Assembly: GCF_000426685.1 (NCBI RefSeq)
Contig: NZ_AUFV01000003.1
Location: forward strand, 62,001-126,000
DNA: 64,000 bases
Origin: Solimonas flava DSM 18980
Lineage (GTDB): Bacteria > Pseudomonadota > Gammaproteobacteria > Nevskiales > Nevskiaceae
Direction of reading: 5' to 3'
This document shows positions 1 through 64,000 of the stretch, one piece after another. Each line of letters opens with the position of its first letter. The stretch's first letter is position 1. Made by a program: the position numbers and the translations under genes. The notes under the pieces are model-generated. The model worked only from the letters and a program-made list of their open reading frames with translations. It did not search any database and had not been told where the DNA came from.

Positions 1-1546
1 ACATGCCGAGCGCGTTGCGGGTGTCGACCGGATCGAGCATGCCGTCGTCCCAGATCTCGGAGGTCGTGTACCAGGCGCTCTGCTTGCGCTTGAACTCGCC
101 GAGCACCGGATCGCGGATCGCGGCGATGTCGGCCTCGCTGAGCTTCTTGCCCTGCTTGGCGAGCTGGCGGATCTTGACGTCGGCGAGCGTGTTGGCCGCC
201 TGCTCGGCGCCCATCACCGAGGTCTGCGACTGCGGCCAGCTGAACAGGAGGCGGCTGTCGAAGGCGCGGCCGCTCATGCCGTAGTTGCCGGCGCCGAAGG
301 AGCCGTGGCACATGACGGTGAACTTCGGCACCTCGCAGTTGCTCACCGCCATGATCATCTTGGCGCCATCCTTGGTGATGCCGCGGCGCTCGTATTCCCT
401 GCCGACCATGAAGCCGGTGATGTTCTGCAGGAACAGGATCGGCACGCGGCCCTGGTTGCACAGTTCGATGAAGTGCGCGCCCTTCAGCGCCGAGTCGTTG
501 AACAGCACGCCGTTGTTGGCGAGGATGCCGATCTTGTAGCCCCACAGGTGCGCGTAGCCGCAGATCAGGGTCTTGCCGTAGTTCGGCTGGTACTCGTGGA
601 AGCGCGAGCCGTCGACGAGGCGTGCGATCACTTCCTTCATGTCGAACTGCGCCTTGATGTCGCGCGGCAGGATGCCGTACAGCTCGCGGCCGTCGTAGTA
701 CGGCGCTTCCGGCTCCTGCCATTCGATCAGCGATTTCTGCGGCCGCTTGAACTGCGCGACGATGTCGCGCGCGATCGCAATCGCTTCCTCTTCCGAGCCG
801 GCCGGATAGTCGGCGGTGCCGGACACGCTGGTGTGCATGTCGCAGCCGCCGAGTTCGTCCACGGAAACATCTTCGCCGGTCGCCGCCTTCACCAGCGGCG
901 GGCCGGCGAGGAAGATCGCACCGGTGCCGCGCACGATGACGTTGTAGTCGGACAGGCCCGGCACGTAGGCGCCGCCGGCGGTGCAGTGGCCGAGCACGAC
1001 CGACACCTGCTGCACGCCCATCTTCGACAGCATGCACTGGTTGCGGAAGATGCGGCCGGCCATGTACTTGTCGGCGAACAGATCCGCCTGCAGCGGCAGA
1101 AAGCCGCCGGCGGAATCGCAGAGATGCACGACCGGCAGGCGGTTCTCGATCGCGATGTCGAGCGCGCGCACGGTCTTCTTCACCGTCAGCGGATACCAGG
1201 CGCCGCCCTTGACCGACGCATCGCCGGCGTTGATGACGACTTCGCGGCCCGAGACGATGCCGATGCCGGTCACGCAGGCCGCGCCCGGCACGTCGCCGTC
1301 GTAGGCTTCGTTGGCGGCCAGCGACGAGAACTCCAGGAACGGCGTGCCCGGATCGAGCAGCAGCTTCAGGCGCTCGCGCACCAGGAGCTTGTTCTGCTGG
1401 CGCAGGCGGTCGATGTCGCGCTGCGGCCGCGCATGGCGGACCTTGTCCTGCTTCTCGCGGAATTCCTCGGCGAGTCGGCGATTGTGCTCGGCGTTCGCCT
1501 GGAAATCGGCCGAGGCGGTGTTGAGCTTGCTCTCGATTCTTTTCAT
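1..1546 (-). CDS. Acyl-CoA carboxylase carboxyltransferase (beta) subunit, 3' end outside window
   Basis: The reading frame starts at the ATG at 1546-1544, preceded by the purine-rich stretch AGAGAAGA, and runs off the left edge, so about 515 codons are visible. The translation has the usual biotin-dependent carboxyltransferase beta layout. An N-terminal half contains GDASVKGGAWYPLTVKK and the segment VVLGHCTAGGAYVPGLSDY; a C-terminal half contains ILFLQNITGFMVG and the glycine-rich GSFGAGNYGMSGRAFD. This is the methylcrotonyl-CoA / geranyl-CoA (LiuB/AtuC) branch of the family. The enzyme would transfer CO2 from carboxybiotin to an enoyl-CoA, working with the biotin carboxylase and biotin carrier encoded just upstream. 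The AtuA homologue in the same operon favours a geranyl-CoA-like substrate over 3-methylcrotonyl-CoA, but the sequence alone does not fix this. Confidence 0.93.
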   Translation of the reverse strand, partial: MKRIESKLNTASADFQANAEHNRRLAEEFREKQDKVRHARPQRDIDRLRQQNKLLVRERLKLLLDPGTPFLEFSSLAANEAYDGDVPGAACVTGIGIVSGREVVINAGDASVKGGAWYPLTVKKTVRALDIAIENRLPVVHLCDSAGGFLPLQADLFADKYMAGRIFRNQCMLSKMGVQQVSVVLGHCTAGGAYVPGLSDYNVIVRGTGAIFLAGPPLVKAATGEDVSVDELGGCDMHTSVSGTADYPAGSEEEAIAIARDIVAQFKRPQKSLIEWQEPEAPYYDGRELYGILPRDIKAQFDMKEVIARLVDGSRFHEYQPNYGKTLICGYAHLWGYKIGILANNGVLFNDSALKGAHFIELCNQGRVPILFLQNITGFMVGREYERRGITKDGAKMIMAVSNCEVPKFTVMCHGSFGAGNYGMSGRAFDSRLLFSWPQSQTSVMGAEQAANTLADVKIRQLAKQGKKLSEADIAAIRDPVLGEFKRKQSAWYTTSEIWDDGMLDPVDTRNALGM

Positions 1547-1558
1547 GGGTCTTCTCTC

Positions 1559-1626
1559 GTAGGGCGGGTTGGCGGCGAAGCGGCGTAACCCGCTTGATCG
1601 CGGACGGCGGCTTGCACCCGCCCTAC
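1559..1626. repeat. Palindromic intergenic repeat (GTAGGGCGGGTT type)
   Basis: The ends are inverted copies, GTAGGGCGGG at 1559-1568 and CCCGCCCTAC at 1617-1626, around an inner GTTGGCGGCGAAGCGGCGTAAC core. The core resembles the widespread 'GTAGGGTGGGTTAGCG...GTAACCC' bacterial intergenic repeat. It fills the gap between the carboxyltransferase start and the carrier-protein stop, and its right edge provides the TAG stop of the carrier gene (1623-1625). No second full copy was noticed in this window. Confidence 0.6.
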
Positions 1627-2120
1627 GTCTGCGCTTCCAGACTCAGCAGCAGCGCGTCGCGATCGAAGGTCTGTCCCTTCTCGTACGTCACCGTTGCGAT
1701 CACGCCGTCGCGCGGCGCGGCGATGGTCGTCTCCATCTTCATGCTCTCCATGACCAGCAGCGTCTGGCCCTTCGTCACCGCGTCGCCGGCCGCCACCGAG
1801 ACCAGAACGATGCTGCCCGGCATCGGCGCGCGGATGTGATCGTCGGCACTGCCGCCGGCCTGCGCCGCAAGACGGTCGAGCGGATGCCGGTAGCGCAGCT
1901 GGTAGGCCTCGCCGTCGACGTGCACGAACACGTCGTCGCCGCGTGTCGCGACGACGACTTCGAGATGGCGCTCGCCGAGCGTCAGCCAGGCGCGGCCGTC
2001 GGCGCCGACGGCGAGATCGACGTCGAGCACCGCATCACCGATATGCAGGCGGTAAGCCTGCGCCGAGCGCGACAGCGCGACGTTGTGCTCGGCGTCGCCG
2101 AGCTTGAAGGCGTGATGCAT
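1623..2120 (-). CDS. Biotin carboxyl carrier part of split acyl-CoA carboxylase alpha subunit
   Basis: This 165-residue protein holds what is normally the C-terminal third of an MCC/GCC-type alpha subunit. Residues 1-90 look like the BT/linker region, followed by a biotinyl domain with APMPGS (98-103) and ESMKME (125-130), whose Lys128 is the biotinylation site. The usual motif is EAMKM, so Ser replaces Ala here. The ATG at 2120 is preceded by a clear AGGAG Shine-Dalgarno 8 bases upstream; this lies within the last codons of the DUF559 gene. A 522-residue biotin carboxylase lies upstream and the two pieces add to about 687 residues, near the size of an undivided alpha subunit. It probably works in trans with the biotin carboxylase and the carboxyltransferase. 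Confidence 0.85.
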   Translation of the reverse strand: MHHAFKLGDAEHNVALSRSAQAYRLHIGDAVLDVDLAVGADGRAWLTLGERHLEVVVATRGDDVFVHVDGEAYQLRYRHPLDRLAAQAGGSADDHIRAPMPGSIVLVSVAAGDAVTKGQTLLVMESMKMETTIAAPRDGVIATVTYEKGQTFDRDALLLSLEAQT

Positions 2121-2123
2121 GCG

Positions 2124-2701
2124 TTAGCTCCTGTTCCCCTCTCCCGCCTGCGGGACGAGGTCCCGGGTTTCATACGGGAGAAGGGTTGGGGGAGAGGGCG
2201 CCTCGCCGGCGGCGAGGCGGATGCTTTCGAGTACCGCGTCGGTGTTCTGCAGAATGTCGTCGTTCCAGAAGCGGAGTCCGCGGAAACCACGACACGCCAA
2301 GAACGCGTCGCGCGTCGCGTCGTGTCCTGTGTCGCCGTGCTGGCCGCCATCGGCTTCAACGATCAGGCCGTGCTCCAGACAAACGAAGTCGGCGATGTAG
2401 GGACCGATCGGATGCTGGCGCTTGAACTTCAAACCCAGGAAGCGGCCAGCGCGCAGGCGATACCAGAGGCGCAGCTCAGCGTCGGTCTGGTCGCGACGCA
2501 GTGCTTTGGCCCTGCCGAGCGCGACGCGCTTTGCCTTCCGCGCCTGCGGCGCGGCCCTCTCCCTGCCCCTCTCCCGCTTTGCGGGAGAGGGAATGGTTGC
2601 TTCACCCCTTCCCGCTTGCGGGACTAGGTCCCGGGTTTCATACGGGAGAGAGGCTGGGAGAGAGGGCGCCTGCGTAGCAGGCGTGGCGCGCGCTCGTCGC
2701 A

Positions 2702-2702
<1 letters not shown>
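2124..2702 (-). CDS. DUF559 endonuclease-like protein inside the carboxylase alpha gene
   Basis: The 192-residue product has a complete DUF559 (very-short-patch-repair-like, restriction-endonuclease fold) core at about residues 66-162. Visible motifs are the Arg/Asp-rich start LRRDQTDAELRLW, FKRQHPIGPYIADFV, the acidic EADGGQH (116-122) expected in the active site, and LRFWNDDIL. The same 12-residue peptide, PYETRDLVPQAG, occurs before (20-31) and after (176-187) the core, because the flanking DNA repeats are read in the same frame. The ATG overlaps the biotin carboxylase stop as TGATG, and the stop lies three bases before the carrier start, so the three frames are coupled. DUF559 proteins are common but functionally uncharacterised. 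The low-complexity N-terminal 60 residues may be repeat-derived rather than functional. Confidence 0.85.
2135..2203. repeat. Left flanking direct repeat of DUF559 cassette
   Basis: About 68 bp from CCCCTCTCCCGC to GAGAGGGCGCCT. Its core reads TGCGGGACGAGGTCCCGGG followed by TTTCATACGGGAGA. It matches the copy at 2605-2671 in the same orientation with only a few differences, and it encodes the last residues of the DUF559 protein. Confidence 0.85.
2566..2591. repeat. Internal REP-like palindrome of DUF559 cassette
   Basis: A perfect 11-bp inverted repeat, CCCTCTCCCGC (2567-2577) and GCGGGAGAGGG (2581-2591), with a 3-base TTT loop. The arm sequence is shared with the edge of the flanking direct repeats, so it looks like a third, partial member of the same repeat family. 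Confidence 0.75.
2605..2671. repeat. Right flanking direct repeat of DUF559 cassette
   Basis: Near-identical, same-orientation copy of 2135-2203. It contains TGCGGGACTAGGTCCCGGG followed by TTTCATACGGGAGA. It encodes residues about 18-33 of the DUF559 product and lies about 30 bp inside the junction with the biotin carboxylase frame. Confidence 0.85.
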
Positions 2703-4266
<1,564 letters not shown>

Positions 4267-4270
<4 letters not shown>

Positions 4271-5025
4271 GCGCGGCTCCGGTTGCGGGGCGTGCCCTTG
4301 GCACGGGAATCGAGGGTCGATTCGAGACGGGCGGCGATGCGGCTCAGACGCTGCATGCCGTCTTCGAGCGTGGCGTCGGGCCGCGCGATGCCGTCGCAGA
4401 CGATCGAGGTGATCTGGTCGGCGAGCGTGTCGATGTCGAGCGTGTCGCGCCCGCCGCCGGCACGGCCGTTGGCCGCCGCGCTGCGATGGATGAACGCCCA
4501 GGTGTGGTGCTCGGCGGCGCCGTAGATCAGATCGCGCAGCAGCGCGGTCGGCACGTCGCTGCGCAGTTCGCCGGCGGCGCGGCCTTCGTCGATCACGTCG
4601 ACGAGGAACTGCGTGTACTGGCGGTTCAGCGCATGCAGACCGGAGCCGTGATAGTCGGCCTCGCCGTGGATCTCGCGGAACATCAGCCGGCACAGCAGCG
4701 GGTAATCGCGGATCGAGCGCAGATGGCGCCAGACCAGCAGGCGCAGCCGCGCGCGCGCGCCCTTCACGGCGATGAGGTCGCGCGCGTAGTCGCCGAACAT
4801 CTCCTCGTACCAGTGTTCGAGCACCTTCAGCAGCAGCTCGCGCTTGGTCGCGAAGTATTTGTAGACGGTGCCCTCGACGACGCCGATGCGCGTGGCGATC
4901 TCGGCCACCGCGGTCTGCTCGTAGCCCTTCTCGCAGAACACGTCGCGCGCGGCGACGAGGATGTCGGCGATGCGATCCTCGCGCGCCAGGCGCGGCGCAT
5001 GCGGCTTGGCGGCGCCGCGGCTCAT
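4267..5025 (-). CDS. TetR/AcrR-family regulator
   Basis: 252 residues. The N-terminal helix-turn-helix spans about residues 17-63 (AARDVFCEKGYEQTAVAEI, then GVVEGTVYKYFATKRELL), followed by a helical ligand-binding domain with LLRDLIYGAAEHHTW. It overlaps both neighbours by 4 bp (ATGA), so it is expressed as part of the catabolic operon it presumably controls. Regulators of this kind usually repress acyl-CoA degradation genes and are released by an acyl-CoA. A 17-bp palindrome upstream of the first gene of this operon (7816-7832), repeated before the acyl-CoA dehydrogenase at 42973, is the best candidate operator; the pairing is inference. Confidence 0.9.
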
Positions 5026-6809
5026 GCGGCGAGCAGCCCCTGCTCGAAGAACGCTTCCGGCACCTCGAGCGGGAAGTCCATCAGGATCTGCGCCAGCATC
5101 TTGCCCTGCGGGTCGTAGCGCAGCGAGGCGACGCCGCCGCCGCCGAGCGCGTCCTGCATCAGGAAGTTGAAGCCGTTGAGGCCGGGAAGCTCGAAGCGCT
5201 CGACGGCGCCCTCGACGAAGTGCGCGAAGTAGCGCCGCACCGCTTCGGCGGTGAGCTGCGCGCGCAGCAGCGGCACGAACTCGGCGCGGCGCGCGAGCAC
5301 GCCGATGTTCGCCGCGTTGCCCTTGTCGCCGCTGCGCCCGTAGGCGAGCGCGAGCAGCGGCACCTGGCGGCGCGGACCGGCGGGCAGTTCGGCGGCCGGC
5401 GCCGGCGTCGCCGCGGGCCGCACGGCGTCAGGCGCCGGCGCGGCCGGCGTGAACGGCACGTCGCGGCCGTCGACGTCGACGCGGATCGTCACGCTCGATT
5501 TCGGCACCAGACACGAGAACAGCCGCACCAGCGGCGTCACGCCCGGACGACCGCCGGAGAAGCCGGTGATGCTCTGCGCCATCGCCGTCGCCGCCGGGAT
5601 GAACTCGCGCGAGAAAATCTCCAGCGCGTTCTTGTCGGCGTGCTGCACGGCGAGCTTGAGCACTACCTCGCGTGTCGCCCGGGCGCGCGCCTGCGCACCC
5701 CAGTTGCTCTCGGCGCCGAGCACCTCGACGTCGGTGCGCGTGTAGTCGGCCAGACCGCGCTCGGCAAACAGGCGCCGCGTGCGCTTGAGCACCGCACGCG
5801 CGACCGCCTGCGCCTTGTCGACCGCGCCCGGGCCGCCGAGCATCATCGTGCCGGTCGCGCGAAAGCCGTCCTGATAGGTGGCCGAAACCTTGTAACGGTC
5901 GGTCGGCGCGCGGCCGCGCGCGCCGCTGACGGCGACGCGGTCCGGGCCGGCCTGCACCAGCCGCACCTCGCGGAAGTCGCAGCTGACGTCCGGCAGCAGA
6001 TAGGTCGCCGGATCGCCGATTTCGTAGACGATCTGCTCGGCGACCGTCTCCGGCGTGACCTTGCCGCCGGTGCCGGCCGGCTTGCTGACCTCGAAACGGC
6101 CGTCGGCATGGCAGATCGCGATCGGAAAACCCATGCGGTCCCAGTCGTCGGCGACTGTCGCCCAGTCGGTGACGATGCCGCCGGTCGCCTGCACGCCGCA
6201 CTCGACGATGTGGCCGGCGAGACTGCCCATCGCCAGCTGGTCGTAGTCGTCGGCCCGCCAGCCGAACTCATGGATCAGCGGCCCGAGCGCGACCGCCGAA
6301 TCGACACAGCGGCCGGTGATGACGATGTCGGCGCCGGCGTCGAGCGCGGCGGCGATCGGGAAGGCGCCGAGGTAGGCGTTGACGCTCCACGGCTTGGCCG
6401 GGAACGCAGCGCCGGTGAACATCTCCGGCACGTCCTTGAGCGACGCCGCCTGCGCCAGCAGATCGTCACCCTCGACGATGCCGATCGACAGCTCGATGCC
6501 CTGCGCCTTGAGCTTCTGCTGCAGCAGCTCGCGGCAGGCCTGCGGGTTGACGCCGCCGGCGTTGCTGACGACCTTGATGCCGCGCGCCTTGATCTGCGGC
6601 GCAAGGCGCGCGATGACGTCCGGGAAGTCGGTCGCGTAGCCGAGGTTCGCGTCCTTGGCGCGCGCCTTGGCGAGCAGCGACATGGTGATCTCGGCCAGGT
6701 AGTCGAGCACCAGGTAATCGATCTCGCCGGATTCGACGAGCTGGCGCGGGCCTTCGGCCGAATCGCCCCAGAAGCCGGCGCCGCAGCCGATGCGGATGAC
6801 ATCTTTCAT
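5022..6809 (-). CDS. atuA: AtuA-like acyclic terpene utilisation protein (DUF1446)
   Basis: 595 residues, full length. The N-terminal two-thirds is the DUF1446/AtuA domain (IRIGCGAGFWGDSAEGPRQL at the start; NAGGVNPQACREL, ITGRCVDSAVALGP, HIVECGVQATGG). The C-terminal 100 residues form the AtuA-like ferredoxin-fold domain (LAYGRSGDKGNAANIGVLAR, GLNGFNFLMQDALGGGG). AtuA is needed for growth of Pseudomonas on citronellol and geraniol, but its biochemical role is not settled. It sits between an enoyl-CoA hydratase and the tetR-carboxylase genes, the same company it keeps in other proteobacteria. Confidence 0.9.
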   Translation of the reverse strand: MKDVIRIGCGAGFWGDSAEGPRQLVESGEIDYLVLDYLAEITMSLLAKARAKDANLGYATDFPDVIARLAPQIKARGIKVVSNAGGVNPQACRELLQQKLKAQGIELSIGIVEGDDLLAQAASLKDVPEMFTGAAFPAKPWSVNAYLGAFPIAAALDAGADIVITGRCVDSAVALGPLIHEFGWRADDYDQLAMGSLAGHIVECGVQATGGIVTDWATVADDWDRMGFPIAICHADGRFEVSKPAGTGGKVTPETVAEQIVYEIGDPATYLLPDVSCDFREVRLVQAGPDRVAVSGARGRAPTDRYKVSATYQDGFRATGTMMLGGPGAVDKAQAVARAVLKRTRRLFAERGLADYTRTDVEVLGAESNWGAQARARATREVVLKLAVQHADKNALEIFSREFIPAATAMAQSITGFSGGRPGVTPLVRLFSCLVPKSSVTIRVDVDGRDVPFTPAAPAPDAVRPAATPAPAAELPAGPRRQVPLLALAYGRSGDKGNAANIGVLARRAEFVPLLRAQLTAEAVRRYFAHFVEGAVERFELPGLNGFNFLMQDALGGGGVASLRYDPQGKMLAQILMDFPLEVPEAFFEQGLLAA

Positions 6810-6936
6810 GGCTCAGATCCTGTGCAGAACAATCGCCGCGCGGAACACGGCGGCGCGGGGCGGCGCGAGGCGCGCGGCCGGCGGATGCGGCCGGCCGTCA
6901 CGGCGTCGCGGCGCGATGAAGGGACGCACGGCGCGC

Positions 6937-7728
6937 TCAGTTGCCCGTGAAGTTGGGCGCACGCTTTTCCTGGAACGCGGTCATGCCTTCCCTGGCGTCC
7001 TGCGTCGACGACATCACCGGCACCATCGCCTGCGCGTACTCCAGCGCCTCGCGCAGGCTCATGTCGCGCGTCGCGTTGAAGGCCTGCTTGCCGAGGCGCA
7101 GCGCAGTCGGGCTCTTGTCGGTGATGCGCGCCAGCAGCCAGTCGAGCTTGGCGTCGAGCTCGGCGCGCGGCACCACGTAGTTGACGACGCCCCAGTCGAG
7201 CGCGTCCTGCGCCGTGAACTGTTCGCCGGTGATGCACATCTCCTGCAGCCGGCGCGGCGGCAGCACGCGCATCATGTACGGCAGGATCATCATCGGCGTG
7301 ACGCCGATCTTCGGCTCGGTGGTGCCGATGCGGATGTCGTCGGCGGCGATCGCCAGGTCGCAGGCGCAGAGCAGGCCGAAGCCGCCGGCCATGACGTGGC
7401 CGTTGACGCGCGCGATCACCGGCAGCGTGCATTCCTGCAGGCGCTTGAACAAATCGACGATGTAGTGCTTCGGCCGCGCGAAGTCGACCGCGAACGCGAA
7501 GCCCTGCACGTTCTTGGCCAGATCGGCGCCGGCGCAGAAGGCCTTGTCGCCGGCGCCGGTGATGACGATCGCGCGCGACACGCCGTCGCCGACGGCGGCG
7601 GCGATCGCCTGGTCGATCGTGCGCACGACCTGCTCGTTGAGCGCGTTGCGGCGCGCCTCGCGGTTGATCGTGATCCACGTGACGGCGCCACGGCGCTCGA
7701 CAAGGACGTCCGATGCGGCTTCCGACAT
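6937..7728 (-). CDS. Enoyl-CoA hydratase/isomerase family protein
   Basis: 263 residues with a single crotonase fold. The oxyanion-hole segments AFCAGADL (about 64-71) and VNGHVMAGGFGLLCACDLAI are intact, as is the TEPKIGV segment carrying the first catalytic-type Glu. It is the first gene of the minus-strand operon with atuA and the acyl-CoA carboxylase, separated from atuA by 127 bp. In an Atu-like pathway it would hydrate the carboxylated enoyl-CoA (the AtuE step); that assignment rests on context. The gene points away from the bestrophin gene, and a 17-bp palindrome lies 88 bp upstream. Confidence 0.88.
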   Translation of the reverse strand: MSEAASDVLVERRGAVTWITINREARRNALNEQVVRTIDQAIAAAVGDGVSRAIVITGAGDKAFCAGADLAKNVQGFAFAVDFARPKHYIVDLFKRLQECTLPVIARVNGHVMAGGFGLLCACDLAIAADDIRIGTTEPKIGVTPMMILPYMMRVLPPRRLQEMCITGEQFTAQDALDWGVVNYVVPRAELDAKLDWLLARITDKSPTALRLGKQAFNATRDMSLREALEYAQAMVPVMSSTQDAREGMTAFQEKRAPNFTGN

Positions 7729-7815
7729 GCTCGCTCCTGGGCTGTGCTCACCACGGCGGCAACGACGGCCGGCCGCGGTTTCGGGTTTGCTGGAACGACA
7801 GCGTGCCGGGGTTTT

Positions 7816-7832
7816 GGTGAGTCGGCCTCACC
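7816..7832. promoter_or_regulatory. Candidate TetR operator palindrome, site 1
   Basis: On the plus strand it reads GGTGAGTCGGCCTCACC, with six-base arms GGTGAG/CTCACC. On the minus strand, the coding sense of the hydratase operon, it reads GGTGAGGCCGACTCACC. It matches the site before the acyl-CoA dehydrogenase (42945-42961) at 14 of 17 positions, with an identical right half GACTCACC. Confidence 0.5.
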
Positions 7833-7931
7833 CGTTCAGCGGAGACCGCCGCGGCGGCGGCGCGCGCCGGGCCGGGCGCACGCCGCCGCCCGTACAATGG
7901 CCGCCGCCCCGCCGTCCCCTGCCCCTCTCCG

Positions 7932-8846
7932 ATGATCGTCCGCCCGCGTTCCCACTGGCTGCGCATGCTGTTCGTCTGGCGCGGCTCGGTGATCCCGCAC
8001 ATCCTGCCGCAGCTCGCGCTGATCGCCGCGGTCGCCGCCGTCGTGACGCTCGCCGACGGCGCCGTGTTCGGGCACAAGCTGGCGCTGACGGCGGTGCCGT
8101 TCACGCTGCTCGGCATCACGCTGGCGATCTTCCTGGGCTTCCGCAACACGGTCAGCTACGAGCGCTACTGGGAGGCGCGCAAGCTCTGGGGCGGACTGCT
8201 CAACGACAGCCGCTCGCTGGCGCGGCAGGTGCTGACCGTCGCCGACGCCGCACCGGAACGGCAGCGCGAGATCGTCTACGCGCTGATCGCGTTCGTGCAC
8301 GCGCTGCGCCACCAGTTGCGCGGCAGCCGCGCGGACGCCGACCTCGCGCGCCTGCTGCCGGCCGACGCGGCGGCGGCGCTCGGCGGCGCGCGCTTCGTGC
8401 CGGCGCTGCTGCTGCTGCGGCTCGGTGAATCGCTGCGCGCGCTGCGCCGCGAAGGCGCGCTGGAGCCGGTGCTGCTGCCGGCGCTCGAACAGACGCTGTC
8501 GCGGCTCAGCGACGTGCTCGGCGGCTGCGAGCGCATCGCCGGCACGCCGATCCCGTTCGCGTACTCGCTGCTGCTGCACCGCACGATCTATCTCTACAGC
8601 TTCCTGCTGCCGTTCGCGCTGGTCGACGCGATCGGCGCGGTGACGCCGCTGATCGTCGTCTTCATCGCCTACACCTTCTTCGGCCTCGAAGCGCTGGCCG
8701 AGGAGATCCAGGACCCGTTCGGCGTCGAGCAGAACGATCTGCCGCTGGCGGCGATGAGCGACTCGATCGAGGCGACGCTGCGCGAGATGCTCGGCGAAGG
8801 TGCGCTGCCGCCGCCGCGTGCGGCGCGCGACTACGTGCTGCTGTAG
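7932..8846 (+). CDS. Bestrophin-family (UPF0187/YneE) membrane channel
   Basis: 304 residues. Motifs typical of bacterial bestrophins are visible: hydrophobic helices near residues 20-45 and 50-70, FRNTVSYERYWEARKLWGGL, RTIYLYSFLLPFALVDAIG, and the C-terminal LEALAEEIQDPFGVEQNDLP. Bacterial homologues form pentameric ion channels in the inner membrane; the ion selectivity here cannot be read. A TACAAT sequence at 7891-7896 is a plausible -10 element, without a good -35. The gene stands alone, convergent with the phospholipase-like gene only 4 bp beyond its stop. Confidence 0.9.
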   Translation: MIVRPRSHWLRMLFVWRGSVIPHILPQLALIAAVAAVVTLADGAVFGHKLALTAVPFTLLGITLAIFLGFRNTVSYERYWEARKLWGGLLNDSRSLARQVLTVADAAPERQREIVYALIAFVHALRHQLRGSRADADLARLLPADAAAALGGARFVPALLLLRLGESLRALRREGALEPVLLPALEQTLSRLSDVLGGCERIAGTPIPFAYSLLLHRTIYLYSFLLPFALVDAIGAVTPLIVVFIAYTFFGLEALAEEIQDPFGVEQNDLPLAAMSDSIEATLREMLGEGALPPPRAARDYVLL

Positions 8847-8850
8847 CGCC

Positions 8851-10206
8851 TCAGCGCCGGCGCGCGACGGGCGTCGTCGCCGTCGCCGCCGCGGTGCGGA
8901 AGCTCCACGCGTAGGCCGAGCGCGGCACTTGGCCGAGCTGGTCGACGAGCCGGTCGGTCACCACCACCGTGTAGCGGTGATCCGGCGCCAGATCGGCGGC
9001 CGGCGTGAAGTTGATGACGTGGCCCCAGTCCGGATCGTAGATCCCGGAGATCGTCTGGCCCTCGACGCGGCGGCCGTCCTCGTCGAACAGGCAGATCACG
9101 CCGGCGCGCTCGACGGCGGATTCGGGCGCCGACTGCGCCGTGAAGGCGCGGATGTAGCCCTCGGCCGCGCCGGCCCGGTACGGCACGCCGGCCTCGCCGT
9201 TGCGCGGATGCACGCCGGCGACGGCGATCGGCAGCGGCTCGCCGAGCAGCTTCGCCCACAGATGCTCGTAGAGCGCGGCGATCGCCTGCGCGGTGTCGAC
9301 CACACCGCCGGAGTTCATGTAGTAGTTCGCGCTCGCCCACGGCATCGCGCTGCGCACCAGCGGCGCCAGCGGCAGCGCCGCGGCGCGCTCCAGCGCCAGG
9401 CCGGCCTTGGCGATCATGAAGCCGCGCTGCACCTGCGCCGCGCCGATGCCGAGTTCCGGACGGTTCAGCGCGTGCGCGGCGACCAGATCGTCGACCGGCG
9501 GAAACACCAGCAGCGGCACGTCGTCGTCCCAGAGGTGCTGGTCGACGATCGCCACCATGTCCATGGCCAGCTCGATGCTGAGCGCCGCGGCCAGATCGAG
9601 CGCCTTGGCCGTTGCCGCGTCGTCGCCGCGTCCGAGCGCGGCCTTCAGCGCCTGCGGATCGCGCACCGCGTCGAACACCGAGCAGTGCGGGCCCTCACCG
9701 TGCAGCGGCGAGACCTTGGCGGCGGCGTCGAGATCGCGTTCGCGCACCACGGTTTCGAACAGGCTGTCCCAGATCTCGTCGCCGAGCCCGTGCGCGGCGT
9801 TGCCGAACGCGAAGGCCACCAGCCGGGCGCAGCGCGCCGAAACCGCCGCCAGCGCCGAGCTGCCGTTGCCGGGCCAGGCGGCGAGCGCCGCGCGCGCCTG
9901 CGCGTCGCAGCCGAGCGCGCGCAGGTGCGCGATGAAGGCGTCGTTGAAATCCTCCCAGTGCGCGCGCTCGGCCATTTCGCGGTCGCCGTCGAACAGCGCG
10001 CCGGTCGCATAGCCGCCGTCCGGGTTGATGGCGCCGGCGAGCAGCGCGCCGCGCTGCTGCGCCAGCAGCGACTTCAGCGCGCCGTCCGCGAGGGCCTGGC
10101 GGCCGAGATCGGCCATCAGCGCGTGCGTGGTCATGCCGGCGGCCAGCGCCGGCGCCGCGCCGCCCGCCAGCAGCAGCGCCGCGAGCATCCGCACGACGCG
10201 CCTCAT
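8851..10206 (-). CDS. Secreted zinc-dependent phospholipase C-like protein
   Basis: 451 residues with a signal peptide (residues 1 to about 22, LAALLLAGGAAPALAAG). The mature protein starts MTTHALMADLGRQAL, followed by segments rich in His and Asp (INPDGG, AHWEDFNDAF, FGNAAHGLGDEIWDSLFE) that resemble the zinc-dependent phospholipase C / S1-P1 fold. The C-terminal about 110 residues look like a beta-sandwich (GVPYRAGAAEGYIRAF to SAYAWSFRTA). A preparatory or structural role at the envelope is possible; no substrate can be assigned. The ATG at 10206 overlaps the stop of the small lipoprotein gene upstream (ATGA), so the two are co-translated. Confidence 0.65.
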   Translation of the reverse strand: MRRVVRMLAALLLAGGAAPALAAGMTTHALMADLGRQALADGALKSLLAQQRGALLAGAINPDGGYATGALFDGDREMAERAHWEDFNDAFIAHLRALGCDAQARAALAAWPGNGSSALAAVSARCARLVAFAFGNAAHGLGDEIWDSLFETVVRERDLDAAAKVSPLHGEGPHCSVFDAVRDPQALKAALGRGDDAATAKALDLAAALSIELAMDMVAIVDQHLWDDDVPLLVFPPVDDLVAAHALNRPELGIGAAQVQRGFMIAKAGLALERAAALPLAPLVRSAMPWASANYYMNSGGVVDTAQAIAALYEHLWAKLLGEPLPIAVAGVHPRNGEAGVPYRAGAAEGYIRAFTAQSAPESAVERAGVICLFDEDGRRVEGQTISGIYDPDWGHVINFTPAADLAPDHRYTVVVTDRLVDQLGQVPRSAYAWSFRTAAATATTPVARRR

Positions 10207-10421
10207 GACTGCGCGCCGTCGGCGGCCCGGCAGCAGCCGGCTTCGAGCGCGTGCAGGCGATCGAACTCGCGCTGCGCGGCCGCCGTCTCGTCGCTGCCGC
10301 TGCCGCTGCCGCTGCCGGCGACCGAGGCGTCGCCGCAGGCCGCCAGACCCGCCGCCGCCAGCATCAGGCACGACCACGCCCGCCACGCGCCCGCCAGGCG
10401 CCGCTGTTCGCCACACTGCAT
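10203..10421 (-). CDS. Small lipoprotein, function unknown
   Basis: 72 residues. A type II signal peptide ends in the lipobox LAAC (hydrophobic LMLAAAGLAAC, Cys at about residue 29). It is followed by a Gly-Ser linker and a short charged segment (AAAQREFDRLHALEAG). I do not recognise a family. Its stop overlaps the start of the phospholipase-C-like gene by 4 bp, so it is probably the upstream partner of that secreted protein. It is easily missed because longer frames overlap it. Confidence 0.65.
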   Translation of the reverse strand: MQCGEQRRLAGAWRAWSCLMLAAAGLAACGDASVAGSGSGSGSDETAAAQREFDRLHALEAGCCRAADGAQS

Positions 10422-10531
10422 GTCCCCGCCCCCGTTCGTTTTGCCGTCTGCGCCGGCGCCAGCGCCGGTGCGCGCAAGCTAGCGGAACGGCGTGACAGGC
10501 CCGTGGCGGCGCGCCGCGGACGGCCGCGTAT

Positions 10532-11593
10532 TCAGGCTTCGGCGCGTTGCGCGGCCGGCGGCGGCGCGTCGAACGCCGCGGCGGGGGCGTCGTCGAGTGC
10601 GGCGAGCGGCAGCAGATCGCGGCCGGACGCGCGCCAGGCGTCGAGGCCGCCGAGCAGCGGCCGCACGTCGCTGAAGCCGAGCGCGCGCATGCGCTGCGCC
10701 ATCTGCGCTGCGGAAATCTCGTTCGGGCACGCGCAGTAGAGGACCACGGTGCGATCGCGCGGCAGATCGGCGAGCGCCAGTTCGAGCACGTCCGGCTCCG
10801 GCGTGCTGGCGCCGGGAATGCGCCAGGGGTCCTGTTCGCGGTTCGGCGCCGAGCGCACGTCGATCAGCAGCGGCGGCGCTTCGGCGGCCATCAGCGCGTG
10901 CAGCTCGTCGACCGAGATGCGGCTGGCGCGCAGCGCGCGCAGTAGGCGCTGGCGCCGCCAGACGCGCTGCGCGATGAAGACGGCGAGCACCAGCAGCACC
11001 ACGCCGCCGAGGCCGAGGCCGGCGTTCTGCAGCCAGGCCAGCAGCGCGTCGACCTGGCCGGCGAGCAGCGCGCCGAGCGCGAGCCCGCCGCCGACCCACA
11101 GCGACACGCCGGCGAGATCGTGCACGGCGAAGCGACGGAACGGCACGCGCGACAGGCCGGTCATCGGCACCGAGACGACCGCCAGCCCCGGCAGGAAGCG
11201 GGCGACCAGCAGGATGCGCACGCCGCGCCGCGCGAAGAAGGTTTCGGTGCGGCGCACGCAGGTGTCGCGCGACAGCGACAGGCGGCACAGCACGCGCAGC
11301 ACGCGAAAGCCATAGCGGCGTCCGGCCAGATACCAGGCCGCATCGCCGGCGAAACCGCCGGCGACGGCGGCGGCGAAGGTCGCGGCCAGCAGCGCCGCCG
11401 CGTCGGCGCGGCCGACGGCGACGCTGCCGGCATAGATCAGCGCCGGCATCGTCGGCACCGGCAGGCCGAGCGCGGCGCCGCTCACGCACAGCGCCGCCAG
11501 CAGCGGCGCGAGGATCGTCGGGGACGGGGCGTCGAGCACGGAAAACCGGGAGCGGAAGCAGGGCGCGCAGTATTGCACCGGCGCGGCGATCAC
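10532..11593 (-). CDS. DedA/VTT membrane protein fused to a rhodanese domain
   Basis: 353 residues. The N-terminal about 215 residues are a DedA (SNARE-associated/VTT) membrane domain with the re-entrant-loop motif VARFLPGLAVVSVPMTGLSR and several hydrophobic helices. The C-terminal about 110 residues are a rhodanese-like domain (PPLLIDVRSAPNREQDPW, then VVLYCACPNEISAAQMAQ with the active-site-type Cys). DedA proteins are now viewed as lipid scramblases or transporters in the inner membrane; the rhodanese fold would face the cytoplasm. The fusion is a known architecture. The stand-alone gene is divergent from the globin gene. Confidence 0.88.
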   Translation of the reverse strand: MIAAPVQYCAPCFRSRFSVLDAPSPTILAPLLAALCVSGAALGLPVPTMPALIYAGSVAVGRADAAALLAATFAAAVAGGFAGDAAWYLAGRRYGFRVLRVLCRLSLSRDTCVRRTETFFARRGVRILLVARFLPGLAVVSVPMTGLSRVPFRRFAVHDLAGVSLWVGGGLALGALLAGQVDALLAWLQNAGLGLGGVVLLVLAVFIAQRVWRRQRLLRALRASRISVDELHALMAAEAPPLLIDVRSAPNREQDPWRIPGASTPEPDVLELALADLPRDRTVVLYCACPNEISAAQMAQRMRALGFSDVRPLLGGLDAWRASGRDLLPLAALDDAPAAAFDAPPPAAQRAEA

Positions 11594-11686
11594 AGGATGC
11601 CGTCGATGCCATGACGTGGATCAAGGTGAGCACGGCGGCCGCGGCGCATGTTGAATTGCCGCCATTGCCCCTGCCGGAGACCCCTG

Positions 11687-12091
11687 ATGCCGAGCAACAA
11701 GACCGAGATGCCTGCGGAAAGGAACCTTTACGCGGCGCTCGGCGGGCATGCGGCGGTGGTCGCACTGATCGACGCGTTCTACCGGCGCGTGCTCGCCGAT
11801 CCGCTGCTGGCGCCGTACTTCAAGGGCGTGCCGCTCGAACGCCTGCGGCGCATGCAGTACGCGTTCTTCTCGGCGGCGCTTGGCGGCCCGGAAGACTACA
11901 AGGGCCGCGTCATCGCCCACGCGCACCAGGGCATGCACATCAGCCGCGAGCACTTCCAACATTTCGTCGATCATCTGTTCGAAACGCTGTCGCGCCTGCC
12001 GCTGAGCGAGCAGGACCGCTACGACATCATCGCCCGCATCAACCTGTATGCCGACGACGTGATCGGCGTCGGCTCGGACTTCGGCGACTGA
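11687..12091 (+). CDS. Group 1 truncated haemoglobin
   Basis: 134 residues, a usual length for trHbN. The start at 11687 is preferred over upstream in-frame ATGs because GGAGA lies seven bases before it. Family features are the N-terminal LYAALGGHAAVVALIDAFYRRV, the FFSAALGG segment, and AHQGMHISREHF, which includes the proximal-histidine region. Such globins bind O2 or NO and are often linked to NO detoxification; nothing in the neighbourhood specifies its role. Confidence 0.9.
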   Translation: MPSNKTEMPAERNLYAALGGHAAVVALIDAFYRRVLADPLLAPYFKGVPLERLRRMQYAFFSAALGGPEDYKGRVIAHAHQGMHISREHFQHFVDHLFETLSRLPLSEQDRYDIIARINLYADDVIGVGSDFGD

Positions 12092-12116
12092 GCGCCAGGC
12101 GGCGGCGGACAGCCCC

Positions 12117-13082
<966 letters not shown>

Positions 13083-13165
13083 TCATAGCGGTGCCGCCGC
13101 ACGGCGGAGCACGCCGCGGCCTGCGCCTCGGGCGAAGCCGCAGCGCAGCAGGCGCCGCACGCGCG

Positions 13166-14872
13166 TCAGCGCTGCGGCGCGATGCGCCAGATGCGGCCGC
13201 CGGCGTCGTCGCTGACCAGCAGCGCGCCGTCGCGCGCGACGGCGACGCCGACCGGGCGGCCCCAGACGCCGTCGTCGGCCGTGACGAAGCCGGTCATGAA
13301 ATCCTCGTAGCCGCCGGCCGGCCGGCCGTCGCGGATCGGCACGCGCACCAGCTTGTAACCGGTGCGCAGGCTGCGGTTCCACGAGCCGTGCAGCGCGACG
13401 AAGGCATCGCCGCGAAACGCCGCCGGAAAGCGCGCAGCACCGGACGTCGCCTCGTAGAAAACCAGGCCGAGCGCCGCCGAGTGCGCCTGCAGCGGCACGT
13501 CGGGCACCGTCACCTGATCCTTCAGGTCCGGGCGCACGCCGGCATGGCGCGGGTCCTCGTGCGCGCCGAGGTAGTACCAGGGCCAGCCGTAGAACGCGCC
13601 TTCGCGCACGCTGGTCACGTAGTCGGGCACCAGATCGTCGCCGAGGCCGTCGCGCTCGTTGACCGCGCACCACGGCAGGCCGGTCGCCGGCTGCAGGGCC
13701 AGACCGACGCAGTTGCGCAGGCCGTTCGCGTACGGACGCAGCCCGCCGCGGCCGAGCGCATCGGTGACCCTCACCGTCGCGCGGCCGGCCTCGCTGCCCC
13801 AGGCGGCGCCGAGTCCATGCGCGCGCTCCCAGTCGCGCAGCGCCGCGCCGCTCAGCGCCGTTTCGCCCTCGGCGACGTTCGAGCCGGAGCCGATCGAGAC
13901 GAACAGGCGGCTGCCGTCGGCCGAGAATTCGAGATCGCGCGTGCTGTGGCCGCCGCTGCTGTCGCTGAGGCGGTCGACGATCGTCTGCGGCCGCCCGCGC
14001 GCGGCCAGCTCGCCGCTGCGGTAGGCGTAACGCACGACGGCATTATGGGTGGCGACGTAGAGCCACTGCGGCTCGCCGCCCGGCGGATAGAAGGCGAGGC
14101 CGAACGGCCGGTCGAGTCCTTCGGCGTAGACCGCGCTCGTTTCGGCGCGCGCCGCGCCGTCGGCGGCGCGCAGCACGCGCACGCGGCCGGCGGCGGTCTC
14201 GGCGACGAACACGTCGCCGTTCGGCGCGACGCGAATGCGGCGCGGCGCCGCCAGTTCCTCGGCCCAGGCGCTGACCGCGAAGCCGTCCGGCACCGCCGGC
14301 AGCGCGCCGTCCGGACGCGCGGCGATGCTGGCGCGATTGCGCGACGACGGCGTCGCATACGGCGCCGGCAGCGCGGCGAGATCGACGCGATGCGTCTTGC
14401 CCGGCGCGTCCTCGCGCCCGTCGCCGCTGCGCTCGCGCGCCGGCGCGGCGGCGGCGGCGGGCGCCGCGCCGGGCGCACGCGTCGTCGCCAGGAAGGCGAT
14501 CAGCGCCTCGCGCTGCGCGGCGTCGGGCACCGCGACCGTCATCGCCGTGCCCGGCACCTGCTGCGTCGGCGCGGCGAGAAAGCGCGACAGCGTCGCCGCA
14601 TCCCAGCGCAGCTGCGCGTTCCTCAGCGCCCGCGTGTAGGCGTAGCCCGGCGCGCTCGCCGCGGCGCGACCGACGACGCCGCCGAGATCGGGGCCGACCG
14701 CGCCGCCCGGCGTGGCGCCGGCCGCGTGGCACAGCGCGCAGTGCCGCTCGAACAGCGCGCGACCGCGCGCCGCATCGTCGTCCGCCGCCGAGCCCGGCGA
14801 CGGCACGCCGCTCAGCGCGGCGACCCACAGGGAGACCAGCACGAACGGCGGCGAAACGCGCGAGGGGGTCAT
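13166..14872 (-). CDS. Cytochrome c fused to PQQ-dependent sugar dehydrogenase-like propeller
   Basis: 568 residues with a signal peptide (residues 1 to about 29). A class I cytochrome c domain follows, with haem motif CALCH (45-49) and an MTVAVPDAAQREALIAFL end. From about residue 190 there is a sorbosone/glucose dehydrogenase-type beta-propeller (GFAVSAWAEELAAPRRIRV, GLDRPFGLAFYPPG, SSGGHSTRDLEFSADG, GWPWYYLGAHEDPRHAG, ALHGSWNRSLRTGYKLVRV). The protein would oxidise a sugar or sugar derivative in the periplasm and pass electrons to its own haem and then the respiratory chain. Quinone binding by the propeller is inferred from the family. The substrate is unknown. Confidence 0.85.
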   Translation of the reverse strand: MTPSRVSPPFVLVSLWVAALSGVPSPGSAADDDAARGRALFERHCALCHAAGATPGGAVGPDLGGVVGRAAASAPGYAYTRALRNAQLRWDAATLSRFLAAPTQQVPGTAMTVAVPDAAQREALIAFLATTRAPGAAPAAAAAPARERSGDGREDAPGKTHRVDLAALPAPYATPSSRNRASIAARPDGALPAVPDGFAVSAWAEELAAPRRIRVAPNGDVFVAETAAGRVRVLRAADGAARAETSAVYAEGLDRPFGLAFYPPGGEPQWLYVATHNAVVRYAYRSGELAARGRPQTIVDRLSDSSGGHSTRDLEFSADGSRLFVSIGSGSNVAEGETALSGAALRDWERAHGLGAAWGSEAGRATVRVTDALGRGGLRPYANGLRNCVGLALQPATGLPWCAVNERDGLGDDLVPDYVTSVREGAFYGWPWYYLGAHEDPRHAGVRPDLKDQVTVPDVPLQAHSAALGLVFYEATSGAARFPAAFRGDAFVALHGSWNRSLRTGYKLVRVPIRDGRPAGGYEDFMTGFVTADDGVWGRPVGVAVARDGALLVSDDAGGRIWRIAPQR

Positions 14873-14960
14873 GGCGGCGACGTCGGCAGCGGGGGACGCT
14901 CAACACTACCCGATGCCGGCCGCCGGCCGACAGGGCGCGCGCCGCGCGCCGGCGCCGCGG

Positions 14961-15692
14961 TCAGATGCAGGTCAGCAGCGCGGCGGCTTCGGCCAGCTCG
15001 ATCAACGCGCCGGCGACGTCGCCGGTGAAGCCGCCGAGGCGGCGCAGCGCCAGCGCGCGCACGAAAAAAACGACGCCGGCGACCGCCAGCAGTGCCGCCC
15101 AGGCGCCGCCGGCCAGCGCCGCCAGCGCGGCGAGCGCGGCGACACCGAACTGCGCGCGCCGATCGGCATCGCGCGCCAGCGCCGCGCCGAGGCCGCCGTC
15201 GCGCACGTAGGGCGTACTCGCGAACAGCGCCGGCACCGCGGCGCGGGCCAGCGCCGGCGCCAGCAGCAGCGCGGGCGTCGCCGTGCCGGACGCCAGCAGC
15301 GTCTGCAGCGCCGCGAACTTCATCAGCAGCACGAGCCCCAGCACCGCGACCGCGGCGCTGCCGGCGCGCGGGTCCTTGAGGATCGCCAGCGTGCGCGCGC
15401 GATCGCCGTGGCCGCCGAGCCAGGCGTCGGCACAGTCGGCGAGTCCGTCGAGATGCAGCAGCCCGGTCAGCAACGCCCACAGCGCGAGCAGCAGCGCGGC
15501 GCGCGGCGCCGGCGGCAGCGCCGACGTGAGCCACGCCGCCAGCAGCAGCGCGGCGCCGATGACGAGTCCGACCGCCGGATACCAGTACAGCGAACGCCGC
15601 TGCGCGGCGGCGTCCGGCGCGCGCGACAGCGACAGCGGCAGCCGCGTCAGGAACTGCAGCGCGACGCAGAACGGATGCGGCGGCACGGTCAC
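14961..15692 (-). CDS. cobS: Adenosylcobinamide-GDP ribazoletransferase (cobalamin synthase)
   Basis: 243 residues, an inner-membrane protein with several hydrophobic helices. CobS motifs are present: ALQFLTRLPL near the start, YWYPAVGLVIGA, and the acidic LLHLDGLADCADAWLGGHGDRARTL region followed by ILKDPRAGS. It joins adenosylcobinamide-GDP to alpha-ribazole(-phosphate), the last assembly step of B12. The GTG at 15692 overlaps the cobC stop (GTGA), which fixes the start. It is the final gene of the riboswitch-controlled operon. Confidence 0.92.
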   Translation of the reverse strand: MTVPPHPFCVALQFLTRLPLSLSRAPDAAAQRRSLYWYPAVGLVIGAALLLAAWLTSALPPAPRAALLLALWALLTGLLHLDGLADCADAWLGGHGDRARTLAILKDPRAGSAAVAVLGLVLLMKFAALQTLLASGTATPALLLAPALARAAVPALFASTPYVRDGGLGAALARDADRRAQFGVAALAALAALAGGAWAALLAVAGVVFFVRALALRRLGGFTGDVAGALIELAEAAALLTCI

Positions 15693-16285
15693 GGCGCGGC
15701 CACGACCGGCGGCGGCGCGCACGCGGCCAGACGCAGTCCGTCCGTCGCGGCGTGCGCGTCGAACGCGAGGCAGGCACCGTGCGGCACCTCGATCTGCGAC
15801 AGCGCCGACAGCGCCAGGCCGTCGCGCCGCGCGCAGGCAATGCGCAGCGGCCCGCCGTGCGTGACGAGCAGCGCGTCGGCGCCCAGCGCGGCGACGTCGG
15901 CAAGCGCCGCGAGCACGCGCGCCGCCAGCGCCGGCAACGTTTCGCCGCGCGGCGGCGGGTGCGCGAGCGGATCGCGCCAGAACGCGGCGAGCGCCTGCGG
16001 CTCGCGCGCGTGCAGCGCCGCCACCGGCACGCCGTCCCAGTCGCCGAAATCCAGTTCGGCGAGCCGTTCGTCGAACGCCAGCGGCAGGCCGTGCGCGGCG
16101 GCGTAGGCGCGCGCGAACGCGGCGCAGCGCCGGCGCGGCGAGCTGAGCACGCGCGCCCAGCGCCCGTCGCGCGTCGCCGCGCGCATTTGCGCGTAGCCGC
16201 GCGCGCTCAGGCGCGGGTCGCTGCGGCCCAGGTAGCAGCCGGGCTGCCGCGTCTCGCCGTGGCGCAGCAGCGTCAGCCGCGTCAC
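15689..16285 (-). CDS. cobC: Alpha-ribazole phosphatase (histidine phosphatase family)
   Basis: 198 residues. The phosphoglycerate-mutase-like signature LTLLRHGET lies at 4-12, with the second catalytic His in [10 protein letters not shown] (140-149); [11 protein letters not shown] carries the acidic residue. In this context it removes the phosphate from alpha-ribazole-5'-phosphate or adenosylcobalamin-5'-phosphate. The GTG start at 16285 overlaps the cobT stop by 4 bp and the stop overlaps cobS by 4 bp. Confidence 0.88.
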
Positions 16286-17343
16286 GCGCCGGCGCCGGCG
16301 ACGCCGGCCTCGGCGAAGGTCGCCATGCCGGCGTGCAGCGCGCAGGCCAGACGCAGCAGCGGCACCGCCAGCGCCGCGCCGCTGCCTTCGCCGAGGCGCA
16401 GGCCGAGATCGAGCAGCGGCTCGGCGCCGAGCGCGGCGAGCAGATGCGCGTGGCCGGGCTCGGCCGAGCGGTGCGCGTACAGCAGCCACGGCGCGCAGGC
16501 CGGCGCCAGCCGCGTCGCGACCAGCGCCGCGGCGGTGGCGATGAAGCCGTCGACCAGCACCGGCACGCCGCGTTGCGCGCAGGCGATGAAACTGCCGGCG
16601 AGCGCGGCGATCTCGAAACCGCCGAGCCGGCGCAGCGCCTCGCGCGGCGCGCCCAGCGCCGCGCCGTGCAGCGCCAGCGCGCGCTCGATGACGGTGGCCT
16701 TGTGCGCGACGCCGCGCGCGTCGAGTCCGGTGCCCGGCCCGGCCAGCTCGCGCGGCGGCCGACCGAGCAGCGCGCAGGCGAGCGCGGTCGCGCTGGTGGT
16801 GTTGGCGATGCCCATGTCGCCGCCGACAAACAGCCCGGCGCCGGCCGCGTGCGCGCGGCACGCCGCGTCGGCACCGCAGCGCAGCGCTTCTTGCAGCTGC
16901 GCCGCCGTCATCGCCGGCTCGCGGGCGAGATTGGCGGTCGACGGCGCGATATGGGCGCGGCGCACGCCTGGTGCGCGGCTGGCGGCGACGGTGCCGAGGT
17001 CGATCACCTCCAGCGTCGCGCCGAGCTGCGCGGCGAGCACGCTGATCGCGGCGCCGCCGGCGGCGAAGTTGTCGATCATCTGCGCCGTCACCGCCTGCGG
17101 AAAGGCCGAGACGCCTTCGGCGGCGACGCCGTGGTCGGCGGCAAACACACTGATCCACACCGTGTCGAGCTGCGGCCGTTCGCGACATTGCAGCGCCGCC
17201 AGCCGCACCGCCAGCGCTTCGAGCGCGCCGAGCGAACCCGGCGGCTTGGTCAGCTGCGCCTGGCGCGCGCGCGCCGCGGCGGCGCAGGCGGCGTCGGGTG
17301 CGGCGATCGGCCGCTGGTCATCGGCAGCATCGGATGCGTCCAT
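16282..17343 (-). CDS. cobT: Nicotinate-nucleotide--dimethylbenzimidazole phosphoribosyltransferase
   Basis: 353 residues, the expected length for CobT. Recognisable motifs are [73 protein letters not shown] and the C-terminal [17 protein letters not shown], which includes the catalytic-type Glu. It activates the lower-ligand base to alpha-ribazole phosphate. The ATG at 17343 abuts the CTAG end of a 165-bp MITE-like element that separates it from cobU, so the 4-bp coupling seen across this operon is broken only here within the nucleotide-loop genes. Confidence 0.93.
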
Positions 17344-17508
17344 CTAGCGTCCCGTCTCAGAAGTTTCTTGATGAAGTCGCCGGGGGCTTTTCGCGGCTGG
17401 CAAGGCGCAACGACGAGGCACGGCACCGCTATGGCGAGGAGGCGCAACGCCGCCAGGCACGAAAAGAACCGGCGAATTCGCATGCGAATTTCGGAGACAG
17501 GACACTAG
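17344..17508. mobile_element. MITE-like palindromic element between cobU and cobT
   Basis: The 165-bp element is bounded by imperfect terminal inverted repeats CTAGCGTCCCGTCTC (17344-17358) and, read from the other side, CTAGTGTCCTGTCTC (17494-17508), matching at 13 of 15 bases. A second inverted pair, CTTTTCGCGGCTGGC (17387-17401) and GCCAGGCACGAAAAG (17452-17466), matches 13 of 15, so the RNA could fold into a long hairpin. A perfect 16-bp palindrome AATTCGCATGCGAATT lies at 17475-17490. The CTAG at both ends could be a target-site duplication. It carries no credible gene and supplies the TAG stop codon of cobU. Confidence 0.7.
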
Positions 17509-18026
17509 AGACTTCCCTTGAGCGCCAGCGGCAGGCCGGCGACGGTCAACAGCACGCGCTCGCAGCGCTCGGCGAGGCGCTGGTGCAGCACGCCCGCCTC
17601 GTCGACGTAGCGCCGCGTCAGCGCGCCGAGCGGCACGATGCCGAGGCCGGTTTCGTTGGCGACGAGGATCAGCGTGCCGGGCAGCGCCGGCACGGCATCG
17701 AGCAGCGCCTCGCGCTCGCGCTCGATGCCGGCCGCGTCGGCCTCGCACAACAGATTGGTCAGCCACAGCGTCAGGCAGTCGACGATCACGACGCGCCCGG
17801 CCGCCGCCTCGCGGCGCAGCGCCGCGGCGAGCGCCAGCGGCGCCTCGACCAGCGCCCAGTGCGGCGGCCGCCGCGCGCGATGCGCGGCGATGCGCGCGCG
17901 CAGTTCATCGTCGCCGCTGTCGCGCGCGGTGGCGATGTAGCAGACCGGCGCGCCGGCGGCGGCGGCGAGGCGCTCGGCGAGCCGGCTCTTGCCGGAGCGC
18001 ACGCCGCCGAGGATCAGGGTTTTCAT
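17505..18026 (-). CDS. cobU: Adenosylcobinamide kinase/guanylyltransferase
   Basis: 173 residues. The P-loop [12 protein letters not shown] lies at 7-18, the CobU signature [19 protein letters not shown] follows, then the His-containing [12 protein letters not shown] (GMP-accepting region), [15 protein letters not shown], and [24 protein letters not shown]. It phosphorylates adenosylcobinamide and attaches GMP. The ATG at 18026 overlaps the cobQ stop (ATGA). The TAG stop lies in the terminal CTAG of the adjacent MITE, so the original C-terminus may have been slightly different; LPLALKGSL is nevertheless a normal CobU ending. Confidence 0.93.
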
Positions 18027-19486
18027 GACGCGGCTCCGCTGCAGGCCGCGAGCAGCCGCGGCAGATCGAGATGCGTTTCCAGCGCGTCGGCGAGGCGCTC
18101 GATCGCCGCTTCGCGCAGCGCCTCGCGGTCGAGCGGCGCGGCCTCGGCGAGGCCGGCCCAGGCAAGCAGCGCCGTGCAGGCCGCCGGCGTGTCGAACAGG
18201 CCGTGCAGGTAAGTGCCGGCGATCTGGCCGTCGTCGCTCCGCGCGCCGTCGGCGCGGCCGTCGGCGAGCTGCGCGAACGGCTGCGCCAGCGCCGGTCCGG
18301 CGCTGACGCCGGCGTGGATCTCGTAGCCGCGCACTGGCGTCGCGCCATCGCCGAGGCACAGATGGCCGGCGACGTTGCGCAGCTGCTTGTCGGCAGCCAG
18401 CCGCGTCGTCAGCGCCAGCCAGCCGAAACCGTCGGCGGCGCCGGGCGGGCCTTCGAGGCCGAGCGGATCGTCGATGCGCGCGCCGAGCATCTGCAGGCCG
18501 CCGCAGATGCCGAGCACGCGGCCGCCGTAGCGCAGATGGCGGCGCAGATACGCGTCCCAGCCCTGCGCGCGCAGCTGCGCCAGATCGCTGCACACCGCTT
18601 TCGAGCCGGGCAGGATCACGAGGTCAGCCGGCGGCGGCGTCTGCAGCAGGCCGACGTAGCGGAAATCGACCTGCGGGTGCGCGCGCAGCGCATCGAAGTC
18701 GGTGTGGTTGCTGATGTGCGGCAGCGCCGGCACCACCACGCGCAGGCCGTCGCCGCTGCCGCCGGCGTCGAGCGCGTCCTCGGCGTCGAGCGCCAGGCCG
18801 TGCAGGTACGGCAGCACGCCGTAGACCGGCAGGCCGGTCTGCGCCTCCAGCCAGCGCAGGCCCGGTTCGAGCAGCGCCGCATCGCCGCGGAAGCGGTTGA
18901 TGACGAAGCCGCGCACGCGCGCGCGCTCGCTGGCCGAGAGCAGCGCCAGCGTGCCGACCAGCTGCGCGAACACGCCGCCGCGATCGATGTCGGCAATCAG
19001 GATCACCGGACAGTCGACCGCTTCGGCGAAGCCCATGTTGGCAATGTCGTGCGCGCGCAGATTGATCTCGGCCGGCGAGCCGGCGCCTTCGACGACGATC
19101 GCCTCGTACTGCGCCGCGAGCCGCGCGTACGAAGCCAGCACCGCGTCGCGGGCGACGCGCTTGTAGTCGTGATAGGCGCGCGCGTCCATGTTCGACAGCG
19201 CGCGGCCGTGGACGATGACCTGCGCGCCGGTATCGCTGTTCGGCTTGAGCAGGATCGGATTCATGTCGGAACTGGGCGCGATGCCGGCGGCCTGCGCCTG
19301 CAGCGCCTGGGCGCGGCCGATCTCGCCGCCGTCGGCGGCGACCGCGCTGTTCAGCGCCATGTTCTGCGGCTTGAACGGCGCCACGCGCACGCCGCGCCGG
19401 CGCAGCACGCGGCACAGGCCGGCGACCAGCGTGCTCTTGCCGGCGTCCGAGCTGGTGCCCTGGACCATCAGCGTGCGCGCGCTCAT
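18023..19486 (-). CDS. cobQ: Cobyric acid synthase (glutamine-hydrolysing)
   Basis: 487 residues. The N-terminal dethiobiotin-synthetase-like amidoligase domain carries [44 protein letters not shown] and the [17 protein letters not shown] metal site. The C-terminal class I glutaminase domain has [10 protein letters not shown] with the nucleophile Cys, and GTYLHGLFD with the His. It amidates four side chains of adenosylcobyrinic acid a,c-diamide. The start at 19486 overlaps the cobD stop by 4 bp. Confidence 0.95.
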
Positions 19487-20523
19487 GCGGCGACCGCTCC
19501 GCGCCCCGCTGCGCCCCGCTCGCGCAGCACCGCATGCAGCGTCGCGTCGAGCCGCGCCCAGCCGTCGGGCGGCGGCAGGCCGAAGCGCAGCCCGGCCGGC
19601 GTGCGCACGGCGCCGGCGTACAGCCGCGTCAGCACCGCGCGCCGCGCCAGCGCCTCGTGCACGGCCGGCGCGGCCGGCGTCGGGCACCACTGGAACAGCG
19701 CGCAGCCGCCGGCCGGCGCCAGGCCGTGCGCGTGCAGCAGCGTCGCGAGCCGCGCCGCGTCCGCTGCGAGACGGCGGCGCGCAGCGGCCTGCCAGGCGCG
19801 GTCGCGCAGCGCCGCCGCGGCGATCACGCGCGACGGCCCGGCCAGCGGCCACGGGCCGAGCGCGTCGGCCAGCCGCGCGCGCAGCGCGGCGCTGGCGGCG
19901 ACGAAGCCGACGCGCGCGCCGGCGAGACCGAAGAACTTGCCGAGCGAGCGCAGCACGATCAGACCGTCGCGCCGCCCCGCCTCGGCCGCCAGGCTGGCCC
20001 CGGCCTCGGCGTCGATGAAGGCCTCGTCGACGATCAGCCAGCCGCCGCGCGCGGCCAGCGCGGCGTGCCAGCCGAGCAGCGTCGCGGCGTCGAAGCGCGT
20101 GCCGTCCGGATTGTTCGGCCGGGCGACGACCAGCACCTCGCAGTGCCGCGCCGCGTCGGCGCATTGCGCGGCGTCGACGGCGCGCAGCGCGTGCCCGGCC
20201 TCGTGCCAGCAGTGCGCATGCTCGCCGTACATCGGCGTCAGCACCGCGACGCGCGAGCGCGGGCGCAGGCGCGGCAGCTGCTGGATCGCCGCCTGCGAGC
20301 CGGCGACCGGCAGCAGTTCGGCGCCGTAGGCTTCTCGCGCCGCGGCGCCGAGGCCGTCGTCGTCGTCCGGCAGCGTGTGCAGCGCCGCCAGCGCGGCATG
20401 CGCGACCGCCGGCGGCGGCGTCCACGGCTGCGGATTGAGGCCGGTCGACAGATCCAGCCAGTGCGCCGGCGCCTGGCCGTAGCGCGCCGCCGCGGCGCGC
20501 ACGCGTCCGCCGTGCTCAAGCAT
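19483..20523 (-). CDS. cobD: Threonine-phosphate decarboxylase (PLP-dependent)
   Basis: 346 residues of the class I aminotransferase fold. Motifs include [15 protein letters not shown] at the start, [36 protein letters not shown] and the PLP-lysine site [15 protein letters not shown]. It makes (R)-1-amino-2-propanol phosphate for the nucleotide loop. The ATG at 20523 is preferred because it overlaps the cbiB stop, as is usual in this operon; an in-frame ATG three codons upstream is possible. In Pseudomonas nomenclature this gene is called cobC. Confidence 0.92.
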
Positions 20524-21469
20524 CGCGCGCACCGCCGCCGAACGCCGCGAGCAGCGCGCCGCCCAGCGCCAGGCCGGACGCGAGCAGCAGCCACAGCGCC
20601 AGCGTGCGCGCGACCAGACGCAGCGCGCGCTCGATGCCGGCCGCGTCCGGCGCGGCGCCGGCGCCGAGCGCCGGCCGCGCCTTCCACACGCCGCGGTAGT
20701 GCGCGCCGCCGCCGAGCGCGAGCCCGAGACTGCCGGCGCCGCTGCTCATCACCGGCCCGCCGTTCGGGCTCTCGCAGGCGGGCGCCTGCTGCCGCCAGCA
20801 GCGCAACGCCGCGCGCGTGTCGCCGAGCACGGCGTAGCTGAGCGCGGTGAGGCGCGCCGGCACGTAGTTCAGCGCGTCGTCGAGGCGCGCCGCCGCCCAG
20901 CCGAACGCGCGCAGGCGCGGCGTGCGGTAGCCCCACATAGCGTCGAGCGTGTTGACAAGGCGGTAGGCGAGCGCGCCCGGCGCGCCGGCGACGGCGAACC
21001 AGAACAGCGCGCCGAACACGGCGTCGTTGCCGTTCTCGAGCACCGATTCGGTCGCCGCCGCGGCGACGCGCGGCGCGTCGAGATCCTGCGGGTCGCGGCT
21101 GACCATCGCGCCGACGCGCGCACGCGCCGCCGGCAGATCGCCCGCCTGCAGCGCGACGGCGACGCGCCGCGCATGCTCGCGCAGGCTGCGATGGCCGATG
21201 CAGGCGTACAGCAGGGCGACGCCGACGCTGAAGCCGAAGACCGGCACCGCCGCAAGCGCGGCGGCGGCCGCCACCGGCGGCACGACGAGCAGCAGCAGCG
21301 CGACGACGCCGCGCGCGCGGCGCGCGCAACCGCGGTTCAGCCAGGTTTCGGCGCCGGCGGCGAGACGCCCGTACGCGACCAGCGGATGGCCGCGGCGCGG
21401 TTCGCCGAGCGCCGCATCGAGCGCGATCGCGAGCAGCATCGCCAGCGCCGTCGCCGTCAGCCCGCTCAT
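20516..21469 (-). CDS. cbiB: Adenosylcobinamide-phosphate synthase
   Basis: 317-residue inner-membrane protein. CbiB hallmarks are the N-terminal LDAALGEPRRGHPLVAYGRL, then AAATESVLENGNDAVFGALFWF, LVNTLDAMWGYRTPRLRAFG, WAAARLDDALNYVPARLTAL and ESPNGGPVMSSGAGSLGLALGG. It attaches the aminopropanol (phosphate) made by CobD to adenosylcobyric acid. The ATG at 21469 overlaps the cobB stop (ATGA). Confidence 0.95.
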   Translation of the reverse strand: MSGLTATALAMLLAIALDAALGEPRRGHPLVAYGRLAAGAETWLNRGCARRARGVVALLLLVVPPVAAAAALAAVPVFGFSVGVALLYACIGHRSLREHARRVAVALQAGDLPAARARVGAMVSRDPQDLDAPRVAAAATESVLENGNDAVFGALFWFAVAGAPGALAYRLVNTLDAMWGYRTPRLRAFGWAAARLDDALNYVPARLTALSYAVLGDTRAALRCWRQQAPACESPNGGPVMSSGAGSLGLALGGGAHYRGVWKARPALGAGAAPDAAGIERALRLVARTLALWLLLASGLALGGALLAAFGGGARDA

Positions 21470-22761
21470 GCGCACGCTCCGAACAGGCGCGCCGTCGCCG
21501 CCGGGTTCGACGCGAAGTAGAAATGCACGTACGAGGCGGTCAGTGCGCCGCAGCGGTAGATCGACTCGCCGGCCGCGCCCTGCGCGTCCTGCGCGCGCAG
21601 CGCCGGCGTCAGCGCGGTCTCGAGCGTCGAGTAGTGGAAGCTGTGGCCGCGCAGGACGCCGGCGCCGAAATCGGCCTGCTGCAGCGCCAGCGCCTGCAGG
21701 CGCGGCTGCATCGTCGCCGTCGCGTCGAGCAGGCCGGCGAGCGGATGCGCGAGGCCGTCGCGGTCGACCAGCGCGCGGCACACCGCCATCAGCCCGCCGC
21801 ACTCGGCGAGGATCGGCCGGCCGGCGGCGTGATGCGCGCGCAGCGCGGCGAGCAGCGCGTGGTTCTGCGCGAGCCGCGCCGCGTACAGCTCCGGATAGCC
21901 GCCGGGCAGCCACAGCGCCTCGCAGTCCGGCAGCGCGGCGTCGTGCAGCGGCGAGAAGAAGCGCAGCTCGGCGCCGAGCGCGCGCAGGCAGTCGAGATTG
22001 GCCGGATAGATGAAGCCGAATGCCGCGTCGCGGGCGACGGCGATGCGCCGGCCGGCGAGCCGCGGCGGCACCGCCGGCGCCGGCTCCGGCGCGGCGAAGC
22101 GCACGCGCGGCAGCGCCGCGAAATCGAACGCGGCGCCGAGCGCATCGGCGGCGGCGTCGAGGCGCGCGTCCAGATCGGCGATCTCCGCGGCCTGCAGCAG
22201 CCCCAGATGCCGTTCCGGCAGCGCGTAGCGCGCATCGCGCGGCAGATGGCCGCGGCAGGCGAGGCCGTCGGGCAGGCCGGCACCGAGCATCCGCGCGTGC
22301 CGCGCGCCGCCGACGCGGTTGGCGAATACACCGTGCATCGGCAGGCCGTCGCGATAGCGCGCCAGGCCGTAGGCGACGGCGGCGAAGGTCTGCGCCATCG
22401 CCGACGCGTCGATCACGGCCAGCACCGGAATGCCGAAGCGCTGTGCCAGATCGGCGCTCGACGGCGTGCCGTCGTAGAGACCCATCACGCCTTCGACCAG
22501 CAGCAGATCGGCCTGCGCGGCCGCCTCGTGCAGAAGCGCGCGGCAGCCGGCTTCGCCGACCATCCACAGATCGAGCTGATGCACCGGCGCGCCGCTCGCG
22601 CGTTCGAGCAGCATCGGATCGAGAAAGTCCGGGCCGGTCTTGAACACACGCACGCGGCGACCCTCGCGCACGGCGCGGCGCGCCAGCGCCGCCGTCACCG
22701 TGGTCTTGCCCTGCCCGGAGGCGGGCGCGGCGATCAGCAGCGCAGGGCAGGACGCGCTCAC
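21466..22761 (-). CDS. cobB: Cobyrinic acid a,c-diamide synthase
   Basis: 431 residues. The N-terminal P-loop-type AAPASGQGKTTVTAALARR, FKTGPDFLDPMLLERASG and VEGVMGLYDGTPSSADLA are followed by a C-terminal glutaminase-like domain with LPGGYPELYAARLAQNH, ILAECGGLMAVCRAL (nucleophile Cys) and GHSFHYSTLE. It amidates the a and c side chains of (hydrogeno)cobyrinic acid. GTG is the likely start (22761), overlapping the cobO stop as GTGA. Its presence means the pathway here begins at cobyrinic acid; no corrin-ring genes are in the window. Confidence 0.93.
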   Translation of the reverse strand: MSASCPALLIAAPASGQGKTTVTAALARRAVREGRRVRVFKTGPDFLDPMLLERASGAPVHQLDLWMVGEAGCRALLHEAAAQADLLLVEGVMGLYDGTPSSADLAQRFGIPVLAVIDASAMAQTFAAVAYGLARYRDGLPMHGVFANRVGGARHARMLGAGLPDGLACRGHLPRDARYALPERHLGLLQAAEIADLDARLDAAADALGAAFDFAALPRVRFAAPEPAPAVPPRLAGRRIAVARDAAFGFIYPANLDCLRALGAELRFFSPLHDAALPDCEALWLPGGYPELYAARLAQNHALLAALRAHHAAGRPILAECGGLMAVCRALVDRDGLAHPLAGLLDATATMQPRLQALALQQADFGAGVLRGHSFHYSTLETALTPALRAQDAQGAAGESIYRCGALTASYVHFYFASNPAATARLFGACA

Positions 22762-23372
22762 AGCTCGATGCCCGGCTGCGCCTTGATGCCGGCCGCGAAC
22801 GCGTGCTTGAGCGCACCCATGTCGGTGACGGTGTCGGCGGCGGCGATCAGTTCCGGCGGCGCCGCGCGGCCGGTGACGACGACGTGCTGCAGCGGCGGCC
22901 GCGCGGCGAGCGCGGCGACGACTTCGCCGACCTCGAGGTAGCGGTGCTTGAGGGCGATGTTGAGCTCGTCGAGCACGACCAGCCCGAGCGCCGGATCGCG
23001 CAGCATCTCCCGCGTCACGTCCCAGGCGGCGCGCGCGGCGCGAATGTCACGCTCGCGGTCCTGCGTCTCCCAGGTGTAGCCCTCGCCCATGACGTGATAG
23101 CGGACCTGCGCGTAGCGCCGGAAGAAGCGCTCCTCGCCGGTTTGCCAGCGGCCCTTGATGTACTGCACGACGCCGACCTGCATGCCGTGGCCGAGCGCGC
23201 GCGCGACCATGCCGAACGCCGACGAACTCTTGCCCTTGCCGTTGCCGGTCAGCACCAGCAGCACGCCGCGCTCGGTCTGCGCCGCCGCGATCCTGCCGTC
23301 GACGACAGCCTTCTTGCGCTGCATGCGCGCGCGATGACGCGCGTCGAGACCGGCTTCGTCGTCGCGGCGCAT
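22758..23372 (-). CDS. cobO: Cob(I)yrinic acid a,c-diamide adenosyltransferase
   Basis: 204 residues. The CobA/CobO-type P-loop VLTGNGKGKSSSAFGMVARA is followed by VVQYIKGRWQTGEERFF, VMGEGYTWETQDRERDI, VVLDELNIALKHRYLEV and VVVTGRAAPPELIAAAD. It transfers adenosyl from ATP to the corrinoid cobalt. The ATG at 23372 is chosen for its typical MRRDDEAGLDARHRARM start; no strong Shine-Dalgarno is visible. A TTG overlapping the btuM stop (23402) is an in-frame alternative that would add about 10 residues and restore coupling. Confidence 0.93.
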   Translation of the reverse strand: MRRDDEAGLDARHRARMQRKKAVVDGRIAAAQTERGVLLVLTGNGKGKSSSAFGMVARALGHGMQVGVVQYIKGRWQTGEERFFRRYAQVRYHVMGEGYTWETQDRERDIRAARAAWDVTREMLRDPALGLVVLDELNIALKHRYLEVGEVVAALAARPPLQHVVVTGRAAPPELIAAADTVTDMGALKHAFAAGIKAQPGIEL

Positions 23373-23398
23373 GTCGCCGGCGTCCGCGGTCGCGTGGC

Positions 23399-23998
23399 TC
23401 AAGCCTGCGGCCGTTCGTCGCGGCCGCCGCGCCACTGCGGCAGCACCGCGGCGGCGACGATGTGCAGCAGCGCGATCAGGGCCAGATACGCCGGCGTGAC
23501 GGTGACGAAGTTGACGTAGTAGCGCGCGAAGCGCTGCAGATACTCGGCCAGGTTCGGCTCGGCGTAGCGGCCGCCGAGCCAGTAGAACGAACCGTTCGAG
23601 ATCAGATAGGCGAGATGGGTGGCGACGATCGCCGCGCCGGCAAAGCGCAGCAGCGTCCGCGGACGGAAGCGGTAGCCGCGGCGCAGCCACGCGCCGGCCA
23701 GCCACAGCGCGCCATGCGCCGGCACCAGAAAGGCGTAGGCCGGCGTCACGCAATAGTTGCTGATCCCGAGATGCTGGATGACGACGTAGTCGATCGCGAC
23801 CGCTTCGAGCATCAGCGCGGTGAACACCACGAGACCGCGGCGACCGGCGAAGTAGAAGCCGCCGGCGAAGAACGTCGCCCACGATGCATCGGGCAGTTGC
23901 GCGAAGTGCGCGTAGCGCGTGCTCAGCATCAGCAGCGCGAGCAGGCCGAAGATCGTCAGCGCCGCGGGACGGCTCAGATTCAAGGTGCTGTTCATGTG
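23399..23998 (-). CDS. btuM: BtuM-type inner-membrane vitamin B12 uptake protein
   Basis: 199 residues with about six hydrophobic segments. It matches the small B12 transporter family BtuM in size and in PDASWATFFAGGFYF near the N-terminus. The conserved GISNYCVTPAYAFLVPAHG has its cysteine at residue 82, the position used to ligate cobalt and de-cyanate cobalamin in the characterised Thiobacillus protein. It lies between btuB (outer-membrane receptor) and cobO under one riboswitch, giving outer- and inner-membrane import steps without BtuCDF. Recognition is from memory of the family, not from a search. Confidence 0.8.
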   Translation of the reverse strand, partial: HMNSTLNLSRPAALTIFGLLALLMLSTRYAHFAQLPDASWATFFAGGFYFAGRRGLVVFTALMLEAVAIDYVVIQHLGISNYCVTPAYAFLVPAHGALWLAGAWLRRGYRFRPRTLLRFAGAAIVATHLAYLISNGSFYWLGGRYAEPNLAEYLQRFARYYVNFVTVTPAYLALIALLHIVAAAVLPQWRGGRDERPQA

Positions 23999-24048
23999 GA
24001 CCTCCTGTTGAGCAAGAGGCCCGGCGCCGGACGGCGCCGGGCGCAGTT

Positions 24049-25935
24049 TCAGCCGGCCGGCGCGTAGCGCACGGTGAAGAACCAGCCGGTGCCGGGCGAG
24101 CCGTAGCCGGCAGCCGTCTGATAGTCCTTGTTCAGCACGTTGGCGGCCTTCGCCTGCAGCGTCCACGACGGCAGTACGCGCCAGTCGGCGCGCAGATCGA
24201 ACGTCGTGTAGCCGCCGAGCTTCACCGTGTTGGCGACGTTGTCGTAGCGCTCGCCGGACGCGAACACCGTCGTGCCGATCGAGAACGCGCGCCAGTCGTG
24301 GTCGAGATCGACGCGCGCCGTCTGCCGGGCGCGGCGCGGCAGCGCCTTGCCCTTGCCGGCGCCGTCGCTGCGGTTCTCGGCGTCGAGCCAGTTCAGGTAC
24401 AGCTGCGCGCGCAGTGCGTCGCGCTGCGCGCCGAGCTGGGCCTCGGCGCCGAGGATGCGCGCCTCGCCGATGTTGTCGGGCGCGCCGTAGTCGCCGCTCA
24501 GCGGGTTGTAGACGATCAGCTGGTCGACGGTCGTGCGGTAGCCGTTCAGCGCCCAGTTCCAGCGGCCGCCGGCGAAGCGGCCATCGCCGCCGGTGCTGAG
24601 CTCGACGCTGTGCGAGCTTTCCGGCGCGAGCGTCGCATTGCCGTAGCCCGGGTAGTAGAGATCGTTGAAGCTCGGCGCCTTGAACGCCGAGCCGTACGAG
24701 ACGCCGGCATGCAGGCCCTCGGACCAGCGATAGGCGTAGGCGACGGCGCCGGTGTCGTGCGTGCCGTACTGCTGGTTGTCGTCGTGGCGGCCGCTCAGCT
24801 GCAGCTCGTGGCCGGCGCGACGCAGCTGGTACTGCGCGAAGACGCCGGTGTTGTCGCGCGTGTCGACCGCGTAGGCGGTATCGCCGCCGACGCGGTCGTG
24901 CGTGAAGTCGACGCCGGCGCTGAGCATCTGGCCGGCGCCGACGCGCAGGTCGTTCTGCCAGGAATAGCTGTCGCGATAGGTCTCGATCGAACCGCGGTTG
25001 CGCGTCAGGCCGCCCATGTAGTCGTCGACCGGCGTGTCGTGGAACGAGTCGCCGAAGTCCTGGCTCTGGCCGGCGCCGAGCGTCACGTCCCAGACCGGCA
25101 GCGGCGAGAAGCGCGCGCGGCCGCCGAACAGCTGCTGGCGGTTGTAGGCCTCGTTGCTGTAGCTGCCGTCGTACTCGTTGTGACTGTCGGCGCGCAGGTA
25201 ATGCGCTTCGAGCGTCGCGCCGTTCGCGAAGGTCCAGCCGCTGTTCAGCGAGCCCGACGCGCTGCGGAAACCATCGTGATCCGGCTCGTCGCCGGCCGGC
25301 CTGACGTTGATGCCGTCGGTCGTCGAGCCGGCGAGACCGACGCTGTACCAGCCGCCGCGGCCGTAGCCGCCGCGCACGCTGCCTTCGACCTTGCCGCTGC
25401 CGTAGTTGCCGCCGCCGAGCGAGAACGCCGGCGTCAGCGCGCCGCCGGCGCTGCCGCGCCGGGTGAAGATCTGGATCACGCCGCCGATCGCCTCGGAGCC
25501 GTACAGGCTCGAACGCGGGCCGCGCACGATTTCGATGTGGTCGATCAGGTCGACCGGAATCTGCTCGTAGGCCGTGGTGCCGAGCGTCGCCGAACCGACC
25601 TTGAGGCCGTCGATCAGCACGACCAGATGATCGCCGTTGGTGCCGCGCATGAACAGCGAGCTCGCCTTGCCGGGGCCGCCGTTGCTGACGACGTTGACGC
25701 CGGGCAGGCCGACCAGCAGCGCCGGCAGATCGCGCGGCTGCAGGCGATCGATGTCCTCGCGGGTGATGACGGTGACCGGCGCCTGCGTCTCGCCGGCTTT
25801 CTCGGCGACGCGGCTGGCGGTGACGATGATGGTGTCCGGATCGGCCGCGGCGACTTCGAGCGGTGCGGCGGATTGGGCGTAGGCCGGCGCGACGCCGGCG
25901 GCGATGAGTGCAACGAGCGCCTTGTTGAAAGGCAT
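24049..25935 (-). CDS. btuB: TonB-dependent vitamin B12 receptor
   Basis: 628 residues. A signal peptide (LVALIAAGVAPAYAQ) and the TonB-box-like DTIIVTASRV are followed by a plug domain (APVTVITREDIDRLQPRDLP, FMRGTNGDHLVVLIDGLKV, EIVRGPRSSLYGSEAIGGVI) and a C-terminal beta-barrel ending WFFTVRYAPAG. The upstream cobalamin riboswitch and downstream btuM/cob genes identify the substrate as a corrinoid. The ATG at 25935 has GGGAG 8-12 bases upstream, next to a GC hairpin that may act as the expression platform. Confidence 0.95.
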   Translation of the reverse strand: MPFNKALVALIAAGVAPAYAQSAAPLEVAAADPDTIIVTASRVAEKAGETQAPVTVITREDIDRLQPRDLPALLVGLPGVNVVSNGGPGKASSLFMRGTNGDHLVVLIDGLKVGSATLGTTAYEQIPVDLIDHIEIVRGPRSSLYGSEAIGGVIQIFTRRGSAGGALTPAFSLGGGNYGSGKVEGSVRGGYGRGGWYSVGLAGSTTDGINVRPAGDEPDHDGFRSASGSLNSGWTFANGATLEAHYLRADSHNEYDGSYSNEAYNRQQLFGGRARFSPLPVWDVTLGAGQSQDFGDSFHDTPVDDYMGGLTRNRGSIETYRDSYSWQNDLRVGAGQMLSAGVDFTHDRVGGDTAYAVDTRDNTGVFAQYQLRRAGHELQLSGRHDDNQQYGTHDTGAVAYAYRWSEGLHAGVSYGSAFKAPSFNDLYYPGYGNATLAPESSHSVELSTGGDGRFAGGRWNWALNGYRTTVDQLIVYNPLSGDYGAPDNIGEARILGAEAQLGAQRDALRAQLYLNWLDAENRSDGAGKGKALPRRARQTARVDLDHDWRAFSIGTTVFASGERYDNVANTVKLGGYTTFDLRADWRVLPSWTLQAKAANVLNKDYQTAAGYGSPGTGWFFTVRYAPAG

Positions 25936-25950
25936 GGACGATCTCCCGGT

Positions 25951-25971
25951 GCCGTCGCCCCACGCGACGGC
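25951..25971 (-). promoter_or_regulatory. Hairpin near btuB ribosome-binding site
   Basis: In the mRNA sense GCCGTCGC and GCGACGGC pair around a four-to-five base loop. The hairpin ends three bases before the GGGAG Shine-Dalgarno (25943-25947). Its position between the riboswitch and the start suggests a role in translational control, but no anti-sequestering strand was worked out. Confidence 0.4.
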
Positions 25972-26069
25972 CAGTGGTCTTGGGTCGAAGACCGCGGGAG
26001 AAACCTTCGGGCAGGCGCGACCGGGAACGGATCTCGCCTGTTCCGGCAGCGCCCACCGCGAGCCTTCAC

Positions 26070-26245
26070 GTGATCCGGGCCGGTATCCGGGCTCGCGGTT
26101 TTGTCGATCCGCGCCTTCCCATGTCGGATGACACAGTGGCTCGTTGCGGACGACGACACGCTTACCGTTGCGGGGGCAGCGCCGGCCTGATCGTCGCCGC
26201 AAGGCGAACGACGCACCGGCTTCCCGTTTAACCGCACCGCCGGTG
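26070..26245 (-). ncRNA. Cobalamin (AdoCbl) riboswitch
   Basis: In the minus sense the conserved elements occur in the right order. These are AAACGGGAAGCCGGTGCG (about 26230-26213), the B12 box GCTGCCCCCGCAACGGTAAGC (26180-26160), GAGCCACTGTG (about 26142-26132), GGGAAGGC (26120-26113), and AGCCCGGATACCGGCC (about 26094-26079). It would switch off btuB and the following btuM-cob operon when B12 is plentiful. About 135 nt separate the aptamer from the btuB start. Confidence 0.93.
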
Positions 26246-26333
26246 AAAGGCGGCGCGGCACCTGGAACGGCGCGCACTGTATGCGAGCGCGCGCGGCGGA
26301 ACAAGCGCCGACCGGACGAGGCGGCGCCGCATC

Positions 26334-26339
26334 TACAAT
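26334..26339 (+). promoter_or_regulatory. Possible -10 element of yffB
   Basis: TACAAT lies 27 bases upstream of the ATG at 26366. No matching -35 was seen, so this is tentative. Confidence 0.3.
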
Positions 26340-26365
26340 GCGCCGCGTCCCTCATTTCGCGCCCC

Positions 26366-26722
26366 ATGATCACGCTCTACGGCATCAAGAACTGCGACAC
26401 CGTCCAGCGCGCCCGCCGCCGTCTCGACGACGACGGCATCGCCTATCGCTTCCACGACTTCAAGACCGAGGGCCTGAGCGCCGCGCTCGCGCAGCAGTGG
26501 CTCGACGCGCTCGGCGTCGACGTCGTCGTCAACCGCAAGGGCACGACCTGGCGCCGCCTCGACGAAGCCACGCGCGCCGGCCTCGACGCGTCGAACGCCG
26601 CCGCGCTGCTGGCGCGCGAGCCCTCGCTGGTCAAGCGCCCGGTGATCGTCTGGCCGGGCGGCATCCTCGCCGGCTTCGCAAAAAGCGACGAGGACGCGAT
26701 CGTCGCGCGCCTGCGCGGCTGA
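26366..26722 (+). CDS. ArsC/Spx-family YffB-like protein
   Basis: 118 residues. It begins ITLYGIKNCDTVQRARRRLDD, the ArsC-like thioredoxin-fold start with a single Cys in the KNCDT motif. It continues FHDFKTEG, VNRKGTTWRRLDE and SLVKRPVIVWPGGILAGF, the diagnostic KRP region. Homologues such as YffB bind glutathione and may act as a GSH-dependent thiol reductase; arsenate reduction is unlikely without ars genes. It stands alone downstream of the divergent B12 leader. Confidence 0.9.
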   Translation: MITLYGIKNCDTVQRARRRLDDDGIAYRFHDFKTEGLSAALAQQWLDALGVDVVVNRKGTTWRRLDEATRAGLDASNAAALLAREPSLVKRPVIVWPGGILAGFAKSDEDAIVARLRG

Positions 26723-26840
26723 AGCGCCGCGCGGCCACCTTCAGACCGCGAAGTACGGCGCCAGGCGACGGCGGCGGGATGCCGCGCGCGCGGCTCGACG
26801 AAACCGCGGCAGCAGGCCGCGGTTCTCCGTTCGTTGCCGT

Positions 26841-27599
26841 TCAGACCATGCCGCCGTTGGCGCGCAGCACCTGGCCGTTGATCCAGCCGCCGTCGGGGCC
26901 GATCAGGAACGCGACGCTCGCGGCAATCTCGTCCGGCGTGCCGAGCCGTTCGAGCGGGTTGAGCCTGGCGAGGCGCTCGATCAGCTCCGGCGACTTGCCG
27001 TCGAGGAACAGCTCGGTCGCGATCGGGCCCGGCGCCACCGCATTGACGGTGATCGAGCGGCCGCGCAATTCCTTGGCCAGCACCCCGGTCAGCGCTTCGA
27101 CCGCCGCCTTGCTCGCCGCGTAAATGCCGTAGCGCTCCAGGCGCAGGCCGAGCACGCTGGTCGAGAGGCTGACGATGCGGCCGCCGTCGCGCAGGCGCCG
27201 CGCGGCCTCGCGCAGGCCATTGAACGCCCCCTTGAGGTTGATCGCGATCTGGCGGTCGAACAGTTCGTCGCCGGCCTCGCCGATCGCCGCCAGCTGCATC
27301 ACGCCGGCGTTGTTGACGAGCACGTCGACGCCGCCGAACGCGGTCGCGGCGGCGTCGAACAGCTGCGCGACGGCGGCCGGATCGGCGACGTCGGCGCGCA
27401 CCGCGAGGCCGCGGCCGCCGGCGGCTTCGATCTCGTGCACGAGCGTTTCAGCGGCGGTGCGGCTGCCGGCGTAGTTGACGACGACGGCGTAGCCGTCGTG
27501 CGCGAGCCGGCGGGCGATGGCGGCGCCGATGCCGCGCGCGGCGCCGGTGACGATGGCGACGCGGGCGTTCGGGGTCTCCGGAATCCGGGGGACGTTCAT
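26841..27599 (-). CDS. SDR-family NAD(P)-dependent oxidoreductase
   Basis: 252 residues of classical SDR type. The cofactor motif TGAARGIGAAIA sits near residues 19-30; NNAGV, a catalytic Ser in VSLSTSVLG and YAASK (catalytic Tyr and Lys) are all present, as is the C-terminal GGWINGQVLRANGG. The substrate is unknown. It is divergent from a LysR regulator, and a 10-bp inverted repeat lies between them, so it is probably the regulator's target. Confidence 0.9.
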   Translation of the reverse strand: MNVPRIPETPNARVAIVTGAARGIGAAIARRLAHDGYAVVVNYAGSRTAAETLVHEIEAAGGRGLAVRADVADPAAVAQLFDAAATAFGGVDVLVNNAGVMQLAAIGEAGDELFDRQIAINLKGAFNGLREAARRLRDGGRIVSLSTSVLGLRLERYGIYAASKAAVEALTGVLAKELRGRSITVNAVAPGPIATELFLDGKSPELIERLARLNPLERLGTPDEIAASVAFLIGPDGGWINGQVLRANGGMV

Positions 27600-27664
27600 G
27601 GCAATGCTCCTGTAGCGGGAATGGCCTCATGGCCGACCCGCACAGGCTATGAATTCACGCTTTC

Positions 27665-27707
27665 CGGATAATCCCGCAGAATCCGCGAAGACCTTCCGGA
27701 TTATCCG
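27665..27707. promoter_or_regulatory. Paired LysR-type operator between SDR and lysR genes
   Basis: CGGATAATCC (27665-27674) and its exact inverse GGATTATCCG (27698-27707) are separated by 23 bp. Each half is itself a near-palindrome (CGGAT and ATCCG arms). The pair lies immediately upstream of lysR, 15 bp from its start, and about 66 bp from the SDR start. This is the usual layout for autoregulation plus control of the divergent gene. Confidence 0.55.
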
Positions 27708-27721
27708 AACAAAGGACGGCG

Positions 27722-28642
27722 ATGGACCGGATCGACGCGATGCGCCTCTACACCCGCGTGGTCGAGCGCCGCAGCTTCACGCTCGCCGCCGAGGACCTCG
27801 GCCTGCCGCGCTCGACGGCGACCGATGCGATCCAGGCGCTCGAAGCGCGGCTCGGCGTGCGCCTGCTGCAGCGCACGACCCGCCACGTGCGGCCGACGCT
27901 CGACGGCGAGGCCTACTACGCGCGCTGCCTGCAGCTGCTCGACGAGTTCGAGGACGCCGAGTCGGCGTTCCACGGCAAGAAGCCCGGCGGCCTGCTGCGC
28001 GTCGACGTGCACGGCACGCTGGCGCGCCGCTTCGTGCTGCCCGGCCTGCCGCGCTTCCTCGCCGAGTACCCGGAGCTGCAGCTGTACCTGAGCGAGGGCG
28101 ACCGCCTCGTCGATCTGGTCCGTGAGGGCATCGACTGCGTGCTGCGCGTCGGCACGCCGAGCGAACCGGAAATGGTCGCGCGCCGCGTCGCGACGCTGGC
28201 CGAAGTCAGCTGCGCCGCACCCGGCTATCTCACCCGGCACGGCGTGCCGGCCTCGCCGGATGCGCTCGACGGCCACCGTATGGTCGGCTTCCGCTCGTCG
28301 GCGAGCGGGCAGCTGCTGCCGCTCGAATTCACCGTCGACGGCGTCGTGCAGACGCGCCTGCTGCCGGCGACGGTCTCCGTCAACGGCGCCGAGAGCCTGG
28401 TCGCCGCCGCGCGCCTGGGCCTGGGCCTGATCCAGGTGCCGCGCTACCACGTCGAGGACGATCTGCGCCGCGGCACGCTGGTCGAGGTGCTGCCGCAGCA
28501 TCCGCCGTCGCCGTCGCCGGTCTCGCTGCTGTACCCGCGCAACCGGCATCTGTCGCCGCGCGTGCGCGTGTTCATCGACTGGGTGGTGCGCGCGTTCGAG
28601 GCGCAGCCGGACAGCGACGGCGTGGCGCGCGCCTCGACCTGA
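27722..28642 (+). CDS. LysR-family transcriptional regulator
   Basis: 306 residues. The winged helix-turn-helix covers residues 1-60 (MRLYTRVVERRSFTLAAEDL, LPRSTATDAIQALEARLG, LLQRTTRHVRPTLDGEAYY). It is followed by the periplasmic-binding-protein-like effector domain with GLLRVDVHGTLARRFVLPGL and IDCVLRVGTPSEPEMVARRV. It belongs to the CrgA-like group that often controls an adjacent divergent oxidoreductase. Divergent from the SDR at 26841-27599. Confidence 0.92.
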   Translation: MDRIDAMRLYTRVVERRSFTLAAEDLGLPRSTATDAIQALEARLGVRLLQRTTRHVRPTLDGEAYYARCLQLLDEFEDAESAFHGKKPGGLLRVDVHGTLARRFVLPGLPRFLAEYPELQLYLSEGDRLVDLVREGIDCVLRVGTPSEPEMVARRVATLAEVSCAAPGYLTRHGVPASPDALDGHRMVGFRSSASGQLLPLEFTVDGVVQTRLLPATVSVNGAESLVAAARLGLGLIQVPRYHVEDDLRRGTLVEVLPQHPPSPSPVSLLYPRNRHLSPRVRVFIDWVVRAFEAQPDSDGVARAST

Positions 28643-28741
28643 AGCCCGGCAACGGCGCGCGACTCCTGCGCAGCGCGCACACCGGGCCCCGGACTTCGGC
28701 GCCCGGACGTCGGCCCGGCGCGCCTCAATGGCGCCGGAGCC

Positions 28742-28779
28742 GCGCGGTCAGTGCGCCGTCGCGCGGTCAGTGCGCCGTC
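28742..28779. repeat. 19-bp tandem duplication at gene 3' end
   Basis: GCGCGGTCAGTGCGCCGTC occurs twice in direct succession (28742-28760 and 28761-28779). The repeat spans the stop codon of the tandem-domain protein: in coding sense the last codons plus TGA are duplicated just beyond the real stop. Confidence 0.85.
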
Positions 28780-29660
28780 GCGCGCCACGCGAACGACACG
28801 CGCGCGGTCCGGCCGGGCGCGACGGTCACGGTCGCGGTCTGCTCCTGCTCCGCGTAGCGCGCACGCACGACGTAGCGGCCCGGCGGCAGGTCGGCGAGCA
28901 GGTAGGGACCGTCGGTGACGACATCGAGCAGCGTCGCGCCGCCGACTTCGCTGACGCTGACCGGGATCGACGCGAGAAACACGCCGCGGCCGTCCTCGTT
29001 CGCCGACAGCGTCAGCGCCAGCGAGTAGCGCGCGGCGGCAGCCTGGATCGCGGCCGCCTCCTCGCTGCCGACGCCGCCGGACAGATACGGCACGCCGCCT
29101 TGTACCCGGACCGGCGGCAGCGCCGGATCGCGTGCCGCGGTGCCGGCGTCCGTTGCGGGCGCCAGCGTCGGCGCCGCGCTCGGCGGCGCGGCCGCCGCCT
29201 CGTTCGCCGCCTCGTTCGTCAGCTGCGACCAGCTCAGCGCGAGGCGCTGCGGCCGGCCGGCGACGAGCTGGACGACGCGCGTCCGCGTCTCGCCGCCGTA
29301 GCGCGCCGCGATCTCGTAGCGGCCGGGCGGCAATTGCACCAGCAGATACGGGCCGTCGCTGACGACGTCGAGCAGCGTGCGCCCGGCATCGTCGCGGATC
29401 GTCAGCGGCACCGTCGCCAGATAGACGTCGCGGCCGCCGCTGCGCGCCGACAGGCTGATGCTCAGCGCGAACTGCTCGCGCGCGGCCTGGATCGCCGCGG
29501 CTTCGTCGCTGCCGATGCCGCCGGACAGATAGCGGATCTCGCCCTGCGTCTGCAGCGGCGGCAGCGCGGCCGCGGGCGAGGCCGCGGCGACCGACGACAG
29601 CATGACGGCGAGCAGCGCCGCGCCCACCCACGCGCGCACCAACGTGCCTTTCCCGGCCAT
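28767..29660 (-). CDS. Secreted protein with two tandem copies of an uncharacterised domain
   Basis: 297 residues with a signal peptide (residues 1 to about 26). It then has two copies of a domain of about 105 residues joined by an Ala/Pro/Thr linker (about 150-190). Copy 1 runs from VQLPPGRYEIAARYGGETRT outward, starting GEIRYLSGGIGSDEAAAIQ; copy 2 starts GGVPYLSGGVGSEEAAAIQ. Both contain LLDVVSDGPYLL/LLDVVTDGPYLL and LPPGRY, which resembles a carboxypeptidase-regulatory-like beta-sandwich. I do not recognise a named family for the full repeat. It is divergent from a transglutaminase-like lipoprotein gene, and both products are exported. Confidence 0.7.
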   Translation of the reverse strand: MAGKGTLVRAWVGAALLAVMLSSVAAASPAAALPPLQTQGEIRYLSGGIGSDEAAAIQAAREQFALSISLSARSGGRDVYLATVPLTIRDDAGRTLLDVVSDGPYLLVQLPPGRYEIAARYGGETRTRVVQLVAGRPQRLALSWSQLTNEAANEAAAAPPSAAPTLAPATDAGTAARDPALPPVRVQGGVPYLSGGVGSEEAAAIQAAAARYSLALTLSANEDGRGVFLASIPVSVSEVGGATLLDVVTDGPYLLADLPPGRYVVRARYAEQEQTATVTVAPGRTARVSFAWRATAH

Positions 29661-30053
29661 GGCGGAACTCCTGCGACGTCCTGTCGAAACCCGAGGATGC
29701 GGCAAGCCCGCCGCGCCCGCCAGCGGCGGCCGGCCATCGCCCCGGCGCGCGCGCAGGCCGGCCGACGCCGCGCGGACCCGGAAACCGGCGCGCCGTTCGT
29801 CGCCCGGGCCGGGCCGCTCGTACCGACGAGCGCCGCGCCCGCGCGAGGTGCCGGTCGGGTTTTTCCCGATCCGCCGTGCACCGCGGCATTCGCACGGCAG
29901 CGGGCCGCGAAACGGCCGCCGGCACGCCGCGCCGGAACGCGCGGCCGGCGCGGTCGGGCGATACCCGTCCGGATCGCGCTGACGCGAGGCCGCACCGCGC
30001 TGACGAGACTGCGACGGCGAGCGCTGTTTCCGTCGTCCGCCCGACCGTCCGCC
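29661..30053. other. 393-bp divergent intergenic region
   Basis: It lies between the tandem-domain protein (minus) and the transglutaminase-like lipoprotein (plus). It is very GC-rich. Apart from a GAACTCCTGCG-type stretch near the minus start and one T-run (GGGTTTTTCCC near 29858), I see no clear promoter, repeat or RNA. Open frames here look like composition artefacts. Confidence 0.5.
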
Positions 30054-30995
30054 ATGCCGACCATCGCCCCGCCCGTCCGCCGCCCGATGCGCCTGCTCGC
30101 CCTGCTGGGCGCGGTGCTGGCGTTCGGCGCCGGCTGCGCCGCCTCGGCGGCACCGAGCCCGCCGGCCGACGACGATGCCGCCCGCATCGGCGCTGGCGCC
30201 GCGCGCGCGCCGGGCACCGACTACCGCAGCACCGCGCTGGCGGACGGTCGCACCCGCGTCAGCACCCGCATCCGCAGCTTCGACGGCGAAACGCTCGATC
30301 TGACGTTCGAACTGCCGGCCGCGGCCGGACGCGATTCGCTGCGCGAGTTCGGCATCCACGACGCGGAACTCGAATCGCTGCGCGCCGCCTGTCTCGCCGC
30401 GCCGCGCTGCGAGCAGGCCGCCTTCGACCGGCAGACGACGCGCTACTACCGCGAGCACGCGCTGCGCCTGCGCCCGGTCGCCGGCCAGGTCTCGCGCCTC
30501 TCCGTGGATATCGCCGAAGTCGTGCGCCGCAACCGCGCTCGCGTGCGGCCGGTCGCGCAGGCCCTGCGCGCCGCCGCCGCCGCGCGCGGCCGCGACGCGG
30601 ACTGGACGATGCGCGCGGCGATCGCGCTAGTGCAGACCGGACTCCTCTACCGGCGGCCGGCGCTCAGCGAAGACGGCCGCCAGATCCTCGGCTTCTATCC
30701 ACCGCCGCGCGCGCTGGAACAGGGTTACGGCGACTGCGATACCAAGGCGGCGCTGCTGGCGGCGATCCTGCAGAACCTCGGCGACACGCCGCTGGTCGGC
30801 GTGCACGTGCGCCGCCACTACCTGCTCGGACTGGCGGCGACGCCGCGCGCCGGCGAAGCGGCCATCACGCACGGCGGCCGCCCCTGGGTACTGCTCGAAG
30901 CGGCCGGCCCCGCGCAGCGCGCGCCCGGCCGCATCGCCGACAGCACGCAGGCCGCGCTCGCGCGCGGCGAGGGCCTGCGCATCGATCCGCTGTGA
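30054..30995 (+). CDS. Transglutaminase-like lipoprotein
   Basis: 313 residues. The signal peptide ends in a lipobox (LAFGAGC), giving an acylated Cys at about residue 28. The C-terminal half has the transglutaminase/cysteine-protease-like motif GYGDCDTKAALLAAILQNLG, with the putative nucleophile Cys next to Asp, and a later His-containing GVHVRRHYLLGL. The N-terminal half is all-beta and unrecognised. A second in-frame ATG at 30087 (MRLLALLGAV) may be the true start. The protein is exported opposite the tandem-domain protein. A function in envelope protein processing is possible but unproven. Confidence 0.7.
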   Translation: MPTIAPPVRRPMRLLALLGAVLAFGAGCAASAAPSPPADDDAARIGAGAARAPGTDYRSTALADGRTRVSTRIRSFDGETLDLTFELPAAAGRDSLREFGIHDAELESLRAACLAAPRCEQAAFDRQTTRYYREHALRLRPVAGQVSRLSVDIAEVVRRNRARVRPVAQALRAAAAARGRDADWTMRAAIALVQTGLLYRRPALSEDGRQILGFYPPPRALEQGYGDCDTKAALLAAILQNLGDTPLVGVHVRRHYLLGLAATPRAGEAAITHGGRPWVLLEAAGPAQRAPGRIADSTQAALARGEGLRIDPL

Positions 30996-31002
30996 GCGGC
31001 CT

Positions 31003-32424
31003 TCAGCGGCCGCGGTAGGCCGGCGGAATCGTCAGCTCGTAGGTGACGCCGGAGCCGGTCTTGCCGATCGCCAGGTTCGGTCCGCGCTGCGAGCTGAAGT
31101 AAAGCCGCGAACCGTCGGCGGTGAACGCCGGGCCGGTCAGTTCCGAGCCGCCGAGCGTGATCTGCAGCAGCGTCTTCGCCGGCGCGCCGGGCACGATCAC
31201 CATCAGCCGCATCGCCTCGCCGTCCTCGGCGACGACGATGTCGCCGGCCGGGCTGACCACGAGGTTGTCGACGTCGTCGAACGGCGGATCGATCGAGGCG
31301 TTGTCGAACACGGTCTGGATCAGACCGTTGTCGATGTCGTAGGCGTAGACGCGGTTGTCGCCCTTGGTGGTGAAGAACACCAGCGCGCGCGTCGCGCCGC
31401 TGCCGCCGGCCGGGATCGCGGTCAGCGCGTCCGGCACCGCGTAGTGCCAGATGCCTTCGCCGCCCTTGAACACCGTGCCCGGCACCGCCTGACCGGCGGC
31501 GGCGAGCGCCGAGCGCACCTCGCCCTGGGCGCGGCCGGGCTCGGCGACGTCGATCCAGCTGACCTTGCGCAACAGGCGGGCGTGGTCGTCGCCGTCGATG
31601 TAGGCGTCGTTCTCGTAACCCTCGACGTTCATCACCTGCAGGCGGCCGCTTTCCATCTTCAGCCGCGTCACGCCGTTCTCGGTGACGAGATCGCTGGCGT
31701 CGGCGACGAAGCGGTAGAAGCGGCCGTCGCCGGCGTCCTCGGTCAGAAACACCGTGCGCGTCGCCAGATCGATGCAGGCCGCCTCGTGATTGAACAGGCC
31801 GAGCGCCGGCAGCGCGCGCGCGTCGTCCGGCGTGCCGAACGGCTGGCACTCGTAGACCTGGCCGTCGCCGGTTTCCTCGCAGGACAGCCAGGTCTGCCAC
31901 GGCGTTTTGCCGCCGGCGCAGTTGCGGCGCGTGCCGTCGAGGATGCGGTAGGCGGCGGTAACGGTGCCGTCGGCGGCGAAGCGCAGCGCGCCGACGCCGC
32001 CGTCGCGGCTGGAGCCGAACACGCTGCCATTGACGCTGGTCTCGCTGTTGCTGACGTAGACCCAGCCGCCGTCCGGCGCATCGAACACGGCGCCGCCGTC
32101 CGGTGCGTTGTGCCAGACGTAACCGCTGAGGCCAAGCAGGTCGAAATTGCCGGTGACCGGATTCGTGTAGTGCCGGGCGACCGCGCGGATCGAGAAGCCT
32201 TCCGGGATGAGGATGCCGTCGAGCCCGGCGTCCTGCAGCTCGCTGATCGTCGACAGCGGCCCCGGCGTCACCGGCAGCGCGTCGCTGCGCGGCGCCGCGG
32301 CGTCCGAGCCGCTGCCGCCGCAGGCGGCCAGCCACGACGGCAGGCCGAGCGCGCCGGCGCCCAGGAACACGCGGCGCAGGAATTCGCGACGATCGCTCGT
32401 CGCAGTGAACATGGCATGAGGCAT
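31003..32424 (-). CDS. PhoX-like (DUF839) Tat-exported protein
   Basis: 473 residues. The N-terminus has a twin-arginine motif (SDRREFLRRVF), a hydrophobic stretch and LAACGGSGSD, a lipobox-like end. The mature part is a beta-propeller of the PhoX/DUF839 type with GLSGYVWHNAPDGGAVF, VYVSNSET, RNCAGGKTPWQTWLSCEE (the Cys-containing signature), YRFVADAS and VVAEDGEAMRLMVI. PhoX enzymes are Ca/Fe-dependent phosphatases, but many DUF839 proteins have no shown activity. The gene is convergent with the transglutaminase-like gene. Confidence 0.85.
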   Translation of the reverse strand: MPHAMFTATSDRREFLRRVFLGAGALGLPSWLAACGGSGSDAAAPRSDALPVTPGPLSTISELQDAGLDGILIPEGFSIRAVARHYTNPVTGNFDLLGLSGYVWHNAPDGGAVFDAPDGGWVYVSNSETSVNGSVFGSSRDGGVGALRFAADGTVTAAYRILDGTRRNCAGGKTPWQTWLSCEETGDGQVYECQPFGTPDDARALPALGLFNHEAACIDLATRTVFLTEDAGDGRFYRFVADASDLVTENGVTRLKMESGRLQVMNVEGYENDAYIDGDDHARLLRKVSWIDVAEPGRAQGEVRSALAAAGQAVPGTVFKGGEGIWHYAVPDALTAIPAGGSGATRALVFFTTKGDNRVYAYDIDNGLIQTVFDNASIDPPFDDVDNLVVSPAGDIVVAEDGEAMRLMVIVPGAPAKTLLQITLGGSELTGPAFTADGSRLYFSSQRGPNLAIGKTGSGVTYELTIPPAYRGR

Positions 32425-32581
32425 CGAATCACCCGCTCGCTGGCAAGGAAAACGCGGCAGCTTCGAAAGGCCTTGTGACGCTTTGATGTATTGCCAGACG
32501 GCCGACCGCAGGGCGTCAGCAAGGGGCTGGATTTACCTGTATTGCCGGCGTTTCGACGGGCTTGCGACGGCGGGCGCCGGC

Positions 32582-33610
32582 TCAGGGCGACGGCCCCGCC
32601 GCACCGCGCCGGTAGTCGCCGGGACTGACGCCGGTCCACTGGCGGAACGCGCGGTGGAAGGCGCTCGGTTCGGCGAAGCCGAGCGCCTGCGCGATCTCGC
32701 CGACCGGCAGGCGCGAACGCGTCAGATAGCGGATCGCCAGATCGCGGCGCAGCGCGTCCTTGATGCGCCGGAACGACTGGCCTTCGTCGTCGAGGCGACG
32801 GCGCAGCGTCGACACGCCGAGGCCGAGGGCGGCGGCCAGCGCCGGCAGATCCGGCCACTGCTCCGGCGGCGTGCCGCGCAGCTGGCGGCGGACGCGCGCG
32901 GCGAGGCTGCGCGGGTTGCGGTACTTGACGATGAAATTGCGCGGCGCGCGCTGCAGGAACTCCTTGGCGCTGCGCTCGTTCTGCACGACCGGCGCAGCGA
33001 GCTCGATGGCGTCGAAGGTGAAGACGGTCTCGGGCGCGTCGAAGCCGACGTCGCCGGCGTAGACGATCATGTATTCGCGCCACCACGGCGGCTGCGCGTA
33101 GGCGAAGCGCGCGGTGCGGATCGCGATGCGGCGGCCGATCAGCCAGCAGAGCAGGCCGTGCAGCAGCACGAACAGGGTCTCGTGCGCGAAGCGGCGGCGC
33201 TGCTCGCCGGCGTCGCGCAGCACCACGAAGCGCAGCCGCGCCAGCTCGCCGTCGGCCTCGAAGACGATGCGGGTGTCGTCGAGCAGCAGGTTCAGCAGGC
33301 GCGTGCCGCGCAGCAGCGCCTCGCGCAGCGTGGGCGTGTGCAGCGTCAGGTGGGTCAGCGTCGCGAAGCTGCCGACCTTGAGGCGCCGCGCGTCGAGCCC
33401 GAAGAATTCGTCGTCGAGCGCGCGCGCGATCTCCAGCCACAGCGTGCCGAAGGCGTCGGCCGAGACGCGCGCCTCGTCGGCCGCCAGCCAGTCCGGATCG
33501 ATGCCGGCGCGGCGCAGCAGCGGCAGCGGCTCCAGGCCGCGCCGCGTGACGCCTTCCAGCGCCTCCCGCACGAAGGCAATCGCCACGCTGCCTTTTTCCA
33601 TCGTGATCAT
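32582..33610 (-). CDS. AraC-family transcriptional regulator (OruR/ArgR-like N-terminal domain)
   Basis: 342 residues. The N-terminal about 210 residues match the 'arabinose-binding-like' domain found in OruR-type regulators ([40 protein letters not shown]). The C-terminal AraC domain has two helix-turn-helix units ([51 protein letters not shown]). It is divergent from icmF with a 157-bp gap containing a pair of 8-bp direct repeats, so it may control icmF and itself. Confidence 0.92.
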
Positions 33611-33646
33611 GGCCTTGCCGATGCGCTCCGGGTCCTCCGAATGGAC

Positions 33647-33664
33647 GGCAAATTATGGCAAATT
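33647..33664. promoter_or_regulatory. Direct-repeat candidate AraC binding site
   Basis: GGCAAATT at 33647-33654 is repeated exactly at 33657-33664, one helical turn apart. That is the half-site arrangement favoured by AraC-type proteins. It lies 37 bp upstream of the araC start and about 50 bp upstream of the likely icmF -10 element. It is one of the few AT-rich spots in the region. Confidence 0.45.
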
Positions 33665-33715
33665 CGCTCGCTGCTCACGGCGCTTTCCGGCATCCTCGCG
33701 GCGCCGGCCGGCGCC

Positions 33716-33721
33716 TAGAAT
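33716..33721 (+). promoter_or_regulatory. Possible -10 element of icmF
   Basis: TAGAAT, 46 bp upstream of the icmF ATG. No consensus -35 is present 17 bp upstream, which fits a promoter that needs an activator such as the divergent AraC protein. Confidence 0.35.
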
Positions 33722-33767
33722 CTGCGGTCGTCCCAGAGGGCCGCCAGGCCCGAAGCCGGTATCCGCC

Positions 33768-36700
33768 ATGAACGACCTCTCCGTTGCCGCCCATCTGAAG
33801 CCGTACAAGGCCCAGCACAAGATCCGCCTCGTCACCGCGACCTCGCTGTTCGACGGCCACGACGCCTCGATCAACATCATGCGCCGCATCCTGCAGTCGA
33901 CCGGCGCCGAAGTCATCCACCTCGGCCACAACCGTTCGGTCGGCGAGATCGTCAAGGCCGCGCTCGAGGAAGACGCACAGGGCATCGCCGTGACCTCGTA
34001 TCAGGGCGGCCACGTCGAATTCTTCAAGTACATGGTCGACCTGCTGCGCGCCAACGGCGGCGAGAACATCAAGGTCTTCGGCGGCGGCGGCGGCGTGATC
34101 GTGCCGGCCGAGATCAAGGAGCTGATGGGCTACGGCGTCACCCGCCTCTATTCGCCCGAGGACGGCGCGACGCTCGGCCTGCAGGGCATGATCAACGACG
34201 TCATCCAGTCGAGCGACTACGATCTCGGCGCGCTCGCGCCGCAGCCGGCCGAGGTACTCGACGCGCTGCGCAGCGGCGACCGCCGGCGCCTGGCGCGCAC
34301 CATCACCGCGCTCGAGAACGGCGAGTATCCGGACGGAGTGCGCGAGGCGATCCGCGCCGCCGCCGCCGAAGTACAAACGCCGACGCTCGGCATCACCGGC
34401 ACCGGCGGCGCCGGCAAGTCCTCGCTGACCGACGAGCTGGTGCTGCGCCTGCGCCTCGACCAGGGCGACCGCCTGAACGTCGCCATCGTCTCGATCGACC
34501 CGTCGCGCAAGCGCACCGGCGGCGCGCTGCTCGGCGACCGCATCCGCATGAACGCGATCGACACGCCGAAGGTCTACATGCGCTCGCTGGCGACGCGCGA
34601 CACCGGCTCCGAGCTGTCGGCGGCGCTGCCGGACGTGATCGCGGCCTGCAAGCTGTCGGGCTTCGACCTCATCATCGTCGAGACCTCGGGCATCGGCCAG
34701 GGCGACGCCGCGATCGTGCCCTTCGTCGACACCTCGCTGTACGTGATGACGCCGGAGTTCGGCGCCGCCTCGCAGCTCGAAAAGATCGACATGCTCGATT
34801 TCGCCGACTTCGTCGCCATCAACAAGTTCGACCGCAAGGGCGCCGAGGACGCGCTGCGCGACGTGCGCAAGCAGTACCAGCGCAACCGCGAGCTGTTCAT
34901 GCAGGCGCCGGACACCATGCCGGTCTACGGTACGATGGCCTCGCGCTTCAACGACGACGGCGTCACCGCGCTCTACCAGGCGCTCGCCGCGAAACTGCAG
35001 GCGCTGGGTCTCAAGCTCGACGACGGCCGCCTGCCGAAGGTCATGGTCAAGGCTTCGTCGCAGGGCCGTGCGATCGTGCCGGCCGAGCGCGTGCGCTATC
35101 TCGCCGAGATCGCCACCACCGTGCGCGGCTATCACCACGAGATCGCGCAGCAGGCGCGCATCGCGCGCGAGCGCCAGTCGCTGAAGATCGCCAAGGCGCT
35201 GTTCGAGCAGGCCGGCCGGCCGGCCGCCGGCTTCGACGAGCTGGTCTCGGCCAAGGACGGCGAGCTGACGCCGCAGGCGCAGAAACTGCTCGAGCGCTGG
35301 CCGACGCTGGTCGCGCAGTACAGCGGCGACGAGCACGTGGTGAAGATCCGCGACAAGGAGATCCGCACCAAGCTGACGAGCGAATCGCTGTCCGGCACGC
35401 GCATCCGCAAGGTCGCGCTGCCGCGCTACGAGGACGACGGCGAGACGCTGCGCTTCCTGATGAAGGAGAACGTGCCCGGCGAGTTCCCGTACACCGCCGG
35501 CGTGTTTCCGTTCAAGCGCGAGGGCGAGGATCCGACGCGCATGTTCGCCGGCGAAGGCGACGCCTTCCGCACTAACCGCCGCTTCAAGCGCGTCTCGGAA
35601 GGCATGCCGGCGCATCGCCTGTCGACCGCCTTCGACTCGGTGACGCTGTACGGCTGGGACCCGGACCTGCGCCCGGACATCTACGGCAAGATCGGCAACT
35701 CGGGCGTCTCGATCGCCACGCTCGACGACATGAAGGTGCTGTATTCGGGCTTCGACCTGTGCGCGCCGACGACCTCGGTGTCGATGACGATCAACGGCCC
35801 GGCGCCGATGATCCTGGCGATGTTCATGAACACGGCGATCGACCAGCAGGTCGAGGCCTTCGAGCAGGCGCAGGGCCGCAAGCCGGATGCCAGCGAGTAC
35901 GCGCAGCTGCGGGCGCGCACGCTGTCGACCGTGCGCGGCACCGTGCAGGCCGACATCCTCAAGGAAGACCAGGGCCAGAACACCTGCATCTTCAGCACCG
36001 AGTTCGCGCTGAAGATGATGGGCGACATCCAGGAATACTTCGTCGCCCACAAGGTGCAGAACTTCTACTCGGTGTCGATCTCCGGCTATCACATCGCCGA
36101 GGCCGGGGCGAACCCGATCAGCCAGCTCGCGTTCACGCTCGCCAACGGCTTCACCTACGTCGAGTCGTACCTGGCGCGCGGCATGAAGATCGACGACTTC
36201 GCGCCGAACCTGTCGTTCTTCTTCAGCAACGGCATGGACCCGGAGTACTCGGTGATCGGCCGCGTCGCGCGCCGCATCTGGGCGGTGGCGATGAAGAACC
36301 GCTACGGCGGCAACGATCGCTCGCAGAAGCTCAAGTACCACGTGCAGACCTCGGGCCGCTCGCTGCACGCCCAGGAAATGGCGTTCAACGACATCCGCAC
36401 GACGCTGCAGGCGCTGATCGCGATCTACGACAACTGCAATTCGCTGCACACCAACGCCTACGACGAGGCGATCACCACGCCGACCGAAGAGTCCGTGCGC
36501 CGGGCGATGGCGATCCAGCTGATCATCAACCGCGAGTGGGGCCTGGCCAAAAACGAGAACCCGAACCAGGGCAGCTTCATCATCGACGAGCTGACCGATC
36601 TGGTCGAAGAAGCGGTGCTCAAGGAGTTCGAGGCGATCGCCGCGCGCGGCGGCGTGCTCGGCGCGATGGAAACCGGTTTCCAGCGCGGCAAGATCCAGGA

Positions 36701-37034
36701 AGAGTCGCTGCACTACGAACACAAGAAGCACGACGGCTCGCTGCCGATCATCGGCGTCAACACCTTCCGCAATCCGCACGGCGAGTCGGTGCCGGAGACG
36801 ATCGAGCTGGCGCGCTCGACCGACGACGAGAAGCAGTCGCAGCTCCAGCGCCTCGCCGACTTCCACCAGCGCCACGCCGCCGACGCGCCGCAGCTGCTCG
36901 CGCGCCTGCGCGACACCGTGATCGCCAACGGCAATGTCTTCGCGGTGCTGATGGACGCGGTGCGCGTCTGCTCGCTGGGACAGATCACGCAGACGCTGTT
37001 CGAAGTCGGCGGCCGCTACCGCCGCAACATGTAG
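33768..37034 (+). CDS. icmF: Fused isobutyryl-CoA mutase IcmF
   Basis: 1088 residues, full length for IcmF. Domain order is B12-binding ([15 protein letters not shown], base-off His31), then a MeaB-like G-protein chaperone (P-loop GTGGAGKSS at 211-219, [24 protein letters not shown]), then a linker, then the (beta/alpha)8 mutase barrel from about residue 560. In the barrel, [19 protein letters not shown] has Phe where methylmalonyl-CoA mutase has the active-site Tyr. [31 protein letters not shown] and [14 protein letters not shown] are also present. It interconverts isobutyryl-CoA and n-butyryl-CoA (related branched substrates possible) using adenosylcobalamin, which the cob operon in this window would supply. 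Confidence 0.95.
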
Positions 37035-37152
37035 GCGCCGGCCGGCGGGGCGGGCGCCGCTGCCGCTGGGCGGCGGCGCGCTTCGTCCCTTCGGAGGAAC
37101 AGCGGCGACGGCGCGCGGTGCTACGGTCGGCGCTCACCGACCGGAGAACCCG

Positions 37153-37698
37153 ATGCGCCCGGACCTCGAACGCGAACTCGAAGCGCTGCTCGACAAGCAG
37201 GCGATTCATGAACTGATCGCCGCCTACTGCAACGCCGCCGACCGCCACGACTTCGACAAGATGCGCGCGCTCTACCACGACGACGCGATCGACGAGCACG
37301 GCCGCTTCGCCAAGGGCCCGGCCCGCGAGTTCCTCGACAAGCTGCCGCAGATCCAGGCGCCGATGGCGATCCTGCATCACAACGTGACGACGGTGAACCT
37401 CAAGCTCGACGGCACCTGCGCCGAGGGCGAGGTCTACCTGATCGCGATGCATCAGGTGCGCGACGGCGACGCGCTGTACGACGTGCTGATCGGCGGCCGC
37501 TACTTCGACAAGTACGAGAAGCGCGACGGCGTGTGGAAGTTCAGCCACCGCTCGATCGTCGCCGACTGGGCCTATCCGGCCTCGCCGAGCAAGGTCGACC
37601 TGCAGCATCCGTTCCTCGCCGGCGCCTACATCGGCGAGCCGGGCCCGGCCGATCCCTCGTACGGCTTCTTCCGCCTGCTGCGCCGCGGCGTGCGCTGA
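37153..37698 (+). CDS. SnoaL-like / NTF2-fold protein
   Basis: 181 residues. It starts LERELEALLDKQAIHELIAA followed by YCNAADRHDFDKMRALYHDD, the usual opening of SnoaL-like polyketide-cyclase/dehydratase-fold proteins. The rest is beta-rich (WKFSHRSIVADWAYP). These small proteins act as dehydratases or isomerases or have no known activity. It is 118 bp downstream of icmF and 44 bp upstream of a crotonase on the same strand, so a role in CoA-ester metabolism is possible. Confidence 0.85.
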   Translation: MRPDLERELEALLDKQAIHELIAAYCNAADRHDFDKMRALYHDDAIDEHGRFAKGPAREFLDKLPQIQAPMAILHHNVTTVNLKLDGTCAEGEVYLIAMHQVRDGDALYDVLIGGRYFDKYEKRDGVWKFSHRSIVADWAYPASPSKVDLQHPFLAGAYIGEPGPADPSYGFFRLLRRGVR

Positions 37699-37742
37699 GC
37701 CCCCGTTTGCCGCACAGCACGTCGCTTCCTTACCGTGACGAC

Positions 37743-38747
37743 ATGAATTCCGACTTCCCGATCCTGAGCGTGCCGCAGGCCGAAGCGCTGGCGCGCCTGC
37801 ACGAGCGAGCGCGCTACGGTCCGCTCGGCGCGCCATGCCTGCTGCTCGATCTCGCCGAACCGGCCGCCGACGCGGCAGCGCTCGCACGCTGGCTGCACGA
37901 GCTGCCGGCGCCGGTGATCGGCATCGGCGCCGCCGTGGCTGGAGACGCGCTCGCCGCGGCCTGCGACGCGCACGTCGAAAGCGCCGAGGCGGCGCTGGCG
38001 CTCGCCGAAGCCGCCGCGCGCACGCCGATCGCGGCGATGACCCTGGTGCAGCTGCTGCGTCTCGCCGAAACGCTGCCGCTCGCCGACGCGCTGGTCGCCG
38101 AATCGCTGGCCTACGCGACGCTGCAGAACGGCGCGGAGTTCCGGCGCTGGCGCGCGTCGTTCCGCGCACCGCAGGCGCCCGCGGCTTGCGCAGCACCGGA
38201 CGACGGGCCGGCGGTCATCGCCGAGCGCGACGGCGCGATGCTGCGGCTGACGTTGAACCGGCCGGCGAACCGCAACGCGATGACGGTCGAGATGCGCGAC
38301 GCGCTGTGCGAGGCGCTGCAGCTGGCGGCGGCCGACGAGGAGATCGCACGCGTCGAGATCGGCGCGCGCGGCAAGTGCTTCTCGACCGGCGGCGACCTGC
38401 GCGAGTTCGGTTCGGCCCCGGACCCGGCGACCGCGCATCTGGTGCGCAGCCTGGCGCTGCCCGGCCGCTGGCTGGCCGCCGTCGCGGCGCGCGCCGAGGT
38501 CGTGGTGCATGGCGCCTGCGTCGGCTCCGGCATCGAATTCCCGGCCTTCGCCGGCCGCCTGCTCGCCACCGACGGCGCCTGGTTCCAGCTGCCGGAGCTC
38601 AAGTTCGGCCTGATCCCGGGCGCCGGCGGCTGCGTCAGCGTCGCGCGCCGCATCGGCCGCCAGCGCACCGCCTGGCTGGTGCTGTCCGGCCAGCGCATCG
38701 ACACCGCGCAGGCACTCGACTGGGGGCTGGCCGACGCACGGTGTTGA
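37743..38747 (+). CDS. Enoyl-CoA hydratase/isomerase with degenerate N-terminal crotonase-like half
   Basis: 334 residues, longer than an ordinary 260-residue crotonase. Residues about 158-334 form the recognisable domain: NRPANRNAMTVEMRDALCEA, GKCFSTGGDLREFG (oxyanion hole) and VVHGACVGSGIEFPAFAGRL, followed by ELKFGLIPGAGGCVSVARRIG. Residues 1-155 read like a worn second copy of the C-terminal part of the fold (LPAPVIGIGAAVAGDALAAA, LADALVAESLAYATLQ, then EFRRWR). The domain order resembles a permuted tandem. The substrate is unknown. Confidence 0.85.
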   Translation: MNSDFPILSVPQAEALARLHERARYGPLGAPCLLLDLAEPAADAAALARWLHELPAPVIGIGAAVAGDALAAACDAHVESAEAALALAEAAARTPIAAMTLVQLLRLAETLPLADALVAESLAYATLQNGAEFRRWRASFRAPQAPAACAAPDDGPAVIAERDGAMLRLTLNRPANRNAMTVEMRDALCEALQLAAADEEIARVEIGARGKCFSTGGDLREFGSAPDPATAHLVRSLALPGRWLAAVAARAEVVVHGACVGSGIEFPAFAGRLLATDGAWFQLPELKFGLIPGAGGCVSVARRIGRQRTAWLVLSGQRIDTAQALDWGLADARC

Positions 38748-38833
38748 GACCCCGCGGATAGGCGGCGCCGCGCGGCACGCGTCCGGTTAGTCTGCACAGG
38801 CGATCCGGAGGAGCAACCGCGTTCGCGGAACAT

Positions 38834-39979
38834 ATGAACGACACGGACGTCTACCCCAGCGCGCCCCGGGCCGACGCGGCGCGCGAGCGCTCGCTCGATC
38901 TGATCGGGCATGTCAGCCTCAGTCTCGGCATCGATATCCTGCTGCTGGCGCTGTTCGTCGCCGCCGGCACGATCAGCGTTCGCGTGCCGCTGCTGTACGC
39001 GGCCATCATCGGTGCCACGCTCGCCGCCCTGCGCGCCCTGCTGCAGCAGCCGTGGGTCCGGCAATGGCGCGATCCGGGACTGACGCGGCCGGCGCTGCTG
39101 CTGCTGTCGGCCATCGAGCTCGGCTTTTCGCTGTACAGCCCGCCGCTGGCGTTCTACTTCCTGAACCTGCTGTTCCTGGCCTTCGCGTTCGCCGCGCTGA
39201 ACCTCGATCTGCGCGGCATGCTGTCGAGCTTCATCCTCGTCGCGCTCGGCGGCATGTGGGTCCGCCTGCGGCTCGGCGACGCGCTGCACATTCCGAGCCG
39301 CACCGGCGCGGAACAGGTGCTGGTCTGGCTCGGCCACGCCAGCATCCTGCTGCGCTGCTGCGTCGTCGGCTGGTACGGCAACCGCCTGAGTCTGCAGCTG
39401 CAGCAGCGCAATCACGAACTGTCCGAAGCGGCGCAGGAAATCACTTATCTGGCGACGCACGACAACCTTACCGGCGTCTTGCGCCGCGTCCCGCTGTGGG
39501 AGCTGATCGAGCGTCAGCCGGCGCCGCCACCGGGGCACTGCGTGGCGATGCTGGATCTCGATCGCTTCAAGAACGTCAACGACCGCTACGGACATGCGGT
39601 CGGCGACGAGGTCCTGCGCCTGTTCGCGACCACCGTGCGCAACGCGATCCGTCCCGGCGACGCCCTCGGCCGCTACGGCGGCGAGGAGTTCCTCATGCTG
39701 CTGGCCGGCACGGCGCCGGCCGCGGCGCTGGCGGTCGCCGAGCGCGTGCGGCTCGCCGTCGCCAACGCCGACTGGCCGCGCCTTGCGCCGGACCTGCGGG
39801 TCACGGTCTCGATCGGGGTCGCCGCCGGCAAGCCCGGCGAGACCGTCGAGCAGCTCGTCGAACGCGCGGACCGCGCCGTCTACGCCGCCAAGCAGGCCGG
39901 CCGCAATCGCACCATGCTGCTGCGCGACGACGGCGTCTTCGAAGCGGCGACGCCGCCCGAGGCGGTGCCCGCCGGCTGA
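38834..39979 (+). CDS. Membrane-anchored diguanylate cyclase (GGDEF)
   Basis: 381 residues. Residues 1-185 hold about six hydrophobic helices with no recognised sensor domain. The C-terminal GGDEF domain starts THDNLTGVLRRVPLWELIER, with LDLDRFKNVNDRYGHAVGDE and the active-site loop YGGEEF. An RPGD sequence five residues before GGEEF matches the RxxD product-inhibition site. It should make cyclic-di-GMP and be feedback-inhibited. It is one of two diguanylate cyclases in the window. Confidence 0.92.
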   Translation: MNDTDVYPSAPRADAARERSLDLIGHVSLSLGIDILLLALFVAAGTISVRVPLLYAAIIGATLAALRALLQQPWVRQWRDPGLTRPALLLLSAIELGFSLYSPPLAFYFLNLLFLAFAFAALNLDLRGMLSSFILVALGGMWVRLRLGDALHIPSRTGAEQVLVWLGHASILLRCCVVGWYGNRLSLQLQQRNHELSEAAQEITYLATHDNLTGVLRRVPLWELIERQPAPPPGHCVAMLDLDRFKNVNDRYGHAVGDEVLRLFATTVRNAIRPGDALGRYGGEEFLMLLAGTAPAAALAVAERVRLAVANADWPRLAPDLRVTVSIGVAAGKPGETVEQLVERADRAVYAAKQAGRNRTMLLRDDGVFEAATPPEAVPAG

Positions 39980-40027
39980 TCGCGCCGCGATCTGGCCATG
40001 CCGGCGCCGCCGCGGCATGCTCGACGC

Positions 40028-40609
40028 ATGAACTTCCTCGCGCACCTGTGGCTCGCCGACCGGACCGGCACCTCGCTGGCCGGCAGCGTGCTCGGCGACG
40101 TCGTGCGCGGCGCCGAGCTCAGCGCCTATCCGGCCGAGATCGCGCTCGGCGTGCGCCTGCACCGGCGCGTCGACGCGGCCACCGACCGCCATCCGCTGAC
40201 GCAGGCGCTGCGCGCCACCTTTCCGGCGGCGACGCGGCGCTACGCCGGCATCGTGCTCGATCTCGCCGCCGACTATGCGCTCGCCCGCGACTGGGCGCGC
40301 CACGCGGACGAGCCGCTGGCGGCGTTCGCGACGCGGGCCGGCGCGGCGATCGCCGAGGCGGCACCGTGGTTCGAGCTCGCCGGCGGACGGCGCAGTTCGG
40401 CGCAGGGATTCAGCGCGCTGCTGCTGTCGTACGGCGAGGCCGCCGGTATCGACCGCGCGCTGCAGAGAACGGCGCAGCGCCTGCGTGCGCCGGAGCCTCT
40501 GCTGAGCGCCGCGCGCGACTGGCGCGAGCAGGTGCCGGCACTGCAGGCCGCGTTACCGGCGCTGCTCACCGACCTGCGCCTGGACATGCAGGCCGCCGCC
40601 TCGCGCTGA
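40028..40609 (+). CDS. acpH: Acyl carrier protein phosphodiesterase family (AcpH/DUF479)
   Basis: 193 residues with the AcpH opening MNFLAHLWLADRTGTSLAGS, LGDVVRG and the His/Asp-rich GVRLHRRVDAATDRHP. It continues YAGIVLDLAADYALARDW, as in E. coli AcpH. The enzyme removes the 4'-phosphopantetheine prosthetic group from acyl carrier protein. The ATG at 40028 is chosen because the family starts exactly at MNFLAH. Confidence 0.88.
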   Translation: MNFLAHLWLADRTGTSLAGSVLGDVVRGAELSAYPAEIALGVRLHRRVDAATDRHPLTQALRATFPAATRRYAGIVLDLAADYALARDWARHADEPLAAFATRAGAAIAEAAPWFELAGGRRSSAQGFSALLLSYGEAAGIDRALQRTAQRLRAPEPLLSAARDWREQVPALQAALPALLTDLRLDMQAAASR

Positions 40610-40776
40610 GCCGTGGCGCCGACGGCCAGGCGCCGCGGCACCGCGGATGACATCGACGGAAATTCCGATTTCCACCGTCGGTCGCGCCGTTCCCGCCGTT
40701 CGCCGCACTGCAACAGAGAAACGCCGAAACGCACAGGCATGCTCGGAGCGCTTTTTCTCCAGCCCGGAGTGCACGG

Positions 40777-42873
40777 ATGCGCCCTCACCTACGCCCATTG
40801 CACCGTCAACGCGGTGCGGTCGCCATCTTCGTGGCCGTCGCCATCACGGCCCTGCTGATTTCGGTGCTGCTCGCCATCGAAGTCGGCCGTATCTATCTGG
40901 CGCACCGTCATCTGCAGAAGATGGCGAACCTCGCCGCGCTCGACGCCGCCCGCGTCGTCAGCGGCTGCGCAAATCCCGACAACGTCACGCAATCGAGCCT
41001 GGTCGACGCGGTCAACACCAGCCTCGACCGCAACGGCACCCGCAGCTCGCTGACCTCGGTGGTCGTCGAATCCGGCGTCGTCAAGGCCGGCGCGCAAACC
41101 AAGCGCCGCTATCTGCAGCCGACCGCGCTGTGGCAGGCGCGCGCCGCGCGCGTGACGCTGAACGCGCCGTTCCCGACCGCGCTGGTGCCGCTGCTGCTGC
41201 CGGGCCAGAACAGCACGATGAGCGCGTCGGCGACGGCGCAGCAGGAAGCGGTCGGCAGCTTCTATCTCGGCTCCGGCCTGCTGTCGCTGAGCGGCGGCCT
41301 GCTCAACGATCTGCTCGGCGCGCTGCTGTGCCCGCTCGGCACGCCGGGCAGCAGCTGCCGCACGCAGGTCGTCAATCTCAATCTGCTCGACAGCACCAAG
41401 GGCCTGGCCAGCGTCAACCTCTCGCTCGGCAACCTGCTCGGCGGGGCGACCAAGATCGGCCTCAACGTGCAGGACCTGTCGCAGCTGATCGACCTGCAGC
41501 TGACGCTGCCGCAGTGGCTCGGCATCCTCGGCTACGGCCTCGAATACGCCGTCAACGAGACCGGCGGCCAGCTCGGCAGCGGCGTATCCGGCCTGATCCG
41601 CGGCCTCGGCGGCGTCGCCGACAGCAGCCAGACTTTCAGCCTGGCGCAGATCCTCAACGTCACCGGCGGCCTGCTCAACAAGCCGGTGTCGGGCCTGCTC
41701 GGCGCGATCCCGATCGTCAACGGCCAGGACCTGCTGCTGGCGCTCGGCCAGGCGGCGAAGGCCAACGCCAGCGGCAGCGTGCAGCCGATCGCGCTGCCGG
41801 TGCAGGTCAGCCTCGGCGGCCTGCTCAACGTCTACGTCTTCCTGCAGGTGCTCGAACCGCCGAAGTTCGCGCTCGGCCGCGCCACCGGCCATCCGGCGTC
41901 GTGGAGCGGATCGGCCGCCTATGCCGACTGCAGCGACGGCGACTACACCTGCGCGCAGACCAGCCAGATCCGCCTGCTGGTGCGCGCCGGCATCAACGAC
42001 AAGATCCTCGGCCTGCTCAAGCTGCGCCTCGGCGTCGATCTCAACGTCGCCGCCGCGGCCGCCTATCTCGACGCGCTCGAATGCCCGTCGTCGCAGGTTC
42101 CGCATCCGACCGCGCATCTCAGCGCCGTGCCGTCGGTCGCCGTCGTCGCGCTCGGCCCGTACGCCGGCAACCCGGAAGACGCCAAGAATGCGCCGAAGAT
42201 TCTCAACATCCCCGGCAATCCGCAGGAAACCAAGCCCTATCTGCTGCAGCTGTTCCCGGACCAGGGCCTGCTCGGTGCCCTGCAATGGCTGCTCGGCTGG
42301 GCGCTGGGCGACCTGAAAACCACCATCTCGCTCAACGCGCCGGTGACGGGGACCGTTGGCGATAGCAGCTTCCGCGCACTGTCGCCGGTCGAGGAATACG
42401 ACCGCACCGCCACCGCCGGCAAACCGACCGTCTACGCGGCGGAGGGGCGGACCGGCGCCGCCGCCGCCCACAATCCGCAGACCGTCGGCACGACCGGCGT
42501 GCTGCACAGCCTCGTCGGCAGCCTCATCAACAGCCTGGCCTGCGGCGATCTGTCGGCCACCTGCAACCTCGCCCAGATGCCGAACATCAGCGTGCAGGGC
42601 CCGGAATGGCAGAAGGATTCGGCCAACGTCGTGACGCTGCTGCTCATAGGGCTGGCCGATCTGCTGAACATGGCGATGCCGGTCGTCTCCGGCATCCTCG
42701 ACATTCTCAATTTCCTGCTGCAGCCGCTGCTGTCGCTGCTCGATCTCATCGTCGACGGCCTGCTCAAGCTGCTCGGCATCCAGCTCGGCACGGCGATGGT
42801 GATCATGAATTCGGTGACGGTCGACCAGCCGCACCTCATCACCACTGCGCTGCCGAGCGACATTCCGCTGTAG
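40777..42873 (+). CDS. TadG-like pilus/secretion-associated protein
   Basis: 698 residues. The N-terminus is typical of TadG/Flp-type proteins: HRQRGAVAIFVAVAITALLI, a membrane helix, then GRIYLAHRHLQKMANLAALDAARVV. The long exported part contains many short Leu/Gly-rich helical segments (LLSLSGGLLNDLLGALL, LLNMAMPVVSGILDILNFLL, LLDLIVDGLLKLLGIQLG) and only a few Cys. No other tad, pilin or secretion gene adjoins it, so it is an orphan. The start at 40777 has CGGAG 8-12 bases before it. Function beyond membrane anchoring is unknown. Confidence 0.8.
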   Translation: MRPHLRPLHRQRGAVAIFVAVAITALLISVLLAIEVGRIYLAHRHLQKMANLAALDAARVVSGCANPDNVTQSSLVDAVNTSLDRNGTRSSLTSVVVESGVVKAGAQTKRRYLQPTALWQARAARVTLNAPFPTALVPLLLPGQNSTMSASATAQQEAVGSFYLGSGLLSLSGGLLNDLLGALLCPLGTPGSSCRTQVVNLNLLDSTKGLASVNLSLGNLLGGATKIGLNVQDLSQLIDLQLTLPQWLGILGYGLEYAVNETGGQLGSGVSGLIRGLGGVADSSQTFSLAQILNVTGGLLNKPVSGLLGAIPIVNGQDLLLALGQAAKANASGSVQPIALPVQVSLGGLLNVYVFLQVLEPPKFALGRATGHPASWSGSAAYADCSDGDYTCAQTSQIRLLVRAGINDKILGLLKLRLGVDLNVAAAAAYLDALECPSSQVPHPTAHLSAVPSVAVVALGPYAGNPEDAKNAPKILNIPGNPQETKPYLLQLFPDQGLLGALQWLLGWALGDLKTTISLNAPVTGTVGDSSFRALSPVEEYDRTATAGKPTVYAAEGRTGAAAAHNPQTVGTTGVLHSLVGSLINSLACGDLSATCNLAQMPNISVQGPEWQKDSANVVTLLLIGLADLLNMAMPVVSGILDILNFLLQPLLSLLDLIVDGLLKLLGIQLGTAMVIMNSVTVDQPHLITTALPSDIPL

Positions 42874-42944
42874 GCCGCGCACGCGCGGCGCGGCCCCTCG
42901 TCAACATGGGTGAGGCGGCCGCGCCGGCGGCTGCGTATCGTGCT

Positions 42945-42961
42945 GGTAAGTCTGACTCACC
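42945..42961. promoter_or_regulatory. Candidate TetR operator palindrome, site 2
   Basis: GGTAAGTCTGACTCACC, centred in a larger inverted repeat TGCTGGT/ACCAGCA (42941-42964). It shares 14 of 17 bases with the palindrome upstream of the hydratase-AtuA-carboxylase operon (7816-7832). It ends 11 bp before the acyl-CoA dehydrogenase ATG, so a bound repressor would block transcription start or ribosome access. Confidence 0.5.
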
Positions 42962-42972
42962 AGCATACGAAC

Positions 42973-44184
42973 ATGGCCGACAACAGCGGTAGCGTCGAAC
43001 GTCCCAGCGTCCTGCAGGCCTTCTCCGGCCTGTCGCTCGATGAACTCGAAATCCTCAACAACGCCGACCGCTTCGCGCAGGCCGAGCTGTATCCGCTCGC
43101 GCAGAAGATGGACGACGAGGAATGGTGGCCGACCGAGATCTTCCCGAAGATCGGCGCCACCGGCTATTTCGGCGTCACCGCGCCGGAAGCCTACGGCGGC
43201 TCGGGTCTCGACGTGTTCACCTCCGGCCTGATCCTGCAGGCGTTCTCGCGCTGGAACCACGCGCTGGCATTGGCCTGGGTCGCGCACGAGAACCTGTGCA
43301 TGAACAACATCCTCGCCAACGCCAACGAGGCCCAGAAGCAGAAGTACCTGCCGGGCCTGAACAGCGGCAAGCTGATCGGCGCGCTGGGCCTCACCGAGCC
43401 GGGCGCCGGTTCCGACGCGATCGGTTCGATGCGCACGACGGCACGGCGTGAGGGCGACTTCTATGTCCTCAACGGCCGCAAGATCTACATCACCAACGGT
43501 CCGGTCGCCGACGTGCTGCTGGTCTACGCCAAGACCGACAAGGAAAAGGGCAATCAGGGCGTCTCGGCCTTCATCGTCGAAAAGGGCTACCCCGGCTTCA
43601 AAGTCGCGCAGAAGCTGATCAAGATGGGCTTCCGCGGCTCGCAGACCGCCGAGCTGGTGTTCGACGAATGCAAGGTACCGGCGGCCAATCTGGTCGGCGA
43701 AGAGAACAAGGGCGTGCGCGTTGTGATGTCCGGCCTCGACCTCGAACGCTCGATGATCTCGCCGATCAATCTCGGCATCGCCGAGCGCGCGCTGGCGCTG
43801 TCGCTCGACTACGCCCGCCAGCGCAAGCAGTTCGGCAAACCGATCGCCGATTTCCAGATGGTGCAGTCGATGCTCGCCGAGATGTATGTCTGGGTCGAAT
43901 CGATGCGCCTGTACACGTATCAGGTGCTGCGCGCCGCCAGCACCGTCGCCGAAGGCGAGGGTGGCCGCGGCGACATCCACAAGCTGACCGCCGCCGGCGT
44001 GATGTACACCGCCGAGACCCTGAACAAGGTGCTCAACCACGCCGTGCAGATCCACGGCGGCAGCGGCTACATCTGGGAATCCGAGATCAACCGTCTGTAC
44101 CGCTCGATCAAGCTGCTCGAGATCGGCGCCGGCACGACGGAAGTGCGCAAGATGATCATCGCCGGCGAGCTGTTGCGCAGCTGA
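42973..44184 (+). CDS. Acyl-CoA dehydrogenase (isovaleryl/citronellyl-CoA dehydrogenase-like)
   Basis: 403 residues with the full acyl-CoA dehydrogenase fold: ALGLTEPGAGSDAIGSMRTT (FAD/substrate loop), YVLNGRKIYITNG, and the SGLDLERSMISPINLGIAER helix. The Glu of LDLER is at the position used as base by isovaleryl-CoA dehydrogenase. The C-terminal motifs are QIHGGSGYIWESEINRLYR and LLEIGAGTTEVRKMIIA. Branched-chain substrates are therefore likely. No Shine-Dalgarno precedes the ATG, since the operator palindrome occupies that space; an upstream in-frame GTG at 42910 is less likely. It is followed after 10 bp by an SDR gene. Confidence 0.92.
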   Translation: MADNSGSVERPSVLQAFSGLSLDELEILNNADRFAQAELYPLAQKMDDEEWWPTEIFPKIGATGYFGVTAPEAYGGSGLDVFTSGLILQAFSRWNHALALAWVAHENLCMNNILANANEAQKQKYLPGLNSGKLIGALGLTEPGAGSDAIGSMRTTARREGDFYVLNGRKIYITNGPVADVLLVYAKTDKEKGNQGVSAFIVEKGYPGFKVAQKLIKMGFRGSQTAELVFDECKVPAANLVGEENKGVRVVMSGLDLERSMISPINLGIAERALALSLDYARQRKQFGKPIADFQMVQSMLAEMYVWVESMRLYTYQVLRAASTVAEGEGGRGDIHKLTAAGVMYTAETLNKVLNHAVQIHGGSGYIWESEINRLYRSIKLLEIGAGTTEVRKMIIAGELLRS

Positions 44185-44194
44185 GCCGGCACCG

Positions 44195-45076
44195 ATGACG
44201 CACGCCTACCAAGCCCAGCTCGACGCCAACAGCGCCGAGGCGATCTGGAACGCCGACACGGTTTATCGCCCCGACCTGTTCAAGGGCAAGGTCGCGCTGG
44301 TGTCCGGCGGCGGCAGCGGCATCGGCCGCGCCGTCGCGCTGCTGTTCGCGCGGCTCGGCGCGAACGTCGTCATCTGCGGCCGCACGCCGGAGAAGCTCGA
44401 CGCGGTCGTCGACTTCGCGCGCGCGCGCGGCGCGACGATGCTCGCGGTGCCGACCAACGTGCGCGAGCCCGAGCAGGTCGACGCGCTGTTTGCGCGCATC
44501 CATGCCGAATTCGGCCGGCTCGACTGCACCGTCAACAACGCCGGCGGCCAGTTCCCGCAGAACGCGATCGACTACGCGCCGAAGGGCTGGGCCGCGGTCA
44601 TCAACAACAACCTCAACGGCAGCTGGTACATGATGCAGCGCGCCGCGCAGTACTGGCGCGAGCATCCGGCCGGCGACGGCGCGTGGCGCTCGATCGTCAA
44701 CGTCGTCGTCGTCACCGAGCGCGGCATGCCGGGCGTCGCGCACACGGTCGCGGCGCGTGCCGGCATCATCGGCGCCTCGCGCACCGTCGCCGTCGAGTGG
44801 GCGCCGCTCGGCATTCGCGTCAACTGCGTCGCCCCCGGCCTGACCGCGACCGAAGGGCTGGAGGTCTATCCGCCGGAAGCCGTCAAGGAATTCCCGCTCG
44901 CGAATCCTTTGAAACGGCCGGGAACGGCGCTGGAGATCGCCGAAGGCTGCATCTATCTCTCGGCCTCGAGCGGCAGCTTCATCACCGGCGAGGTGCTGAC
45001 GATCGACGGTGGCGGCAAGCTCTGGGGCGAGCTGTGGACGGCCGGCCGGCCGGACTACTACAAGCTGCCGACCTAG
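44195..45076 (+). CDS. Atypical SDR, trans-2-enoyl-CoA reductase / AtuG-like
   Basis: 293 residues. The cofactor loop SGGGSGIGRAVALLF and NNAGGQFPQNAIDYAPKGW are normal. At the active site the usual YxxxK is replaced by AHTVAARAGIIGASRTVAVE, which lacks the Tyr and has Arg for Lys. This pattern is seen in 2,4-dienoyl-CoA reductase and peroxisomal trans-2-enoyl-CoA reductase relatives, and in SDRs of citronellol-type pathways. The C-terminus has ITGEVLTIDGGGKLWGE. It starts 10 bp after the acyl-CoA dehydrogenase, so the pair forms one operon probably acting on the same branched acyl-CoA. Confidence 0.88.
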   Translation: MTHAYQAQLDANSAEAIWNADTVYRPDLFKGKVALVSGGGSGIGRAVALLFARLGANVVICGRTPEKLDAVVDFARARGATMLAVPTNVREPEQVDALFARIHAEFGRLDCTVNNAGGQFPQNAIDYAPKGWAAVINNNLNGSWYMMQRAAQYWREHPAGDGAWRSIVNVVVVTERGMPGVAHTVAARAGIIGASRTVAVEWAPLGIRVNCVAPGLTATEGLEVYPPEAVKEFPLANPLKRPGTALEIAEGCIYLSASSGSFITGEVLTIDGGGKLWGELWTAGRPDYYKLPT

Positions 45077-45176
45077 CCCGAGCGGCGATCATCAGGGCGC
45101 TGCTTCGCCGCCGGCGCCGGATACGGCGGCTCGTCAGGGCGCAGCCTTTAGAGACGCTCTGAAAAATTTCAGACCT

Positions 45177-45288
45177 CGTCATGGCGAGGCGCCGCAGCCG
45201 TCCAGCGGCGCACGACGCCGGTGACGTCTCTGGATCGCCACGGGGCCGCCGCGCGGCCTCGCAATGACGGTGTCATTCGAACCTTCCC
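45177..45288. repeat. CGTCATGGCGAGG/CCTCGCAATGACG intergenic repeat, copy 1
   Basis: Inverted ends CGTCATGGCGAGG (45177-45189) and CCTCGCAATGACG (45257-45269) match the widespread CGTCATTGCGAG-type palindromic repeat. It includes GTCCAGCGGCGCACGACGC (45200-45218) and ends CATTCGAACCTTCCC (45274-45288). Three of these blocks recur in the same order at 53623-53698. It occupies the 338-bp gap between the SDR and PAS-GGDEF genes, a gap in which I see no gene. Confidence 0.7.
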
Positions 45289-45414
45289 GCGCCGTGACGT
45301 GCCGCGTCGGCGCCGCGAGCAGGACCGCGGTCGCGTCTTCCGCACACCGCCGTACCTGAGCACGGCGAGCATGAAAAGCGCGAGATCGGCCCGCGCAGCG
45401 GCCGAATCGCCACG

Positions 45415-46422
45415 TCACTCGAACCAGGCGCGGATAAGGTTCTTGCCCTCGCGCTTGGCCTTGTACAGGGCCGCATCGGCGTTGCGCAGCAACTCGCCGA
45501 AGTCGCGCGTCAGCGGCCGCAGGGCGGCGAGGCCGCCGCTGACGGTGATCGTGATGTTGCGCTGGCCGGGCTCGGTGACGATCTTCTGTTCGGAGAGCTG
45601 CAGCCGCAGCCGCTGCGCGACTTCGAACGCCGGTTCCTTGTCGCAGCGCGGCAGCAGGATCGCGAATTCGTCGCCGCCGAGGCGGCCGATCGAATCGATC
45701 TTGCGCAGCTGCAGCTGCGCGCTGCGCGCCACCGTCTGCAGCGCGCGGTCGCCGACTTCGGAGCCCCAGGTCTCGTTGAGTTTGCGGAACTGGTCGATAT
45801 CGAACAGCACGACCGACAGCGGCTCGGCGAAGCGCCGCGCCCGTTCGACTTCCTGCACCGCGACTTCGATGAAGTGGCTGCGGTTGAAGACCTGCGTCAA
45901 CGTGTCGCGGGTGGCGCGCTCGTAAAGCTCGTTCTGTCGGGCTTTCTGCTCGGTGATATCGTGGAACACCTCGACGAAGCCGATCAGCTCGCCGTTGTCG
46001 CCGCGCACGGCGTCGAGCGTGCAGTCGACGATGAACACCGAGCCGTCCGGCCGGCGGCGGCGCTGCTCGTCGCGGCAGTGGCCGTGCGCGCGCGCAAAGT
46101 CGAGCACGCGCCGTGCCGTGGCTTCGCGCTGCGGCCCCGTGTCGGCCAGCAGGCGCTCGTACGAACGGCCGATCACCTCGTCCTCGCGCCAGCCGGACAG
46201 ATTGCGCGCACCGCGGTTCCAGCTGCCGATCAGGCCATCGCGATCAATGAGGTAAATGCCGAAGGCGCTGACCGAGCGCACGAGGTCGGCATAGCGCCGC
46301 GGCTCGCGCTGCAGCAGCTGCTCGTACTCGCCGCTGCGCAGCGCGACCGGATCGGCCGGCAGGGGCTCGGCGAAATCGAGCGGCGGGTAGGCGCCGAGGG
46401 ACAGGGCGGTATCGTTGTACAT
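45415..46422 (-). CDS. PAS-domain diguanylate cyclase
   Basis: 335 residues with no membrane helix. The PAS domain covers about residues 45-165 (VRSVSAFGIYLIDRDGLIGS, NLSGWREDEVIGRSYERLL, GFVEVFHDITEQKA). It is followed by a GGDEF domain with TRDTLTQVFNRSHFIEVAVQ, LFDIDQFRKLNETWGSEVGD and the signature RLGGDEFAILLP. RKID five residues before GGDEF fits the inhibitory I-site. It should synthesise cyclic-di-GMP in the cytosol in response to a PAS-bound signal. Divergent from the DUF2147 gene. Confidence 0.93.
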   Translation of the reverse strand: MYNDTALSLGAYPPLDFAEPLPADPVALRSGEYEQLLQREPRRYADLVRSVSAFGIYLIDRDGLIGSWNRGARNLSGWREDEVIGRSYERLLADTGPQREATARRVLDFARAHGHCRDEQRRRRPDGSVFIVDCTLDAVRGDNGELIGFVEVFHDITEQKARQNELYERATRDTLTQVFNRSHFIEVAVQEVERARRFAEPLSVVLFDIDQFRKLNETWGSEVGDRALQTVARSAQLQLRKIDSIGRLGGDEFAILLPRCDKEPAFEVAQRLRLQLSEQKIVTEPGQRNITITVSGGLAALRPLTRDFGELLRNADAALYKAKREGKNLIRAWFE

Positions 46423-46595
46423 CGGCGCATTCTAGGAACGCAGCCGCGCCGAGCCGAGTAGGAAAAGCGCCTTCCTGCTGCCAGCCGAACGCCCGACACC
46501 GCCCGGCATCGCCCCGACCGATCGGCACCGGGCCGCGCCGGCCGGCCGTTCCCGTTACGGCACAATACGCACCCCGTCTTGCGGAAGAGTCCCTG

Positions 46596-47099
46596 ATGAA
46601 AGCGATGTCGAAAGCCGCGCATGGCGCCACCACCGTGGCCCTGGCGCTCGTCCTGACGCTGGCCGCCGCAGCCGTTTGCGCCGCCGAGCCGGCATCGCCG
46701 GTCGGCGTGTGGAAGACGATCGATGACGAGACCGGGCAGGCCAAGTCGCTGGTCGAGATCCGCGAGCAGAATGGCCAGCTGCACGGCCGCATCGTCAAGC
46801 TGTTCAATCCTTCGAAGCCGAATCCCGGCTGCGATCGGTGCGAGGGCGACAAGCACGGCGCGCCGATCACCGGCCTGGAGATTCTCTGGGGGCTGAAGAA
46901 GAAAGGCGACGAATGGACCGGTGGCAAAGTCCTGGACCCGCAGAACGGCAAGGTCTACGACGCCAAGCTCGCGCTCGCCGAGCAGGGCCGCAAGCTGAAT
47001 CTGCGCGGCTTCATCGGCTTCTCGCTGCTCGGCCGCTCGCAGACCTGGCTGCGCGAGGCCGATCCGGCCGCGGCGCCGGCAGCACCGGCGGCGCCATAA
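46596..47099 (+). CDS. Exported DUF2147 protein
   Basis: 167 residues. A signal peptide (VALALVLTLAAAAVCAAE) precedes a DUF2147 domain: SPVGVWKTIDDETGQAKSLV, GRIVKLFNPSKPNPGCDRCE (two Cys in CDRC), KVLDPQNGKVYDAKLAL, LNLRGFIGFSLLGRSQTWLR. The tail is Ala/Pro-rich. Function of the family is unknown; members are periplasmic. Confidence 0.88.
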   Translation: MKAMSKAAHGATTVALALVLTLAAAAVCAAEPASPVGVWKTIDDETGQAKSLVEIREQNGQLHGRIVKLFNPSKPNPGCDRCEGDKHGAPITGLEILWGLKKKGDEWTGGKVLDPQNGKVYDAKLALAEQGRKLNLRGFIGFSLLGRSQTWLREADPAAAPAAPAAP

Positions 47100-47186
47100 G
47101 CCCCGGCGCGTCCGCGTCGTCGACGGCCTCTTGCGCCGGCGCCGGCGCACCCCCATCAGGCCAGATGCAGGTCCGCGGCGCCTTAC

Positions 47187-47192
47187 CTAGAA
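47187..47192 (+). promoter_or_regulatory. Possible -10 element of the ClpP-like gene
   Basis: TAGAAT in CCTTACCTAGAATCGGC, about 70 bp upstream of the start codon. No good -35 was seen. Confidence 0.3.
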
Positions 47193-47260
47193 TCGGCAGT
47201 CCGCTCCCTATTCCGAACCCGGCGCACTCGCGTGCCGCCGACCATCCAAGGATTCCCTCC

Positions 47261-47875
47261 ATGCTCGATTCCGATTTCATCCACGCCCAGAAGGACGACG
47301 ACGACGCCAAGGCCGCGGCGGCGCGCAAGGTGCCGGGCCTCGAGGAGCGGCTGTTCAAGGCGCGCACGGTCCTGATCTACGGCGCGATCAACCAGAAGCT
47401 CGCCGAGTCGTTCAGCGCGCGCCTGCTGGCGCTGGCCGCCGAATCGGACGATCCGATCACGATCTATATCAACAGCCAGGGCGGCCACGTCGAATCGGGC
47501 GACACGATCCACGACATGATCAAGTTCGTGAAGCCGCCCGTGCGCATCATCGGCACCGGCTGGGTCGCCAGCGCCGGCGCGCTGATCTACAGCGCCGCCA
47601 AGCGCGAGAACCGCCTGTCGCTGCCGAACACGCGCTTCATGCTGCACCAGCCGTCCGGCGGCGCCGGCGGCACCGCCTCCGACATCGCGATCATGGCCAA
47701 GGAGATCGTGCTGATGCGCCAGCGGCTCAACGAAATCTTCGCGCGCGAGACCGGCCAGCCGCTGGAGCGCATCCAGCGCGACACCGAGCGCGACTACTGG
47801 ATGAGCGCGCAGCAGGCCCAGGAATACGGCCTGGTCGGGCGCATCATCGACAACGCCGGCCAGATCGACGGCTGA
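47261..47875 (+). CDS. Orphan ClpP-like serine protease
   Basis: 204 residues of the ClpP/SDH protease fold. It has ITIYINSQGGHVESGDTIHD, the nucleophile loop TGWVASAGALIYSAAKRENR with Ser within ASAG, and the catalytic-His segment FMLHQPSGGAGG. The third triad residue should follow in the RIQRDTERDYWMSAQQAQEY region. It differs from housekeeping ClpP, which has ASMGA and is followed by clpX; here neither clpX nor lon is adjacent. It may be a second ClpP or a stand-alone protease. Confidence 0.85.
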   Translation: MLDSDFIHAQKDDDDAKAAAARKVPGLEERLFKARTVLIYGAINQKLAESFSARLLALAAESDDPITIYINSQGGHVESGDTIHDMIKFVKPPVRIIGTGWVASAGALIYSAAKRENRLSLPNTRFMLHQPSGGAGGTASDIAIMAKEIVLMRQRLNEIFARETGQPLERIQRDTERDYWMSAQQAQEYGLVGRIIDNAGQIDG

Positions 47876-47956
47876 GCCGAGCCGCAGCGCCCGGCAGGGC
47901 CGTACGGGACGCCGCCGTGATCGGCGGCGTCCTGGATTGCGGAACCCCGGCCGCGC

Positions 47957-48940
47957 TCAGTGCTGCAGATCGAGCGCGTCGGCCTGCAGGCCGCGCGCGC
48001 GCAGCAGCGCGACCAGCAGCGCGCTGTCGCCGTGCATCGCCAGCACGCGGCGCGCGCCGGTTTCGTCGATCGTGCGCAGCAGCGACGGCCAGTCGGCATG
48101 GTCGGACAGCGTGAAGCCGCGGTCGTATTTGGCGGCACGGCCGTTGTCTGCTCCCATCCAGCCCGACGCGAAACCGGTGCGGTACGGCGCCAGGCGTTTC
48201 AGCCACGGCGTGCCGAACGCGTGTGGCGGTACCAGGATCAGCGCGCCGCGGAAATCGTGGCTGCGCACGCACTCGTTGACCGGTTTCGTCGCCAGCATGG
48301 CGATGCCTTCACGCCGGTAATGGCCGACCAGCTTGGTCATCGCCTCGTGCAGGTAGACCGTCGTCTCGGCGTCGACGTGACGCCGCAGTTCGGCGAGCAC
48401 GCGCTGCGCCTTGCCGAGCGCGTAGCAGAACAGCACGGAGGCAAAACCGTCGGCGCGGTTCTGCATCCACCACGCGTGAATCGCGGCGCTGGCGCTGCCG
48501 GACGGCGGCCAGACATAGTCGGGTGACGCGAAGGTCGTCTCGGTGACGAAGGTATCGCAGCGCACGACCTCGAACGGCGCGCAGCTCGGATCGTCGTCGC
48601 GCTTGTAGTCGCCGGACACGACCCAGACCTCGCCGTCGACCTCGATGCGCACCTGCGCCGAACCGAGGATGTGGCCGGCCGGATGCAGCGAGACGCGCGC
48701 GCCGCCGAGTTCGAAAACCTGTCCGTAATCCTGCGGCTTGATCTGCGCGGCGGCGCCGAGCCGCGTCTTCAGCAGCCGATAGCCCGGCGTCGCCGTCCAG
48801 TAGCGCGCACAACCGCTCTTGGCGTGGTCGCCGTGCGCATGCGTGACCACGGCGCGCGTCACGCGCTTGTGCGGGTCGATGTAGAAGTCGCCGGCGGGAC
48901 AGTAGAGGCCTTCGGGACGAAGGACGACGAGATCGCTCAT
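47957..48940 (-). CDS. Metallo-beta-lactamase-fold ligase-associated DNA exonuclease
   Basis: 327 residues. The metal motif VTHAHGDHAKSG (HxHxDH) lies near residues 33-44, with HPAGHILGSAQVRIEVDG, VVSGDYKRDDDPSC and a C-terminal FTLSDHADWPSLL. This subgroup is annotated as ligase/Lhr-associated or mRNA-3'-end-processing-like exonuclease and normally sits with an ATP-dependent DNA ligase and Lhr helicase; neither adjoins it here. The start at 48940 gives the family's usual MSDLVVLRPEGLYCPAGDFY opening. Confidence 0.88.
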   Translation of the reverse strand: MSDLVVLRPEGLYCPAGDFYIDPHKRVTRAVVTHAHGDHAKSGCARYWTATPGYRLLKTRLGAAAQIKPQDYGQVFELGGARVSLHPAGHILGSAQVRIEVDGEVWVVSGDYKRDDDPSCAPFEVVRCDTFVTETTFASPDYVWPPSGSASAAIHAWWMQNRADGFASVLFCYALGKAQRVLAELRRHVDAETTVYLHEAMTKLVGHYRREGIAMLATKPVNECVRSHDFRGALILVPPHAFGTPWLKRLAPYRTGFASGWMGADNGRAAKYDRGFTLSDHADWPSLLRTIDETGARRVLAMHGDSALLVALLRARGLQADALDLQH

Positions 48941-49072
48941 CGCGGCGATGGTAACGCGGATGCGGTCGCGCCTCCTGCGTCCGTTCGAACTTCTCTCGCA
49001 GGCATCGCTGGCGCCTGCCCCGGGTGCGCGGACTCGCCGCCGACCTGCCAAGGCCCGACGCGACCTTCGCGT

Positions 49073-50353
49073 TCAGACCTCGCCGATCTGCTGCAGCAGG
49101 CGCTGCAGCGCGCCGCGGTTGGCGTCGACCACGCGGCGGCCGGCTTCGCCGATCTCGTGACGGCGGCGCTCATCGCGCAGCAGCACGCGCAGCGATTCGG
49201 GCAGCGAGTTGGCGCTGATCTGGATGCCGCCCTGGGCGTCGAGCAGCAGGTCGCGCGCCTGCACGAAGTTGTGCATGTGCGGACCGAACAGCACCGGCAG
49301 GCCGAGCGCCGCCGGCTCGAGCACGTTGTGGCCGCCGACCGGCACCAGCGAGCCGCCGACGAAAGCGACGTCGGCGGCGGCGAAATACGCGTACATCTCG
49401 CCCATGCTGTCGCCGAGCAGAACCTGCGCCGTCCCCGCGGCGCCGGCGGCGCCCGGCGCGCCGAGCGCGCTGCGCCGCTGCACGCTGAAGCCGGCCTTCT
49501 CGGCCAGCCGGCCGACCGCGTCGAAGCGTTGCGGATGGCGCGGCACCAGCATGAGCAGCGCCTGCGCATCGGTGCGCAGCAGTTCGCGATGCGCATCGAG
49601 CAGGATCTCGTCTTCGCCCTCGTGCGTGCTCGCCGCGATCCAGATCGAGCGCGTGCCCGCGGGCCGGCCGCCGCAGCGCTCGCGCAGCCAGGCGCCGAGC
49701 GCCAGCTGCGCCTCGGGAATCGTCTGGTCGAACTTGATGTTGCCCATCACGCTGACGCGCGCCTCCGGCGCGCCGAGCGCGCGGAAGCGCTGCGCGTCGG
49801 CCTCGCTCTGCGCGGCGATGTGGGCGACGTCGGCCAGCGTCGCGCGGGCGAAGCCGGCGACGCGCGAATAGCCGCGGAACGAACGCGGCGACAGGCGCGC
49901 GTTGGCGATCGTCAGGGCGATGCCGCGCGCGGCGGTCGCGCGCAGCAGGTTCGGCCACAGCTCGGTTTCCATGACGACGACCTTGGCCGGCCGCACGCGC
50001 GCGAGGAAGCGCGCCACCACGTCCGGCAGATCGTACGGCGCATAGGAGTGGCGCACCTGCGCACCGAGTGCGGTGCGCACGCGCTCGGAACCGGTCGGCG
50101 TGGTCGTCGTCACCCAGACGCGACCCTCACCGTGGCGCGCGACCAGCGCGCGGATCAGCGGCAGCGCCGCCAGCGTCTCGCCGACCGAGACGGCATGCAC
50201 CCAGACCGCGATCGGCTCGGCCGGCGCCGCCACGAAGCCGAAGCGCTCGCCCCAGCGTTGCCGGTAGGCCTGCAGCTCGCGGCTGCGCCAGAGCAGGCGC
50301 AGCAGCACGAAAGGCGTGAGCAGATAGAGAAGAACGGTGTAGAGGGCACGCAT
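49073..50353 (-). CDS. waaA: Kdo transferase (3-deoxy-D-manno-octulosonic acid transferase)
   Basis: 426 residues. An N-terminal membrane anchor (LYTVLLYLLTPFVLLRLL) is followed by the GT30 domain: WVHAVSVGETLAALPLIRAL (catalytic-type Glu), YAPYDLPDVVARFL, VVVMETELWPNLLRAT, IWIAASTHEGEDEILLDAHR and FVGGSLVPVGGHNVLEPAAL. It adds Kdo to lipid IVA on the cytoplasmic face of the inner membrane. The start at 50353 places the membrane anchor at the N-terminus as in homologues. Divergent from a lipid A acyltransferase gene 64 bp away. Confidence 0.94.
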   Translation of the reverse strand: MRALYTVLLYLLTPFVLLRLLWRSRELQAYRQRWGERFGFVAAPAEPIAVWVHAVSVGETLAALPLIRALVARHGEGRVWVTTTTPTGSERVRTALGAQVRHSYAPYDLPDVVARFLARVRPAKVVVMETELWPNLLRATAARGIALTIANARLSPRSFRGYSRVAGFARATLADVAHIAAQSEADAQRFRALGAPEARVSVMGNIKFDQTIPEAQLALGAWLRERCGGRPAGTRSIWIAASTHEGEDEILLDAHRELLRTDAQALLMLVPRHPQRFDAVGRLAEKAGFSVQRRSALGAPGAAGAAGTAQVLLGDSMGEMYAYFAAADVAFVGGSLVPVGGHNVLEPAALGLPVLFGPHMHNFVQARDLLLDAQGGIQISANSLPESLRVLLRDERRRHEIGEAGRRVVDANRGALQRLLQQIGEV

Positions 50354-50385
50354 GGGTCGCAAGCCTAACGGCCGACCATGACCGC

Positions 50386-50391
50386 TACAAT
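50386..50391 (+). promoter_or_regulatory. Possible -10 element of the lipid A acyltransferase gene
   Basis: TACAAT, 27 bp upstream of the ATG at 50418. No clear -35. Confidence 0.3.
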
Positions 50392-50417
50392 GCACGTTCT
50401 TTCCGGCATCGCTCCGC

Positions 50418-51341
50418 ATGGCCGCCCCCACGCTCGAACCCCGCCATTTCCACCCGCGCTACTGGCCGACCTGGATCGGCATCGGCCTGATCTGGCTGTT
50501 GAGCTGGCTGCCGATCCCGCTGCTGCTGGCGCTCGGGTCCGGGCTCGGCTGGCTCGCCGGACACGTGCTGCGCGGTCGCCGCCGCGTCGTGCGCGTCAAT
50601 CTCGAACTGTGCTTTCCCGAGCTGAGTCCGGCGGCGCGCGCAAAGATGGTCGACGCGCATTTCCGCGCGGTCGGCGCCGGGCTGTTCGAAGCGGCGATCG
50701 CCTGGTTCGCGCCGGACTGGCGGCTGCGCCGGCGCGGCGAGGTCGTCGGCCTCGAACACCTCGACGCCGCGCAGGCCGACGGCTCCGGCGTGCTGCTGCT
50801 GACCGGTCACTTCACGACGCTGGAGATCGGCGCGCGCTACCTGTGCCTTGCCGGCCGGCCGTTCCACGCCATGTACCGGCCCTACAACAACGCCGTGCTC
50901 GATTACTTCATGCATCACTGGCGCGAGGGCCGCTCCGGCCTGCCGGCGCTGCCGCGCGACGATCTGCGCGGCCTGGTCAAGGCGCTGCGCCAGGGCCATG
51001 CGATCTGGTACGCGCCGGACCAGACGCTGGACCGCCGCATCAGCGTGTTCGCGCCGTTCTTCGGCGTGCCGGTCGGCACCATCACGGCGACCGCGCGCCT
51101 CGCGCAAATGGGCCGCGCCAAGGTCGTGCCCTATTTCCCGCAGCGCGTCGGCGGCCGTTACCGCATCGTGTTCCTGCCGGCGCTCGAAGACTTTCCGAGC
51201 GGCGACGAGCTGGCCGACGCCACGCGCGTCAACCGCGCGCTGGAGGAAGGCGTGCGCCTGGCGCCGGCGCAGTACTTCTGGATCCATCGCCGTTTCAAGC
51301 GCGTGCCGCCGGGCACGCCGAATCCCTACAAGCGTCGCTGA
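50418..51341 (+). CDS. lpxL: Lipid A biosynthesis lauroyl-type acyltransferase
   Basis: 307 residues. It has an N-terminal transmembrane segment (WIGIGLIWLLSWLPIPLLLA), the LPLAT catalytic motif LLTGHFTTLEIGARYL (HX4E), AMYRPYNNAVLDYFMHHWRE and IWYAPDQTLDRRISVFAPFF. This is the HtrB/LpxL/LpxM family, which adds a secondary acyl chain to Kdo-lipid A after WaaA; the divergent waaA neighbour fits that order. LpxL versus LpxM cannot be decided from sequence alone. Confidence 0.92.
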   Translation: MAAPTLEPRHFHPRYWPTWIGIGLIWLLSWLPIPLLLALGSGLGWLAGHVLRGRRRVVRVNLELCFPELSPAARAKMVDAHFRAVGAGLFEAAIAWFAPDWRLRRRGEVVGLEHLDAAQADGSGVLLLTGHFTTLEIGARYLCLAGRPFHAMYRPYNNAVLDYFMHHWREGRSGLPALPRDDLRGLVKALRQGHAIWYAPDQTLDRRISVFAPFFGVPVGTITATARLAQMGRAKVVPYFPQRVGGRYRIVFLPALEDFPSGDELADATRVNRALEEGVRLAPAQYFWIHRRFKRVPPGTPNPYKRR

Positions 51342-51413
51342 CGATCACACGAAAACGGACGGAATCGGCTGTTATAGTTGCGTGGATCGAGAATCAAGGG
51401 GATCGGGATACGC

Positions 51414-52403
51414 ATGGACAGGTTTCGGCGGGCCGCCTGGGCGGCCGTACTCGCGGGCGGCCTGACGCTGGCCCCGGCGGCGTTCGCCGCCAACGTCGCG
51501 CAGGATGCGCAGGCGCTGATCGACGCCGGCAAGGCCGATGAAGCGCTCGGCAAGCTCAACGATCACCTCGCCAAGAATCCGCAGGACGCCGAAGCCCGCT
51601 TCACGAAGGGCCTCGCGCTGGTCAAGCTCGGCCGCAGCAAGGACGCGATTCGCGTCTTCGCCGACCTGACGCGCGACTATCCGCAGCTGCCCGAGCCGTA
51701 CAACAACCTCGCGGTGCTCTACGCCGCGCAGGGCGACTACGACAAGGCGCGCGACGCGCTGCAGGCCGCGGTCGCCAAGCATCCGAGCTACGCCACCGCG
51801 CACGAGAACCTCGGCGACATCTACGCCGCGCTGGCCGGTGCCGCCTACGGCAAGGCCGCCGCGCTCGACAGCGGCAGCCCGAGCGCGCGGCGCAAGCTCG
51901 CCGTCATCAACCAGCTCGACACCGGCTATGACCTCGCCGCGGCGCCGCAGCCGGTGGCCGCCGCACCGGTCAGCGCCGCGCCGGCGCCGGTCGCGATCGC
52001 CCCGGCGCCGGCGGCCAGGCCGGCCGCCGCGCCCGAGCCGCCGCGGAGCGCCGAAAGCAGCGCGCGCCACGAAGCGGCGCTGGCGCAGGTTGCGGCCTGG
52101 GCCAAGGCCTGGGCGAGCAAGGATCTCGACACCTATTTCTCGCTGTACGCACCGGAGTTCACGCCCGAAGGCGGCATCTCGCGCGCCAGCTGGGAAGCGC
52201 AGCGCCGCGATCGCATCGGCAAGCCACAGCACATCGCCGTGCGCGTCATCAATCCGCAGGCCAGCGACATCGAGGACGGCGCCGTGCGCGTCAGCTTCCG
52301 CCAGGCCTACGAATCCGATTCGTTCTCCGACACGGTCAACAAGGTCATCGAGCTGATTCCGGCCGACGGCACCTGGAAGATCGTGCGCGAGTACACGCGC
52401 TGA
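51414..52403 (+). CDS. Exported TPR protein with C-terminal NTF2-like domain
   Basis: 329 residues with a signal peptide (AAVLAGGLTLAPAAFAA). Three to four tetratricopeptide repeats follow (ADEALGKLNDHLAKNPQDAE, LPEPYNNLAVLYAAQGDYDK, ATAHENLGDIYAALAG), then an Ala/Pro-rich linker at about 180-215. The NTF2/Cds6-like domain ends KVIELIPADGTWKIVREYTR. The same C-terminal domain occurs in the next gene. A TATAGT at about 51373 is a possible -10. It probably assists the L,D-transpeptidase encoded 40 bp downstream in the periplasm. Confidence 0.85.
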   Translation: MDRFRRAAWAAVLAGGLTLAPAAFAANVAQDAQALIDAGKADEALGKLNDHLAKNPQDAEARFTKGLALVKLGRSKDAIRVFADLTRDYPQLPEPYNNLAVLYAAQGDYDKARDALQAAVAKHPSYATAHENLGDIYAALAGAAYGKAAALDSGSPSARRKLAVINQLDTGYDLAAAPQPVAAAPVSAAPAPVAIAPAPAARPAAAPEPPRSAESSARHEAALAQVAAWAKAWASKDLDTYFSLYAPEFTPEGGISRASWEAQRRDRIGKPQHIAVRVINPQASDIEDGAVRVSFRQAYESDSFSDTVNKVIELIPADGTWKIVREYTR

Positions 52404-52443
52404 GCACAGACCGGCGGGCAACGCTTTGCGGGGGCAGCGGGAC

Positions 52444-53598
52444 TTGAAACGTCTGAGCACACGCGTGCGGCCGGCGCTGCTGGCCGCCGGCCTGTTCGCC
52501 GGTGCCGCGGCGGCGGCGCCGAGCGCGCCCGATCAGCAGTTCGGCGCCGTCATCGGCCTGCTCGACGCCGGCAAGGCCGAAGACGCGCTGCACAGCCTCG
52601 AGCAGCTCACACAGCGCGCGCCCGACTACCGCCTCGCACAGCAGTTCTACGGCGAGCTCAAGAGCCGGCTCGCCAGCGACGCGCGCGCGCCGCAGCTCCA
52701 GTCGCTCGCCGAGGAAGCCCGCCTGCGCCTGGCCAGCGAGCGCGCCGTACCGCAGGCGGGCACGATGCCCGACGCCGTGCTGCGGCTCGCGGCCAGTTTC
52801 AAGCATCTGATCGTCGTCGATCTGCCGCGCGCGCGGCTGTACCTGCTGCAGAACGATCACGGCCAGCTCAAGCTGCTGCGCAACCATTACGCGGCGATGG
52901 GCAAGAACGGCTGGGGCAAGCAGGCCGCCGGCGACAACCGCACGCCGATCGGGCTGTACCACATCACCGGCTGGATCGACGGCAAGAAGCTGCCGGATTT
53001 CTACGGCGCCGGCGCCTTTCCGCTGAACTATCCGAACCTCTGGGACCAGTTCAAGCGGCGCACCGGCTACGGCATCTGGCTGCACGGCGTGCCGAGCAGC
53101 ACCGACACGCGACCGCCGCTGTCGAGCGAGGGCTGCGTGACGATGGCCAACGCCGATCTGGTCGCGCTCAAGCCGTACATCGAGCTCGGCCAGACGCCGG
53201 TGCTGCTCAGCGACGCGCTGAGCTGGCAGACGCCGGCGCAGACGCAGAAGGAGCGCGACGCCTTCATGGCGCGCATCGAGCGCTGGCGTCATGCATGGTC
53301 GAGCCTGGATACCGGCGCCTATCTCGCCTTCTACGGCAGCGAGTTCACGACCGAGGGCATGAAACGGCGCGACTTCGTCGCGCACAAGCGCCGCGTCAAC
53401 GCGCAGAAGAAGTTCATCGACGTGCAGCTGTCCGACATCAGCCTGTACCGCTACCCGGGCAGCGACGGCGAGCTGATGCTCGCCGAATTCACGCAGCACT
53501 ACCGCTCCGACAATTTCCGCATGGAATCGCGCAAGCAGCAGTTCTGGAAGCGCGAGGCCGACGGCCAGTGGAAGATCTTCCGCGAGGAAAGCCGCTAG
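52444..53598 (+). CDS. L,D-transpeptidase (YkuD) with C-terminal NTF2-like domain
   Basis: About 384 residues with a signal peptide. A helical region precedes the YkuD catalytic domain: HLIVVDLPRARLYLLQNDHG, GDNRTPIGLYHITGWIDGKK and the active-site motif GIWLHGVPSSTD followed by LSSEGCVTMAN (His and catalytic Cys). The C-terminal NTF2/Cds6-like domain ends QFWKREADGQWKIFREESR. It would form or remodel peptidoglycan cross-links, or anchor proteins to it. Only TTG codons are available at a sensible start; 52444 is chosen because it directly precedes the signal peptide, and a TTG at 52426 is the alternative. Confidence 0.88.
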   Translation: MKRLSTRVRPALLAAGLFAGAAAAAPSAPDQQFGAVIGLLDAGKAEDALHSLEQLTQRAPDYRLAQQFYGELKSRLASDARAPQLQSLAEEARLRLASERAVPQAGTMPDAVLRLAASFKHLIVVDLPRARLYLLQNDHGQLKLLRNHYAAMGKNGWGKQAAGDNRTPIGLYHITGWIDGKKLPDFYGAGAFPLNYPNLWDQFKRRTGYGIWLHGVPSSTDTRPPLSSEGCVTMANADLVALKPYIELGQTPVLLSDALSWQTPAQTQKERDAFMARIERWRHAWSSLDTGAYLAFYGSEFTTEGMKRRDFVAHKRRVNAQKKFIDVQLSDISLYRYPGSDGELMLAEFTQHYRSDNFRMESRKQQFWKREADGQWKIFREESR

Positions 53599-53622
53599 GA
53601 AGCGCTGGAGAAGCGCCTGCAT

Positions 53623-53698
53623 CGTCCTGGCGAGGGAGCCGCAGGCGACGGAACAGTCCGGCGGCGCACGACGCAGGCGGCGTAATTCGGACCTTCCC
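53623..53698. repeat. CGTCMTGGCGAGG intergenic repeat, copy 2
   Basis: A shorter, diverged relative of the element at 45177-45288. It has CGTCCTGGCGAGG (53623-53635), GTCCGGCGGCGCACGACGC (53656-53674) and AATTCGGACCTTCCC (53684-53698) in the same order and orientation. It lies between the convergent L,D-transpeptidase and M14 peptidase genes. Confidence 0.6.
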
Positions 53699-53741
53699 TG
53701 GTGGGCGCCGGCTTTAGGTCAGCGCCGGGCGAAGCGCCCGC

Positions 53742-54662
53742 TCACTCGCTCTTCCACGACTGGTCGTTGAGGCGCATGTACATCGGCGCCTGCTTCGGCA
53801 GGTTGTGCTGCAGCCAGCCGAGCATGTCGCCCCACACGCGCTGCGACTGCTGCGCGGTCGGCATGATGCCGGCGTGCGGCAGTTCGAGCGTGATCACCGG
53901 CAGGCCGAGATTGACGCCGGCGAAGTTGCCGAGCGAACCGGGATAGGTGCCGAGCTGGTGCAGGCGCAGATAGCCGAAGCGCGCCGGCGGCTCGTCGGGA
54001 CCGTCGTAGTCGAGCACGCCGTACGGCGCATGCACGGACACGATCGCGTCCGGGCGGAACTGCTCGATCTGCTGCAGCAGCCAGCGCGTCTCCGGCTCCG
54101 ACAGCGCCTTCGGGCCCGGGTAGCGGCGCGGATCGCGGCGCGTCTTCTGCTCCCAGTAGCGCAGCGCCTCGGCCTTCCAGTCGGCGGTCGGGAAATTGCG
54201 ATTGAGATCGACGCCGCGCGCGTTGACGCGCGTCGCCGGCTGCGCCAGCAGGCCGTCGGGATTCGCGCAGGGAATGACGCGCCAGTGGAACGGCTGGAAG
54301 CGCTCGCCCTGGAGGCGCTGCATCCACTGGAACACGACGCTCACCGACGAGAACTCGTCGCCGTGGATACCGCCGATCAGCAGCACGCGCAGCGGCGGCG
54401 CGCGGCGCGATTTCGGCAGGTAGTCGCGGATCATCAGCGGCTGGCCGTTGACGCTGGCGCCCTGCGTCAGCTGCAGCCCGGCGTTCAGGCAGGTCTGCGC
54501 GTCGAGGCTGCCGAGCCGGCTGCCGAGCGCGCGGCAGGCGCCGTCGACGGTCGCCAGCGGCGCGGCCGGCGCGGACGGGGAGAGGCTGGCTGCCGCAACA
54601 AAAAGCCCGGCGACGAGCCGGGCCGGCACCCTGAAGCCAGGGCGCTTACTTCTTGATGCCAC
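53742..54662 (-). CDS. Secreted M14-family zinc carboxypeptidase (MpaA-like)
   Basis: 306 residues with a signal peptide (VAGLFVAAASLSPSAPA). Zinc motifs are GGIHGDEFSSV (HxxE) and a later His in VSVHAPYGVLDYDGP. The substrate-binding ARGVDLNRNFPTADW is intact, and the catalytic-type Glu is in VITLELPHAG. This is the MpaA-like, single-domain branch, some of which cleave murein tripeptide amide bonds. The start overlaps the dsbA 3' end by 17 bp, suggesting co-translation. Confidence 0.88.
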   Translation of the reverse strand: MASRSKRPGFRVPARLVAGLFVAAASLSPSAPAAPLATVDGACRALGSRLGSLDAQTCLNAGLQLTQGASVNGQPLMIRDYLPKSRRAPPLRVLLIGGIHGDEFSSVSVVFQWMQRLQGERFQPFHWRVIPCANPDGLLAQPATRVNARGVDLNRNFPTADWKAEALRYWEQKTRRDPRRYPGPKALSEPETRWLLQQIEQFRPDAIVSVHAPYGVLDYDGPDEPPARFGYLRLHQLGTYPGSLGNFAGVNLGLPVITLELPHAGIMPTAQQSQRVWGDMLGWLQHNLPKQAPMYMRLNDQSWKSE

Positions 54663-55302
54663 GTTCCTTGCGAACCTTGTCGATGAGGAAATTCACGACC
54701 TGGATCGTCGGATCGAGCCCGCCCGCCATCGCCGGGCCGGTCATGTACTTGCCGCCGATCACCAGCGTCGGCGTGCTGGTGACGCCGTAGGCGCGCGCCA
54801 GATTCTCGGCATTGCGGACCTGGGCGTCGACGACGAAGCCGTTGAAGGTGCCCGAGAATGCCTCCGGCGTGGTGCCGGCCGCACGCTGGAACAGCGCGGC
54901 GATCTGCGCTTCCGAGGCGAGCGGGATGTTGTCCTTGTGGAGCGCGTCGAACAGCACCGTGTGCATCGTCGGCAGCACGTTCAGCGCCTCGGCGGTGTAG
55001 TAGGCCTTGGAGTGCAGCAGGCCCAGCGGATGGCCGAGCGTGTTCGGGTAGCGCACGAAGGCGACGTCGGCCGGCTTGCGCTTCTCCCAGGCGGCGAGCG
55101 TCGGCTCGAACGCGTAGCAGTGCGGGCAGCCGTACCAGAAGAACTCGGCGACTTCGATCCGCTTCGGATCGGCCGGCGCCTGCACGGTGCGGACTTCCTT
55201 GTACTGCTTGCCCTCCTCGAACTTCGGCGGCTCGGCGCCCGAGCAGGCGAAGGCGGACAGCGAAAGGGCGACGGCGATCAGGCCGCGAAACGCGTGGCGC
55301 AT
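54646..55302 (-). CDS. dsbA: Thiol:disulfide interchange protein DsbA
   Basis: 218 residues. The thioredoxin-like active site FFWYGCPHCYAFEP (CPHC) is that of oxidising DsbA proteins, and the cis-Pro loop is SVTPT-like (GVTSTPTLVIGG). The leader LSLSAFACSGAE resembles a lipobox, so the protein could be membrane-anchored rather than free in the periplasm. It introduces disulfides into exported proteins. It lies next to cytochrome c4 and EngB, the conserved gammaproteobacterial order. Confidence 0.94.
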   Translation of the reverse strand: MRHAFRGLIAVALSLSAFACSGAEPPKFEEGKQYKEVRTVQAPADPKRIEVAEFFWYGCPHCYAFEPTLAAWEKRKPADVAFVRYPNTLGHPLGLLHSKAYYTAEALNVLPTMHTVLFDALHKDNIPLASEAQIAALFQRAAGTTPEAFSGTFNGFVVDAQVRNAENLARAYGVTSTPTLVIGGKYMTGPAMAGGLDPTIQVVNFLIDKVRKERGIKK

Positions 55303-55324
55303 GGATATTCCCGAAAAGGCGGAT

Positions 55325-55960
55325 TTACTGGAGACCGTTGACGTACGAGGCCAGCGCAGCGATGTCTTCGTCCGTCAGCTTGGCTGCGACCGCCGCCATG
55401 ATCTTCTGGTTCCCTTCCGCCGCATCGGCCTTGCCCGCTTCCTCGCGATAGAGCTTGAGGCGGGCGGTGACGTAGACCGAATGCTGGCCGCCGATGCGCG
55501 GATAGGCGGCGGTCGACACGCCGGCACCGGTCGGGCCGTGGCAGGCGGCGCAGGCCGGAATGCCGCGCGTCGCGTCGCCGGCGCGATACAGACGCTGGGC
55601 GACCGGAATCGCATCCTTGCTGGCGACGCCCGGCGACGCCGGCTGCGCCGCGAAGTAGGCGGCCAGATCCTTCATGTCGGCGTCGGCCAGCATTGCCGCC
55701 TGCGCGGACATCAGCGGATTCTGGCGCTTGCCGCTCTTGAACAGCTGCAGCTGTTCGAGGATGAAACGCGAGCTCTGCCCGGCGAGCTTCGGCCATTCCG
55801 GGTTGGCACTGTTGCCGCCGGGACCGTGGCAGGCGGTGCAGACCGCCGCCTTGCCGGCGCCGGCTTCGGCGCTGCCTTGAGTGTAGGGATCACGGGCGGC
55901 GCCTTCAGCGAAGACCGACAGCGGGGCGCACAGGACGGCAGCCAGCAAAACGCGCTTCAT
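55325..55960 (-). CDS. Di-haem cytochrome c4
   Basis: 211 residues with a signal peptide and two homologous haem domains, CTACHG near residue 41 and CAACHG near residue 138. Each is followed by the AGQSSRFILEQLQLFKSGKR or GGQHSVYVTARLKLYREEAG segment typical of cytochrome c4. It is a periplasmic electron carrier, usually to cytochrome c oxidase. The ATG at 55960 is preferred over the in-frame GTG at 55969 because GGGGAG lies at a proper distance. It precedes dsbA on the same strand. Confidence 0.93.
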   Translation of the reverse strand: MKRVLLAAVLCAPLSVFAEGAARDPYTQGSAEAGAGKAAVCTACHGPGGNSANPEWPKLAGQSSRFILEQLQLFKSGKRQNPLMSAQAAMLADADMKDLAAYFAAQPASPGVASKDAIPVAQRLYRAGDATRGIPACAACHGPTGAGVSTAAYPRIGGQHSVYVTARLKLYREEAGKADAAEGNQKIMAAVAAKLTDEDIAALASYVNGLQ

Positions 55961-56140
55961 GCGACTCACTCCCCAGAAAGACGCAGCGGTCGGCCCGAGC
56001 GGCTGCCGCCGTAGCGATGTGGATAAGACGAAAAGTCCGAGGATTCTACAGGGTCTGCGCCGCGCTTTTCACGCCGCGCCGTGCGCCGCGGGACCGCCGT
56101 CGTTATGCTCCTGCCCCATTCTTCGCACACAGGCGATCCG

Positions 56141-56794
56141 ATGCCGTCGTCGAGCAAAAAACCACCCGCGTCGCCGGCCGGCGATCGCGGGCAGCGCAAT
56201 CCGTTCGCCGGCGCGCAGTTCCTGCTGTCCTGCGCCAAGCTGACCCAGCTGCCCGCCGACGGCCTGCCGGAGATCGCCTTCGCCGGCCGCTCGAACGCCG
56301 GCAAGTCGAGCGCGATGAACGCGCTCTGCGGCCAGAAGCAGCTGGCGCGCGTCAGCAAGACGCCGGGCCGCACACAGCTGATCAACCTGTTCAACGTCCC
56401 CGGCGGGCGCTTCGTCGACCTGCCCGGCTACGGCTTCGCCGAGGTGCCGAAGGACGTCCGCCACGGCTGGGGCCGCCTGATCGGCGATTACCTCGAAGGG
56501 CGCGCCAATCTGCGCGCGGTCGTGCAGATCATGGACATCCGCCACCCGCTGACGCCGTTCGACGTGCAGATGCTGGAATGGGCTGCGCACCGCGGCCTGC
56601 GCTGCCTGCTGCTGCTGACCAAGGCCGACAAGCTCAGCTTCGGCGCCGCCAAGTCGACGCTGCTGCAGGTCCAGAAGGCGGTTGCCGAACTGCCTGACAC
56701 CGAGGTTCGGCTGTTCTCGTCGACGTCCAATCTTGGCCTCGATGAGGTCCGCATGCTGCTGCAGAGCTGGCTGAGCGCCGCCCCGCAGGACTGA
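56141..56794 (+). CDS. engB: Ribosome-biogenesis GTPase EngB (YihA)
   Basis: 217 residues. GTPase motifs are intact: G1 AFAGRSNAGKSSAMNAL, G2 SKTPGRTQLINLF, G3 DLPGYGFAEVP and G4 LLTKADKLSF, with SSTSNLGLDE as the G5-like segment. It is needed for 50S subunit assembly. It is divergent from cytochrome c4 and points toward the polA/small-RNA locus, as in E. coli where yihA faces spf and polA; here an RND operon lies in between. Confidence 0.95.
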   Translation: MPSSSKKPPASPAGDRGQRNPFAGAQFLLSCAKLTQLPADGLPEIAFAGRSNAGKSSAMNALCGQKQLARVSKTPGRTQLINLFNVPGGRFVDLPGYGFAEVPKDVRHGWGRLIGDYLEGRANLRAVVQIMDIRHPLTPFDVQMLEWAAHRGLRCLLLLTKADKLSFGAAKSTLLQVQKAVAELPDTEVRLFSSTSNLGLDEVRMLLQSWLSAAPQD

Positions 56795-57106
56795 ATCTCG
56801 CGCGGCGGGCGCGCCTGCGCCGCCGCGACTGAGGACTTGCACCGGTTGCCAAGCCGCGCGCGGATCGCCAAAGCTAGCCGGCGGCACCGGAGTGGGTCGG
56901 CGCACCGTCGCTTCCTGTGAAAAGAGGCGAAGACGTGGCGAGATTCGCCACACCCGTCGCCATCACAACGTCGCCGTGTTGTTCCAAGCTCTTGAAAGGA
57001 TTCAGGACTCATGCGACGGAACGATCTGGCATCGGCTGTGCTCAGCGATTCCATCCCAAACCACCCCGTCGCGCATCTAAGTGGCTGGATTCATCTCCTC
57101 GACTTC
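56795..57106 (+). promoter_or_regulatory. Leader region of RND operon with inverted repeat
   Basis: This 312-bp gap holds no credible gene. A perfect inverted repeat GTGGCGAGATTCGCCAC (56935-56951; 7-bp arms, 3-bp centre) lies about 155 bp before the first gene and may be an operator. A regulator gene for the efflux operon is not adjacent. Confidence 0.35.
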
Positions 57107-58615
57107 ATGAACATGCAGATCCGCTCCGGCAGCCGATGGCTGCTGGCCAGTACGACCGCGCTGCTCTGCGCGTGCGCCGTCGGTCCCGATTATCGGGAAC
57201 CGCCACGCGACCCCGCCGTCCCCGAGACCTGGCACGCGCGCCTGCCGCATGGCGGCGAGCGTGCGGCGATGACGCAATGGTGGCGGCAGTTCGACGACCC
57301 GCTGCTCGCCGAACTGGTCGAGACCGCGGAAACCCGCCACCCGACGATCGATGCCGCGCTCGGCGCGGTGCGCGAAGCGCGCGCCGCGGTGACCACTTCG
57401 CGCGCCGGCCTGCTGCCCGGCGTGCGCGCCAACGGCACGATGACGCGCAGCTCCGGCGCCGGCGACACCGGCGGCTCGGACGGCGCGCCGTTCACGCTGT
57501 TCAACGGCTCGCTCGATGCCAGCTGGGAGCTCGATCTGTTCGGCGGCACGCGACGCAACCTCGAAGCCAGTGAAGCCCGGCTGCAGGCGGCGCAGGCCGA
57601 CTGGCACGAGGCGCGCGTGACGCTCGCCGCCGAAGTCGCCGACGCCTACGTGCAGCGCCGCTACTGCGAGCGCCTCGTCGCGCTGTACCGCGACACGCTG
57701 GCTTCGCGCCGCGAAACCGAGCGGCTGACCGCGCTCAAGCTGAAATCCGGCTTCGTCGCGCCTGCCGACGAGGCCCAGGCCCGCGCCGGCCGCTACGACA
57801 GCGAGAACCAGCTGATCGCGCAGGAAGGCGTCTGCCAGCAGAACCTGAACCGCCTCGCGCAGCTGACGGCACTGCCGGCCGCGCAGCTCGACGCGCGGCT
57901 GGCGCGCGCGCCGGCCGCCGACGGCACAGCGGCGGCGTACGGCGATCCGATCCCGGTGCCGCTGCACCCGGCGGTGCCGGACGTGCCGGCGGCGCTGCTG
58001 TCGCAGCGGCCGGACGTGATGTCGGCGGAACGCTCGCTGGCCGCGGCCAGCGCCGGCATCGGCGTCGCCGTCGCCAGCCGCCTGCCGTCGCTGAGCCTCG
58101 GCGGCTCGATCGGCATCAACCATCTCGCGCACAGCGGCGACGAAGTGCACAGCTGGTCGTGGTCGCCGCAGATCAGCCTGCCGATCTTCGAAGGCGGCGC
58201 CGGCCGCGCCCGCGTCGAAACGGCGCGCGCCCGCTACGACCAGGCGCTCGCGCAGTACCGCAGCAAGGTGCTGGTCGCGGTGCAGGAAGTCGAGGACGCG
58301 CTGACCCGCGTCGACGCCTCGGTGCGCCGCGCCGACGCCGCGCGCCAGGCCGAGACCAACTACAGCGTGCTGCTGGCCTCGCAGGAAAACCGCTACCGGC
58401 TCGGCGCGACCTCGCTGCTCGATCTCGAAGAGACGCGCCGGCTCGCACTGGCCAGCCGCGAAACGCTCGCCGCCGTCGAAGCCGAGATCAGCCAGTCGTG
58501 GATCGCGCTGTACAAGGCCGCCGGCGGCGGCTGGCGCGACGACGCCAACACATCCCCCACCGATTCGCGCGGCCCATCCGACGCCGCGCCGACCCCAGCA
58601 GGAGCTGGAGCATGA
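57107..58615 (+). CDS. RND efflux outer-membrane lipoprotein (OprM/NodT family)
   Basis: 502 residues. The signal peptide ends in a lipobox-like LLCAC followed by AVGPDYREPP, the typical mature start of NodT-type lipoproteins. Two OEP repeats follow (WELDLFGGTRRNLEASEAR, AADAYVQRRYC-type helices, SQRPDVMSAERSLAAASAGI, PQISLPIFEGGAGRARVETA). It forms the outer-membrane channel of the tripartite pump. The first ATG of an MNMQ start at 57107 is used; longer upstream extensions lack a signal peptide. Its stop overlaps the next start as ATGA. Confidence 0.93.
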   Translation: MNMQIRSGSRWLLASTTALLCACAVGPDYREPPRDPAVPETWHARLPHGGERAAMTQWWRQFDDPLLAELVETAETRHPTIDAALGAVREARAAVTTSRAGLLPGVRANGTMTRSSGAGDTGGSDGAPFTLFNGSLDASWELDLFGGTRRNLEASEARLQAAQADWHEARVTLAAEVADAYVQRRYCERLVALYRDTLASRRETERLTALKLKSGFVAPADEAQARAGRYDSENQLIAQEGVCQQNLNRLAQLTALPAAQLDARLARAPAADGTAAAYGDPIPVPLHPAVPDVPAALLSQRPDVMSAERSLAAASAGIGVAVASRLPSLSLGGSIGINHLAHSGDEVHSWSWSPQISLPIFEGGAGRARVETARARYDQALAQYRSKVLVAVQEVEDALTRVDASVRRADAARQAETNYSVLLASQENRYRLGATSLLDLEETRRLALASRETLAAVEAEISQSWIALYKAAGGGWRDDANTSPTDSRGPSDAAPTPAGAGA

Positions 58616-59718
58616 ACGCCCGCAAGAAGGCCTGTCCCGCCCCCCGCCATTTCGCCCCGCGCCTGGCCATCGCACTGTCGCTGGCCGTCACGCTCGGCGC
58701 CTGCCACAAGCAGGAGACGGCAGCCGAGGCGCCGAAGCCGGTGATGACCGTCGAACTGGTGACGCCGCAGGCCCAGCAGTGGCCGCAGCAGCTGCCGGCC
58801 AGCGGCAACATCGCCGCCTGGCAGGAGGCGATCGTCGGCGCCGAAGTCGGCGGCGCACGTCTGCTCGAGGTCAAGGTCAATGTCGGCGACGTCGTCAGGA
58901 AAGGCGACGTGCTCGCGAGCCTCGATCCGGCGACGCTGCGCGCGCAGGTCGCGCAGCAGGACGCCAACGTCGCGCAGGCGATCGCCAACCTCGCCAAGGC
59001 GCGCGCCGACGCCAAGCGCGCCGAGGAACTCGACAAGACCGGCTCGATCAGCCAGCAGGAGATCGACCAGTACCGCACCGCCGCGGCGACCGCCGACGCC
59101 CAGCTCAAGCTGGCGCGCGCGCAGTACGACGTCGCCAGCCTGCAGCTGCGCTATGCGCGCGTCGTCGCGCCGGACGACGGCGTGATTTCCTCGCGCACGG
59201 CGACGGTCGGCGCCGTGGTCGGTGCCGGCACCGAGCTGTTCCGCCTGATTCGCGGCCAGCGCCTCGAATGGCGCGCCGAAGTGCCGGGCGACTGGCTCGG
59301 CCGGCTGCGGCCGGGCATGCGCGCCGACATCCGCCGCCCCGGCGACGGCACGGCGGTCGCCGGCACGATCCGCCAGATCGCGCCGACCGTCGACCTGAAG
59401 ACGCGCAACGCACTGGTTTACGTCGACCTGCCGAAGAACGCCGGCCTCAGCGCCGGCCAGTTCGCCGAAGGCGGCTTCGAGCTCGCCGCGCAACCGGTGC
59501 TGAGCCTGCCGGAATCGGCGATCGTGCTGCGCGACGGTCACCGCTACGTGATGACGGTCGATGACCACAACATCGTCCACCAGCTGAAGATCGAGACCGG
59601 CGCGCGTCAGGGCGAGGCGATCGCCGTCAGCGGCGGGCTGACCACGGCGACGCGCGTCGTCAAGGCCGGCGGCAGCTTCATCGGCGACGGCGACCTGATC
59701 GGCGTGGAGGGCACATGA
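58612..59718 (+). CDS. RND efflux periplasmic adaptor (membrane fusion protein)
   Basis: 368 residues. A lipoprotein-type leader (SLAVTLGACHKQE) precedes the MFP order of barrel-sandwich hybrid (AEVGGARLLEVKVNVGDVVR, KGDVLASLDPATLRAQVAQQ), a coiled-coil hairpin (about 110-180), and beta-barrel and membrane-proximal domains. It links the inner-membrane pump to the outer-membrane channel. Both ends overlap the neighbouring genes by ATGA, so all three pump parts are co-translated. Confidence 0.93.
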   Translation: MNARKKACPAPRHFAPRLAIALSLAVTLGACHKQETAAEAPKPVMTVELVTPQAQQWPQQLPASGNIAAWQEAIVGAEVGGARLLEVKVNVGDVVRKGDVLASLDPATLRAQVAQQDANVAQAIANLAKARADAKRAEELDKTGSISQQEIDQYRTAAATADAQLKLARAQYDVASLQLRYARVVAPDDGVISSRTATVGAVVGAGTELFRLIRGQRLEWRAEVPGDWLGRLRPGMRADIRRPGDGTAVAGTIRQIAPTVDLKTRNALVYVDLPKNAGLSAGQFAEGGFELAAQPVLSLPESAIVLRDGHRYVMTVDDHNIVHQLKIETGARQGEAIAVSGGLTTATRVVKAGGSFIGDGDLIGVEGT

Positions 59719-62700
59719 ACATCAACTTCTCCGCCTGGTCGATCCACAAGCCGACGCCGGCGGTCCTGCTGTTCTTCCTCGCGACGGTCGCCGGCTTCTT
59801 CGGCTTCCGCTCGCTGCAGATCGCCAACATGCCGGACTTCGATTTCCCCGGCATCACGGTCGACGTGCAGCTGCCGGGCGCGACGCCGTCGCAGCTCGAG
59901 AACGAAGTCACGCGCAAGATCGAGGACGCCACCGCCAACATCCCCGGCGCGCGCCACGTCACCTCGACGATCGGCGACGGCTATTCATCGACGTTCATCG
60001 AGTTCGAGATCGAGAAGAACGTGCAGGAAGCGCTCGACGACGTGCGCGACGCCGTCACCGGCGTGCGCTCGGCGCTGCCGGCCGACATCCTCGAACCGAC
60101 GATCCGCCGCGTGACCACCAACGGCGGCTCGATCGCGACGTACACGGTCACCGCCGACAACATGGACGCGACCGACCTGTCGTGGTTCGTCGACAATATC
60201 GTCAGCAAGGCGATCATGCCGATCAAGGGCGTCGGCAGCGTGTCGCGCTTCGGCGGCGTGTCGCGCGAGATCCGCGTCGAGCTCGATCCGGTCAAGCTGC
60301 AGGCCTACGGCGTCACCGCCGGCGAAGTGTCGCGCCAGCTCAACAACATGCAGCAGGAAGCACCCGGCGGCCGCGGCGATCTCGGCGGCCTCGAACAGGC
60401 CGTGCGCACGATCGGCACGGTCAAGACGGCCGACGACCTGCGCGGCTACAGCTTCCCGCTCGCCGACGGCCGGCGCGTGCGCCTCGACCAGATCGCGCGC
60501 GTGCGCGACACCGCCACCGAGCCGCGCCAGGCGGCGATCCTCGACGGCAAGCCGGTGCTGTCGTTCCGCGCCTACCGCGCGCGCGGCGCGGCCGAGGCCG
60601 ACACCGCGAAGGCGATCATCGCCAAGGTCGAAGAACTCGGCAAACGCTATCCGCACGTGCACTTCGAGCAGGTCTACACCACGGTCGGACCGATCGAGCA
60701 TCAGTACCACGCTTCGATGCAGGCGCTGCTCGAAGGCGCGATCCTCGCCGTCATCGTCGTCTGGATCTTCCTGCGCGACTGGCGCGCGACGCTGATCTCG
60801 GCGGTCGCGCTGCCGCTGTCGGTGGTGCCGACCTTCGCCTTCATCCACTGGGCCGGCTACACACTCAACACCATCACGCTGCTGGCGCTGACGCTGGTGA
60901 TCGGCATCCTCGTCGACGACGCCATCGTCGAAGTCGAGAACATCATGCGCCATCTGCGCATGGGCAAGACGCCGAAGCAGGCCGCGCTCGACGCCGCCGA
61001 CGAGATCGGTCTGGCGGTGATCGCGACCTCGCTGACGCTGGTCTCGGTGTTCCTGCCGGTGGCGCTGATGCCCGGCATTTCGGGCCTGATCTTCAAGCAG
61101 TTCGGCTGGACCGCGTCGATCGCGATCCTCGCCTCGCTGGTCGTCGCGCGCCTGCTGACGCCGATGATGGCCGCCTATCTGCTGAGCGGCGCAGCGGATT
61201 CCGAGCACGAGCACGAGGACGGCTGGGTCATGCGCCGCTACCTCAAGGCGGTGCGCACCTGCCTGCAGCACCCGTGGCTGACCTGCCTCGGCTCGGCAGC
61301 GTTCTTCGCCGCGTCGGTCGCACTGTTCGTCGTGCTGCCGAAGACCTTCCTCAATGCCGGCGATCAGGCGCTGACGATCGTCACCATCGAGGCGCCGCCG
61401 GGTTCGACACTGGCGCAGACGCTGGCGATGAACGACAGCGCCTACCAGCGCCTGCGCGATCTGCCCGAGATCCGCCACGTCTACACCATCATCGGCAACG
61501 GCGTGACCGCCGGCAGCACGGTGTCGAGCGGCGGCAGTGTCACCACGGCGACGCTGCTGATTCCGCTGACGCCGCAGAAGGACCGCAAGCGCTCGCAGCA
61601 GGAAGTCGAGACCGAGATCGGCCAGCGCCTGGCGAAACTGCCCGGCGCTCGCATCACGGTCGGCGGCAACGGCAACGGCCAGCAGCTGACGGTGCAGCTG
61701 ACCAGCGAGGACCCGCAGATGCTGCAGGCCACCGCCGAGAAGGTGCTGCGCGACATCCGCACCCTGCACGGCCTCGGTGGCGCCACCTCGTCGGCCAGCC
61801 TGCTGCGCCCGGAACTGGTGATCCGCCCGGACTTCGCGCGCGCCGCCGAACTCGGCGTCACCGCCGAGGCGATCGGCGACGCCGTGCGCATCGCCACCTC
61901 GGGCGACTACGAGGTGATCCTGCCGAAACTGAATCTGCCGGAACGCCAGCTCTTCATCCGCACGATGCTCGATCCGGCCGCGCGCACCGATCTGGAAACG
62001 ATCCGCCAGCTGCGCGTCGCCTCGAGCGCCGGCCCGGTGCCGCTCGGCAACGTCGCCAGCGTCGCCATCGAAGGCGGCCCGGCGCAGATCGACCGCTACG
62101 ACCGCGCGCGCAACGTGACGCTGACCGTCAACCTGCAGGGCCGTCCGCTCGGAGAGGTCAACAAGCAAGTCGAGGCGCTGCCGTCGATGCAGCATCTGCC
62201 GACGCAGGTGCGGCGCGGCGAAGGCGGCGACGTCGAGTTCATGAACGATCTGTTCGGCAATTTCGCGGTCGCGATGCTGACCGGCATCTTCTGTGTGTAC
62301 GCCGTGATGGTGCTGCTGTTCCACGACTTCGCGCAGCCGGTCACCGTGCTCGCGGCGCTGCCGCTCGCCGCCGGCGGTGCGCTGGGCGCGCTGGTGCTCG
62401 GCGGCATGAGCCTGTCGCTGGCGTCGCTGATCGGCCTGCTGATGCTGATCGGCATCGTCAGCAAGAACTCGATCCTTCTCGTCGAGTACGCGATCGCGGC
62501 GCGCCACCAGCGCGGCCTGTCGCGCCTCGACGCGATCATCGACGCCTGCCACAAGCGCGCCCGGCCGATCGTCATGACCACGGTGGCGATGGTCGCCGGC
62601 ATGCTGCCGATGGCGCTGAACATCAGCGGCGCCGATTCCGGTTTCCGCGCGCCGATGGCCACCGCGGTGATCGGCGGCCTGATCACCTCGACGGTGCTGA

Positions 62701-62816
62701 GCCTGGTGGTCGTGCCGGTCGTCTACGAGATCGTCGACGACATCGAAGGCTGGATCGGCCGCCGGATCTTCCGCCGCAAGGCGCCGGCGCTGCCGGCCGA
62801 GCTGCACCTGAGCTGA
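59715..62816 (+). CDS. RND (HAE1/AcrB-type) efflux pump inner-membrane subunit
   Basis: 1033 residues, full length. The N-terminal helix is followed by MPDFDFPGITVDVQLPGATP. Transmembrane helix 4 carries the proton-relay motif LVIGILVDDAIVEVENIMRH (two adjacent Asp), and the second half has LIGIVSKNSILLVEYAIAAR. It exports a substrate by proton antiport; the drug range cannot be read. Unlike multidrug AcrB, the R(G/N)-rich linker is short. The gene's last 29 bp, including the stop, are duplicated in tandem just downstream. Confidence 0.94.
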   Translation: MNINFSAWSIHKPTPAVLLFFLATVAGFFGFRSLQIANMPDFDFPGITVDVQLPGATPSQLENEVTRKIEDATANIPGARHVTSTIGDGYSSTFIEFEIEKNVQEALDDVRDAVTGVRSALPADILEPTIRRVTTNGGSIATYTVTADNMDATDLSWFVDNIVSKAIMPIKGVGSVSRFGGVSREIRVELDPVKLQAYGVTAGEVSRQLNNMQQEAPGGRGDLGGLEQAVRTIGTVKTADDLRGYSFPLADGRRVRLDQIARVRDTATEPRQAAILDGKPVLSFRAYRARGAAEADTAKAIIAKVEELGKRYPHVHFEQVYTTVGPIEHQYHASMQALLEGAILAVIVVWIFLRDWRATLISAVALPLSVVPTFAFIHWAGYTLNTITLLALTLVIGILVDDAIVEVENIMRHLRMGKTPKQAALDAADEIGLAVIATSLTLVSVFLPVALMPGISGLIFKQFGWTASIAILASLVVARLLTPMMAAYLLSGAADSEHEHEDGWVMRRYLKAVRTCLQHPWLTCLGSAAFFAASVALFVVLPKTFLNAGDQALTIVTIEAPPGSTLAQTLAMNDSAYQRLRDLPEIRHVYTIIGNGVTAGSTVSSGGSVTTATLLIPLTPQKDRKRSQQEVETEIGQRLAKLPGARITVGGNGNGQQLTVQLTSEDPQMLQATAEKVLRDIRTLHGLGGATSSASLLRPELVIRPDFARAAELGVTAEAIGDAVRIATSGDYEVILPKLNLPERQLFIRTMLDPAARTDLETIRQLRVASSAGPVPLGNVASVAIEGGPAQIDRYDRARNVTLTVNLQGRPLGEVNKQVEALPSMQHLPTQVRRGEGGDVEFMNDLFGNFAVAMLTGIFCVYAVMVLLFHDFAQPVTVLAALPLAAGGALGALVLGGMSLSLASLIGLLMLIGIVSKNSILLVEYAIAARHQRGLSRLDAIIDACHKRARPIVMTTVAMVAGMLPMALNISGADSGFRAPMATAVIGGLITSTVLSLVVVPVVYEIVDDIEGWIGRRIFRRKAPALPAELHLS

Positions 62817-62847
62817 GGCTGCCGGCCGAGCTGCATCTGAGCTGAGG
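62790..62847. repeat. 29-bp tandem duplication at 3' end of RND pump gene
   Basis: The unit (62790-62818), starting CTGCCGGCCGAGCTGCAC, is repeated at 62819-62847 with one C/T change. The first copy contains the last codons and TGA stop of the pump gene; the second reproduces that tail after the stop. Confidence 0.9.
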
Positions 62848-62912
62848 CAGCCCGCCGCGCCGCGTACCGCTGCGGCGGGCCGCGGCCGGCCGCTCCGTCC
62901 GGGGTCCGGGCA

Positions 62913-63025
62913 ATAAAAAACCCGATGGCCAGGGGAGGAGCCATCGGGTCATGCTTTCCGGCTTGGGGATGCCGGACCCGCCCAGGGAGTGGAGGCGGGG
63001 AGCGGGACAGGGAGTGATCCCACTC
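62913..63025 (-). ncRNA. Predicted small RNA A downstream of polA
   Basis: About 112 nt on the minus strand. It begins near 63025, five to seven bases after a sigma-E-like -10, and ends in an intrinsic terminator. The RNA has a C-rich 5' half (ACUCCCUGUCCCGCUCCCCG, then a GCC stem with loop UCCACUCCCU), a central hairpin UCCGGC/GCCGGA, and the terminator stem CCCGAUGGC/GCCAUCGGG. Forty-seven bases (62969-63015) are identical to small RNA B. C-rich loops, and the location next to polA and facing engB, match the placement of Spot 42, ErsA and C-rich Xanthomonas sRNAs. Targets would be G-rich ribosome-binding sites. Confidence 0.75.
62915..62948 (-). terminator. Intrinsic terminator of small RNA A
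   Basis: In the minus sense, a 9-bp perfect stem CCCGATGGC/GCCATCGGG (62948-62940 and 62929-62921) is followed immediately by six U residues (A-run 62915-62920). Confidence 0.88.
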
Positions 63026-63031
63026 GCAAGA

Positions 63032-63060
63032 TTGGACGCCGGCCGCCGCGGAAAAGTTCC
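63032..63060 (-). promoter_or_regulatory. Sigma-E/AlgU-type promoter of small RNA A
   Basis: Minus-strand -35 GGAACTT (63060-63054), a 17-bp spacer and -10 TCCAA (63036-63032). This fits the RpoE/AlgU consensus GAACTT-N16/17-TCnnA and is aligned with the promoter of the second copy. Confidence 0.65.
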
Positions 63061-63121
63061 GGCACGTTCCGAAGTTTTTTTCGCGAAGCCGGCGGCGAAT
63101 GCCAAGCACCGGATTCGACAA

Positions 63122-63237
63122 ATAAAAAAGCCCGGTGACTTGGGGGAAGCCACCGGGCCACGCTTTCCGGCCATGGGGGGATGCCGGACCCGCCCAGGGA
63201 GTGGAGGCGGGGAGCGGGACAGGGAGTATCGCCGCTC
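63122..63237 (-). ncRNA. Predicted small RNA B downstream of polA
   Basis: About 115 nt on the minus strand. It starts near 63237 and ends at the terminator at 63124-63158. It has the same architecture as small RNA A: an identical 47-nt C-rich 5' part (63227-63181), a central hairpin with a longer loop, and a terminator stem with a different sequence but the same length. The divergence is concentrated in stems and promoter spacers, while the C-rich loops are unchanged, as expected if the loops pair with targets. It begins 153 bp beyond the polA stop. Confidence 0.75.
63124..63158 (-). terminator. Intrinsic terminator of small RNA B
   Basis: Minus-sense stem GCCCGGTG/CACCGGGC (63158-63151 and 63137-63130) followed by six U residues (A-run 63124-63129). 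Confidence 0.88.
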
Positions 63238-63243
63238 AGGGGA

Positions 63244-63272
63244 TTAGATGTGGCCCCCGCCGGGGAAGTTCA
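63244..63272 (-). promoter_or_regulatory. Sigma-E/AlgU-type promoter of small RNA B
   Basis: Minus-strand -35 TGAACTT (63272-63266), a 17-bp spacer and -10 TCTAA (63248-63244). Spacing is the same as in the promoter of copy A. Confidence 0.65.
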
Positions 63273-63389
63273 ATGGCGTCGTGCGATCTTTTTTTGCGGC
63301 GCCGCAATTCGCCCTGGGGCCGCAATGAAATCAAGGGTCTGCAGAGGCTGATGTTCGGGTCAGTCCGCGGTTCTGGAACTAAATTTCGT

Positions 63390-64000
63390 TCAGCTTCCGC
63401 TACTTGCGTGGCCGCTCGCGGCGTGGGCCGAATCCCACTCGGAACCGAAGCCGAAATCGGCGACCAGCGGCACATCGAGCTGGGCGATGCGCACCATGCG
63501 CGCGGCGATCAGCGGCGCCTGCTCGCGCAGCCGCGCCTCCGGACCTTCGAACACCAGTTCGTCGTGCACCTGCATGATCATGCGGATGTCCGGCGCCCGG
63601 CGCTGCAGATAGCGGGCGACGTCGACCATCGCCAGCTTGATGAGGTCGGCGGCGGTGCCCTGCAGCGGCGCGTTGATCGCGGTGCGCTCGGCGTACTGGC
63701 GCTGGGCCTGGTTGCTGGCGGCGATGTTCGGCAGGTACAGGCGGCGGCCGAACAGGGTCTCGACGTAGCCGGTCTCGCGCGCGCGCATGCGCGTCGTGTC
63801 CATGAAGTGCTTGACGCCCGGATAGCGGCCGAAGAAGCGATCGATGTAGTCCTGCGCCTCGCCGCGCGCAATGCCGAGCTGGCGCGCCAGGCCGAACGCC
63901 GACATGCCGTAGATCAGGCCGAAGTTGATCGCCTTGGCGGCGCGGCGCTGGTCGGTGCCGACCTGTTCGAGCGGCAGGCCGAAGACCTCGGCGGCGGTCG
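63390..64000 (-). CDS. polA: DNA polymerase I, C-terminal part (5' end outside window)
   Basis: About 203 C-terminal residues of family A polymerase. Motif B (O-helix) RRAAKAINFGLIYGMSAFGL and motif C MIMQVHDELVFEGPE are intact, as is ERTAINAPLQGTAADLIKLA. The usual WDxAH ending is present (EWDSAH) and is followed by a 10-residue Ser/Ala/Gly-rich tail that most homologues lack. The gene continues beyond the right edge. Two small-RNA genes follow its stop on the same strand. Confidence 0.96.
   Translation of the reverse strand, partial: TAAEVFGLPLEQVGTDQRRAAKAINFGLIYGMSAFGLARQLGIARGEAQDYIDRFFGRYPGVKHFMDTTRMRARETGYVETLFGRRLYLPNIAASNQAQRQYAERTAINAPLQGTAADLIKLAMVDVARYLQRRAPDIRMIMQVHDELVFEGPEARLREQAPLIAARMVRIAQLDVPLVADFGFGSEWDSAHAASGHASSGS

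Follow-up and report, generated by a model that had tools for sequence, protein, structure and literature searches.

What is encoded downstream of polA in Solimonas flava, at the end of the 64,000-nt stretch of DNA analysed here (the window), where two C-rich sequences that are 85% identical follow one another on the minus strand? Direct reading of the sequence places there two units of about 115 nt, head to tail and 212 nt apart, between polA and a convergent RND efflux permease gene. In each, two promoter-like boxes are followed by four hairpins, whose loops are C-rich, and by a U-tract (Table 1). The first-pass annotation had described a shared identical segment of 47 nt and the gene order polA-engB; the segment is present, but its longest identical run is 51 nt (63227-63177 and 63015-62965), and polA does lie upstream on the same strand, whereas engB is not adjacent, the convergent gene being the permease. 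The explanation that we regard as likely is that the units are tandem sibling small RNAs (sRNAs) of the anti-hemB family, probably related to ErsA, each with its own sigma-E promoter and terminator, and that they block translation by loop pairing.

A terminator-like hairpin with a U-tract closes each unit (63159-63129 and 62950-62919), in agreement with the earlier claim of one intrinsic terminator per unit, and a terminator scan returned three sites, one of them nested, against 0.6 expected from shuffles. A promoter scan of 62700-63500 gave no sigma-70-like promoter. The starts near 63238 (unit A) and 63026 (unit B) and the end of unit A near 63123 are predicted. Two further elements of the window are a direct repeat of 29 bp in 2.4 copies (62789-62857), which spans the stop codon of the RND permease, and a Cobalamin riboswitch (RF00174, 26061-26281, minus strand, 108.3 bits).

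Table 1. Features of the sRNA locus and its two neighbours, in window coordinates
Feature	Position	Strand	Basis
polA 3' part (DNA polymerase I)	63390..64000, continues past window	-	NCBIfam DNA polymerase I; the 202-aa fragment scores 282.5 bits against a cut-off of 720 set for the whole protein, the window containing the C-terminal part only
A7 tract upstream of unit A -35 box	63289..63295	-	sequence; A/T-rich at like distance in related promoters
Unit A sigma-E-type promoter	63244..63271	-	GAACTT (63271-63266), N17, TCTAA (63248-63244)
Unit A, polA-proximal sRNA (predicted ends)	63123..63238	-	RF02837 63122-63213, 56.5 bits; model R1 63123-63249, 130.9 bits; fold
Unit A hairpin 1, ACUCCCU in loop	63212..63237	-	alignment and fold
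Unit A hairpin 2, CCACUCCC in loop	63189..63211	-	alignment and fold
Unit A hairpin 3, loop AUCCCCCCAUG	63166..63188	-	alignment and fold
Unit A hairpin 4 and U-tract, intrinsic terminator, C-rich loop	63124..63159	-	fold, terminator scan
A7 tract upstream of unit B -35 box	63075..63081	-	sequence; A/T-rich at like distance in related promoters
Unit B sigma-E-type promoter	63032..63059	-	GAACTT (63059-63054), N17, TCCAA (63036-63032)
Unit B, polA-distal sRNA (predicted start)	62913..63026	-	RF02837 62912-63001, 56.2 bits; model R1 62913-63037, 127.8 bits; fold
Unit B hairpin 1, ACUCCCU in loop	63000..63025	-	alignment and fold
Unit B hairpin 2, CCACUCCC in loop	62977..62999	-	alignment and fold
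Unit B hairpin 3, loop AUCCCCAA	62957..62976	-	alignment and fold
Unit B hairpin 4 and U-tract, intrinsic terminator, UCCCC in loop	62913..62950	-	fold, terminator scan
RND efflux permease, convergent neighbour outside the sRNA system	59715..62816	+	NCBIfam models for RND permeases; the best gives 708 bits against a cut-off of 1250

Family membership and structure

The two units belong to the anti-hemB family, which is already known and named. In the Rfam covariance search (cmscan of the window) that the first-pass annotation had suggested, both match RF02837 (anti-hemB, Burkholderia RNA 7) over the full model (1-81) and exceed its cut-off of 49.5 bits, and they are the only matches to this model in their own genome at E up to 0.001. 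Model R1, built from an alignment (A1) of 38 units from this genome and its relatives, also finds only the two units in the genome at E up to 1, with 150 of 1335 first-look candidates scored. The 81-position Rfam model starts at the second hairpin, and hairpin 1 with its CUCCC loop is an addition in the aligned units; this extra 5' hairpin and the two separately promoted copies distinguish the locus from anti-hemB as modelled. Adjacency to hemB is not seen here, the neighbours being polA and the permease, and it is not required by the model; the idea that members lie antisense to or beside hemB was read from the family name alone. Near other family members, a hemB motif search found none in one set and two isolated, untrusted short-motif matches in the 29 best loci.

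The family has been described as ncS04 in B. cenocepacia, a 105-nt expressed RNA that is strongly folded (z -5.5) and said to bind Hfq (PMC5688073). Its level changed significantly in none of seven conditions, RpoE envelope stress not being among them (PMC5688073). The accessible parts of the literature examined state no function for the anti-hemB family, and the accession RF02837 appears in no paper of the open-access literature searched.

Both units fold better than all of 200 shuffles (z -4.36 and -5.25). RNAalifold on A1 gives 28 pairs, 15 of them with two-sided changes, and a covariation score of 0.312 against 0.172 for shuffled alignments, with none of 500 shuffles as high. In this structure 91.4% of cells pair, two-sided changes occur in 111 cells against 37 in shuffles, and shifting it by 1-3 columns lowers the covariation score greatly, although the structure was derived from A1 itself and is favoured by this comparison. 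Unlike the stems, loop 2 (CUCCCUG) is invariant in all 38 units, and CUCCC in loop 1 is at least 90% conserved; in the sequences read from a second family of the order, hairpin 1 lacks a C-rich loop. It could be argued that the units are not genes at all and that a GC-rich repeat folds and resembles terminators by chance. The sequence is indeed GC-rich, and a permissive RF02837 search (E up to 0.001) matched 3 of 14 control genomes, none over cut-off. Against this stand the covariation, the conserved promoters, Rfam scores over cut-off and the way the copies stay distinct across genomes, and we regard such an accident as very improbable. That two sRNA genes lie on the minus strand, as first proposed, is borne out by the Rfam family, the covariation and conservation in relatives.

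Several other sRNAs invite comparison, and sX13, Spot 42 and alpha-r7 are discussed in PMC3771888 as sRNAs located after polA. The sX13 RNA of Xanthomonadaceae is 115 nt long, lies 175 bp after polA in Xcv, has C-rich loops and represses through these and G-rich motifs independently of Hfq (PMC3771888). Its model (RF02232) matches both units over its full length and on the right strand, at 24.8 and 20.4 bits (E 0.012 and 0.12), but an unrelated leader on the opposite strand reaches 0.022 and the cut-off is 50 bits; membership was rejected, and sX13 has three stem-loops where the units have four hairpins. The alpha-r7 model likewise matches both units below cut-off, on the right strand and in full. 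Because the unrelated leader family has a similar E, these likenesses are treated as a lead only; of the resemblance to sX13 noted at first, the sub-threshold match stands, at an E no better than chance-looking matches in the same list. Membership of Spot 42 was also rejected, since RF00021 (cut-off 80 bits) picks up neither unit at E 10; Spot 42 is found at the same place after polA in Edwardsiella (L067), where R1 does not match it at E 0.1. The Neisseria pair NgncR_162/163 are adjacent siblings like the units, 78% identical, and repress by obstructing ribosome binding sites (PMC9973317). They have three stem-loops and are likened to the units by description, not by sequence or structure, and the accessible text of PMC9973317 contains no sigma-E control.

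Sigma-E-type promoters

The boxes GAACTT-N17-TC(C/T)AA that had been reported upstream of each unit are there, and are the only matches to GAACTT-N16..18-TCYAA on either strand of the window. The pattern GAACTT-N16/17-TCYRA occurs at 4 sites in the 4.46-Mb genome, 2 of which are the units, but its reversed control occurs 8 times, so the genome-wide count was dropped as evidence and only the placement is notable. The third site (G000:C1:100782-100808, minus strand, locus L199) precedes by about 40 nt a gene for a BepA-like M48 protease, which scores 350 bits against a cut-off of 570 and may plausibly belong to the sigma-E regulon as well; the fourth is without a clear gene.

Sigma-E-type sequence is enriched before related units. 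A strict box (GAACTT-N15..17-TC) precedes 57 of 114 unit occurrences and 8 of 11,063 control stretches from the same loci, and a looser one (GAACNN, TCNNV) precedes 91 of 114 against 174 of 11,063; the occurrences come from three R1 locus sets (26 + 59 + 29), are mutually related and include at least two counted twice, and since R1 starts at the -10, that box is partly built in to the count while the -35 is not. Among the first order-level loci, 44 units of which two are listed twice, the strict box is present in 30 and the loose box in 35. Values are lower for the RF02837 loci of the class than for the R1 set, with 13 strict and 15 loose boxes in the best 29. Sigma-E promoters are laid out with boxes at this spacing and with an upstream A/T tract. 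Of the 113 distinct promoters with a box, 97 have a spacer of 16 and the other 16 one of 17, the length found in both units here, and the stretch 13-20 nt before the -35 is 65-72% A/T, compared with 35-50% in the 12 nt on each side; seven A occupy this position in both units. Judged from these comparisons, a sigma-E promoter sequence appears to be conserved before the units in relatives, in its strict form in about half of the occurrences.

Three successive genes of the genome encode the matching regulators: rpoE exceeds its cut-off, rseA exceeds that of Pfam, and the third, an rseB-like gene, stays below that of NCBIfam. No match to the loose pattern was found in the 5 kb around rpoE. It is possible that the units are family sRNAs whose transcription relies on a different ECF sigma factor or on more than one factor, and that envelope stress is not their main signal. 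This would fit the strict box being present in only about half of the occurrences (in the class-wide set as in the R1 sets), the lack of such a box in the 5 kb examined around rpoE, and the constitutive presence of ncS04 in seven conditions (PMC5688073). We consider it unlikely, given the looser box in most units but few controls, the almost fixed spacing with its A/T tract, and AlgU control of ErsA at the same place. On the favoured reading, envelope stress would switch on a separate sigma-E (RpoE/AlgU) promoter in front of each unit, and each transcript would stop at the terminator of that unit.

Relatives, ErsA and the tandem copies

By its polA fragment, the nearest named genome is that of Solimonas soli (86%; NCBI order Nevskiales), which has two units too. 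When 80 polA loci from named records were scanned with R1 (E up to 0.1), 26 matches turned up in 24 of the loci. All are downstream of polA on its strand, at distances of 27 to 953 nt counted from where the aligned part of polA ends. One of these loci, L080 (4020-4144, plus strand; Steroidobacteraceae), has its unit about 950 nt from polA and no box by the pattern used. Rfam models run on 40 of the 80 loci identified ErsA in five, anti-hemB in four (one with two units) and Spot 42 in one, which confirms the earlier statement that ErsA and Spot 42 share the polA locus. More widely, R1 matches at E up to 1e-5 in 73 of 274 genomes drawn from the class and RF02837 at E up to 1e-6 in 94 of 369, 21 of them over cut-off, in scans whose stricter filters lose weak matches. 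In 12 class loci without a same-strand upstream polA recognised by tblastn, a GTPase that we take to be of the EngB type, from the motif GRSNAGKSS seen by eye, is convergent downstream in 7, upstream in 2 and in neither place in 3. A motif search of flanks of up to 1.5 kb in the 29 best RF02837 loci located an upstream polA in 14 and a convergent engB in 15; 8 have neither gene. From these flank readings the order polA-sRNA-engB is common elsewhere, in line with the first-pass annotation, with engB not a neighbour in this window.

The units are probably related to ErsA (Pseudomon-1, RF01719) of Pseudomonas, an AlgU-controlled sRNA that represses the porin gene oprD with Hfq (PMC7264166). Like the units, ErsA sits after polA, and R1 overlaps all five ErsA genes found (L044, L058, L062, L072 and L109), with E values of 0.05, 0.056, 4.4e-4, 4.4e-5 and 0.0099, three of them weak. 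Its sigma-E/AlgU-type control is what the promoter sequence predicts for the units, and GAACTA or GAACCT boxes are visible before its five copies. ErsA is single in the loci seen, while the units here are doubled. Membership of the ErsA family itself was rejected, as RF01719 (cut-off 50 bits) fails to pick up either unit, even with E raised to 10. A possible intermediate form is seen at L075 (3193-3324, plus strand), where R1 matches at E 2.8e-8 and ErsA, below cut-off, at 0.0067.

The duplication had been thought a new arrangement, a claim that is overturned by the relatives. RF02837 at E up to 0.001 matches in 58 of 61 genomes, this one included, 12 of them over cut-off; some weak single matches are doubtful, because 3 of the 14 control genomes also match. 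At least two matches within 1.6 kb of the next occur in 22 of the 61 genomes, as clusters of two in 8, three in 8, four in 3 and five in 3, and 5 of the 11 genomes of the genus have clusters. In a different family of the order, R1 finds six units in tandem after polA (L118, 878-2016, minus strand), and close pairs occur outside the order (G320, G209, G379, G165, G395 and G207 by RF02837, G081 by R1). In a tree of 86 units made by a quick method, with 40 of 82 inner branches unresolved, the first copies of this genome and of a relative, G007, group together (support 85), and so do their second copies (support 83). Between the two genomes the copies are 97% and 94% identical, compared with 85% within this genome. 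As like copies group across genomes, the duplication is older than at least one species split, that from G007. The three copies of another genome, G015, cluster together (support 87), which suggests a separate duplication.

Proposed loop pairing, targets and meaning

The C-rich loops, ACUCCCU in hairpins 1 and 2 and UCCCC-type in 3 and 4, would be presented on rigid GC stems and would pair with G-rich Shine-Dalgarno regions of mRNAs so that translation is blocked, probably with Hfq. Two copies would give higher output, and through loops 3 and 4, which differ, each copy could also have targets of its own. Translational repression was chosen as the mode of action because of the relatives, not from target evidence. 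The first-pass annotation had suggested pairing with G-rich leaders; the loops are complementary to Shine-Dalgarno sequences, which makes such pairing plausible, but nothing specific emerged from target screens run with controls.

The pattern AGGGAGT-N1-12-ATG occurs at 30 sites in the genome, against 7 for the reversed pattern. The set first seemed rich in porins and exported proteins, on the annotation of 10 of its 22 long ORFs, which had been chosen for their exported look. A control motif, AGGGAG with any base but T after it, has 68 sites against 17 for its reversed form, and 30 of the 68 were examined. By a crude signal-peptide rule 10 of 22 ORFs in the AGGGAGT set and 9 of 22 in the control are exported, and enrichment of exported-protein targets was dropped. 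Mean duplex energies barely differ, at -16.1 and -15.5 kcal/mol (23 ORFs each). Across the 11 genus genomes, AGGGAGTGG-N0-9-ATG has 18 sites (7 reversed), which precede differing genes except for petB in three genomes (G000, G003 and G007). The petB start of this genome has AGGGAGTGG, complementary to loop 2, at G000:C4:305686-305702 (minus strand, locus L180); the other 8 of the 11 petB starts are without it. A Porin_5 gene has a motif match in 2 of the 11. Taken over the genome motif sets, the 11 genus genomes and the duplex energies, the search for specific targets at translation starts gave no signal beyond the control motif.

Alternatively, C-rich RNAs may act mainly by titration of RNA or protein, and tandem copies may be favoured since titration needs mass. 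The target screens without a specific signal and the copy number of up to six in one relative would be in keeping with this. It is set against conserved CUCCC loops complementary to Shine-Dalgarno sequences and the action of sX13 and ErsA on mRNAs (PMC3771888, PMC7264166), and we hold it to be improbable, more so than control by another sigma factor. Weighing against loop pairing by sigma-E-controlled, ErsA-related siblings, which we still prefer, are the absent target signal, the absent box in the 5 kb around rpoE, the strict box in only 13 of the 29 best RF02837 loci, the unchanged level of ncS04 in seven conditions, the Hfq-independence of sX13 and the ErsA model without a match.

The anti-hemB family, sRNAs after polA (PMC3771888) and sibling sRNAs (PMC9973317) are already known. 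In the accessible open-access literature, no paper was found that places anti-hemB RNAs under sigma-E, describes tandem arrays of them or connects them with ErsA. More tentatively, and with somewhat less than even confidence, it can be proposed that one ancestral sigma-E-controlled sRNA with C-rich loops at polA-engB gave rise to anti-hemB and ErsA, perhaps also to sX13 and alpha-r7. In Nevskiales it would have been repeatedly amplified into arrays of two to six separately promoted units, which would serve as a gene-dosage amplifier of the envelope-stress response, with shared loops for common targets and diverged terminal loops for private ones. The conserved sigma-E-type promoter gives the anti-hemB family a testable role in envelope stress and may join it to ErsA. 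The tandem arrays would serve as a natural experiment on two questions, how the gene dosage of an sRNA matters and how sibling sRNAs drift towards new targets.
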